Source: an uncultured Hyphomicrobiales bacterium
GTDB lineage: Bacteria; Pseudomonadota; Alphaproteobacteria; Rhizobiales; Xanthobacteraceae
Length of the DNA: 40,587 nt
Assembly: GCA_903839845.1 (NCBI GenBank)
Contig: CAIMEA010000102.1
Coordinates: 1 to 40,587, forward strand
Reading direction: 5' to 3'
The translations under genes were made by a program, and so were the position numbers. How positions within the stretch are numbered: position 1 is the stretch's first letter; each line of letters opens with the position of its first letter. Under the pieces are notes generated by a model, which saw only the letters and a program-made list of their open reading frames with translations, ran no database searches and had not been told where the DNA came from. Below are positions 1 through 40,587 of this stretch, one piece after another.

Positions 1-1
1 C

Positions 2-1468
2 TTCGCAGCGCCGGAGTGGGAACGCATGCCATTCGGGCTCATGTCGCAGGCCTTTCTGCTCAACCAGCAATGGTGGCACAATGCAACAACGGAAATCCCG
101 GGTGTCACCAAACAGCACGAGAACATGGTCGGGTTTGTCGCACGCCAGATACTTGACGTGTTTTCCCCATCCAACTTTCCGCTGACCAACCCCGAAGTGA
201 TTGAGAAGACTGTCAGCACCGGGGGGATGAACCTCGTGAACGGCCTGCGCAATTTTGCGGAGGACTATGCGCGCGTTGCCCGGGGCGAAAGGCCCGTCGG
301 CACCGAAAACTTCGTCGTTGGCCGCGACGTGGCGACAAGCACAGGCAAGGTCATCTACCGCAACCGGCTGATCGAACTCATTCAATACGCGCCGACGACC
401 GATCAGGTCAGGCCCGAGCCGGTGCTGATCGTCCCGGCATGGATTATGAAATATTATATCCTTGATCTGTCACCACAGAACTCGCTGGTAAAGTACCTCA
501 CCGGCCGAGGCTTCACCGTGTTCATGATTTCATGGATGAATCCTATTGCAGAAGACCGAGACCTCGCTCTCGACGATTATCGAACACTCGGCGTCATGGC
601 GGCGCTCGATGCCGTCAGTGCCATCGTCCCAGGCGAGAAGATCCACGCAGCAGGCTATTGCCTCGGCGGTACTCTGCTGTCGATCGCCGGCGCGGCAATG
701 GCGCGCGGTGGCGATGAACGGCTTAAATCGGTCACTCTGTTCGCGGCACAAGTCGACTTCATGGAAGCCGGTGAGTTGATGCTGTTCATCAACGAAAGCC
801 AACTTGCCTTCCTCGACGATATGATGGCGGAGCAAGGCTACCTTGATTCCACGCAAATGGCGGGCGCCTTTCAGTTATTGCGCTCGAACGATCTTGTCTG
901 GTCCCGCATTGTCCGCGACTACCTGATGGGCGAGCGCACACCAATGAGCGACCTCATGGCCTGGAATGCGGACGCGACGCGCCTGCCCTATCGCATGCAT
1001 TCGCAATATTTGCGGCAGCTCTTTCTGAACAACGATCTCGCTGAGGGAAGGTTTTCCGTCGCTGGCAAGCCGATTGCGCTTACCGATATTCGTGCACCCA
1101 TTTTTGCCGTCGGCACCGTGCACGATCACGTCGCGCCCTGGCGTTCGACGTACAAAATCAATCTGCTTACCGATGCCGACGTCACTTACGTATTGACCAG
1201 TGGCGGCCACAATGTTGGCATTGTATCAGAGCCCGGTCATAAGCAGCATCATTTCCAGGTCGCCAGCAAAAAGGCCGACGACCTTTATGTTGATCCGGAC
1301 GCCTTCTTGGCAAATGCAAAGCAAAACGAGGGCTCGTGGTGGCCCGAATGGGTCGGCTGGCTGGAGCAACGCTCCGGCGCGCCAACCGCGCCGCCGGCTA
1401 TGGGAAACCCGTCATCAGGCTACGCGCCAATTTGTGATGCCCCCGGGACATATGTTTTCCAGCAATAG
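2..1468 (+). CDS. phaC: Class I poly(3-hydroxyalkanoate) synthase PhaC, 5' end cut by window
   Basis: Polymerises hydroxyacyl-CoA into the storage polyester PHA at the granule surface. The frame is open to the left edge and the residues before the first ATG (base 26), FAAPEWER, fit the PhaC N-terminal region, so the true start lies outside the window and base 26 is not the start. Counting from base 26, the lipase-box-like motif GYCLGG holds the nucleophile Cys at about residue 212 (codon 659-661). The catalytic Asp lies in GTVHDHVAP and the His in SGGHNVG, so the triad is complete. An N-terminal QQWW segment and the PAWIMKYYILDL stretch are typical of class I enzymes. At least 488 codons are visible; family members are usually 560-600 residues. 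No phasin or phaR is in view. The family call is secure; substrate chain length is not readable. Confidence 0.93.
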   Translation, partial: FAAPEWERMPFGLMSQAFLLNQQWWHNATTEIPGVTKQHENMVGFVARQILDVFSPSNFPLTNPEVIEKTVSTGGMNLVNGLRNFAEDYARVARGERPVGTENFVVGRDVATSTGKVIYRNRLIELIQYAPTTDQVRPEPVLIVPAWIMKYYILDLSPQNSLVKYLTGRGFTVFMISWMNPIAEDRDLALDDYRTLGVMAALDAVSAIVPGEKIHAAGYCLGGTLLSIAGAAMARGGDERLKSVTLFAAQVDFMEAGELMLFINESQLAFLDDMMAEQGYLDSTQMAGAFQLLRSNDLVWSRIVRDYLMGERTPMSDLMAWNADATRLPYRMHSQYLRQLFLNNDLAEGRFSVAGKPIALTDIRAPIFAVGTVHDHVAPWRSTYKINLLTDADVTYVLTSGGHNVGIVSEPGHKQHHFQVASKKADDLYVDPDAFLANAKQNEGSWWPEWVGWLEQRSGAPTAPPAMGNPSSGYAPICDAPGTYVFQQ

Positions 1469-1485
1469 GGAGGACTCACCGAAGC

Positions 1486-1772
1486 GGCCCGCTGCGCGAT
1501 GACCTGATGCCGCTCGGTCCGACCGAGCATCTCGCATCGATCCGCACCGTCGATTCGACGGGCACATAAATTTTCGCCGATCCGCAAGCCAGCCTCGATA
1601 GACTGACGCAAGCCTGCCGCCTGGCCGCGGACGAAGACGGCGCGGCAAGCATCATTCTCGGCGGCGCCGGACTGGTCGGTTTGGCCGCGGCATTGCCTGC
1701 AATGTGCCGGTGCCAGTGATCGATTGCCTGGAGCCCGCGATCGCCGCCGTTCGCGCGCTGCGCCCGGATTGA
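1486..1772 (+). pseudogene. Remnant of an Asp/Glu/hydantoin racemase family gene
   Basis: No intact gene lies between phaC and the GntR gene, but the plus strand still encodes a recognisable C-terminal part of an Asp/Glu/hydantoin racemase (HyuE-like). Reading frame 1486 onward gives LGPTEHLASIRTVDSTGT, then an in-frame TAA at 1567-1569, then IFADPQASLDRLTQ and the family-typical glycine-rich IILGGAGLVGLA. A one-base shift near 1699-1701 is then needed to continue into NVPVPVIDCLEPAIAAVRA and a TGA at 1770-1772. Two independent disruptions and a missing N-terminal half argue for decay rather than a single sequencing error. Racemases of this family act beside hydantoinases, and a hydantoinase gene lies 3.5 kb downstream, so this may be a lost member of that catabolic set (inference). 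Confidence 0.6.
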
Positions 1773-1803
1773 CGCGCCAGAGAGCGCATTTCGGCGCGCG
1801 CGC

Positions 1804-2559
1804 TCAGCGCAGCGTCGGCGCGTATATCTTTCTCAGGTCCAGCGGCGCGCGTGCGTGACTGTTGAAATTCAGGCTCTCTTCGACATGCGCGAGATGCTTG
1901 CGCATCAAGGTCACCGCCGGCTGGACACGGTGCGCTTCCAGAAGATCGATGAAGTCGCCGTGGTCGTCGTGCCAACAGCTCATCGTGCTTTGGTTCTCGT
2001 ATAGGCTGACAACCAGCGACGTGCGCGCCACCAGTTGCCGCACGATGCCGGCGAGGATTTCGTTGCCCGACAGGTTGCCGAGCAGAATATGAAACGCGCC
2101 AGACGAACGGATCGCCTCGCGCAGGCGGCCGGCCATGCGGTGCGCGGTTTCCTCCTCGACGTTCTTGCGCAACGGCGCCAGCATCTCGCGCGTCGCCCCA
2201 GTCGCGACCATCCGTGTGATCTCGCACTCGATGGTTTTGCGGGCCTCGAAAATGGTGCGCGCCTCGGCGACGTCGGGCGAGGCGACGAAGGCGCCGCGGT
2301 TGGCATGCAGCGTGATCAGCCGGTCGTGCGACAGGCGGATCAGCACCTGGCCGATCTGGCGCCGGCCGATATTGAAGATTTCGCACAAAGTCAGTTCGTT
2401 GAGCTTGGTGCCGGGCGGCAGCCGCTGATCGACGATCGACGCGAAAATATGGTCGTAAACGTCGTCCAGGCTATCGGCCTCGGGCCGGTTAAAGGCGTTG
2501 CTCAAGCCGACAAGTTTCGGGCTTTCGAGACGATTGACGGAAGATTTCCTGGGCACCAT
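1804..2559 (-). CDS. GntR-family (FadR subfamily) transcriptional regulator
   Basis: A 251-residue regulator with an N-terminal winged helix (about residues 30-95; LPPGTKLNELTL followed by a recognition-helix region IGRRQIGQVLIRLSHDRLI) and a C-terminal all-helical FCD-type ligand domain (about 105-235; EARKTIECEI, FHILLGNLSGNEIL, HRVQPAVTLMRKHL). FCD regulators usually bind organic acids or amide-derived metabolites and are released from DNA by them. The gene is divergent from the ABC importer/hydantoinase operon, sharing a 106-130 bp spacer that carries a long interrupted palindrome, so it is the likely local regulator of that operon. The ATG at 2559 gives the expected length. The effector is unknown. 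Confidence 0.88.
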   Translation of the reverse strand: MVPRKSSVNRLESPKLVGLSNAFNRPEADSLDDVYDHIFASIVDQRLPPGTKLNELTLCEIFNIGRRQIGQVLIRLSHDRLITLHANRGAFVASPDVAEARTIFEARKTIECEITRMVATGATREMLAPLRKNVEEETAHRMAGRLREAIRSSGAFHILLGNLSGNEILAGIVRQLVARTSLVVSLYENQSTMSCWHDDHGDFIDLLEAHRVQPAVTLMRKHLAHVEESLNFNSHARAPLDLRKIYAPTLR

Positions 2560-2602
2560 GCCGGAATATTGAGCGACGGATTGCGCGCAATCAAGACCAT
2601 AT

Positions 2603-2636
2603 ATTGAGCAACAAAGAGAATTCTTTGCCGCTCAAT
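2603..2636. promoter_or_regulatory. Interrupted palindrome, candidate GntR operator
   Basis: The spacer between the divergent regulator and importer genes contains a symmetric element: ATTGAGC (2603-2609), 3-base spacer, AAAGA (2613-2617), 4-base centre, TCTTT (2622-2626), 3-base spacer, GCTCAAT (2630-2636). The 9-mer ATATTGAGC occurs here (2601-2609) and again at 2566-2574, just outside the regulator start codon. A similar GCTCAAG is at 2651-2657. Symmetric arms plus a direct repeat beside an FCD-type regulator make it a good operator candidate. It could also form an RNA hairpin in the importer leader. Confidence 0.55.
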
Positions 2637-2689
2637 CTGGCACAGGGCTTGCTCAAGGAAAGGGGGTGTCAAACCATTGGAGGATTATC

Positions 2690-3730
2690 ATGGCAACGAA
2701 TTCGAGCGCTCCGGCCTCGCCAGCGCGCCGCCTCATCTTGGGCGCGACGGCCGCCGCGCTTCTCTCCGCCGCCGTTCCCGCTTTCGCGGCTGAGACCGTG
2801 AAGGTCTCGCTCAACGCGCCTTTCGACGGCTCGAACGCCGCCTTCTTCCTCGCCGAGGAACGCGGCTACTACAAAGCCGAGGGCATCGAGCCCACGTTCG
2901 ATCCGTCCGGCGGTTCGGGTGAAGCGGTCACCCGCATCGGCAGCGGCACCTACGATTTCGGCTTCGGCGACATCAACGTGCTGCTCGACTTCAACGCCAA
3001 GAACCCGGACAGCGCCGGCAAAGCGGTCTACATGCTCTATTACCGCTCGCCGCTGTCGATCGGCAGCTTCGCCAAGGCTGGCATTGCCAAAGCGGCCGAC
3101 CTTCCCGGCAAGAAACTCGGCGGCTCGCTCGGCGACGGCGCTTACAAGCTGTGGCCGGCTTACGCCAGCGTCACCGGCATCAAGCCGGATTCGGTCGCCT
3201 GGTCTTACGGCGATCTTCGCCTGCGCGAGACGATGCTGCTCAAGGGCGACGTCGATGGCATCCTCGGTTTCGACTCGACGATGTACTTCAATCTTGTCCG
3301 CCAGGGCATCAAGCCGGAAGACATCAAGTTCCTGTACTACTCCGACGCCGGCATGGACATTTACGGCAACGCCATTCTGGCGTCCAAGAAAGTCATGGCC
3401 GAGCGCCCGGCCGTCGTTAAGGGCTTCATCAAGGCCACCGCCAAAGGCTGGCAGGATGCGATCAAGGACCCGGCCGCCGCGATAGCCGCGCTGAAGAAGA
3501 AGTCGAGCCTGGTCAATGAAGCGCTGGAAACCGAGAAGCTGCAATGGTTGATCAAGAACCAGCTCGTCACCGCTGAATCCAAGGCCGATGGCCTCGGCAA
3601 TGTCAGCGCCGAGCGCTTCGGCAAGTCGGTGACCACCGTTGCCGGCGCTTTCGGCCTGCCCAACGTCAAGCCGGCCGATGTGTTCGACGCTTCCTACCTG
3701 CCGGATGCGTCCATCCGCAAGCTGCCCTGA
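2690..3730 (+). CDS. ABC transporter substrate-binding protein, NMT1/THI5-like
   Basis: Periplasmic binding protein of a NitT/TauT-type importer. I place the start at the ATG 2690 because GGAGG lies at 2679-2683, six bases upstream; an earlier in-frame GTG (2666) has no such site. The product (346 aa) opens with a signal peptide: SPARRLILG, a hydrophobic stretch and an AFA cleavage site near residue 33. The mature protein begins ETVKVSLNAPFDGSNA and carries the NMT1-type features FFLAEERGYYKAEGIE and GSGTYDFGFGDINVLL. It is followed within 10 bases by the ATPase gene and then the permease, giving a complete importer. Family members carry sulfonates, nitrate, riboflavin or pyrimidine compounds; the hydantoinase downstream suggests a pyrimidine- or hydantoin-like ligand (inference). 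Confidence 0.88.
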   Translation: MATNSSAPASPARRLILGATAAALLSAAVPAFAAETVKVSLNAPFDGSNAAFFLAEERGYYKAEGIEPTFDPSGGSGEAVTRIGSGTYDFGFGDINVLLDFNAKNPDSAGKAVYMLYYRSPLSIGSFAKAGIAKAADLPGKKLGGSLGDGAYKLWPAYASVTGIKPDSVAWSYGDLRLRETMLLKGDVDGILGFDSTMYFNLVRQGIKPEDIKFLYYSDAGMDIYGNAILASKKVMAERPAVVKGFIKATAKGWQDAIKDPAAAIAALKKKSSLVNEALETEKLQWLIKNQLVTAESKADGLGNVSAERFGKSVTTVAGAFGLPNVKPADVFDASYLPDASIRKLP

Positions 3731-3739
3731 TTGGACACC

Positions 3740-4522
3740 ATGAAGCCTTTTGTCGAGATTTCCGACGTCAGCCTGATGTATCCCGGCGCGGGGGCGAGCG
3801 AAACGCTCGCCCTCGAACACGCGACGCTGGCGATCGACAAAGGTGAGTTCGTCGCCGTGGTCGGTCCGTCCGGCTGCGGCAAGTCCACCTTGCTCAAACT
3901 GGTGTCGGGGCTGCACGCCCCGACCAAAGGCGGCGTCATCGTCGCCGGCCACGAAGTCGCCGGCCCGATCAAGATCGTCGGCATGGCGTTTCAAAATCCG
4001 ATCATGCTGCCATGGCGTACGACGCTCGATAATGTGCTGCTGCCGCTCGAAATCGTCGAGCCGCATGCGAGCCGGTTTCGCGCCAACCGCGCAAGTTATG
4101 CTGAAAAGGCGCGCACGCTGCTCGGCGCCGTCGGCCTCGATGGTTTCGCCGACAGCTACCCCTGGCAATTGTCCGGCGGCATGCAGCAGCGCGCGTCGCT
4201 GTGCCGCGCGCTGATCCATGAACCTGATCTGTTGCTGCTGGACGAACCATTCGGAGCGCTCGATGCCTTCACCCGCGAGGAATTGTGGGCGGTGTTGCGC
4301 GATCTGTGGAAGGCGCGACAGTTTACCGTCATCCTGGTGACGCACGACCTGACCGAGGCGGTCTATCTCGCCGACCACGTTCACGTCTGCTCGAAGCGGC
4401 CGGGCCGCATCGTCACCAGCCGCAAAGTCGAGATGCCGCATCCGCGCGACAAATACGCGCCGGACTTCGTTGCTTTGGTGCGCGAACTGCATAACGGCAT
4501 CGCCGAAGTGCGGGCCGCGTGA
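3740..4522 (+). CDS. ABC transporter ATP-binding protein (NitT/TauT type)
   Basis: Cytoplasmic ATPase that drives the importer encoded by its neighbours. The 260-residue product has all ABC motifs: Walker A GPSGCGKST (residues 42-50), Q-loop MAFQNP (Gln about 85), signature LSGGMQQ (144-150), Walker B LLLLDEP (164-170), D-loop GALD and switch His in LVTHD (about 202). It starts 9 bases after the binding-protein stop. I chose ATG 3740 over an in-frame TTG at 3731, which would add only three residues. Its stop codon overlaps the permease start by one base (TGATG at 4520-4524), so translation of the two is probably coupled. SsuB/TauB-like; the substrate cannot be read from this subunit. Confidence 0.93.
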   Translation: MKPFVEISDVSLMYPGAGASETLALEHATLAIDKGEFVAVVGPSGCGKSTLLKLVSGLHAPTKGGVIVAGHEVAGPIKIVGMAFQNPIMLPWRTTLDNVLLPLEIVEPHASRFRANRASYAEKARTLLGAVGLDGFADSYPWQLSGGMQQRASLCRALIHEPDLLLLDEPFGALDAFTREELWAVLRDLWKARQFTVILVTHDLTEAVYLADHVHVCSKRPGRIVTSRKVEMPHPRDKYAPDFVALVRELHNGIAEVRAA

Positions 4523-5286
4523 TGGAAAAACTCGAAAGGGCCATGCCCTGGCTATTCGTTTCCGGTCTGTTGGTGGTGTGGGAATTGGCCGCCATCGGCT
4601 TCAAGGTCCCGGTCTTCATCCTGCCGCGCCCGACCGTGGTGGCGCAGGCTCTTGTCCTGCAATGGGGGCCGATCCTCGAAAATTCCTGGGTAACGTTGCT
4701 GCGCACGTTGATTGGCTTTGCCATCGCCGTTGTCGCTGGCGGCCTGCTCGGCGTCGCCATCGGCTCGTCGCGGCTGGTCTATCGCGGGCTCTATCCGGTC
4801 CTGATCGGCTTCAACAGCGTGCCGAAAGTCGCTGTCGTGCCGGTGTTCGTCATTTGGTTCGGCACCGGCGCGGTGCCGGCGGTGCTTACCGCGTTTCTGG
4901 TGTCGTTTTTCCCGATCGCGGTCAATGTCGCGACCGGGCTGGCCACGGTCGAACCCGAATTGCTCGACGTGCTGCGCTCGCTTGGCGCGCGCAAGAGCCA
5001 GATCCTGATCAAGATCGGCCTGCCGCGCTCGCTTCCCTACTTCTTCGCCTCGCTAAAAATCGCGATCACGCTGGCCTTCGTCGGCACCATCATCTCTGAG
5101 ACCGTCGCCGGCAGCGCCGGCATCGGCTACCTGATGATGGCGGCAACCGCCAATTTCGACACCCCGCTGGTGTTCGCCGGTCTGTTCGTGATCGCGATCC
5201 TCGGCATCGTCATGTACGCGATCTTCGCCGTCGCCGAACAACGGATGACCTTCTGGGCGAAGCGCGGCGATGGAATGATGGTATGA
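4522..5286 (+). CDS. ABC transporter permease (NitT/TauT type)
   Basis: Inner-membrane channel subunit of the importer (254 aa, about six membrane segments). It begins with a hydrophobic helix (WLFVSGLLVVWELAAIGF) and the family-typical ILPRPTVV. The EAA-type loop that docks onto the ATPase is seen around LLDVLRSLGARKSQILIKIGLP, and the C-terminal half has the GTIISETVAGSAGIGYL segment of SsuC/TauC-like permeases. Start overlaps the ATPase stop (TGATG) and stop overlaps the hydantoinase start (ATGA at 5283-5286). The enzyme gene is therefore translationally coupled to the transporter, which suggests that the transported solute is the enzyme's substrate. Confidence 0.92.
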   Translation: MEKLERAMPWLFVSGLLVVWELAAIGFKVPVFILPRPTVVAQALVLQWGPILENSWVTLLRTLIGFAIAVVAGGLLGVAIGSSRLVYRGLYPVLIGFNSVPKVAVVPVFVIWFGTGAVPAVLTAFLVSFFPIAVNVATGLATVEPELLDVLRSLGARKSQILIKIGLPRSLPYFFASLKIAITLAFVGTIISETVAGSAGIGYLMMAATANFDTPLVFAGLFVIAILGIVMYAIFAVAEQRMTFWAKRGDGMMV

Positions 5287-6722
5287 GCAGTTTCGATCTG
5301 GTGATCAAAGGCGGCACTGTCGCCACGTCCGGCGGCGTCACGACATGCGATATCGGCGTGCGAGGCGGCCGTATTGCCGCGCTCGGCGAAAAGATTGCCG
5401 GTGGCGACCGCATCATCGACGCCGGCGGCAAACTTGTGCTGCCGGGCGGCATCGACGCGCATTGCCATCTCGACCAGCCGCGCGCCAAGGGATTGGCCTC
5501 CGGCGGCGCGGTCATGGCCGACGGATTCGAAACCGGCTCGCGTTCGGCGGCATTCGGCGGCACCACGACGATCATCCCCTTCGCGGTCCAGCATCGCGGC
5601 CAGTCTTTGCGCACGGCGGTCGCCGACTATCATTTGCGGGCCGACGGCAATTCCTATCTCGATTATGCCTTCCATATGGTGGTATCGGACCCCTCGCCAG
5701 CCGTGCTCGGCCAGGAATTGCCGGCGCTGGTGCAGGCCGGCTACACCTCACTCAAGGTCTACATGACCTATGAGGCGATGGTGCTGTCCGACCGTCAGAT
5801 ACTCGACGTGCTGGCGACGGCGCGCGAACTCGGCGCGCTGGTGATGATTCACGCCGAAAACTTCGAATGCCTGACGTGGTTGACCGAGAGGCTCGAAGCG
5901 GCCGGCAAGACCGAGCCGAAATATCACGCCACGTCGCGGCCGATGGCGGTCGAGCGCGAGGCGACGCACCGCGCCATCGCGCTGTCGGAGATCGCCGACG
6001 TGCCGATCCTGATCGTGCATGTATCAGGCCGCGAGGCGGCCGACGAGATCCGCCGCGCCAAGGCACGCGGCATCAACATCCGCGCCGAAACCTGCCCGCA
6101 ATATCTGCTGCTCACCGAAGCCGATCTCGATCTGCCGGATTTCGAGGGCGCCAAATGCATGTGCTCGCCGCCGCCGCGCGACAAGGCCAGTCAGGGCGTT
6201 CTATGGCAGGGATTGAAGGACGGATTGTTCGACATTCTCTCGTCCGATCACGCACCGTATCGCTTCGACGCCAATGGCAAGAAGTTGCACGGCATGCGCG
6301 CCCCGTTCCGCAAAGTCGCGAACGGCCTGCCCGGCCTTGAGACGCGCGCGCCGTTATTGTTTTCCGAAGGCGTGGTGGCGGGAAGGATCGACATCGAACG
6401 CTTCGTCGCGCTTAATTCCGCCAACGCCGCCAAGATCTACGGCATTTATCCGCGCAAAGGCACGATCTCGATCGGCGCCGACGCCGATATCGCGCTCTGG
6501 GACCCGGAGAAGCGCGTCACCATTTGCAATGCCGACCTGCATCACAATGTCGATTACACGCCGTTCGAAGGCATGGTCGTGCAGGGCTGGCCGGTGACCG
6601 TGCTGTCGCGCGGCGACGTGATCTGCGACAATGGCGAATTGCTGGGCGCCAAGGGCCGCGGCCGGTTTCTCGAATGCGGCCCCCCAGAGCCTGTTTCCCG
6701 AAAAGAGACCGCATGGACCTAG
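5283..6722 (+). CDS. Dihydropyrimidinase / D-hydantoinase family cyclic amidohydrolase
   Basis: Hydrolyses a cyclic amide (dihydropyrimidine, hydantoin or similar) to an N-carbamoyl amino acid using a binuclear metal centre. The 479-residue protein has the full ligand set: His60 and His62 in DAHCHLDQP, the carboxylated Lys158 in SLKVYMTYE, His190 in VMIHAEN, His246 in LIVHVSG and Asp322 in SSDHAPY. Length matches bacterial dihydropyrimidinases. It is coupled by ATGA to the upstream permease and overlaps the downstream SDR by ten bases. No carbamoylase (HyuC or PydC) is present in the window, so the ring-opened product must be handled elsewhere or the real substrate differs from a classical hydantoin. 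Family certain, substrate open. Confidence 0.9.
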   Translation: MSSFDLVIKGGTVATSGGVTTCDIGVRGGRIAALGEKIAGGDRIIDAGGKLVLPGGIDAHCHLDQPRAKGLASGGAVMADGFETGSRSAAFGGTTTIIPFAVQHRGQSLRTAVADYHLRADGNSYLDYAFHMVVSDPSPAVLGQELPALVQAGYTSLKVYMTYEAMVLSDRQILDVLATARELGALVMIHAENFECLTWLTERLEAAGKTEPKYHATSRPMAVEREATHRAIALSEIADVPILIVHVSGREAADEIRRAKARGINIRAETCPQYLLLTEADLDLPDFEGAKCMCSPPPRDKASQGVLWQGLKDGLFDILSSDHAPYRFDANGKKLHGMRAPFRKVANGLPGLETRAPLLFSEGVVAGRIDIERFVALNSANAAKIYGIYPRKGTISIGADADIALWDPEKRVTICNADLHHNVDYTPFEGMVVQGWPVTVLSRGDVICDNGELLGAKGRGRFLECGPPEPVSRKETAWT

Positions 6723-7501
6723 GCCTCAAAGGCAAGCGCGCTCTGGTGCTGGGCGGTAACCGCGGCATCGGCTTCGGCATTGCCAAGGCTCTGGCCGAGG
6801 AAGGCGCGGATGTGCTGATCGCAGCGCGCGATTCTGCGCGGCTCAAGGCGGCCGCGGCGGAACTGCAAGCGGGCGCGACGGGGAAAATTGCCAGCGCCGA
6901 GATCGGTCTGCAAAAGACCGCCGAACTGGCCGCCTTCGTTGAACGCGTCACCGCGTCGTTCGGGACGATCGACATTCTGATCAACAATACCGGTGGACCC
7001 GCCTATGGCGGCGCCGCCAACAGACCGCTCAATGAGTGGAAGGAAGCCTTCGACGACATGGTGCTGAGCATCATCGCGCTGACCGACGCGCTGTTGCCTG
7101 GCATGCGCGCGCGCAAGTGGGGCCGCGTCCTTACCGTGGTATCCTCCGGTGTTATGCAACCGATCCCGATTCTTGCCATTTCGAACAGCCTGCGCGCCGC
7201 TGTGGTCGGCTGGTCGAAAACCTTGTCGAGCGAAGTCGCCAGCGACGGCGTTACCGTCAACGTGCTGGTGCCGGGACGCATCGATACCGAGCGTGTTCGC
7301 CTGACCGACGCCGCGACCGCCGAAAAGCAAGGTATCCCAATTGAGACCGTGCAGGCGCGTTCGACTGCGACCATTCCCATGGGGCGCTACGGCTCGCCCG
7401 ACGAACTCGGCGCCGCCGCGGCCTTCATCTGCAGCGCGCGCGCCAGCTACATGACCGGCGCCATGCTGCGCATCGACGGGGGCATCGTCCGCTCATGGTG
7501 A
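6713..7501 (+). CDS. SDR-fold oxidoreductase with substituted catalytic Tyr and Lys
   Basis: A 262-residue classical-length short-chain dehydrogenase/reductase. The N-terminal nucleotide-binding motif is intact (GGNRGIGFG, residues 14-22; NNTGGP at 91-96). However, the active-site region reads VVSSGVMQPIPILAISNSLR: counting from Ser144, the positions of the usual Tyr-x-x-x-Lys hold Ser157 and Arg161. A known branch of FabG-like proteins shares the SNSLRA sequence, so it is a real subfamily feature rather than damage, but normal ketoreductase chemistry is doubtful. Start ATG 6713 lies inside the last codons of the hydantoinase gene. An in-frame upstream extension has no ribosome site. Its role beside a hydantoinase is unknown; it may bind NAD(P) or act on a distinct intermediate. 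Confidence 0.87.
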   Translation: MDLGLKGKRALVLGGNRGIGFGIAKALAEEGADVLIAARDSARLKAAAAELQAGATGKIASAEIGLQKTAELAAFVERVTASFGTIDILINNTGGPAYGGAANRPLNEWKEAFDDMVLSIIALTDALLPGMRARKWGRVLTVVSSGVMQPIPILAISNSLRAAVVGWSKTLSSEVASDGVTVNVLVPGRIDTERVRLTDAATAEKQGIPIETVQARSTATIPMGRYGSPDELGAAAAFICSARASYMTGAMLRIDGGIVRSW

Positions 7502-8280
7502 CGCCCTATGTCACGCCGCGCGATGTTCGCCGCGCCGCCTGGCAGGAGCGGTTCACCGGGCTGACGACCGGTCTTGCCCCCGGCTATGTCCAGGCCAATC
7601 TGGCGATCCTCCCTGCGGCGGACGCTACGGACTTCGTCGCGTTCTGCAACGCCAACGCCCAGTCCTGCCCTGTCCTCGCGGTCGGCAAACCGGGCGATCC
7701 ATGCCTTGCCGAGCTGGGCGCGGACATCGACGTTCGGACCGATCTGCCCGGTTATTGGGTTTATCGCGACGGCAAGCGCGCCGAAACCGTCAAGGACATT
7801 TCGCCGCTATGGCAGGGCGATCATGTCGCGGTCGCTATCGGTTGCTGGTTTTCCATGGAAGATGCGCTCAGCCGCGCTGGCGTCCGGCTGCGCCATCTCG
7901 AACTCGGCATTCAGGGACCGATCTTCAGGACGACCCGCGAAACCGTGCCGGTCGGCCGCTTCGGCGGTCCGCTTGTCGTCTCGATGCGGCCCTTCGCCGT
8001 AGCCGCCGTTGATACCGTCACTGAAGTGACGCGCCGCTTTGTCCGCAGCCACGGCGCGCCGCTCCATGTCGGCGATCCGGCCGCGCTTGGGATAAGCGAT
8101 ATCGGCAAGCCGGATTTCGGTGAAGTGCTGATGCCCCTGCCGAACGAAGTTCCGATATACTGGGGCTGCGGGCTCACCGCGCTGGCGGTGCTGGAGCGTT
8201 CCGGCATCCCGCTCTTTATTACCCACGCCGCGGGCAGCATGCTGATAACCGATTTGCGCAACGAAGCCCTCGAAGCCTAA
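7495..8280 (+). CDS. DUF1445 / D-glutamate cyclase-like (putative hydro-lyase) protein
   Basis: A 261-residue protein of the DUF1445 family, often named putative hydro-lyase or D-glutamate cyclase (YcsI-like). Recognisable features are the opening TPRDVRRAAWQERFTGLTTG, the GYVQANLAILP stretch, the central SPLWQGDHVAVAIGCWFSMEDAL with GCSF-type core, MRPF, and the C-terminal PIYWGCGLTALAVLE with THAAGSML. Family members catalyse or are proposed to catalyse interconversion of D-glutamate and 5-oxo-D-proline, a five-membered cyclic amide, which is chemically close to the hydantoinase reaction next door. It overlaps the SDR stop by seven bases. A link to D-amino-acid lactam or hydantoin metabolism is inference. 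Confidence 0.85.
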   Translation: MVTPYVTPRDVRRAAWQERFTGLTTGLAPGYVQANLAILPAADATDFVAFCNANAQSCPVLAVGKPGDPCLAELGADIDVRTDLPGYWVYRDGKRAETVKDISPLWQGDHVAVAIGCWFSMEDALSRAGVRLRHLELGIQGPIFRTTRETVPVGRFGGPLVVSMRPFAVAAVDTVTEVTRRFVRSHGAPLHVGDPAALGISDIGKPDFGEVLMPLPNEVPIYWGCGLTALAVLERSGIPLFITHAAGSMLITDLRNEALEA

Positions 8281-8290
8281 GGATTCTGTC

Positions 8291-8713
8291 ATGACCCTGA
8301 CCCGGGCGGCCATCAAGCTAACCCATGCGGGCGCCCGCGTGCTGATGGATGCCGCGATCGCTCATGCGGAGAAGATGGGCGTTCCGCAATGCATCGCCAT
8401 CGTCGATGAGGGCTGCAATCTGCTGGCTTTCACCCGCATGGATGGCGCGCGCGTTTTGAGCATCCGCTCGTCGCAGCGCAAGGCGATGACTGCGGCAACC
8501 ACCGGCAAGCCGACCGGCGACCTCGACCCCGCCATCGAGATGAAACTGGCCGTTGTCACCGATGGCGACATGGTCAATTTAAAGGGCGGCGTCCCCATTA
8601 TCGTCGATGGCCAGACCATCGGCGGGATCGGCGTCGGGTCTGGAACAGGCGAGCAGGATCTGGAAGTGGCAAAAACGGCGTTGGCTGAATTTCTTCGCGC
8701 TGAGCAATTCTGA
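8291..8713 (+). CDS. GlcG/HbpS family (DUF336) heme-binding-like protein
   Basis: A 140-residue single-domain protein of the GlcG/HbpS (formerly DUF336) family. Visible signatures are AKLTHAGARVLMDAAIAHAEKMG-type opening (here IKLTHAGARVLMDAA), CIAIVDEGCNLLAFTRMDGA, SSQRKAMTAATTGKPT and the Gly-rich C-terminus GVPIIVDGQTIGGIGVGSGTGEQD. Homologues occur with glycolate oxidase and many catabolic operons; some bind heme or vitamin B12 derivatives, but in most cases the function is unknown. It is the last gene of the importer operon (ten-base gap after the DUF1445 gene) and is followed by a possible terminator hairpin. Confidence 0.87.
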   Translation: MTLTRAAIKLTHAGARVLMDAAIAHAEKMGVPQCIAIVDEGCNLLAFTRMDGARVLSIRSSQRKAMTAATTGKPTGDLDPAIEMKLAVVTDGDMVNLKGGVPIIVDGQTIGGIGVGSGTGEQDLEVAKTALAEFLRAEQF

Positions 8714-8750
8714 CCGCGACGCCGAAACTGGCCACCGCCTAGCAGGACCT

Positions 8751-8784
8751 ATCGGCGCGTTTCGACAAGATTTCGCGCGCCGAT
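8751..8784 (+). terminator. GC-rich hairpin after the importer/hydantoinase operon
   Basis: A perfect nine-base inverted repeat, ATCGGCGCG (8751-8759) and CGCGCCGAT (8776-8784), is separated by a 16-base loop and followed by a short TTTG run. It lies 37 bases after the last stop codon of the operon. The stem suits a terminator, but the large loop and the weak T tract lower confidence; it may instead be an mRNA 3'-end stabiliser. I see no gene in the remainder of the 8714-8951 gap. Confidence 0.35.
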
Positions 8785-8951
8785 TTGTCCGTCCCCGGCC
8801 ACGCTAGCGCAACGGAAAACTCTCAACTAACATTCAACCTGGACCACTCGATGGTGGCAGATCACTCGGAACAGCCTCCGGTCACACAATCCGAAGGCTG
8901 GACTTAAACCTTCTGTTCAAAACTGTCCCGGTTAGTGTTGTAAAAATGCGC

Positions 8952-10724
8952 CTATAACCCCTTCACCAAGCCGGCACCGATGAGCAGCCCGTTGAACCGC
9001 CGCGCCTCCGCGCCGCCCGCGCAGCGATAGAACTGACCACGGCAGCGCTGCAAAATGCGCTTCTGTTCGGAAAAGCTCGGGTCAAGCGGGACCCCCGCCG
9101 CTTCCTGGACGAGCAAAGGCAGGTACGGCGCCTCCAGCGTATCGAGCGCCGCGGTCATATCGACAGGCGTGAAGTTCAACGCGTCGACCGCATAATAGGT
9201 CGTGAAGTAGCGCGGGTCCTGCGCCTTGAGACGGCGCGCAAGCTCCAACTCGCTGATGGTCGGATCGACGATGCGCAGTCCGAAGTGCGGAAGATGATCG
9301 CCGTAACGCACGATCAGGAATGATTCACCCGGATTCTCGCGCGCCAGCCGTTCCAGAAACGCGCTGTAGTCGTGCGCCGTCATCCCTTGGCGGCGGATAT
9401 ATTCTTCCGCTTCCGGCGCATTGCCGAGATCGCGCCAATCCGGGGTCAACTCGGGACGCAGCCGCTTATCCCACGGAAAATGGTTGGCAACGGTGTACAC
9501 GTACAGAAAGAGCGGGCCATTCGCGCGTTCGTGGCGAACGATGTCAGCGGCCTGGTTGAAGTAAAAGCTGTCCGCCTCAAAATTGCGCGTGCCGAGGTCG
9601 CTCATGTCCAGATAGCGCTCGACCCCCGCCGTCGTCTGAAAAGCGCGCGAACCGAGAAATGCGCCGTAGAACGGATAAAGCGTGAAGGTCTTGTAGCCGC
9701 AATGGCTCAAGGACAATGGCAAGCCTCGGCCGACACGACCGGCGGCGATCCGCGTTACCGAAGTGGCGAAGCGGCCATAGGATCGGGACGCCAGACCGGT
9801 AAGCACGTTGTATTCGGTAAACCAGCTTGGGCCACCGGCGCCTTCCACGACAAGCTTGCGCGCTTTGCCGTCCAGCGACTGAAAATGACGATGATATCCG
9901 GCCGGCACTTTCATGCCGGGAACCGCGGTAATGTCAAAGTTCGATTCATCGTGCAGCAGAATAATGTGCGGCAGCTTCGTCCCGGGATTACACGCCGCGG
10001 ACGGCATCGCCTTCAGACTTTCAGCCGCAACCGCGTCAGATTCCAAGTAGCCGTGCGTCATGAGTTCGTGCAAGGACTCGACGCCCGTGCGCGCGATTTT
10101 TGAAATATATCGTTCGCCGTTGAAGTCCTCGGTGAGGCCGGTCGGAAAGTTCAGCGACAGGATAACAAGCCCGCTCATGACCGCCGAACCGCCAATAACG
10201 CAATTGCGTACGCGCAGGCGAAGTGGATCGAGCTTCCAGGCCGCAATCAACAGCGCGACCGTCATTACGGCGCCTAATGCAATCCAGCCCTTCAGCGACG
10301 GAATCGCTTTCAACAGAAATTCAGAGGTGTCCGTGTCGATGATCATCAAGTCGACGAAATCGGCGGTCATCCAGAGCATGTCGTACTTGAATCGGGACAG
10401 CAAAATAAGGGTGACGACGAGTTCGATCGAAATGATCGCCGCCACGACCGGACGCCGCAACAGTGCGAGCCAAAACAGGTTGAGCAGGATCCAGGCGAGC
10501 AGGAACGCTGTCTTGGCGACAAGATCGCCTTCGGTATCGGCCATGATGGTCAAGGCCGCCATATGAACGGCGGTGACGGTCCAAAGCGCCACCATATGGC
10601 GACGGGAAATCGCTCCGCCGGGCGCAAAGCGGCCGACCCAATCGGCGCCCATTGCGGACCAAGCGTCCAGGCGTCGTTTGCCGGAGGCGAACCTCGTGAC
10701 TTGTCCCGGCGTGCCGTCCGTCAA
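8952..10724 (-). CDS. Membrane sulfatase-fold transferase, LtaS/MdoB-like
   Basis: A 590-residue protein with about five N-terminal membrane helices (roughly residues 44-62, 72-89, 93-110, 145-163 and 175-192) and a periplasmic alkaline-phosphatase/sulfatase-fold domain from about 250. The metal and nucleophile residues of the LTA-synthase/phosphoglycerol-transferase group are visible: Glu260 in LLHDESNFD, Thr303 in SWFTEYNVLTG, His415 in VANHFPW, and Asp476-His477 in RYGDHLPH. Such enzymes move phosphoglycerol or phosphoethanolamine groups onto glycans or lipids. An OpgH-like glucan synthase lies 6 kb away, so decoration of periplasmic glucans is plausible. The start is a TTG (10724) with AGGAAG just upstream; ATG 10652 is the alternative. 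It follows the creatininase gene after 63 bases. Confidence 0.8.
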   Translation of the reverse strand: MTDGTPGQVTRFASGKRRLDAWSAMGADWVGRFAPGGAISRRHMVALWTVTAVHMAALTIMADTEGDLVAKTAFLLAWILLNLFWLALLRRPVVAAIISIELVVTLILLSRFKYDMLWMTADFVDLMIIDTDTSEFLLKAIPSLKGWIALGAVMTVALLIAAWKLDPLRLRVRNCVIGGSAVMSGLVILSLNFPTGLTEDFNGERYISKIARTGVESLHELMTHGYLESDAVAAESLKAMPSAACNPGTKLPHIILLHDESNFDITAVPGMKVPAGYHRHFQSLDGKARKLVVEGAGGPSWFTEYNVLTGLASRSYGRFATSVTRIAAGRVGRGLPLSLSHCGYKTFTLYPFYGAFLGSRAFQTTAGVERYLDMSDLGTRNFEADSFYFNQAADIVRHERANGPLFLYVYTVANHFPWDKRLRPELTPDWRDLGNAPEAEEYIRRQGMTAHDYSAFLERLARENPGESFLIVRYGDHLPHFGLRIVDPTISELELARRLKAQDPRYFTTYYAVDALNFTPVDMTAALDTLEAPYLPLLVQEAAGVPLDPSFSEQKRILQRCRGQFYRCAGGAEARRFNGLLIGAGLVKGL

Positions 10725-10787
10725 TTTCTTCCTACCCCCGGTAGACTGTTGTTATCGCGTCCGCCGCGCTTCGCGCATGCTGAATAT

Positions 10788-11579
10788 CTAGTGGCCCGGC
10801 AACCGCTGATTGTCCAGTAGTTGTTTGAGGACTCCGCCAGCGGTCTCGACGACAAGACCGATGATACGCTGCCCTAACTCCGCCGAAGCGGCCTGAGCGT
10901 CACCGATCACACCCATGTCAGCGAGCCGCCGATCGTCGCTCACCCAGGGCCATGTCACCCCCTTCTGCAAAATTGTCATGGCGACGGCTTCGCCATCGGG
11001 CGGGCTTTTCAACTGGGCAATACGGTCCTGGCGAACCAAATGCGGAGCAATCGCCAACATAAGAGATGTCTCGTTTTTGCCTCCGTGAATTTCCGGCAAC
11101 AATGTATGTCCGTCGACCGGCACCAATTCGGCGGGATGAAAGACGCAGGCATTGAGGCCGAAGTCGGCACGCAGGTCTTGAATCAGGGCCTCCAGAATTC
11201 CCCGGTTGCCGCCGTGGCCATTGATAATCATGAGATTACGCGCCGGCAGCGCACGGGCGATTTCGCGACCGAGATCACGCATCAAGGCCGTCATGCCCTG
11301 GATCGACAGCGACATCGTCCCGGGCGCCCATTCGTGCTCGCGGGCGAGGCTAATCGACATCGTTGGAAGCTGCCAAAGATCAAAAGATTCGCCCCAGCGG
11401 GCCATAATATGGCGGGTAAAGCCCTCAGCCAATACGACGTCGGTATTGAGCGGCAAATGGGGCCCATGCTGTTCGATCGAGCCGATCGGCAGACACAATA
11501 TCGACCTCTCGCTCACCCGTTTGGCGATTTCCAAGAAGGTAAGCTCGCCGATCGAACGACCCGCAACAGCGTTTGGCAT
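10788..11579 (-). CDS. Creatininase-family metal-dependent amidohydrolase
   Basis: A 263-residue member of the creatininase superfamily. The binuclear metal-site motifs are present: GSIEQHGPHLPLNTD near residue 33 (Glu, His, Asp), MIINGHGGNRG (His) and IHGGKNETSLML (Glu). The family includes creatinine amidohydrolase, MftE peptidase and ArfB, the archaeal deformylase that acts right after a GTP cyclohydrolase on 2-amino-5-formylamino-6-ribosylaminopyrimidinone phosphate. Its position directly after a GTP cyclohydrolase II gene on the same strand (73-base gap) and near a RibD-type reductase favours a role on a GTP-derived pyrimidine or pterin over creatinine breakdown. This functional reading is inference. 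Confidence 0.87.
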   Translation of the reverse strand: MPNAVAGRSIGELTFLEIAKRVSERSILCLPIGSIEQHGPHLPLNTDVVLAEGFTRHIMARWGESFDLWQLPTMSISLAREHEWAPGTMSLSIQGMTALMRDLGREIARALPARNLMIINGHGGNRGILEALIQDLRADFGLNACVFHPAELVPVDGHTLLPEIHGGKNETSLMLAIAPHLVRQDRIAQLKSPPDGEAVAMTILQKGVTWPWVSDDRRLADMGVIGDAQAASAELGQRIIGLVVETAGGVLKQLLDNQRLPGH

Positions 11580-11652
11580 GATCGTTACCGGCCCCTAGCC
11601 CCAGAGAATTCCAACCGCGGCAGTTGGCACGACGCCACCGTACCTGTCGATA

Positions 11653-12813
11653 TCAAGGTGCCAAGGCCGTCACGTCACGTTCGGCGTCCGACGCTTCGGC
11701 CAGAGAATTTGCAAGGTGATTAAGGCGGTGCCCGGCCCGGGCGGCCTTGGCGGTCAAATACCGACGATTGTCGGAATTGATAGGCGCCTCGATTGCCATT
11801 CTTCCCGTGATTTTGATTCCGGACTTGGCAAGGCCTTCGAGCTTGGCAGGATTATTCGTGAGCAGTACGACACGATCACATTGCAGCATTTGAAGCATGC
11901 GGGCGGCGACGCGGTAGTCCCGTTCATCGTCATCAAAACCAAGTGTCGTATTGGCATCGACCGTGTCGAGCCCGTCGTCCTGCATCTGATACGTTCGCAT
12001 TTTGTTGGCGAGGCCAAGCCCACGCCCCTCTTGCGCCAGATAGAGGACGACACCGCCACCCGTTTCTTCCAGAAATTTGAGCGCGAGATTGAGTTGATCG
12101 CCACAGTCGCATCGCCTCGAGCCAAAGACATCGCCGGTCAGACAGGCGGAATGCAGACGCACCAATACGGGTTCGGAGAAGTCCGGCTTTCCGACAATAA
12201 TCGCAACCTGACTGCCACCCATGGCATCGCGGAAAACGACAAAATCGGCGCGCGCGCCGGAATTGAGCGGCACGGCGGCTTTGCTGGCGATGGCAAGCGA
12301 CTCGATAATGTCGTCGGCGAAACGCGCAACCGCCTCCGCCCCGACGCTGACGATGCGGTGATCGAGCGCGCGTCCCGCGACAATGTCAGCGACCAAAACG
12401 GCAGGCAGGCCTTGCGACAATTTCGCAAGCTCGATTGCGGCCGAGGCCAGCGGACCCGCCGCGCTTGCGCCGGCCGGATGACTGGTTTTGGCGTCGGCCA
12501 CAAGCCTGAGAATCGTTGCCGCGTCGGGGTCCGCGCCTAAATGCAGGGCCACCGGCATCGTTGCCTTTAGACCGATCGCCTGCGCCCGGCGCGCCGTGAT
12601 GACGACGCGTGGAGCGATCGGCGCACAGAGCGCAGAAAATTCCGCCAGCCTTTGCGAGTCGAGCCCTTCCACCGGCAAAGCAAGAAGACGCTTGCCTTCG
12701 CCTGCGATCAACACCGGCCTTCGGGCGAAGAATTCTGCGACCGCCCGTTCGGCGCCGCTCTGTTCGCTCAACCCGAAAAATGCGGAAATCGGATCTCCGT
12801 TCGTCGCGTTCAT
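11653..12813 (-). CDS. ribA: GTP cyclohydrolase II with N-terminal extension
   Basis: The C-terminal half (about residues 190-370) is GTP cyclohydrolase II, which opens GTP to 2,5-diamino-6-ribosylamino-pyrimidinone phosphate, formate and pyrophosphate. The zinc cysteines are Cys224, Cys235 and Cys237 (HSACLTGD, then SRRCDCGDQL); the substrate region EGRGLGLANK, the DANTTLGF segment and LLTNNPAKLE are all conserved. The first 180 residues (FFARRPVLIAGEGKRLL onward) resemble the degenerate N-terminal domain common in alphaproteobacterial RibA. They lack the acidic DHBP synthase motif, so no RibB activity is expected. It could serve riboflavin, but its neighbours (methyltransferase, glycosyltransferase, PTPS homologue) suggest a dedicated secondary pathway. 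It is divergent from the RibD-like gene across a 148-base spacer. Confidence 0.9.
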   Translation of the reverse strand: MNATNGDPISAFFGLSEQSGAERAVAEFFARRPVLIAGEGKRLLALPVEGLDSQRLAEFSALCAPIAPRVVITARRAQAIGLKATMPVALHLGADPDAATILRLVADAKTSHPAGASAAGPLASAAIELAKLSQGLPAVLVADIVAGRALDHRIVSVGAEAVARFADDIIESLAIASKAAVPLNSGARADFVVFRDAMGGSQVAIIVGKPDFSEPVLVRLHSACLTGDVFGSRRCDCGDQLNLALKFLEETGGGVVLYLAQEGRGLGLANKMRTYQMQDDGLDTVDANTTLGFDDDERDYRVAARMLQMLQCDRVVLLTNNPAKLEGLAKSGIKITGRMAIEAPINSDNRRYLTAKAARAGHRLNHLANSLAEASDAERDVTALAP

Positions 12814-12961
12814 TTAGCCAACTTCCAGCCAAAATCTTCAATGGCGCAGTGCCATATGCTCTCATGGTAGAACACCGCAGCCCCTGTGACCATTCCGGTC
12901 GTAATGCCCATTATTTTGTGCCAGCCTGTTCTCAAGATCGATTGTTTGATAAGGCGCGCCG

Positions 12962-13786
12962 ATGCCGTTTGAGCCGATGTATAGACTAACGGCGCAGGCC
13001 AGTCCGGATGGAGGCGCCGATTCTTGGGGCAATTTCACGCAGTCTTTCCGGAACCCGGCCGCAGTCCTGCCCGCGCCCTGGGCCGACTTGTTCGAACCGC
13101 TGCGAACCGGGACGGTCGATAGCCAGGTCGTCATCGCGCAGATCGGCCAATCGCTCGACGGGCGCATCGCGACCGAAAGCGGACACTCGAAATACATCAA
13201 TGGGCCATCCGGTCTGGCTCATCTGCATCGGCTGCGTTCGCTGGTCGATGCAGTCGTCGTTGGTGTCGGAACGGCACTCGCCGATGACCCGCTGCTGACG
13301 GTGCGGCGGGTTGCCGGACCGCATCCGGCGCGGGTCGTACTCGACCCAAAAGGGCGGCTTCCGGCAAGCGCCAAGACATTCGCCAATGACGGCGTCCGCC
13401 GCCTCCTGGTAACGGCGCAAGGAACGACATGCGCGCTTTCCCCTGACGTGGAAGTTGTCACGTTGCCCGCCGCCGGCGGGCGTATCGATCCGCCCGCCAT
13501 CCTTGCCGCCCTCGCCGAACGTGGGTTGCGCCGCATCCTTGTCGAAGGCGGGGCCGATACGGTGTCCCGTTTCCTTGCGGCGGGGTGCCTCGACCGGCTG
13601 CACATTATTGTCGCGCCGATTATCCTCGGCAGCGGCCGCGCGAGTTTTGTCCTGCCACCGGTCGAGCGCGCCGATCAGGCGTTGCGCGCGCCGATGCGGA
13701 CCTTTCGGCTCGACGACGAGATCTTGTTCGACTGCGATCTGTCGGCTCAGCGGCTGCCCGTCGGCCGCGCGAAGAAATCGACGTGA
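12962..13786 (+). CDS. RibD C-terminal-type (pyrimidine reductase) protein
   Basis: A stand-alone reductase domain of the RibD/dihydrofolate-reductase fold, 274 residues, without the RibD cytidine-deaminase-like domain. Signatures: QIGQSLDGRIAT near residue 60, a GHSKYINGP segment, VVGVGTALADDPLLTVR, RVVLDPKGRLP and the NADPH-binding ILVEGGADTVSRFL followed by IVAPIILGSG. The first 50 or so residues form an extension not typical of the domain; a start at ATG 12977 is also possible. Known members reduce the ribosyl side chain of GTP-derived pyrimidines or reduce pterins. It is divergent from ribA and its last 40 bases overlap the convergent methyltransferase gene, so it is the only plus-strand gene in the cluster. 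Confidence 0.87.
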   Translation: MPFEPMYRLTAQASPDGGADSWGNFTQSFRNPAAVLPAPWADLFEPLRTGTVDSQVVIAQIGQSLDGRIATESGHSKYINGPSGLAHLHRLRSLVDAVVVGVGTALADDPLLTVRRVAGPHPARVVLDPKGRLPASAKTFANDGVRRLLVTAQGTTCALSPDVEVVTLPAAGGRIDPPAILAALAERGLRRILVEGGADTVSRFLAAGCLDRLHIIVAPIILGSGRASFVLPPVERADQALRAPMRTFRLDDEILFDCDLSAQRLPVGRAKKST

Positions 13787-14556
13787 CCGACACGCAATGA
13801 CGATCTTCCGGAATCCACCTCATCGCGCCGGAACGTCAACCATTCGACCGTGTCGGCCTGCGCTACGCTCGGCATGTCGCGCGCCGCACTCGCCCAGCCG
13901 GCGAAGATTTCCAGCTGAAACTCCCGGTCGAGCGGGCCAACGACCCAATCGGCCGTGCCACGAACGACCGAGCAACCCAGGGATTGGAATCGCGCGATCG
14001 CGGCGCTCGCCGCCATCGGCCCGAGCGCGGGACCAAACCCCTTGTCGCCGCGTTGATGCGCATTGACCGCCGCTATGATCGCGGCATCGAATGAATGGCG
14101 CGGGCTGATTTCAATTCGCCCGTCATAGCTCAAGGCTGCATAGATCGGGATCGACCGTGCCAGGGTTTCGACTGCCAGCCGATCGAGCCAAGGCTCGGAT
14201 ACGAGATCGAGCAGCGCCGAGGTGGTGACCAAATCGATCGGCCCATCAAGCGCGGCTTCAAGATCGCGGTTGAGGTCGAGCGGGATCGCCGTGACCGTGA
14301 CCCCCGATGGTCGGGCGGTGGCCGCCGCCCGCGCCAGCAGGCTGAGATCGTTGTCGGCGAGCCGCCAGTGCTGACCGGCGTAAAACCGAGGCGCCAGCGC
14401 GCGCAGAGTCGAACCGGTGCCGCACGCAAGATCGACGATCCGTATCGCACTATTGCCGGCCTGCGAGGCGACGACGGCGTCAAGCACCGCAGAATTGCGC
14501 GCGCGCAGATCATGCGGCTCGCGCAGTTCAAGCCAGTCGGCGGAAAAGCCGGTCAT
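13747..14556 (-). CDS. Class I SAM-dependent methyltransferase
   Basis: A 269-residue Rossmann-fold methyltransferase. SAM motif I is IVDLACGTGST (residues 40-50), followed by an acidic residue in WRLADND (end of beta 2), IPLDLNRDL, and the motif IV-like region PIDLVTTSALLDLVS. It is the last gene of a minus-strand run (dehydrogenase, PTPS homologue, GT4, methyltransferase); its ATG overlaps the glycosyltransferase stop as ATGA (14553-14556). Its 3' end overlaps the convergent RibD-like gene by 40 bases. The acceptor is unknown; pterin/pyrimidine or sugar methylation is inferred only from context. Confidence 0.83.
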   Translation of the reverse strand: MTGFSADWLELREPHDLRARNSAVLDAVVASQAGNSAIRIVDLACGTGSTLRALAPRFYAGQHWRLADNDLSLLARAAATARPSGVTVTAIPLDLNRDLEAALDGPIDLVTTSALLDLVSEPWLDRLAVETLARSIPIYAALSYDGRIEISPRHSFDAAIIAAVNAHQRGDKGFGPALGPMAASAAIARFQSLGCSVVRGTADWVVGPLDREFQLEIFAGWASAARDMPSVAQADTVEWLTFRRDEVDSGRSSLRVGHVDFFARPTGSR

Positions 14557-15605
14557 ATAGCGTCCTCAAGCGCCCGCGCAAACAGCTTCGCCGAATCCTG
14601 CCAGTTCGGAAGCGAGTGGGCTGCTTCGCGCGCCGCCGCCGTCATGCGGCGTCTTTCTTCCCGGTTTTCGATCACGCGGCGCAATGCTGCCGCCAGCGCG
14701 GCGGCATCGTCGGGCGCGACCAGCACCCCTGCCCCGGCCGGGACGGTTTCCGGGATAGCGCCCGCTGTCGTCGCGATGATTGGCAGGCCGCAGGCAATCG
14801 CTTCGGAAAAGACCATGCCGTAGCCCTCGTAATGCGAAGCCAGTGTGAACAGATCGGCGCCCGCGTAGAGTTCGGCGAGGCGCTCGCGCGATACGGCGCC
14901 GGGCACGGCAATCCGGCCGCCAAGTCCGTAACGCATTATATCCGCGTCCAGTTGCGCGGCCGCTTCGGGGTCGCGGCCGCGATCGCCGGCGATTGTCAAA
15001 TGCCAAGGCAGGTCGGTAAGCGTCGCCAGTGCGCCGATCAACACGTCAAATCCCTTGCGGGGGACGATCGCGCCGACCGCCAGCAAACGCACAATATCAT
15101 CGTTGCTTCCGCGCGCCGCCGCGACGGCATCGGTTCCCGGGCATGCAATGACGATGCGATCCTCCGGCACGCCGTAGTCGGCAACAAGAAGCCGGGCGGT
15201 CGTCGCACTCGTTACAACGACACGGATTGCGGCCGTCAGCGCTCTGCGTTCACTAGCAAGCAGGTCGCCGGCTTGCACCGCGCTTAGTCCCGTCTCGATC
15301 GCCAACGGATGATGCACGAGCGCGATCAGCGGATGATGCTGGCTGAGTTGCATCGCCACTTCGGGAAGAGCGCCAAAGGCGAGCCCGTCTATAACGATGG
15401 GACGTCCCGCGGGAATGGCTGCCAGCCGTTCCTGCGCTGTTTTACGTTGCTCCTGACTGGGGCGCGGAAAGCCGTCACCGAGATTGACGAGGTCGATCTT
15501 CCAACCGAGCTTCGCAAGCTCCACAATCATGTGCCGATCGTAGGCATAGCCCCCGGTCAGAGTCGCGAGATCGCCCGGCACCGCGAACGCGACGCGTCCT
15601 ACCAC
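14553..15605 (-). CDS. GT4-family glycosyltransferase
   Basis: A 350-residue GT-B fold retaining glycosyltransferase. The N-terminal domain opens with [21 protein letters not shown], a typical GT4 glycine-rich acceptor-side loop. The C-terminal nucleotide-sugar domain has [16 protein letters not shown] (about residues 178-193) and the E-x7-E motif with Glu260 and Glu268 in [18 protein letters not shown]. The start is GTG 15605, overlapping the upstream PTPS homologue stop by seven bases, so it belongs to the same transcript. A soluble glycosyltransferase within a GTP-derived cofactor set hints at a glycosylated pterin or related compound, as pterin glucosyltransferases do in cyanobacteria. 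The acceptor is not proven. Confidence 0.85.
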
Positions 15606-16000
15606 AATGCCGCCTCATACCAGGCACGCGCGACGTGCGACTCCGATAGCGTGACGCGGATCGCCTTGAGTTCGCGGCCATCGCGGCCGAGCGAACCCGC
15701 GCGGGCGGCGTCCGCCAGCCGGTCGTGGATATATTTGGTGAGAAACTCGGTGGTGGTGTTGACGCCCTTGAATTCCGGCAGCGTATCGAGATTGCCATAA
15801 TTAAGCGGTGCAAGCGTAGCCTTGAGCGCTTCATGCGCCCGTCCGATATCGATGACGATGCCGTTCACATCGAGCGTGTCGGCGATGAATGCCGCGTCAA
15901 TGACAAAGGTCGCGCCGTGCAACGCCTGCGCCGGGCCAAACACGGCCCCGCGAAAGGAATGAGCGATCATGATATGGTCGCGAACTTCGACGGCGAACAA
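15599..16000 (-). CDS. PTPS/QueD-like protein lacking canonical catalytic residues
   Basis: A 133-residue T-fold protein of the 6-pyruvoyl/6-carboxytetrahydropterin synthase family. I place the start at a TTG (16000) because AGAGG lies seven bases upstream and the family begins [11 protein letters not shown]; a TTG two codons earlier is too close to that site. Family features kept are His14 (MIAHSF), His28 in [27 protein letters not shown] and the pterin-anchoring Glu in [11 protein letters not shown]. The usual His-Gly-His is His-Gly-Ala (Ala30), the Cys four residues before it is replaced (Ala24), and the downstream Asp-His pair reads Leu-Asn. Zinc chemistry should therefore differ from QueD. 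It sits 17 bases after the dehydrogenase stop and overlaps the glycosyltransferase start. Confidence 0.8.
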
Positions 16001-16017
16001 GGGCAAACCTCTTTGGG

Positions 16018-17013
16018 TTAGGCGGCCGTTTCGGCCGCGGGGTAAACAACAAGCTGACAAAGCACGCCGCTCTTTGGCGCCAGCAAATCGGGCAGCCGCG
16101 CTGGCAGATCGTGGAATTTGATCGCAGGCGCGATCAGCGCATCGAGCCGGGCGTCCGCGAGCAAGTCAAGCGCCGCCGCAAGCCTGCGGCCGAAGCTCCA
16201 GCGTGGCCGGTGCGAGGGCGCGACCCGGCCGACCTGGCTGGATACGAGCTTGAGGCGGCGGCTATGGAATGCCCCACCGAGCGGGACCGAAACCTCGTCC
16301 GCGCCGTACCAGCTCATCTCCAACACGGTTGCCTCCTCGCCGGCAAGATCGATAGCGATCGCAAGGCCGGCGGCGGTTGCGCTGGCATGAACGACGAGAT
16401 CGCACTCACCCGGTGCGTTATGGGGCGACGCAAAGCTAACACCGAGTGCCTGCGCTAATTCCCTGCGTGAGGGTTCGACGTCAATCAAGGTTACCCGAGC
16501 GCCAGGAAGTTGGCCGCACAGCCAAGCGACCATCGAACCGACCACGCCCGCCCCGACCACCGCGATACGGTCGGCGGCTGCCGGACGCGCGTCCCACATG
16601 GCATTGAGCGCCGTCTCCATATTGGCGGCAAGCACGGCGCGACCGGGAGGCACGACGTCGGGTATGGGTATGACGGCGTCGGCTGGGATGTTGAAGACGC
16701 TTTGATGGGGATGGAGCGCAAAGACGAGGCGACCGTGAAGTCCTGCCGGTCCGCTCTCGACCCGTCCAACGGTGGCGTAGCCATACTTGACCGGAAACGG
16801 GAAATTGCCGCCCATAAACGGCACGCGCATGCGCTCAAATTCGCTCGGCGGGACGCGGCCGGTCAGCACCAGCCTTTCCGTGCCGCGGCTGATGGCACTA
16901 AACAGCGCACGGACCCGAACCTCACCCGGCCCGGGCTCGGCAAGCGGCTCATTGCGGATTTCGGCGCGCCCGGCGCCAACATACCACAGCGCGTCGGTGG
17001 CTCTGTCGGACAC
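16018..17013 (-). CDS. MDR-family dehydrogenase, BchC-like
   Basis: A 331-residue medium-chain dehydrogenase/reductase. The N-terminal GroES-like domain holds [17 protein letters not shown], a sequence shared with BchC (bacteriochlorophyllide dehydrogenase) and relatives rather than zinc alcohol dehydrogenases; I see no catalytic zinc Cys/His set. The Rossmann motif is [16 protein letters not shown] (about 148-163) followed by an acidic residue in LIDVEPS, suggesting NAD. It heads the minus-strand operon with the PTPS homologue, glycosyltransferase and methyltransferase. The start is GTG 17013. True bchC normally sits with bchXYZ, so I do not assign that symbol; oxidation of a hydroxyl on the cluster's own product is more likely (inference). 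Confidence 0.8.
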
Positions 17014-17096
17014 TTTTCTGATCCCGCCTTGGACTTTGTGATCGCGCTACGGGTATATCCTGAAAGGGACAAGAAAGCAGGAGGACGGCTAAAGTT

Positions 17097-18902
17097 ATGC
17101 CTGATCGTGTGGAAATGCTCTCGGCTACGGCGGAAGGCCCCGTCATGACCGTCCTTGCGCGCCGCCGGGCGCTGTTTGCCGCGCTTGTTGCCGCCACCAT
17201 GGTCGCGGTTCTGTGGCTGGCGACCGTGGCAGTCCCGCCACGCAGTTTCGGCGCCATCGCCTTCCTTTTGCTGTTCACCGTCACTCTGCCCTGGTCGGTG
17301 ATCGGTTTCTGGAACGCCACTATCGGCTTCCTGATCATGCGCTTTGCCCGCAACCCGGCCGCGGCCGTGAGCCCGCTCGCGACCAGCATCCGGGGCGACG
17401 AACCGGTGACCGCGTCGACGGCAATCCTGATGTGTATCCGCAACGAAAGTCCGGATCAGGTTACGCGCAATCTGCGCCCGCTGATGACCGGCCTTGTGGA
17501 AGCGGGTGTCGCACACCTGTTTCATGTCTATCTGCTCAGCGACAGCAGCGATCCCGGCATCATCGCCGACGAGACATCCTGCTTCGGCGCCTTTACCGCC
17601 AAATGGCAGGGCACAATTCCGGTCACCTACCGCCGGCGCGTCATCAACACCGCCTTCAAGTCCGGCAATATCCGCGACTTTTGCGACCGCTGGGGCAACG
17701 ATCATGACTTCGCCATCACACTGGATGCCGACAGCTTCATGCCGGCGGATGCTGTGCTACGGCTAATGCGGATCGCCCAGGCGAACCCGACACTCGGCAT
17801 ACTTCAGACATTGATTGTCGGGATGCCGTCGGTAAGCGTATTCGCGCGCGTGTTTCAGTTCGGCATGCGGCTCGGCATGCGCTCGTACACGCTGGGCGCC
17901 ACCTGGTGGCAGGGAGATTGCGGGCCGTATTGGGGCCATAACGCGATCATCCGCCTCGCACCCTTCATCGCTCATTGCCACATGCCGGTATTGCCCGGCA
18001 ATGGGCCGCTCAGCGGTTATGTTCTCAGTCACGACCAGGTCGAGGCCGTGCTGATGCGCCGAGCCGGCTACGAGGTTTGGGTTCTGCCGGAAGAAGGATT
18101 GAGCTGGGAAGAAAACCCACCAACGCTACTGGAATTCACCCGCCGCGATCTGCGCTGGTGCCAGGGCAATATGCAATATTGGCAGCTCCTGCGCATGCCG
18201 GGCTTAAAGCCCGTGAGCCGGTTCCAATTGCTGTTTGCGATCTGGATGTATCTCGGCTCGCCGGCGTGGATGGCGATGATGACACTCGGCACCGTCATGC
18301 TCGCCCTTTCCGACACGCCGTCGGCGCCCGCCATTCCGGTCAAGCCAAGCGCCGGTACCGTTCTGTTCGCGATCGTCATGCTGATGACGTTCGCGCCAAA
18401 AATCGCGAGCATCGTCGATCTGATGTGCCGCCGTCCCGCGCGCCGGTCCTATGGCGGCGCCGTCCCGTTCGTGCTGAACGTCGTCTGCGAAACTCTGTTC
18501 ATGGCCTTGCTGTCGCCGATCGTCGCACTTGCGCACACGCTTTTCCTGACCCGCCTGCTTGTGTTTCGACGTGCCGGCACCTGGAACAGCCAAACGCGCG
18601 AAAGCCATTCGGTGCCCTGGAGTCTCGCCGTCGCAAAGCTGTGGCCGCAGATGCTGACCGGCTGTGTCGTCCTCGGCATTGTCGTCATCAAGGCGCCAAA
18701 CGATATCGGGTGGGCGCTGCTGGGCACGGTGGGACTCATTCTAGCGGCGCCGTTTGCCGTCGCGACCGCCTCGCCGGCTATCGGACGTCTGTTCGTCCGA
18801 ATCGGCATCTGCCGCCTTCCAGAAGAGAAAAACGTGGCGGCCGCGCTGGCGCCGTTGCATCTCCCTGCGATCGAGGTCAACGCAGCCCCGGCGCGGGCTT
18901 AA
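17097..18902 (+). CDS. OpgH/MdoH-like membrane glucosyltransferase
   Basis: A 601-residue polytopic GT2 enzyme resembling OpgH (MdoH), which polymerises beta-glucan from UDP-glucose for osmoregulated periplasmic glucans. Two N-terminal helices (about 23-45 and 52-80) precede the catalytic domain: ILMCIRNES (109-117), LLSDSSD (146-152), the DxD motif in TLDADS (Asp210, Asp212), LSHDQVEA (about 310-317) and RRDLRWCQGNMQYW (349-362), the QxxRW-like acceptor motif. Further helices follow from about 375. AGGAGG lies 12 bases before the ATG; ATG 17115 is an alternative. It is somewhat shorter than E. coli OpgH and no opgG is in the window. It starts an operon with an FkbM methyltransferase 12 bases downstream. 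Confidence 0.87.
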   Translation: MPDRVEMLSATAEGPVMTVLARRRALFAALVAATMVAVLWLATVAVPPRSFGAIAFLLLFTVTLPWSVIGFWNATIGFLIMRFARNPAAAVSPLATSIRGDEPVTASTAILMCIRNESPDQVTRNLRPLMTGLVEAGVAHLFHVYLLSDSSDPGIIADETSCFGAFTAKWQGTIPVTYRRRVINTAFKSGNIRDFCDRWGNDHDFAITLDADSFMPADAVLRLMRIAQANPTLGILQTLIVGMPSVSVFARVFQFGMRLGMRSYTLGATWWQGDCGPYWGHNAIIRLAPFIAHCHMPVLPGNGPLSGYVLSHDQVEAVLMRRAGYEVWVLPEEGLSWEENPPTLLEFTRRDLRWCQGNMQYWQLLRMPGLKPVSRFQLLFAIWMYLGSPAWMAMMTLGTVMLALSDTPSAPAIPVKPSAGTVLFAIVMLMTFAPKIASIVDLMCRRPARRSYGGAVPFVLNVVCETLFMALLSPIVALAHTLFLTRLLVFRRAGTWNSQTRESHSVPWSLAVAKLWPQMLTGCVVLGIVVIKAPNDIGWALLGTVGLILAAPFAVATASPAIGRLFVRIGICRLPEEKNVAAALAPLHLPAIEVNAAPARA

Positions 18903-18914
18903 CCCAAGACCCAA

Positions 18915-19661
18915 ATGCTCGACGCATTCAGAACAGCGCGAGGAATTGTCCGGTCTTTATGGATCTATTATGGCGACCGGCAGCATGGTCCGGCCATGGA
19001 TCGGCTATATCGCCAGTTCGTGCGGCCGGGCGACCTTGTCTTTGACATCGGTGCGCATGTCGGCGACCGCATCGCCGCATTCCGGCGGCTGGAAGCGCGG
19101 GTGATCGCAGTCGAGCCGCAGCCCGCGCTGATCAAGACGTTGCGCCTGCTCTATGGCCGCGACCGGAATGTGACCATCGAGGCCGCCGCGGTCGGACGTG
19201 AAGAAGGCGTCGTCGAGCTTAACGTCAATATCGATAATCCGACAGTCTCGACCGTCTCACGCGATTTTATCGCGGCCGCGGCCGACGCGCCGGGCTGGCA
19301 CGACCAGGCATGGCCCAAGCGCGTGCGTGTTCCGCTGACAACCATCGACGCATTGATCGCACGTCACGGCATCCCTGCCTTTATCAAGATCGACGTCGAA
19401 GGCTTTGAAGCCGAGGCGCTCGCCGGTCTCGGCCGGCCGGTCCAAGCCCTATCGTTCGAGTTCACACTGATCCAGCGCGATGTTGCGCATGCCAGCCTCA
19501 AGCGCTGCGGCGCGCTCGGCTACGCGCGGTTCAACGCAACATTGGGCGAAAGTCAGAAATTCGAGCACGCCGACTGGATCGGCATGGACGGCATTGCACG
19601 CTGGGTTGACGGATTGCCTCTCGACGCCAATTCCGGAGACATCTATGCGCGCATGGACTGA
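18915..19661 (+). CDS. FkbM-family SAM-dependent methyltransferase
   Basis: A 248-residue methyltransferase of the FkbM group. SAM motif I is VFDIGAHVGD (42-51), followed by VIAVEPQPAL (beta 2), VEAAAVG-type segment IEAAAVGREEG, and the family hallmark FIKIDVEGFEAEAL. FkbM proteins O-methylate sugars or other secondary-metabolite hydroxyls. It lies between the OpgH-like glucosyltransferase and two GT-C-like membrane proteins and overlaps the next gene by 17 bases, so methyl decoration of the glycan made by this operon is the simplest reading (inference). Confidence 0.88.
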   Translation: MLDAFRTARGIVRSLWIYYGDRQHGPAMDRLYRQFVRPGDLVFDIGAHVGDRIAAFRRLEARVIAVEPQPALIKTLRLLYGRDRNVTIEAAAVGREEGVVELNVNIDNPTVSTVSRDFIAAAADAPGWHDQAWPKRVRVPLTTIDALIARHGIPAFIKIDVEGFEAEALAGLGRPVQALSFEFTLIQRDVAHASLKRCGALGYARFNATLGESQKFEHADWIGMDGIARWVDGLPLDANSGDIYARMD

Positions 19662-20964
19662 ACCCGTCCGGACCGCGCTGCTGATTGCCGCAATGACAGC
19701 CGCGGGCCTCGCGCTGACGCTTTACGTATTCTATCCCGGCGTCACGACTTTTGACGCGCTCTATCTTTACAAGGATATGACCAAAGGTTTTTTCGGCGAC
19801 TGGCAATCGCCGGCGATGATCGTGCTGTGGTCATTGGTCGACCCGATCGCGCCCGGGACGGCAAGCATATTGATCCTGACCGTGGCGCTCTATTGGTCTG
19901 CTTTCGCGGTCATCGCTCTGACGATTGCGCAACGGTCTTTTTGGCTTGCCGTCCTCGTGCCGGTGCTTGCTTTGTCGCCGCCCACTTTCATTCTCGTCGG
20001 TATCATATGGCGTGATATTCTATTTGGTGTGGCGTGGCTGTTGGCGGCCGGTCTTGTCTATAGCGTTGCCGATTGCCGCCGGCCCGTGCGCATTCCGGTG
20101 CAGTTCATTGCGTTTGCGCTGCTCGCCTTCGGCGTCCTGTTGCGGCCGAATGCGCTCGCCGCCGCCCCTCTGCTCTCGGCCTATGTGCTGTGGCCCGCGC
20201 GCTTTGCCTGGAGGCGTGCCGCGCTCCTTTACGTGCCCGCGGCTCTTGGCCTCTTCGGCCTCGTGCAGGTCGTCTATTATGACGTGCTGGGCGCAGCGCG
20301 GCAGCATCCGCTGCACTCGATCATGGTTTTCGATCTCGGCGGCATATCTCATTTTTCCAAACAGAATGTATTTCCCGGCGCCTGGACCGCGGATGAGAGC
20401 CGCCTCATCACGGATGGTTGTTACAAACCGCTGGCGTGGGACATCTATTGGACCCAGCAGCCGTGCCTGTTCGTGATGGAGCACCTCGAAAAGCGTGACA
20501 AATTCTTCGCCGCGCCTGCTCTGACCGAAGCCTGGCAGCGCGCCATCGTCAGCCACCCGGTCGCCTATCTCATGCACCGCGCCGACTTCATGTGGACATT
20601 TCTTTTCGGTAGCGAGAACATGACGATGTGGACGCGGGACCTCGACGATCCATCGGCGATCATATTCGCGGATAATCCGAGGCTGATGGCGCTAAAGACG
20701 CTGAACGATGCCCTCAAGCCAACGCCGTTGTTACGGCCCGGCACATGGCTGATGATCGACGCCGCCGTGTGCCTGCTCGCCTGGCGGCGGCGCGACACCC
20801 CGCCGGGCGCCTTTGCGCTGGGCATCGGCGGATCGGCCGTCCTGTATTTGCTGACGTTTTTCGCGGTCGGTGTCGCCACGGATTATCGCTATGCCTATTG
20901 GGCGGTACTCGCCGGTCTCACCGGCGCGGTCGCCGTTGCGGTCGAGCGGCGGACTGCGACATGA
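19645..20964 (+). CDS. Polytopic membrane protein, GT-C-like, unknown acceptor
   Basis: A 439-residue integral membrane protein with about ten hydrophobic segments. I place the start at ATG 19645 (GGAG at 19634-19637), inside the end of the FkbM gene; the longer frame upstream is only overlap. After the first helix comes the segment YPGVTTFDALYLYKDM, then FGDWQSPAM. This acidic first loop is characteristic of lipid-linked-sugar (GT-C) transferases, with a second acidic loop in IIWRDILFG. A soluble stretch of roughly 130 residues (about 235-365) precedes the C-terminal helices. No closer family is recognised. Its stop overlaps the next start (ATGA, 20961-20964). Confidence 0.75.
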   Translation: MRAWTEPVRTALLIAAMTAAGLALTLYVFYPGVTTFDALYLYKDMTKGFFGDWQSPAMIVLWSLVDPIAPGTASILILTVALYWSAFAVIALTIAQRSFWLAVLVPVLALSPPTFILVGIIWRDILFGVAWLLAAGLVYSVADCRRPVRIPVQFIAFALLAFGVLLRPNALAAAPLLSAYVLWPARFAWRRAALLYVPAALGLFGLVQVVYYDVLGAARQHPLHSIMVFDLGGISHFSKQNVFPGAWTADESRLITDGCYKPLAWDIYWTQQPCLFVMEHLEKRDKFFAAPALTEAWQRAIVSHPVAYLMHRADFMWTFLFGSENMTMWTRDLDDPSAIIFADNPRLMALKTLNDALKPTPLLRPGTWLMIDAAVCLLAWRRRDTPPGAFALGIGGSAVLYLLTFFAVGVATDYRYAYWAVLAGLTGAVAVAVERRTAT

Positions 20965-22412
20965 GTGCCGCCGACAAGATTTGTCCGGCGTGGCGCGGCC
21001 TATACATCCTTTGCGTCACAGCCGGGATCGCCGCAGCCATTCTTTATATCGCGATCGGATTATCGTCGGGTCTGCAAGTGTTCGGCGACGGGTCGATCTT
21101 CTCATACGCCGTCGCGGCGCGCGATGCATGGGCGTTTCACTGGCACAACATTCCGGGCCGTCTATTCACTTATGTCTTCGCCTATGTTCCGGCCGAAACC
21201 GCGGTCACCCTGACCGGCAACGCGCGCGCCGGCATCTTCATCTATGGATTGCTGTTTTTCTCCGCGCCCCTTCTCGGTCTCCTTCTGACGCTGGCGGCCG
21301 ATCGCACGACCGGCCGCGGCATTTTTGGCTATGCCTGTCTTTCGACCGCTTGCCTTCTGCCACTGGTGTTCGGCGCGCCGACGGAAATGTGGACGGCGCA
21401 TACGCTGTTCTGGCCGGTTCTCGCAATCTGTCTTTGCGCCCCAAACAGACCGCGTGGCGCGGTCGCCGTGTTTGCCGGGCTGCTGGCGCTCGTGTTCACC
21501 CATGAGGGCGCCATTGTTTTTGCAGCGGCGATACTTTTTGCGTTATTTCTGCGTGGCTGGCGCGACCGGATTTTTATAAGGGCGACCGCCGCATTTATCG
21601 TCGCGATGATGATCTGGCTGGTCGTTCGACTGACCGTGCGGCCCGACGACTATATTGCCGGCGTTCTGGCCGCGGCCGCGTTCAAATTCATCGACGTCAA
21701 GAATCTGGACCAGCCAGCCTTCCTCGTATTGCTCGCGACGCTGGCCGGCTATGGCGTTGCTGTCGCTTTGCTTCGGCTGATCGATACGGAGAAAACTTAT
21801 ATTTACGCGGCACTTGTCTGCGCGGCCGCCCTCGCGATTTATTGGATCGCGTTCGACAGGACGCTGCTTGCCGAGGCGAGATACGATTTGCGCACGGTCC
21901 TGCTGATCGCGACGCCCGTGCTAGGCGTTCTGGCGACGGTGTCTGCAATGCCGGACGAGGCGCGGCAAAAGTCTCCCTTTCCTTTCCTGGCGCCCGTCGC
22001 ATCGGCACTTGAAAAGAATTCGAATGCGAGCCTGATCTCCGGCGCAATCCTGCTGATACTGCTCGTCCACGTCGTCGAGACCGCAAAATTTGTCCGGGCG
22101 TGGGCCGACTATAAAGCGGCGGTGCGCTCACTGGCGAACGGCGCGGAGGCCGACCCGGTCCTCGGCGATCCGCAATTCGTCTCGGCGCAACGGATCGGCT
22201 CCAGCCTCAACCGGCTCGCATGGAATTCGACGACGCCGTATTTGTCGGTGCTCTTCGCCCCCGATCTCAAACCGGGTCGTCTCGTGGTCGATCCGGACGC
22301 GGGCTATTTCTGGCTTTCCTGCGCCACCGCCAAAGCGAGCGAAATGACCAGCACCGGCATTCCGCAAGAAGCCTTGCGTCTCGTCCGAACGCACGCCTGC
22401 CTGCACCGCTAG
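20961..22412 (+). CDS. Polytopic membrane protein of unknown function, GT-C-like
   Basis: A 483-residue membrane protein with about ten hydrophobic segments. The ATG at 20961 overlaps the stop of the previous membrane protein; the longer upstream frame is not used. The first helix (YILCVTAGIAAAILYIAIG) is followed by a loop with FGDGSIFSYAVAARDAW and NIPGRLFTYVFAYVPAE, compatible with, but not proof of, a GT-C-type transferase. A C-terminal periplasmic tail contains GYFWLSCATAKA. As last gene of the OpgH/FkbM operon it probably assists assembly or export of the same glycan. I do not recognise the family. Confidence 0.72.
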   Translation: MSAADKICPAWRGLYILCVTAGIAAAILYIAIGLSSGLQVFGDGSIFSYAVAARDAWAFHWHNIPGRLFTYVFAYVPAETAVTLTGNARAGIFIYGLLFFSAPLLGLLLTLAADRTTGRGIFGYACLSTACLLPLVFGAPTEMWTAHTLFWPVLAICLCAPNRPRGAVAVFAGLLALVFTHEGAIVFAAAILFALFLRGWRDRIFIRATAAFIVAMMIWLVVRLTVRPDDYIAGVLAAAAFKFIDVKNLDQPAFLVLLATLAGYGVAVALLRLIDTEKTYIYAALVCAAALAIYWIAFDRTLLAEARYDLRTVLLIATPVLGVLATVSAMPDEARQKSPFPFLAPVASALEKNSNASLISGAILLILLVHVVETAKFVRAWADYKAAVRSLANGAEADPVLGDPQFVSAQRIGSSLNRLAWNSTTPYLSVLFAPDLKPGRLVVDPDAGYFWLSCATAKASEMTSTGIPQEALRLVRTHACLHR

Positions 22413-22416
22413 GACG

Positions 22417-22980
22417 TTATGGTTTAGACTCCGGCGCCGGCGGCGGGGGGCTTGCAGCCGCCGGTGCTGGCGCAGCCGGTGCGGTCCAGGTTTTAAAATC
22501 CGCGTCGGATACGGACGGCAGTTGTTTCAGGAACGCAACGATTTTCCACAGCTCGTCGTCCTTGGCGCCGGCAAGCGCGAAGCTCGGCATTCCGGTCATG
22601 TTGATGCCGTTCTTGATGACCCAGAATAGCTGCTGCGGTGTGCGGTCTTTAACGACGTCCTTGAGATCGGGCGGGTCGGGATGCAAGCCTTCCGAATACT
22701 TCGCCCAGGTAACGCCTGGCCCGCCATGACAATTCGCGCAGCCGTGCTCCAGAAACTCGCGCGCACCGGCCTGAACGTTTGCCGGCTCGGCAAAGTTGAC
22801 CGGCAGAGTATCCTTGGCATTGCGGTCGATCGAAGCTGTGCGAACCTGGATCAGCGCCCATTTCACGATAGCCGGATCTTCCGCCGTGCCCGCGACGCTG
22901 AAGAAGCCGCCAAAAAAGAACACCGCGGCAATGGCCGCGCCGATGATTGCAAGTGCGCCAATGGCCGCCAATATCCGCAT
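22417..22980 (-). CDS. Membrane-anchored class I cytochrome c
   Basis: A 187-residue c-type cytochrome. An uncleaved-looking N-terminal helix (residues 2-29, ending in FFFGGFF) anchors it to the periplasmic side of the membrane. Heme attaches at CANCH (81-85) and the distal ligand is probably Met131 in NMTGMPSF. A Pro/Ala-rich tail of about 20 residues ends the protein. The ATG is well supported by GGAGGA four bases upstream. It could feed electrons to a dehydrogenase or terminal oxidase, but no redox partner is adjacent: it converges with the glycan operon (four-base gap). The 269-base gap upstream holds no gene that I can see. Confidence 0.9.
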   Translation of the reverse strand: MRILAAIGALAIIGAAIAAVFFFGGFFSVAGTAEDPAIVKWALIQVRTASIDRNAKDTLPVNFAEPANVQAGAREFLEHGCANCHGGPGVTWAKYSEGLHPDPPDLKDVVKDRTPQQLFWVIKNGINMTGMPSFALAGAKDDELWKIVAFLKQLPSVSDADFKTWTAPAAPAPAAASPPPPAPESKP

Positions 22981-23249
22981 GACATCCTCCGATGCGCCGC
23001 TAAATTTAGTCCATAGGGAAACGAAGGGATACGTTGAATCGAGAAAACGCCTGCTTCGCCCTTAAGCTAAAAACTTTTTCGCGATCGAGGCAAACCCCCT
23101 TCGCACGGTTGTGTGCCGCAAGGCTGTGCTTGAACAGCTTCAGCTAGCCAGCAATTGCCTATTGATATCAGATATTTATGCTAAATGATGCCCGCTTCAT
23201 GTCGCATTTGCTGCGCATGCCAATCCGAACGCGCAAAGCGACGCCAAGG

Positions 23250-24221
23250 CTAGGGCTTATTGGCACCCATTGCCGGCCCGGCAAGAAGCGACGGCATTAG
23301 CCGCAATGCGTTCGTTCGTTCGATCGCAGCGAGATCGTTGGCGGCAAGATTCAAGTCGTTCAGCCCCCTCACCGTGCCGACCATTGCTTCCTCCGGCGCA
23401 TAGGGATAGTCGCTGCCGAACAGAACCTGCCGCGACGTCACCAGCCCAAGCAGCGTATCCATTGACAGGCGATTAGCCGACAGAGCGGTGTCATAGAAAA
23501 GACGCCTCAGCTCTGTCAGCACACCGTCCGGCACATGACGTTTGTAGTCCGGCCGGCGCTCAAGTCGCGCCAGCCTATCGGCAAGAAACGGTATGGTTCC
23601 TCCCGCGTGTGAGAAGATGAACTTGATATCGTGGAAGCGATTTAGCCGCCCGCTGAATAGAAGGCTGGCGACAGCTCGCGTCGTATCGAACGGGTATTCC
23701 AACGATGCAGGTGGCAAACCGACGCCACAGCCGCAGGGCGATTCGGCGGGATGCACGTAGACGATCGCATGGCGCCGATTGAGCTCCTCGAATGCCGGTT
23801 CGAATAACGGATCGCCCAGATAGCGTCCGTCGTAATTGGTCAGGAGGCAAATGCCTTCGGCGCCAAGAGAGCCAAGGCTGCGATCAATTTCGGCCAAACT
23901 CGCATCGATGTCAGGCAAAGGAAGGGATGCGAAACTACCAAAGCGGCCAGGATAATTGCCACGCATCTCGGCGGCGTAATCGTTACACCGGCGACACAGA
24001 TCCGTCTTCTTCGCCTGCTCACATACAAAACCCGGAGCGGAGATCGACACAAGAGCCGTAGCGATGCCGTTCCGGTCCATGGCATCAATCGAATGCTGCG
24101 GCGTCCACACCGGCGCCTGGCCGGATACCAGCGTACGCCCAATCGCTTCGGCGCCAACCTCGGATAAATAGAAGGGCGGCACAAAATGATGGTGGGTGTC
24201 GATTCGCCCGGAAGCCTGCAT
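23250..24221 (-). CDS. ACMSD-like amidohydrolase family protein
   Basis: A 323-residue TIM-barrel amidohydrolase of the aminocarboxymuconate-semialdehyde decarboxylase (ACMSD)-like group (Amidohydro_2). The metal motif is DTHHHFVP (His10, His12), with His157 in VYVHPAE, His205 in FSHAGGTIPF and Asp271 in FGSDYPYAPEE. Members are decarboxylases or hydrolases of aromatic or lactone acids. It stands alone, with 172 bases to the regulator upstream and 269 bases to the cytochrome gene downstream, so context does not identify the substrate. Confidence 0.87.
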   Translation of the reverse strand: MQASGRIDTHHHFVPPFYLSEVGAEAIGRTLVSGQAPVWTPQHSIDAMDRNGIATALVSISAPGFVCEQAKKTDLCRRCNDYAAEMRGNYPGRFGSFASLPLPDIDASLAEIDRSLGSLGAEGICLLTNYDGRYLGDPLFEPAFEELNRRHAIVYVHPAESPCGCGVGLPPASLEYPFDTTRAVASLLFSGRLNRFHDIKFIFSHAGGTIPFLADRLARLERRPDYKRHVPDGVLTELRRLFYDTALSANRLSMDTLLGLVTSRQVLFGSDYPYAPEEAMVGTVRGLNDLNLAANDLAAIERTNALRLMPSLLAGPAMGANKP

Positions 24222-24393
24222 GACTTAACTTACCTATCGTGACAAGAATTTTGACTTTACTATTGTCGCACACGCCCTGTCTATCCAAGTGTTGCGATCC
24301 AATTGCTAATTCTCGCTCAAGCCCTCTCCATCATGGGGGCGATGGCAATTTTTCTAGCCAGGCCATTTATTCTCGCGCTTTCGGCCAAACCAG

Positions 24394-25800
24394 CTAGCTC
24401 TCGTAGCGGGTGTTGCCGCGTCGCGCGGTGTCGAGCGGCAATTCCATAAACACTGGCTGGTGCGCGCGCTGCGAGCAGGCCTGCCGCGGACATAAATGAC
24501 AGTTGATGCCGATCGGGCTGAACATGCGTTCGTCGGCAAAATTGTACGACGATGCATAGCCGATCCTCTTGGCGTATTGCAGCTCGCAGCCCAGGGACAC
24601 TGCGAGACGATGGTTCTGGGTCTGGAAATTGAACGCGGGACGATCCGCCGTTCGATTGATCGTGAAGAAGCGCGCGCCATCGGGCAGTTCGACGAATTGC
24701 GGAATGATGACGCCCGGCGACCGAAATGTCATGTGGATATTCCACACCGGACAGGCGCCGCCATATTCGGCGAGATGGAATGATGTCGAATTGAACCGCT
24801 TCGTGACGTTGCCGGCCTTGTCGACGCGCAGGAAAAAGAACGGAACGCCTTGCGCGCCAGGCCGCTGCAAGGTCGTGAGACGATGGCAGGCCTGCTCAAA
24901 CGACACCGCGAAGCGCGCCGAGATGCGGTCGATGTCGTAGGCCGTCGCTTCCGCGGTTTGCAGGAACGCGGCATAGGGCATGACACAGGCCGCGGCGAAA
25001 TAGTTGGCGAGTTCGACGTGGCAACGCGCCAGACTGGTGCCTTTGGTCAGCCCGCTGTCGGCCGTCAGATCATCGAGCAAGGGCTGCAATTCGACCAGGC
25101 ACAGCACATGCGCCAACTGGAAGACCTGATTGGGATGATCGAGCGCCTCCGAGAGATGAATGACTTTTTCGTTGCGTTCATAGACCCGCAGCGCCTGGGT
25201 CATCTCCTCGGTCGCGCGCCGCTGCACGCGAATGCCGTGGGCATTGAGAAGGCGGGCCTTGAGCGCGCCGTAGATGTCGTCGGTCTCACAATCGAAGGCC
25301 GCGCGCATCGTCTCGGCGGCGACTTCGAGCGGATGGAAATAGTTCGAGTGATCGCGAAAGAAATCATGGATGACGGCTTCGCCGGAAGTTGTCAGCAGGC
25401 CTTCCGGCAAACCGCCCTCGCCCTGCCGCATGATGCGCTCGAGCGTGGTGCGGTGAATACCGTAGAGGCCGAGGAAATGCTGGACCAGCCGCGGGGCATG
25501 ATCGATCGCGGCGCGCAGTTCCTGCAGGTCGGGGACGCTGCCTGAAAACATCGGGTCGCGAATGACGTTGCGCAGTCCAGCCAGCAGGTTCGACGTCTCG
25601 TCATGGACGATGTCGCGCCAGTCAACCTGGTAGCTATCGGCCAGCGCCATCAACAGCCGAACCGAAAGGCTGCGCTGATTGTTTTCCAGAAGGTTCACGT
25701 AGCCCGGGCTGATGCCGAGGACCTTGGCCATCTCTGCCTGGGTCTGTTTCCGTTCCCGCCGTAGAAGCCGAAGCTGCGGGCCGACGAAGGTCTTCACCAA
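24394..25800 (-). CDS. ScfR/RamB-type XRE regulator (HTH, IrrE-like, DUF2083)
   Basis: A 468-residue regulator of the short-chain-fatty-acid/glyoxylate-cycle class (RamB, PrpR, ScfR). It has an N-terminal XRE helix-turn-helix (residues 7-62; LRLLRRERKQTQAEMAKVLG, SPGYVNLLENNQR), a middle IrrE/ImmA-like domain in which the usual HExxH is absent (the segment reads VFQLAHVLCLVEL), and a C-terminal DUF2083 domain ending in a cysteine cluster, NCHLCPRQACSQRAH. Relatives sense acyl-CoA or central carbon status and control acetate, propionate and glyoxylate genes. It is divergent from a reductase/SgaA/HprA operon, with repeats in the shared spacer. The start is a TTG (25800) or the adjacent GTG (25797), both after a GGGGGA site. 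Confidence 0.87.
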   Translation of the reverse strand: MVKTFVGPQLRLLRRERKQTQAEMAKVLGISPGYVNLLENNQRSLSVRLLMALADSYQVDWRDIVHDETSNLLAGLRNVIRDPMFSGSVPDLQELRAAIDHAPRLVQHFLGLYGIHRTTLERIMRQGEGGLPEGLLTTSGEAVIHDFFRDHSNYFHPLEVAAETMRAAFDCETDDIYGALKARLLNAHGIRVQRRATEEMTQALRVYERNEKVIHLSEALDHPNQVFQLAHVLCLVELQPLLDDLTADSGLTKGTSLARCHVELANYFAAACVMPYAAFLQTAEATAYDIDRISARFAVSFEQACHRLTTLQRPGAQGVPFFFLRVDKAGNVTKRFNSTSFHLAEYGGACPVWNIHMTFRSPGVIIPQFVELPDGARFFTINRTADRPAFNFQTQNHRLAVSLGCELQYAKRIGYASSYNFADERMFSPIGINCHLCPRQACSQRAHQPVFMELPLDTARRGNTRYES

Positions 25801-25839
25801 GGCGATCCCCCAATATTACAATACAACAGATTTTAACAT

Positions 25840-25884
25840 TTTGTATGCAGACAAGCAACACATATACCCATATTTGAATGCAAA
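25840..25884. promoter_or_regulatory. Paired 12-bp repeats, candidate ScfR operator
   Basis: The AT-rich spacer between the divergent ScfR-type gene and the PanE-like gene has two similar 12-mers in the same orientation: TTTGTATGCAGA (25840-25851) and TTTGAATGCAAA (25873-25884), differing at two positions and spaced 33 bases apart, about three helical turns. The second is nearly an inverted repeat (TTTG-N4-CAAA). Relatives RamB and PrpR recognise TTTGCAAA-like sites, so these are reasonable binding-site candidates. Binding is not shown. Confidence 0.45.
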
Positions 25885-25949
25885 TGTTGTCATCTCGGTG
25901 TTTCCTCCGCATGAAGCCGCCAAACGCGGCCCCACCAAGGGAGAGACAC

Positions 25950-27002
25950 ATGGCTTACAGGATTCTCGTCCTCGGCGCGTCCTACGGCTCTTTGTTTGCG
26001 ACCAAAACCCTGATGGCCGGTCATGACGTCACCTTGGTGTGCCGCGCCCCCACCGCCGATCTCATCAACCTCAACGGCACCCAGGTCCGCATCAAGCTGA
26101 AAGGCGAAGACGCGCACCGCTCGATCGATTCCGCCACCCTGCCCGGCCGGCTCGACGCCAAGACACCGGAAGACACGATCGTCACCGGCTACGACCTGGT
26201 CGTTCTGGCGATGCAGGAGCCGCAATACCTGCATCATACGATCCGCGCCTTGCTCGGCCGCATCGCCGCGGCGCGCATTCCCTGCCTGTCGCTGATGAAC
26301 ATGCCGCCGCTTCCCTATTTGAAGCGAATTGCGACCATCGACGCGAACGCCGCCGAAGCCGCCTTCAGCAAATACGGCGTCTGGGACCGCTTCGACCCGC
26401 AATTGATGACCTTGTGCTCGCCCGACCCGCAGGCGACGCGTCCCAACGACGAACCGGTGAACGTGCTGCAAGTCAATCTCGCGACGAATTTCAAAACCGC
26501 GGGCTTCGCCTCGCCGGTTCACAACGTGATGCTGAACGCGCTCGCCGACGATATCGACGCCGTTCGCCTCGACGGCGTCGACGTGCCGGTGAAGCTGCGG
26601 GTGCACGACTCGCTGTTCGTTCCGTTTGCTAAATGGCCGATGCTGCTGACCGGCAATTATCGCTGCGTGACGCCGGGCGCGCCGATTTCTATTCGCGACG
26701 CCGTGCATCGCGACATCGGCCTGTCGCAGGCAATCTATGAGACCGTCGGCGCCATCGTCCAGCGGATCGGCGGGCAGTCCGACGATCTCGTGCCGTTCGA
26801 CAAATACGCCGCCGCGGCCGAACGTCTGATCAACCCGTCGTCGGTCGCGCGCGCCATCGTCGCTGGCGCGCCGATGGTCGAGCGCGTCGACAAGCTCGTC
26901 CAGGCGATCGGCCGGCAGCACGGCATCACCCATCCGGCAATCGACATGGCGGTCTCTTTGGTCAACGCCAAGATCTCGCGCAATCGCCTCTGCGCGGCCT
27001 GA
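25950..27002 (+). CDS. Ketopantoate reductase-like (ApbA/PanE fold) dehydrogenase
   Basis: A 350-residue NAD(P)-dependent dehydrogenase with the 6-phosphogluconate-dehydrogenase-like fold seen in PanE. The start ATG 25950 follows an AAGGGAGAG ribosome site; a longer frame runs into the regulator spacer and is not used. The N-terminal nucleotide motif is RILVLGASYGSLFA (4-17). It departs from strict GxGxxG, as in some PanE relatives. An LVVLAMQEPQ strand follows, and the C-terminal helical part contains the NVMLNALAD region. It starts an operon with serine-glyoxylate aminotransferase (35-base gap) and a hydroxypyruvate reductase, so reduction of a 2-oxo acid from C2/C3 metabolism is more likely than pantothenate synthesis (inference). 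Confidence 0.78.
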   Translation: MAYRILVLGASYGSLFATKTLMAGHDVTLVCRAPTADLINLNGTQVRIKLKGEDAHRSIDSATLPGRLDAKTPEDTIVTGYDLVVLAMQEPQYLHHTIRALLGRIAAARIPCLSLMNMPPLPYLKRIATIDANAAEAAFSKYGVWDRFDPQLMTLCSPDPQATRPNDEPVNVLQVNLATNFKTAGFASPVHNVMLNALADDIDAVRLDGVDVPVKLRVHDSLFVPFAKWPMLLTGNYRCVTPGAPISIRDAVHRDIGLSQAIYETVGAIVQRIGGQSDDLVPFDKYAAAAERLINPSSVARAIVAGAPMVERVDKLVQAIGRQHGITHPAIDMAVSLVNAKISRNRLCAA

Positions 27003-27037
27003 CCGCAAGTCACAACTCACAATCCAGGAGTATTCGA

Positions 27038-28228
27038 ATGCCAGGTTTCAAAGGGCTCTACGTTCCCGGACCGAGCAATATGCCTTTCCGCGTCCGGCAG
27101 GCCATGGACGTTGCGCTGGAAGATCATCGCGCGCCCGACTTCCCGCAATTCATCCTGCCGCTGCTCGCCGACGTGAAAAAGATTTTTAAGACCGAAACCG
27201 GCCACGTCATCGTCTATCCCGGTTCAGGGACCGGTGGCTGGGAATCGGCCATCGCCAACACACTGTCGCCGGGCAACAAGGTTTTGGCTTCGGTCTTCGG
27301 CCAGTTCTCGATGCTGTGGGTCGATCTGTGCCAGCGCTTCGGCCTCGATGTCGACGCCATCCAGGTCGACTGGGGCAAAGGCGTGCCGCTCGATCAATAT
27401 CGCGCGAAACTCGACGCCGACAAGCAGCACGCCATCAAGGCCGTACTGGTGACGCAAAACGAGACCGCGACCGGCGTCGCGTCCGACGTCGCCGGCGTTC
27501 GTCGCATCCTGGACGACCTCGGCCACCCGGCCATGCTCTTTGTCGATGGCGTATCGTCGATCGCCTGTATCGATTTCCGCATGGACGAATGGGGCGTCGA
27601 TGTCGCGGTATGCGGATCGCAGAAGGGCTTCATGATGCCCACCGGTCTCGCCATCGTCTGCGTCAGCGAGAAAGCCCTGAAGGCGGGCGAGACGGCCAAG
27701 CTGCCGCGTTGCTTCTTCGACTATCGCGACATGCTCAAGAGCAATGCGCAGGGCTATTTCCCCTATACCCCGGCGGCGACATTGCTGCGGGCGCTGCGCG
27801 CCTCCGTCGATATGCTGCTGGAGGAAGGCCTCGACAATGTCTTTGCGCGGCACCGCCGGCTTGCCGGCGCGGTCCGCGCCGCGGTCGATGCCTGGGGACT
27901 GCGCAATTGCGCCCAGGGGCCTGAATGGTACTCCGACACGGTGACCGCCGTTCTGGTGCCTGAGGGCTTCGACGCCAACGACGTCATCAAGACGGCCTAT
28001 AACCGCTACGATCTTTCGCTCGGCGGCGGCCTCAACAAGGTGGCCGGCAAGGTGTTCCGCATCGGTCATCTCGGCTGGCTGAACGAAATCATGGTGCTGC
28101 AGGCGCTCGGCGGCGTCGAGCTGGCGATGCACGACGTCGGCATCAAGTTCGAGCCGGGTGCCGGGGTCGGCGCCGCCGTGCGCCATCTCTCCAAGGCCGG
28201 CGAAGCGATGCGCATGGCCGCCGAGTAA
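27038..28228 (+). CDS. sgaA: Serine-glyoxylate aminotransferase (class V PLP)
   Basis: A 396-residue fold-type I, class V aminotransferase. It probably transfers the amino group of serine (or alanine) to glyoxylate, giving hydroxypyruvate and glycine. Features: the opening YVPGPSNMP, the phosphate-binding region VIVYPGSGTGGWE (57-69), NETATGV (141-147), the cofactor Asp in LFVDGVSSI (about 170), and the PLP lysine Lys196 in CGSQKGFMMP. The length fits SgaA. The next gene encodes a 2-hydroxyacid dehydrogenase that would reduce hydroxypyruvate to glycerate, so the pair forms two consecutive serine-cycle or photorespiration-like steps. Other class V substrates, such as ureidoglycine, cannot be excluded. 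Confidence 0.86.
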   Translation: MPGFKGLYVPGPSNMPFRVRQAMDVALEDHRAPDFPQFILPLLADVKKIFKTETGHVIVYPGSGTGGWESAIANTLSPGNKVLASVFGQFSMLWVDLCQRFGLDVDAIQVDWGKGVPLDQYRAKLDADKQHAIKAVLVTQNETATGVASDVAGVRRILDDLGHPAMLFVDGVSSIACIDFRMDEWGVDVAVCGSQKGFMMPTGLAIVCVSEKALKAGETAKLPRCFFDYRDMLKSNAQGYFPYTPAATLLRALRASVDMLLEEGLDNVFARHRRLAGAVRAAVDAWGLRNCAQGPEWYSDTVTAVLVPEGFDANDVIKTAYNRYDLSLGGGLNKVAGKVFRIGHLGWLNEIMVLQALGGVELAMHDVGIKFEPGAGVGAAVRHLSKAGEAMRMAAE

Positions 28229-28232
28229 CCTT

Positions 28233-28260
28233 CTGACACCGACGGGAGATGCTATATAAT
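28233..28260 (+). promoter_or_regulatory. Sigma-70-like promoter upstream of hprA
   Basis: CTGACA (28233-28238) and a perfect TATAAT (28255-28260) are separated by 16 bases, starting five bases after the sgaA stop and ending 57 bases before the dehydrogenase ATG. Such a perfect -10 is rare in this GC-rich window, so the dehydrogenase probably has its own promoter in addition to read-through from sgaA. Confidence 0.5.
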
Positions 28261-28275
28261 GTGGAGCCGGCACCG

Positions 28276-28302
28276 GCGGGGCATCCAATGTGAGTGCCCC
28301 GC
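28276..28302 (+). promoter_or_regulatory. Leader hairpin before hprA
   Basis: A perfect eight-base inverted repeat, GCGGGGCA (28276-28283) and TGCCCCGC (28295-28302), with an 11-base loop. It would lie in the 5' leader of a transcript starting at the TATAAT promoter just upstream, and it ends 15 bases before the start codon, close to the TGGAG ribosome site. It could attenuate or stabilise; there is no T tract, so it is not an obvious terminator. Confidence 0.35.
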
Positions 28303-28317
28303 GGCCTGGAGCGTTCC

Positions 28318-29274
28318 ATGACACGTATCGTCTTTCTCGATCGGTCCACTATCGGCCCCTCGGTCACATTGTCGAAGCCTTCTTTTCCGCATGAATGGAT
28401 CGACTACGACCGCACCCGGCCCGACCAGGTGGTCGACCGCCTGACCGGCGCCGATATCGCCGTCTGCAACAAGGTGCCGATCCGGCGCGATTCAATCGAG
28501 AGGCTGCCCGGCCTCAAGATGATCTGCATCCCGGCCACCGGCTACGATGCGTTCGACATCGAAGCCTGCCGGGAACGCGGCATCGTCGTGTCGAATATCC
28601 GCGGCTACGCCGTCCATACCGTGCCCGAACATGCGTTTGCGCTCATCTTCGCGCTCCGCCGCAACCTGGTTGGTTTCCGGCAAGACGTCATCAACGGCAA
28701 TTGGCAGAAGGCCGCGCAGTTCTGCTTCTTCACCCACCCGATCCACGATCTGGCCGACTCGACGCTCGGCATTTTCGGCGAAGGCGCGCTCGGCCAGGGC
28801 GTCGCGCGCATCGGCCAGGCTTTGGGCATGCGCATCCTCTTTGCCGCGCACAAGGGCGTCTCGGGGCTCGGACCGCTGTACACGCCTTTCGACGAGGTGC
28901 TGGAAACGGCCGATGTCATCTCGCTGCATTGCCCTCTGATGCCGGCGACGCGCAACATGATCGCGGCGCCCGAATTCGCCAAAATGAAAAAGAAGCCGCT
29001 GCTGATCAATTGCGCACGCGGCGGCCTGGTCAACGAAGCCGATCTGGTGGATGCGCTCGACAAGGGCCAGATATCGGGGGCTGGTTTCGACTGTCTGACC
29101 ACGGAGCCGCCGGCGCCGGATAACCCGATGCTGAAAGTCCTCGACCGGCCCAACGTGATTGTGACACCGCATGTCGCCTGGGCCAGCGACGAAGCGATGC
29201 AGACGCTCTGGGATCAGCTGATCCTGAACATCGACAATTTTCATGCCGGAAAGCCCAGCAACCGCATTGTCTGA
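28318..29274 (+). CDS. hprA: D-2-hydroxyacid dehydrogenase, probable hydroxypyruvate reductase
   Basis: A 318-residue D-isomer-specific 2-hydroxyacid dehydrogenase, most like glycerate dehydrogenase/hydroxypyruvate reductase. The nucleotide motif is GIFGEGALGQGVA (151-163). Catalytic residues are Arg234 (NCARGG), Glu263 (TTEPPAPDNP) and His285 (TPHVAWAS). The N-terminal half holds SNIRGYAVHTVPEHA, a family landmark. The start ATG 28318 has TGGAG upstream; an in-frame GTG at 28294 lies in the leader hairpin and is not preferred. Following the aminotransferase, it would convert hydroxypyruvate to D-glycerate with NADH. A perfect -10 lies in the leader. Exact substrate (hydroxypyruvate or glyoxylate) is inferred. 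Confidence 0.85.
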   Translation: MTRIVFLDRSTIGPSVTLSKPSFPHEWIDYDRTRPDQVVDRLTGADIAVCNKVPIRRDSIERLPGLKMICIPATGYDAFDIEACRERGIVVSNIRGYAVHTVPEHAFALIFALRRNLVGFRQDVINGNWQKAAQFCFFTHPIHDLADSTLGIFGEGALGQGVARIGQALGMRILFAAHKGVSGLGPLYTPFDEVLETADVISLHCPLMPATRNMIAAPEFAKMKKKPLLINCARGGLVNEADLVDALDKGQISGAGFDCLTTEPPAPDNPMLKVLDRPNVIVTPHVAWASDEAMQTLWDQLILNIDNFHAGKPSNRIV

Positions 29275-29377
29275 TACACGACAGAGCATCCGGTAAATTA
29301 ATCGCTGTTTTTGATGTCGCAATGATCCATTGCGCCCGTCGGCTCGTAAAGCATAAAGCTTCAGCCCGGGGGCTCAA

Positions 29378-29788
29378 ATGGTCTATGTCATCGCCTATGC
29401 GACAATTCTCATCGTCTACTGCGCGATCGATGCGGTGTGGCTCTCGGTCATGGCGCCGCGAATGTACAAGCCGACTTTGCGCGACATTCTCTTGAAGGAC
29501 TTCCGGCTGGCGCCGGCGATTGTCTTATATCTCGCCTACCCCGCCGGCATTCTCGTCTTCGCCACGCTGCCGGCGCTCGACGCGGGGTCGGCCAGGCCGG
29601 CGCTCATCTACGGCGCGCTGCTCGGCGCGTTGGCCTATGCGACCTACGATCTGACCAATTACGCCACGCTCCGCAACTGGACGCTGCGGATGACCGTGAT
29701 TGATATCATTTGGGGCGCCGTGGTGACGGCGATCCCGGCGATGGCATCATTCTACGCGACCGGCTTCACTCGCTCCTTTTTCGGCTGA
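29378..29788 (+). CDS. DUF2177 family membrane protein
   Basis: A 136-residue membrane protein of the DUF2177 family with four predicted helices: an N-terminal one containing the conserved DAVWLSVMAP, a second at VLYLAYPAGILVFATL, a third at ALIYGALLGALAYATYDLTNYATL and a last at IDIIWGAVVTAIPAMASFYA. The motif TYDLTNYATLRNW and the Trp-Gly near the end are family hallmarks. Function is unknown. It is converging on hemA with only 11 bases between the stop codons. Confidence 0.88.
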   Translation: MVYVIAYATILIVYCAIDAVWLSVMAPRMYKPTLRDILLKDFRLAPAIVLYLAYPAGILVFATLPALDAGSARPALIYGALLGALAYATYDLTNYATLRNWTLRMTVIDIIWGAVVTAIPAMASFYATGFTRSFFG

Positions 29789-29796
29789 GCGAAAAA
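29777..29796. terminator. Possible bidirectional terminator between convergent genes
   Basis: TTTTTCG (29777-29783) and CGAAAAA (29790-29796) form a seven-base stem with a six-base loop across the DUF2177 stop codon, between that gene and hemA. The A/T arms would supply a T run for both directions. The stem is short and AT-rich, so this is only a weak call. Confidence 0.3.
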
Positions 29797-29799
29797 AAC

Positions 29800-31014
29800 T
29801 TACGCCGCGCGGCTCAATCCGATTTCCGACCAGATCGCAGACAGCGACGCGACCAGGTGTTCGATATCCTCTTCGCTGTGCAGCGGCGACGGCGTAATGC
29901 GCAGCCGCTCCGTTCCCTTGGCGACCGTCGGATAGTTGATCGGCTGCACATAGATGCCGTAGCGGGCCAGCAAGGTGTCGCTGATCTGTTTGCACAGCAC
30001 CGGGTCGCACACCATGACCGGCACGATATGGCTCGGATTGGCCATATGCGGAATGCCGGCGGCGTCGAGCCGCGCCCGCACGCGGGCGACACGGTCCTGC
30101 TGGCGTTCGCGCTCCGCCGAGCTGTTCTTGAGATGGTGGATGCTGGCGATGGCGCCGGCGGCGATGCCCGGCGGCAGCGCGGTGGTGAATATGAAACCGG
30201 ACGAGTAGCTGCGCACGAAATCGCACATCGCTGACGAACCGGCAATGTAGCCGCCGATGACGCCGAACGCCTTGGCCAAGGTGCCCTCGATGATCGACAG
30301 GCGCCGGCTCAGGCCTTCGCGCTCGGCGATGCCGCCGCCGCGCGGCCCATAGAGGCCGACGGCGTGCACCTCGTCGAGATAGGTCAATGCGCCATGGGCA
30401 TCGGCGACGTCGCAGATTTCGGCGATCGGCGCGATGTCGCCGTCCATCGAGTAGACCGACTCGAAGGCGACGATCTTCGGCCTGCCCTTGTCGATCAGCG
30501 ACAGTTTGCGATGCAGGTCTTCCGGATCGTTATGGGCAAAGACAACCTTATTGGCCCTGCTGTGGCGGATGCCCTCGATCATCGAGGCGTGGTTCTCGGC
30601 GTCTGACAGCACGGCGCAATCCGGCAGGTGACCGGCGAGCGTGCTCAGCGTCGCCCAGTTCGACACATAGCCCGAGGTGAACAGCAGAGCCGCCTGCTTG
30701 TCATGGAGATCGGCCAGCGCTTCCTCGAGCAGCACATGATAGTGGTTGGTGCCGGCGATATTGCGCGTGCCGCCGGCGCCGGCGCCGCAGCGATCGATCG
30801 CCGTATGCATCGCTTCGATGACGGCCGGGTGCTGCCCCATGCCGAGATAGTCATTCGAGCACCAGACGGTGACGTCCGTTTTGCCGCCCTGCTCGCGGTG
30901 ATAGGCCGCCTTCGGATAGTCACCCGCCGCGCGTTCGAGATCCGCAAAAACCCGGTACCGGCCCTCTTGATGAAGCCGGTCGATTTGCGAACGAAAAAAG
31001 CCTTCATAGTTCAT
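29800..31014 (-). CDS. hemA: 5-aminolevulinate synthase
   Basis: Condenses glycine and succinyl-CoA to 5-aminolevulinate, the first step of tetrapyrrole synthesis, with PLP in the cytoplasm. The 404-residue product has the alpha-oxoamine synthase features: [19 protein letters not shown] (54-63), [14 protein letters not shown] (77-90), the [11 protein letters not shown] segment and the PLP lysine Lys248 in GTLAKAFG. I use the ATG at 31014 because GGAGG lies six bases upstream and the length then matches the family; the much longer open frame upstream is only the puhE shadow. Its ATG overlaps the puhE stop (ATGA), so it is the last gene of the photosynthesis operon, tying precursor supply to pigment demand. 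Confidence 0.95.
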
Positions 31015-31883
31015 AGGAAGCCTCCGACGGATGGAATTCGTTGAACGCGCGCGCGTGCCGGCGTGAGGTCGGACTCGGATTGAGTCTGGCGAGGCGGCAT
31101 CGCCGCCTTGTCGCCAACCTCGGCGTTCTCCGCGCGCGCCTTGATCCGCGGGCCCCACATGCCGGCGATCGGTATCGGCATCAGCATGAAAAGGTGCTCG
31201 AGCAAGGCCAATGCCAGCAGCGAGGCCAACAGGACATAGGCCGCCACGCTGTATTCGCCGGCGCCTTCGGCAAATGCCCGATCGATCAGCAGAGCCGTGA
31301 CAACGGCCGAGCCAGTGATCGAAACCGGCAGCAACGGATTCATGCGCTTTCGGGTGAAATAGCTCCGCAAATGGGAAAGGTGCGGCGGCAGCAATTCTGC
31401 ATTGAGCATCGGCACGCCGAAAAACAGATTGAGTTTGGAGCTCAGCCGCATCACCCAGAGGATCGCAAACAGCGCCATGGCGAAATGGTTGTGGCCACCG
31501 GTCACAACGACAATTGAAGCCCCGGCCGCGAGCAGGAGGAGTTCGTGGTAGATGATGGTCTCGATGGCATAGCGCACGCGCCGCCAGCCGCCGGCCCCAG
31601 GCGGGCAATCGGTCTTGCGGCTGCCGGTCACGTACCCGGTCAGGAACACCGTCTCGACAAAGCCCCAGACCGCCAATACGCAGGCAAAGCCGATATAGGC
31701 ATCAGTGGCGGTATCCTGCGCGCTATGCGCCAAACTCCACAACGCAGCGACCAGACCCACGGCGGCGATGCCGACGCTGACGGGATAGCTGCGCGGCGAC
31801 AATCCGACCGCATAAAGGATGATCCCGGTCGAGAACCACCACAGCAGCAGCGCATACAGTGCGGGAAGCGCGATTTGAAACAT
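31011..31883 (-). CDS. puhE: Photosynthetic complex assembly protein PuhE
   Basis: A 290-residue polytopic membrane protein of the PuhE (DUF3623) family, found only in phototrophic proteobacterial clusters and needed for normal reaction-centre or pigment levels. About seven hydrophobic segments are seen, starting with [20 protein letters not shown]. Family landmarks are [47 protein letters not shown] and [16 protein letters not shown]. The C-terminal 50 residues are hydrophilic and variable. It lies between acsF (15-base gap) and hemA (ATGA overlap). Confidence 0.92.
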
Positions 31884-31898
31884 TACAACGCCGTCGTG

Positions 31899-32966
31899 TC
31901 ACCAGGCCGGTTGCATCAGGATTTCGCGCGGCAGCTCATTGCTCTTCACCGGTAGCAGGAACAGTCTGAGGAACGTTGCGCCCGCTTCCAGGGTCAGCCC
32001 GATCCGCTTCAAGCGGCCGATTATGCCGCCCTGCTTCCTGGCCGCAGCAATCGCTTCGCTAATCGTCCAGAGCCGGTGCAGGCCCGGCTGGAAGTCCGGG
32101 TGATCGATGTCGAGCACGACCGGGAAGACCTGGCGCGAGATGTCGTTGGTGATCCGGAACACCTTGAAATCGTAATCGGTCGGATCCATGCCGATAGCCT
32201 GATGAAAGGCCGGCCGCATATGGTCGCGGACATACATGGTGGCGTAAACCGCGAGCAGGAAGAACCTGATCCAGAGCCGGTTGCCGCCCTGTAACAGCTT
32301 CGGATTGGCGCGCATCAACAACGCGAAGGCTTCGCCGTGGCGGAACTCGTCGTTGCACCATTTCTCGAAGTATTTGAAAATCGGATGGAAGCGGCGATCC
32401 GGATGCCGCTCCAACTGGCGATAGATCGTGATGTAACGCGCGTAGCCGATCTTCTCCGACAGATAGGTCGCATAGAAGATGAATTTAGGCCGGAAGTAAG
32501 TGTACTTTTTTACCTTGGTCAAAAAGCTCAGATCGACACCGATGCCGAAATCCTTCAGCGAGTCGTTGATGAAGCCGGCATGACGGGCCTCGTCGCGGCT
32601 CATGTAGCTGAACAGCTCCCTGATGTCGGGATTGGTGATCTGCTTCTTGATCTCGGCATAGAGCACGCAGCCGGAGAATTCCGCCGTCAGCGAACTGACC
32701 AGGAAGTCGACGAATTCCTGCCGCAGCTCCGGCGGCAGGCTTTCCAGCGTCATCTTGAACTCGTCGGTGCGGATGAAGTGCCCCTTGTTGTGGTCGGCGC
32801 GCAATTCGGCGATGACGCCCTCCCATTCGCGCCGCACCAGGCTGACGTCGAGCCTGTTCATGGCGTCGAAGTCGGTGGTGTAGAAGCGCGGACTGAGAAC
32901 GGTGTCCTGCTGGGCAATTCGTGTCGCGGCATTCGGCGCGCCGCCGCCTTCCATTGGAATCATCAT
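31899..32966 (-). CDS. acsF: Aerobic Mg-protoporphyrin IX monomethyl ester cyclase
   Basis: Oxygen-dependent di-iron cyclase that forms the isocyclic ring E of bacteriochlorophyll from Mg-protoporphyrin monomethyl ester. The 355-residue protein keeps the ligands in a four-helix bundle: Glu96 (TAEFSGC), DEARH with Glu126 and His129, Glu171 ([10 protein letters not shown]) and DEFRHGEAF with Glu207 and His210. The opening [12 protein letters not shown] and [10 protein letters not shown] are typical of AcsF. The start ATG 32966 overlaps the stop of the small gene before it (ATGA); a second ATG follows at once. Presence of AcsF means pigment can be made with oxygen available; the anaerobic BchE is not in this window. 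Confidence 0.95.
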
Positions 32967-33259
32967 GCCCTCCCGTCGGAAAAACCGACTTCATAGAGTT
33001 CGGTCAATTCGAGATAACCCTCGATCTGCGCACGCAGCCGGCCGAGCAATCCGGCCCGGGTGACCGTGGCGTGGCAATGAAAGACCTTGCGCACGCCAAA
33101 GGGGATGCCGGTCGGTGCGCCATGCACGATCACGCAATCGCCGGGTCCGGCTTCGACACCCTCAAGCTCGACATGGGCATGCAGGCTTTCCGCGGTGTGC
33201 TCGATCTCGACGGTGCACGGCACTTGAAACGTCCGGCCGCCTGACGGTGACTGTCTCAT
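32963..33259 (-). CDS. Conserved 98-aa protein between puhC and acsF
   Basis: A small soluble-looking protein encoded between puhC and acsF. The ATG at 33259 overlaps the puhC stop (ATGA) and its own stop overlaps the acsF start (ATGA). The longer open frame upstream is a puhC shadow. The sequence has a beta-rich look: [22 protein letters not shown], then [30 protein letters not shown] and an acidic helix ending LTELYEVGF. There is no signal or membrane helix. Similar short reading frames occur at this place in other purple bacterial clusters but have no assigned role. Its position suggests help with AcsF or reaction-centre assembly (inference). Confidence 0.8.
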
Positions 33260-33708
33260 TGGGTGCGATCCTTTTCCATCAAGCGTGCGAACGACGCGGT
33301 ATTCATCGAACCGAAAGCGCCGAGGTCGACGTGCCGGCGCGTGATGGGATCGTCGATGGTGAGACGGCCGTCGGCCCATCGCGTCATCTTGAAGGGCGTA
33401 TCCGGGCTGCCGCCGTGCATCAGCCTTTCGCGCGCCATGCTGCGCATGACATTGCGCACGAAGCCGCTGGTGCCGGGCGGCAGCACGTCCACGACATCGC
33501 GGCGCCCGGTATCGTAGACTGCGATGGCGCCGTCTGGCCGATCGTCGAAGCGGACCTCGAGCACCTTGACGGGCACCGTTTGATTAATGTCCGTTACCGT
33601 CATGCCGGTATGGCGCGCGACCGCGGCGAGCGTAATGGTCAACGCAATGACCGCGGCGGCGCCCCACAGGACACCGGGTGGAAAAGCTATGTCGTCCGTC
33701 GTACTCAT
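33256..33708 (-). CDS. puhC: Photosynthetic complex assembly protein PuhC
   Basis: A 150-residue protein with one N-terminal membrane helix (VLWGAAAVIALTITLAAVA) and a periplasmic domain, matching PuhC, an assembly factor for the RC-LH1 core. Typical parts are RFDDRPDGAIAVYD, DVLPPGTSGFVRNVMRSMARER and a C-terminal DPITRRHVDLGAFG. I choose ATG 33708, which has AGGAGG five bases upstream, over ATG 33729, which would overlap the puhB stop but has no equally good site; the difference is seven residues. Confidence 0.9.
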   Translation of the reverse strand: MSTTDDIAFPPGVLWGAAAVIALTITLAAVARHTGMTVTDINQTVPVKVLEVRFDDRPDGAIAVYDTGRRDVVDVLPPGTSGFVRNVMRSMARERLMHGGSPDTPFKMTRWADGRLTIDDPITRRHVDLGAFGSMNTASFARLMEKDRTQ

Positions 33709-33725
33709 ACGCGCCTCCTGATGGA

Positions 33726-34382
33726 TCATGCCGCCGCCGGCGCCAGATGACCCGGCATCGGCTCCGCAGCCTTGCTGGCCGGCACCGCTTCGGTGACGTG
33801 CTCGGGCTGCGCCGCCTTGAGTTCACGCGCCAGCAAACTGGCAACCCGCTCGCCGTCGGCAACGCAGCGCAGCAACGGCTGCGGCTGCCGCAAAAGCCAC
33901 GGACGCGCATGTGGCCACAGATGCAGGTAGGCGATGCGTCCATCACCGAGCAGCGTCAGCGCGATATCGGCGGTGCCGTCGGCATAGACCCTGGTCGCGG
34001 CCGCGCCGATCTGAACGAAGGGTAAATTGAGCGCGACCGGCAAGGCGACGCCGATATGCATGACGACGCGGCGGTTGGTGATCGAGTAGACCGTGGTCCG
34101 GCTATAAAACCAGGCCAGCAGCGCGACGATACAGACCACGCCAACCGACAGGCCTGGCAGCCACAGCGTGTTCTTCAGACTGCCGGCGGCGGAAAAGCCG
34201 TCCGACAGCCCCGTTGCGACGCGCCAGATCACCAGCAGCCCGAAATAGACCGCGATAGCGCGGATATGAAACGCCCGTTTGGCGAGCGGCCACCACGCCG
34301 GCCGGCCCTGCCATACCAGATGCTCGCCTTCAGGGAGCACCTCGGGCATGCCCTTGAGGGGGCCATAAGATGCTTCGATCAT
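33726..34382 (-). CDS. puhB: Photosynthetic complex assembly protein PuhB
   Basis: A 218-residue membrane protein with about two to three helices (RAIAVYFGLLVIWRVATG and LPGLSVGVVCIVALLAWF) and a bacterial PH-like domain (TTVYSITNRRVVMHIGVALP, INLPF-like NLPFVQIGAA). PuhB dimerises and assists reaction-centre H-subunit folding and core assembly. The start ATG 34382 overlaps the puhA stop (ATGA); the longer open frame is a shadow of puhA. The opening GPLKGMPEVLPEGEHLVWQG is conserved in PuhB. Confidence 0.92.
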   Translation of the reverse strand: MIEASYGPLKGMPEVLPEGEHLVWQGRPAWWPLAKRAFHIRAIAVYFGLLVIWRVATGLSDGFSAAGSLKNTLWLPGLSVGVVCIVALLAWFYSRTTVYSITNRRVVMHIGVALPVALNLPFVQIGAAATRVYADGTADIALTLLGDGRIAYLHLWPHARPWLLRQPQPLLRCVADGERVASLLARELKAAQPEHVTEAVPASKAAEPMPGHLAPAAA

Positions 34383-35146
34383 AGCAGCGGCTCCGAACGG
34401 GCCGGCGTCGCGTACAGCGTGCCGCCGCCGTAGTAAGCACAGACCTTGTCTTCCTCGAGCAAGGTGATGCGCTCCTGACTTGCCAATTTCGGCACATCCT
34501 TGAACTGGCTCGACAGAATAGAGTTGACCTTGATCCGGCGCTGGCCGCGGTCGACGCGGCAGAAATTCCACGGCAACATCGCCGTTGCGCCGCCTGTAAG
34601 CGCCACTTCGAGATAACGGATCATGATTTCCGAGCGGTCGACCCAGACCTCTTTTACCGTCCCGGCGACATTATGATCGGCGCCGATCACCGGCATGCCG
34701 CGCGGATCGGGATCGCGGTCGGCGATCGAGAAGGTCTTCGCGATGCGCATCGGCACGATCTTGTCGGCGCCATCGACCGTGAGATCCGGCACATTGGCGC
34801 GCTGCGCATATGAGCCGGGCCCCACTGCATCGGTCATCGGATTGCCCGTCGGCTCCAGCGGCGCGCCGGGCCAGCGCGCGGTCGGCGCCGCCTTGGTAAC
34901 CGGCGCGTCGCCGCGACCGTTCGGCACGCTGACATTCTCGCCATGCGGCATCCGGAAAGTCTTCGGCGATGGTGGCACCGGATAGCCGACGCCATGGACG
35001 GCCCCGGAGCCGTCGACCACCAGCGGATAGCCCTCGCGCTTGTCTTCGCGGCGCAGATAGAAAACAAGTCCGAGGAAAAACACGATGAATGTGTAGAGAA
35101 CGACCTGCGCTAGATCGATCGAACCGACGATAGTACCTTTGTCCAT
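34379..35146 (-). CDS. puhA: Photosynthetic reaction centre H subunit
   Basis: H subunit of the type II reaction centre. It caps the cytoplasmic face of the L-M core and guides proton uptake to quinone QB. The 255-residue protein has the single N-terminal helix (LAQVVLYTFIVFFLGLVFYLRRED), the REGYPLV segment and the PRC-barrel domain (GTVKEVWVDRSEIMIRYLEV, ATAMLPWNFCRVD, LSSQFKDVPKL, ITLLEEDKVCAYYGGG). The start ATG 35146 lies 23 bases after the lhaA stop, a short gap for this operon. A strong separate promoter for puhA often lies inside the upstream gene in relatives, but I could not point to one here. Confidence 0.96.
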   Translation of the reverse strand: MDKGTIVGSIDLAQVVLYTFIVFFLGLVFYLRREDKREGYPLVVDGSGAVHGVGYPVPPSPKTFRMPHGENVSVPNGRGDAPVTKAAPTARWPGAPLEPTGNPMTDAVGPGSYAQRANVPDLTVDGADKIVPMRIAKTFSIADRDPDPRGMPVIGADHNVAGTVKEVWVDRSEIMIRYLEVALTGGATAMLPWNFCRVDRGQRRIKVNSILSSQFKDVPKLASQERITLLEEDKVCAYYGGGTLYATPARSEPLL

Positions 35147-35169
35147 GACATGCCCTCCGCTTACCTTTG

Positions 35170-36618
35170 CTATATTGGAATTTCAGCAAGCCCGAAGCGC
35201 GTTTGCGTTTGCGCGCGGGCAACACGCGAGACTCGAATGAGCGGACCGATCGCCACCAGTGTGGCGAACATCAGCGCGATTTCGATATGCCAGACGATGC
35301 TGTAACCCGTGGACGGGTTCATAAGGGCGACGCCGAGTGTCCCCTTGAAGGCCAGCGCCGACATGCCGTCGCGAATGGCGCCGCCGAGCGCGATCGACAC
35401 ACCGGCGGCGGTCGCTTGCACCGCGCCCCAACTGCCGACTGCCAGACCGCCAAGGTCCTTGGTGGCCAACGACATCGCGGCGAGCAGCGTGCTGACGGAG
35501 AATAAACCGGTGCCGAAGCCGATCAGCGCGGTTCCGACGCGCAACAACAGAATCGAATTGAGCGGCGACGAGAAGATCACGGCGGTGAACGCAATCACGC
35601 CGACTAGCGGCCCGTTGGCCGCCAGCCGATATGGATCGAAGCCGCGCGACAGGCAAAATGCCGCGACTGAGAAGCCGCACAAAGTTCCACCTGCCAGCAG
35701 CGCGGTCATGAAGGTCGTATTGCTGACGCTCATGCCCAGAATCTCGCCGCCGTAGGGCTCAAGCAATATGTCCTGCATACTGAAGGCCGCGGTGCCGAGG
35801 CCGACCACCACCAGAAGCCGGATAGATCCCGGTGCGCTATGCAGCTTGCGCCACGCCTGGTCGAAATAAAGGCCTTGCGAGCCAGTGGTCCGCGACGGGT
35901 CGCGCGCTTCCTGCTTCCACAGCGCGACGAGGTTGAGAGCCATCGTGACCGCGGCGACGCCCTGCACGACCTGGATCAACCGTATCTGCGAAAAGTCAGA
36001 GAGCAGCAGTCCGAAACTCAGGGCGCCGCCAACCATGCCAATGAGCAGCATGACATAAAGGAAGGCGACGACGCGCGGCCGCTGCTCCGGCGGCGCCAAA
36101 TCGGTGGCCAGTGCAATGCCGGCAGTCTGCACCGTGTGCATGCCGGCGCCGACCATCAGAAACGACAGCGCGGCAGCCAGTTCGCCGATGAATATGGGGC
36201 CATTCGTGTCGCCGGACAATATCAGCAGCGAGAACGGCATGATGGCGAAGCCGCCGAATTGCAGCATCGTGCCGAGCCAGATGTAAGGCACGCGCCGCCA
36301 GCCCAGCACCGAGCGGTGCGTGTCGGACTTGAAACCAATCAAGGCGCGAAACGGCGCAAACACCAGAGGCATCGACACCATCAGCGCGACCACCCAGGCA
36401 GGAACGCCGAGTTCGATGATCATCACCCGGTTGAGTGTGCCATTAAGCAGAATGAACGCCATGCCGACCGTGATCTGAAACAAAGACAGCCGCAGCAGCC
36501 GGCCAAGGGGCAATTCAGCGCTCGCCGCGTCGGCGAAAGGCAAAAAGCGCGGCCCCAGCCAGACGATCGACTTCACCATGACATTGGTGACGGGATTCAT
36601 TTTTCCGGTGCGGCTCAT
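35170..36618 (-). CDS. lhaA: PucC/LhaA-family light-harvesting assembly transporter
   Basis: A 482-residue, about 12-helix MFS-like protein of the BCD/PucC family, needed for light-harvesting complex (LH1 here, by operon position) assembly, possibly by delivering bacteriochlorophyll. Family landmarks are LRLSLFQITVGMAFILLNGTLNRVMIIELGVPAW (broken into helix 1-2), FAPFRALIGFKSDTHRSVLGWRRVPYIW, MHTVQTAGIALATDL, QDILLEPYGGEILGMSV and GTGLFSVSTLLAAM. The start ATG 36618 overlaps the bchM stop (ATGA); ATG 36600 is a possible shorter start. A still longer open frame upstream is a bchM shadow. Confidence 0.92.
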   Translation of the reverse strand: MSRTGKMNPVTNVMVKSIVWLGPRFLPFADAASAELPLGRLLRLSLFQITVGMAFILLNGTLNRVMIIELGVPAWVVALMVSMPLVFAPFRALIGFKSDTHRSVLGWRRVPYIWLGTMLQFGGFAIMPFSLLILSGDTNGPIFIGELAAALSFLMVGAGMHTVQTAGIALATDLAPPEQRPRVVAFLYVMLLIGMVGGALSFGLLLSDFSQIRLIQVVQGVAAVTMALNLVALWKQEARDPSRTTGSQGLYFDQAWRKLHSAPGSIRLLVVVGLGTAAFSMQDILLEPYGGEILGMSVSNTTFMTALLAGGTLCGFSVAAFCLSRGFDPYRLAANGPLVGVIAFTAVIFSSPLNSILLLRVGTALIGFGTGLFSVSTLLAAMSLATKDLGGLAVGSWGAVQATAAGVSIALGGAIRDGMSALAFKGTLGVALMNPSTGYSIVWHIEIALMFATLVAIGPLIRVSRVARAQTQTRFGLAEIPI

Positions 36619-37315
36619 GGGCGGCAAATCTCCATGGCCTGGGATTTGTAGAAGCCTGAGGCAATGCGCTGCGTGCGCCCCCGCTGCCAATCGCCAAGGC
36701 CGGGCGCCTTCGCCAGCATGGCCTGCATCGTCATCTCTGAAATCGGCTGGATCGCCGGTGCGCGTTCCGAGCGTGGAAACAGCCGCCCGGCCGCATGCAT
36801 CACGGTGAGCGCGGGCGTGCGCGGCGCATAGGTGAAAACAACCGAGCCGCCGGTGCGCGCTGCCAGAGCGGTCACCGCGCCGACGCAATCGGCGGCGTTG
36901 TAATGAATGAGCGAATCCATGGCGACGACGTGATCGAATTTTCCGAGCGCGGGGTCCAGCATGTCACCGGCGCGAAACTCGATTGTCCCCTCGCCCAGAT
37001 CGCGCGGCGTGCGTTCGCGCGCCAACTCTATCAGCCTCGGCGCGACGTCGATGGCGATCACCTGCGCGCCGCGCCGCGCCGCCTCGACCGCCAGCGACCC
37101 TGTGCCGCATCCGGCATCGAGCAGGCGGCAGCCGCGCAAGTCGCCCGGCAACCAAGACAACAAGGTCGCGCGCATCTCATCGCGGCCGGCGCGCACGGTA
37201 GCGCGAATACGGCTGACCGGCGCATCCGACGTCAGCCGCGCCCAGGCTTCTATGGCGGTGCGGTCGAAATAGGTTTCGAGTTGTCCGCGGCGCTGCTGAT
37301 AGGTGATTGTCTGCA

Positions 37316-37316
<1 letters not shown>
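36615..37316 (-). CDS. bchM: Mg-protoporphyrin IX O-methyltransferase
   Basis: Methylates the ring-C propionate of Mg-protoporphyrin IX with SAM, making the AcsF substrate. The 233-residue protein opens with YFDRTAIEAWARLTSDAPVSRIR, a BchM/ChlM hallmark, followed by SAM motif I LLDAGCGTGSLA (65-76), VIAIDVAPRLIELA and DHVVAMDSLIHY. The C-terminal FPRSERAPAIQPI and SGFYKSQAMEI are also family-typical. The start overlaps the bchL stop by one base (TGATG) and the stop overlaps lhaA. Confidence 0.95.

Positions 37317-40587
<3,271 letters not shown>

Follow-up and report, generated by a model that had tools for sequence, protein, structure and literature searches.

Genes of the locus

The window, which is the whole stretch of 40,587 nucleotides analysed here (contig CAIMEA010000102.1 of an uncultured Hyphomicrobiales bacterium), carries seven ORFs at positions 10788–17013 that the initial annotation had grouped together. 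The ORF list and profile searches with Pfam and NCBIfam placed all seven in this interval and in the families named there. As the strands differ, the seven genes are not one operon. The genes for the dehydrogenase, the PTPS-type protein, the GT4-family glycosyltransferase, and the methyltransferase form a minus-strand run with small gaps or overlaps, the RibD_C gene is on the plus strand, and those for RibA and the creatininase-family protein are back on the minus strand. The set also reaches past position 17013: the gene for an MdoH-like membrane enzyme, which the originally named set had omitted, lies 83 bp from the dehydrogenase gene and belongs with the cassette, being present in 74 of the 80 closest loci.

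10788–11579, minus strand: creatininase-family metal hydrolase, 263 aa (PF02633, 182.6 bits)
11653–12813, minus strand: RibA, GTP cyclohydrolase II, 386 aa (GTP_cyclohydro2 PF00925, 180.9 bits at residues 178–339)
12814–12961, no strand: divergent intergenic region between RibA and RibD_C, 148 bp (ORF coordinates)
12962–13786, plus strand: stand-alone RibD_C reductase, 274 aa (PF01872, 149 bits)
13747–14556, minus strand: class I SAM methyltransferase (Methyltransf_25 PF13649, 34.4 bits, cut-off 27)
14553–15605, minus strand: GT4-family glycosyltransferase, 350 aa (Glycos_transf_1 PF00534, 124.3 bits)
15599–16000, minus strand: PTPS-IV-type T-fold protein (PTPS PF01242, 73 bits; FGPAQ...HGA)
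16018–17013, minus strand: BchC-like MDR dehydrogenase, 331 aa (TIGR01202, 42.2 bits)
17014–17096, no strand: divergent intergenic region between the dehydrogenase and MdoH-like genes, 83 bp (ORF coordinates)
17097–18902, plus strand: MdoH/OpgH-like membrane GT2 glycosyltransferase of the cassette type (NF003963, NF003958)
18915–19661, plus strand: FkbM-family methyltransferase, an optional but frequent partner (PF05050, 59.6 bits)

The start of the PTPS-type gene is probably the TTG at 16000, with AAAGAGG ahead of it; the ORF list has 16060.

Properties of the encoded proteins

RibA is assigned as a GTP cyclohydrolase II (GCHII) by its PF00925 domain with three zinc cysteines (CLTGDVFGSRRCDCG) and the Tyr of KMRTYQMQ, which we take to be the zinc ligands and the catalytic residue, respectively. 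Its N-terminal part had no Pfam match. The NCBIfam scores were 225.4 for NF001591 (over 148), 196.7 for TIGR00505 (under 205.85), and 330.5 for NF006456 (under 464). The RibD_C protein matched PF01872 alone, with no second Pfam family, and its profile was closest in the PDB to 6p8c and 2azn, both reductases of the riboflavin pyrimidine; the missing deaminase domain led us to reject its assignment as a bifunctional riboflavin RibD.

The creatininase-family protein, the only family member found in this genome, has the motifs EQHGPHLPL.TD and NGHGGN of the BrbF/ArfB-type family, which presumably form the metal site and are conserved in 12 aligned rows. It scored 24.6 bits with the curated ArfB model, under the threshold of 180. 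In Rhizobiales, the creatininase-family riboflavin formamidase BrbF (SMc02977) was described in 2022 as deformylating the GCH product (PMC9478397). In a tree computed without SMc02977, the window protein groups with 11 other cassette copies from alphaproteobacteria, and this clade is separate from another that is common among the Rhizobiales genomes searched. The alphaproteobacterial, f51, G280, and Streptomyces cassette copies occupy different places in the tree (with long-branch warnings), which points to repeated recruitment. The protein is an optional part of the cassette and probably a formamidase of the ArfB/BrbF kind.

Elsewhere in the genome, a second RibD-like gene (contig C167) has a RibD_C match in a 369-aa ORF whose N-terminal part appears deaminase-like by eye, and the ORF beside it is riboflavin synthase-like, also by eye. 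A RibB-type protein (C226) is a RibBA without the GCHII zinc cysteines (motifs by eye). The homologue at C81 adjoins a DUF1688-like ORF and is presumably of the URC type, as in uracil catabolism. A housekeeping riboflavin operon, with riboflavin genes here and nowhere else, was thus rejected on account of C167 and C226. The possibility raised earlier that the ribA/ribD pair is the only riboflavin source fails for ribD and may hold for RibA, which is the only riboflavin-type GCHII of the genome with intact zinc cysteines (motifs by eye) and may therefore serve riboflavin as well.

The PTPS-type protein has the T-fold of the PTPS superfamily and is 59% identical to SCO6650 of Streptomyces coelicolor, whose structure (3d7j, released in 2008) is still listed as that of an uncharacterised protein. 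Its model matched 3d7j with an E-value of 1.3e-17, and true PTPS and QueD structures with 1.4e-7 and weaker. When the residue register was taken from HMMER alignments to 1b66 and 3i2b, all 81 PTPS-IV rows had HGA for the HGH zinc motif, Ala at the catalytic Cys position, and Tyr for the dyad His; the dyad Asp is Asn in 78 of them, with Asp, Thr, and Lys in L016, L023, and L078, respectively. In 34 further PTPS-IV rows, HGA was present in every one and the dyad position was without His. Since no row retains the catalytic Cys, the dyad His, or the second His of HGH, the activity of PTPS on pterins, from which the initial annotation had argued, is not transferable to this protein. It was accordingly rejected as a PTPS/QueD (COG0720) enzyme; the QueD model gave 29.8 bits (cut-off 89.25). 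The FGPAQ signature in 81 of 81 rows and both PF00925 and PF01872 neighbours at the locus place it in the PTPS-IV/SCO6650 group. The PTPS-IV neighbourhood cluster was reported with AGeNNT in 2017 for 561 sequences, with this signature and these neighbours (PMC5445326), so that part of the present neighbourhood, GCHII and RibD_C next to PTPS-IV, was already on record; the PTPS-IV section of that paper contains no pathway proposal, dehydrogenase, GT4, methyltransferase, or membrane end-module.

The dehydrogenase has conserved SRGTE and PVKYGY motifs, and its TIGR01202 score, far under the equivalog cut-off of 291.25, speaks against BchC proper. The cassette methyltransferase (model pLDDT 94.3) resembled only methyltransferases in general, and no substrate clue emerged for it or for the GT4 protein. 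The MdoH-like protein scored 685.7 bits with NF003963 (cut-off 884) and 507.4 with NF003958 (over the cut-off of 419).

Distribution of the cassette and its membrane end-modules

Gene content was recorded within 6 kb of the PTPS gene in 26 genomes that carry this PTPS type and were sampled by phylum, and in the 80 closest loci. Among the 26, the dehydrogenase was found in 26, GT4 in 25, the methyltransferase in 24, and the RibD-type reductase in 22; GT4 was also present at all 80 closest loci (a count that covers PTPS loci). RibA (11/26) and the creatininase (6/26) are optional parts, so the seven genes proposed as a unit reduce to a conserved core of dehydrogenase, GT4, methyltransferase, RibD_C, and PTPS.

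A comparison of 27 PTPS-positive with 20 PTPS-negative genomes, the latter being the first 20 listed, non-random and without exception from the same family or order as the window, gave 27/27 versus 0/20 for the dehydrogenase (Fisher p 1e-13), 25/27 versus 0/20 for the cassette methyltransferase, and 24/27 versus 0/20 for the cluster-type RibD_C (Fisher p 2e-10). Co-occurrence is far beyond chance by this simple test, which is uncorrected for relatedness, and the objection that the genes rarely travel together fails. Among these 47 genomes the methyltransferase family was found only alongside the cassette; it is missing from the PTPS-positive G217 and G200 of the window's family. The cluster-type RibD_C is missing from G392, G382, and G086 (the last cut by a contig end) and lies about 62 kb from PTPS in G016. 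With a strong GCHII match set in this analysis at E under 1e-45, none was found in four of the 27 (G262, G095, G265, and G392); within the window's family, strong matches occurred in 4/4 PTPS-positive versus 0/8 PTPS-negative genomes. Five f51 genomes (G395, G308, G050, G314, and G086) have a stronger, shorter GCHII in addition to the cassette-type one, which in G086 is on a separate contig with the creatininase and MdoH-like genes. In 21 of the 80 loci, neither RibD_C nor RibA is encoded within 6 kb of PTPS; 17 of these loci belong to Roseibium or Labrenzia and have 10 kb of sequence available on the side concerned, and three lie near a contig end.

The cassette occurs in alpha-, beta-, and gammaproteobacteria and in actinomycetes, including on actinomycete plasmids. 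Cassette-type MdoH was found in 11/27 PTPS-positive versus 0/20 PTPS-negative genomes; the proteins of the 10 others were 44–53% identical to that of the window, and none in the negatives exceeded 37%. Facing the dehydrogenase gene in the 26 sampled loci was an MdoH-like gene (8) or a CDP-alcohol phosphotransferase gene (12), never both there. Both alternative end-modules being membrane proteins, the last biosynthetic steps seem to take place at the membrane or outside it.

A plasmid of Streptomyces fungicidicus (L101) carries genes for a CDP-alcohol phosphotransferase, the dehydrogenase, PTPS, GT4, the methyltransferase, LPG_TM, the creatininase, and ribA together. It differs from the window in having the CDP-alcohol phosphotransferase in place of MdoH, in the Met at the catalytic Tyr position of its GCHII, and in that no RibD_C was found within the stretch. 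The Met together with the adjacent creatininase fits a formyl intermediate, as reportedly suggested by work on SCO6655, a GCHII homologue of S. coelicolor.

Proposed pathway and alternative readings

We consider it somewhat probable that the locus is a dedicated cassette converting GTP into a pyrimidine or pterin compound, with methylation, glycosylation, and final steps at the membrane. RibA, with its residues intact, would open GTP to 2,5-diamino-6-(phosphoribosylamino)pyrimidinone as its family does; another source would supply the pyrimidinone to cassettes without RibA. The creatininase-family enzyme, where present, would take formate off any formylated form, like BrbF/ArfB. Judging from its closest solved relatives, the stand-alone RibD_C may then reduce the ribosyl side chain to ribityl, ahead of any deamination. 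Closure or tailoring of the ring and side chain might fall to the PTPS-fold protein together with the BchC-like dehydrogenase, through a reaction other than that of PTPS, and the methyltransferase and GT4 would decorate the compound. From its position, the MdoH-like enzyme is predicted to add or extend a sugar and to translocate the product; at the same position other lineages have a CDP-alcohol phosphotransferase, usually accompanied by a flippase-like protein, with a presumably comparable role. The linkage of the core in many genomes, its co-occurrence with PTPS-IV even where RibD_C lies far off as in G016, and the dedicated paralogues (given the RibD-like gene at C167 and the extra GCHII of the f51 genomes) support this pathway. 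Counting against it, a ribityl chain, being reduced, is not able to form a pterin by the usual Amadori route; the loci and genomes without RibD_C, RibA, or strong GCHII also indicate that the first three steps are not universal near the cassette. The pathway first envisaged thus survives as a conserved, dedicated pairing of a RibD-type reductase, and often GCHII, with the PTPS fold, methyltransferase, GT4, and dehydrogenase, and not in the details revised above. The product may be a glycosylated pterin, an idea shared with the pteridine glycosyltransferase of Chlorobium tepidum, which acts on L-threo-tetrahydrobiopterin (PMC5683033).

It is unlikely that RibA and the creatininase are instead the host's riboflavin entry steps (GCHII, or GCHII with BrbF) beside an unrelated glycan or lipid cassette, with RibD_C as a spare riboflavin reductase. 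The deficient RibBA, the DUF1688-linked C81 homologue, the single creatininase in a genome of the order in which BrbF serves riboflavin (PMC9478397), and the 21 loci without RibD_C and RibA speak for this reading. Against it, the cluster-type RibD_C tracks PTPS-IV despite the RibD-like gene elsewhere, a strong GCHII is lacking from all eight cassette-free genomes of the same family, and RibA or the creatininase recurs in cassettes of distant lineages, including Streptomyces.

The CDP-alcohol phosphotransferase, which has the full motif in 16/16 copies, weak below-cut-off matches to PgsA and archaetidylinositol phosphate synthase, and LPG_TM nearby in 11/12 sampled loci, would fit a cassette for a lipid of the membrane or a redox carrier linked to lipid. 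The enzyme would join a pyrimidine or pterin bearing ribityl phosphate to diacylglycerol phosphate, and the conjugate would be flipped; in the MdoH branch the compound would be glycosylated instead, and cytochrome b561 (16/80, 6/26, and 2/8 loci) would exchange electrons with it. This is distinctly unlikely: the window's branch has MdoH at this place, none of the 80 closest loci has a CDP-alcohol phosphotransferase nearby, and b561 and this enzyme never occurred together in the 26-locus sample. We give equally little weight to a membrane-anchored, GTP-derived redox cofactor whose ribityl-phosphate pyrimidine or pterin head group is attached to lipid by the CDP-alcohol phosphotransferase in actinomycetes and several proteobacterial lineages, with MdoH as a later glycan-based replacement in the branch of the window, and b561 as electron partner in some lineages; if true, the flippase-like protein would turn the head group outward.

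Just as improbable is an exopolysaccharide or glucan cassette in which the MdoH-like enzyme, GT4, FkbM (23/80 closest and 8/26 sampled loci), and a glucan ABC exporter build a glycan that the small-molecule genes decorate. The frequent MdoH-like gene and an ABC gene like that of L041 (30/80 loci; the L041 copy passes the glucan-exporter model) favour it, but in 18/26 sampled loci another gene or none stands in the MdoH position, while the dehydrogenase, PTPS, GT4, and methyltransferase persist. The locus shares its MdoH-like membrane glucosyltransferase with OpgGH periplasmic glucan synthesis; MdoG (PF04349), matched in 13 of 19 genomes searched, had no match in this genome (G000) or in G047, G012, G297, G287, and G289, and OpgH glucan synthesis with an OpgG partner was therefore rejected here. 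A product of known type, for instance a deazapurine or an azapteridine resembling toxoflavin, is very improbable: toxoflavin clusters likewise combine GCHII, a RibD-type protein, and a methyltransferase, but RibD_C lacks the deaminase here, GT4, PTPS-IV, the dehydrogenase, and the membrane enzyme would be left unexplained, and a Pfam scan of 20 ORFs of the window brought no other tox-like gene to notice.

The proposed GTP-derived pathway predicts pterin- or flavin-precursor metabolites of an undescribed class, made with its own copies of riboflavin enzymes and a PTPS fold without the known catalytic residues. The two alternative membrane end-modules narrow the search for the product, and the gene context makes the substrate of 3d7j (SCO6650) directly testable.

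Gene set and layout

The seven genes at 10788..17013, encoding a creatininase, RibA (GTP cyclohydrolase II, GCHII), RibD_C, a SAM methyltransferase, a GT4 glycosyltransferase, a PTPS-like (PTPS-IV-type) protein and a BchC-like dehydrogenase, lie where the initial annotation placed them and belong to the families it named. The dehydrogenase, PTPS, GT4 and methyltransferase genes are consecutive on the minus strand, which also carries the RibA and creatininase genes, and the RibD_C gene is on the plus strand, tail to tail with the methyltransferase gene. The PTPS gene most likely starts at 16000, where AAAGAGG precedes its TTG codon. The annotated set was correct in these seven genes and omitted the MdoH-like membrane glycosyltransferase. 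The flanking features are as follows.

83 bp from the dehydrogenase gene, plus strand: MdoH-like membrane glycosyltransferase, followed by an FkbM methyltransferase
19480-20964 and 20745-22412, plus strand: two long hydrophobic proteins downstream of FkbM, no Pfam match
8952-10724, minus strand: membrane protein of the sulfatase family, downstream of the creatininase gene

Judged by eye, the two hydrophobic proteins are possibly membrane glycosyltransferases. The sulfatase was rejected as a cassette member, as just one of the best 80 of at least 552 loci, that of the closest relative (L003), has a match adjoining the cassette; in locus L027 a sulfatase match is present but elsewhere in the locus.

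Conservation and distribution of the cassette

When the PTPS protein was used to scan named genomes, at least 552 relatives were confirmed. The best 80 of these loci, from alpha- and betaproteobacteria according to record titles, were used; the set is biased toward close relatives and some loci end at contig ends. Within 6 kb of the PTPS gene, these best 80 of at least 552 loci contain GT4 (80/80), the dehydrogenase (77/80), MdoH-like (74/80), the methyltransferase (69/80), RibD_C (58/80), RibA (38/80), an ABC transporter resembling that of locus L041 (30/80), FkbM (23/80), cytochrome b561 (16/80) and the creatininase (11/80). Both RibD_C and RibA are absent from this range in 21 of the 80, of which 17 belong to Roseibium or Labrenzia and 3 have little sequence on that side.

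Because of the bias toward close relatives, a phylum-wide draw of 398 genomes was added. PTPS matches were found in 61 genomes; 27 carry the PTPS type (E value of 1.5e-47 or better, next match 8e-14), and the other 34, with E values from 8e-14 to 2e-8, were excluded as QueD or other PTPS. In the 26 genomes besides the window's own, the co-occurrence proposed for all seven genes was borne out for the dehydrogenase (26/26), GT4 (25/26), methyltransferase (24/26) and RibD_C (22/26) near PTPS, and was not for RibA (11/26) and the creatininase (6/26). A CDP-alcohol phosphotransferase is near PTPS in 12 of the 26, LPG_TM in 11, MdoH-like in 9, FkbM in 8 and b561 in 6.

The 27 PTPS-positive genomes were also compared with 20 negative genomes from the family and order to which the window belongs. 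The negatives are the first 20 listed of 337 match-free genomes and hence non-random, and the Fisher p values for this comparison ignore relatedness. The dehydrogenase at E 1e-30 occurs in 27/27 positive versus 0/20 negative genomes, the methyltransferase in 25/27 (missing from G217 and G200) versus 0/20, and cluster-type RibD_C (E 1e-70 or better) in 24/27 (missing from G392, G382, and G086) versus 0/20, the best RibD_C match among the negatives being 5e-29. Cassette-type MdoH-like genes (at least 44% identity to the window's) occur in 11/27, including the window's own genome, versus 0/20; in G280 and G392 they are away from PTPS. The link between RibD_C and PTPS is not only physical, since genome G016 keeps RibD_C at a distance of ~62 kb. 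In G217, the cassette dehydrogenase (contig C1, 3776779-3777724, locus L109) is in two pieces, one with an internal stop. Neither the cassette methyltransferase nor a cassette-type MdoH was found in that genome, which perhaps holds a decaying cassette.

Plasmid records gave 20 PTPS matches, eight of which were inspected. In Streptomyces fungicidicus (L101), ribA is clustered with genes of a CDP-alcohol phosphotransferase, dehydrogenase, PTPS, GT4, methyltransferase, LPG_TM, and creatininase, and a comparable set that includes RibD_C is present in Microbacterium (L108). Versions of the cassette are also present in Rhizobium (L104), Thiodictyon (L105, Gammaproteobacteria), Palleronia (L107), and Methylosinus trichosporium OB3b (L103). 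Two Streptomyces linear plasmids (L102 and L106) carry PTPS-IV without other cassette genes, beside MBL-fold, cupin, sigma-factor, and BTAD-regulator genes, a further setting in which this PTPS type occurs. The cassette is real and conserved.

Enzymes of the cassette and earlier descriptions

The profile of the PTPS-like protein matches 3d7j (SCO6650) with 182.6 bits versus at most 27.3 bits for true PTPS or QueD, and the confident model of the protein (pLDDT 84.5) has 3d7j as the nearest structure (59% identity). In all 81 rows aligned, the HGH zinc motif is replaced by HGA and the Cys position by Ala. With the register taken from HMMER alignments to known PTPS/QueD structures, Tyr occupies the His position of the Asp-His dyad in 81/81 rows and Asn the Asp position in 78/81 (the three exceptions have Asp, Thr, and Lys). 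Among the 34 loci from plasmids and the phylum sample, HGA is conserved in 34/34 and His never occurs at the dyad His position, with a more variable dyad pair. A function as 6-pyruvoyl-tetrahydropterin synthase or QueD was rejected, as the catalytic residues are missing. The 2008 structure paper on SCO6650 reportedly found neither zinc nor a catalytic triad nor PTPS activity, and is said to have noted pocket residues suited to a pterin-like ligand. A fold search with the methyltransferase returned general class I methyltransferases only.

By its motifs, read by eye, the window's RibA is predicted to be the genome's only intact riboflavin-type GCHII, because the RibBA at contig C226 is degenerate, its GCHII zinc cysteines being lost (by eye), and a third homologue (contig C81, 22272-22703; loci L002 and L088) is probably of the uracil-catabolism kind. 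The latter adjoins a DUF1688-like ORF (by eye), and we take the two to be probably the URC1/URC4 pair. Its standing as the sole intact GCHII supports a shared role of RibA in riboflavin synthesis. The reading that the window's ribA/ribD pair is the genome's only riboflavin source is favored by RibA being the sole intact GCHII and opposed by a separate RibD-like gene at C167. Besides this gene and the window's own, the genome has one more RibD_C match, weak (52 bits) and located at C4. A purely housekeeping RibA was rejected: in the window's family, strong GCHII (E under 1e-45) is found in 4/4 PTPS-positive versus 0/8 PTPS-negative genomes, and because of the latter count, relatives without the cassette seem to manage without a strong GCHII. 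A fixed cassette role of GCHII and creatininase is also disfavored, because four PTPS-positive genomes (G262, G095, G265, and G392) have no strong GCHII and most loci have no creatininase. Five genomes of one compared group (f51) have a stronger, shorter GCHII in addition to the cassette-type one, a further point against a purely housekeeping role.

The catalytic Tyr of RibA is present by pattern in 36 of 38 rows from the best 80 of at least 552 loci, plus L072 by eye; the L038 row is interrupted by a contig end. In a second set, of 14 rows, 9 of 13 proteobacterial copies have the Tyr, with L104, L121, L122, and L123 off-pattern. In the Streptomyces cassette, GCHII has Met instead. In SCO6655 the Tyr-to-Met change is said to yield a formylated product, which would account for a creatininase gene next to the Streptomyces GCHII.

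The window's creatininase is the only family member found in its genome. In a tree with long branches and unsure deep joins, it shares a clade with 11 further cassette copies of alphaproteobacteria, and both the f51 cassette copies and the clade prevalent in Rhizobiales lie outside it. PMC9478397 describes BrbF, a creatininase-family formamidase of Sinorhizobium and Brucella that deformylates the GCH product and whose GTP-opening partner is unidentified there. The Rhizobiales clade was not equated with BrbF, because a search for the BrbF locus by the CobW P-loop motif gave 0 of 30 short loci. Within the window's family, all eight PTPS-negative genomes compared (G035, G111, G159, G287, G289, G335, G365, and G384) are without a strong GCHII by PF00925 and have only RibBA-like (~1e-23) and URC1-like (~1e-13) matches, which fits the GTP-opening enzyme sought in PMC9478397.

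Parts of the cassette were noticed earlier. The 2017 AGeNNT paper (PMC5445326) places PF00925 and PF01872 in the vicinity of PTPS-IV with the FGPAQ signature. It names PF00925 GTP cyclohydrolase I/FolE2, the Pfam name being GTP_cyclohydro2, and its conclusion "FolE2 in the PTPS-IV neighbourhood" probably reflects a wrong label. PTPS-IV naming is inconsistent, because PMC5041015 uses the name differently, for an archaeal group related to F420, with reference to unpublished work. No description of the pathway was found in the partly accessible open-licence literature, where most subscription papers are missing, and the cassette is undescribed as far as these searches reach. The proposed route from GTP to a methylated, glycosylated pterin or pyrimidine is plausible in outline, with a putative chemistry beyond the GCHII and RibD steps and a putative product.

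Membrane end-modules

In the 26 sampled loci, the gene facing the dehydrogenase is MdoH-like in 8, a CDP-alcohol phosphotransferase in 12 and neither in 6, and never both; L127, L130, L132, and L134 have the phosphotransferase plus an MdoH-like match farther off. The CDP-alcohol phosphotransferase family motif is complete in 16/16 copies from the 34 plasmid and sampled loci. Pfam confirmed this family in 4/4 and LPG_TM in 3/3 proteins tested, and a PDB search with one phosphotransferase gave no match. For nine loci without either module, a third was sought among upstream ORFs by eye and rejected, with no gene in common; G280 and G392, which have no end-module at PTPS, carry their cassette-type MdoH elsewhere in the genome.

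The dehydrogenase, PTPS, and GT4 sequences were used for a quick tree, whose 60 rows represent the window, 27 of the 80 closest loci, and 32 of the 34 loci from plasmids and the phylum sample. One change separates the MdoH and phosphotransferase modules when the 7 rows with neither are left out, and the window is on the MdoH branch. It is unlikely that the window's MdoH-like gene makes ordinary periplasmic glucans, because MdoG had no match in its genome; MdoG is likewise absent from two PTPS-negative relatives (G287 and G289). Since two membrane enzymes alternate at the end-module, the simplest inference is that the product of the cassette ends at or beyond the membrane.
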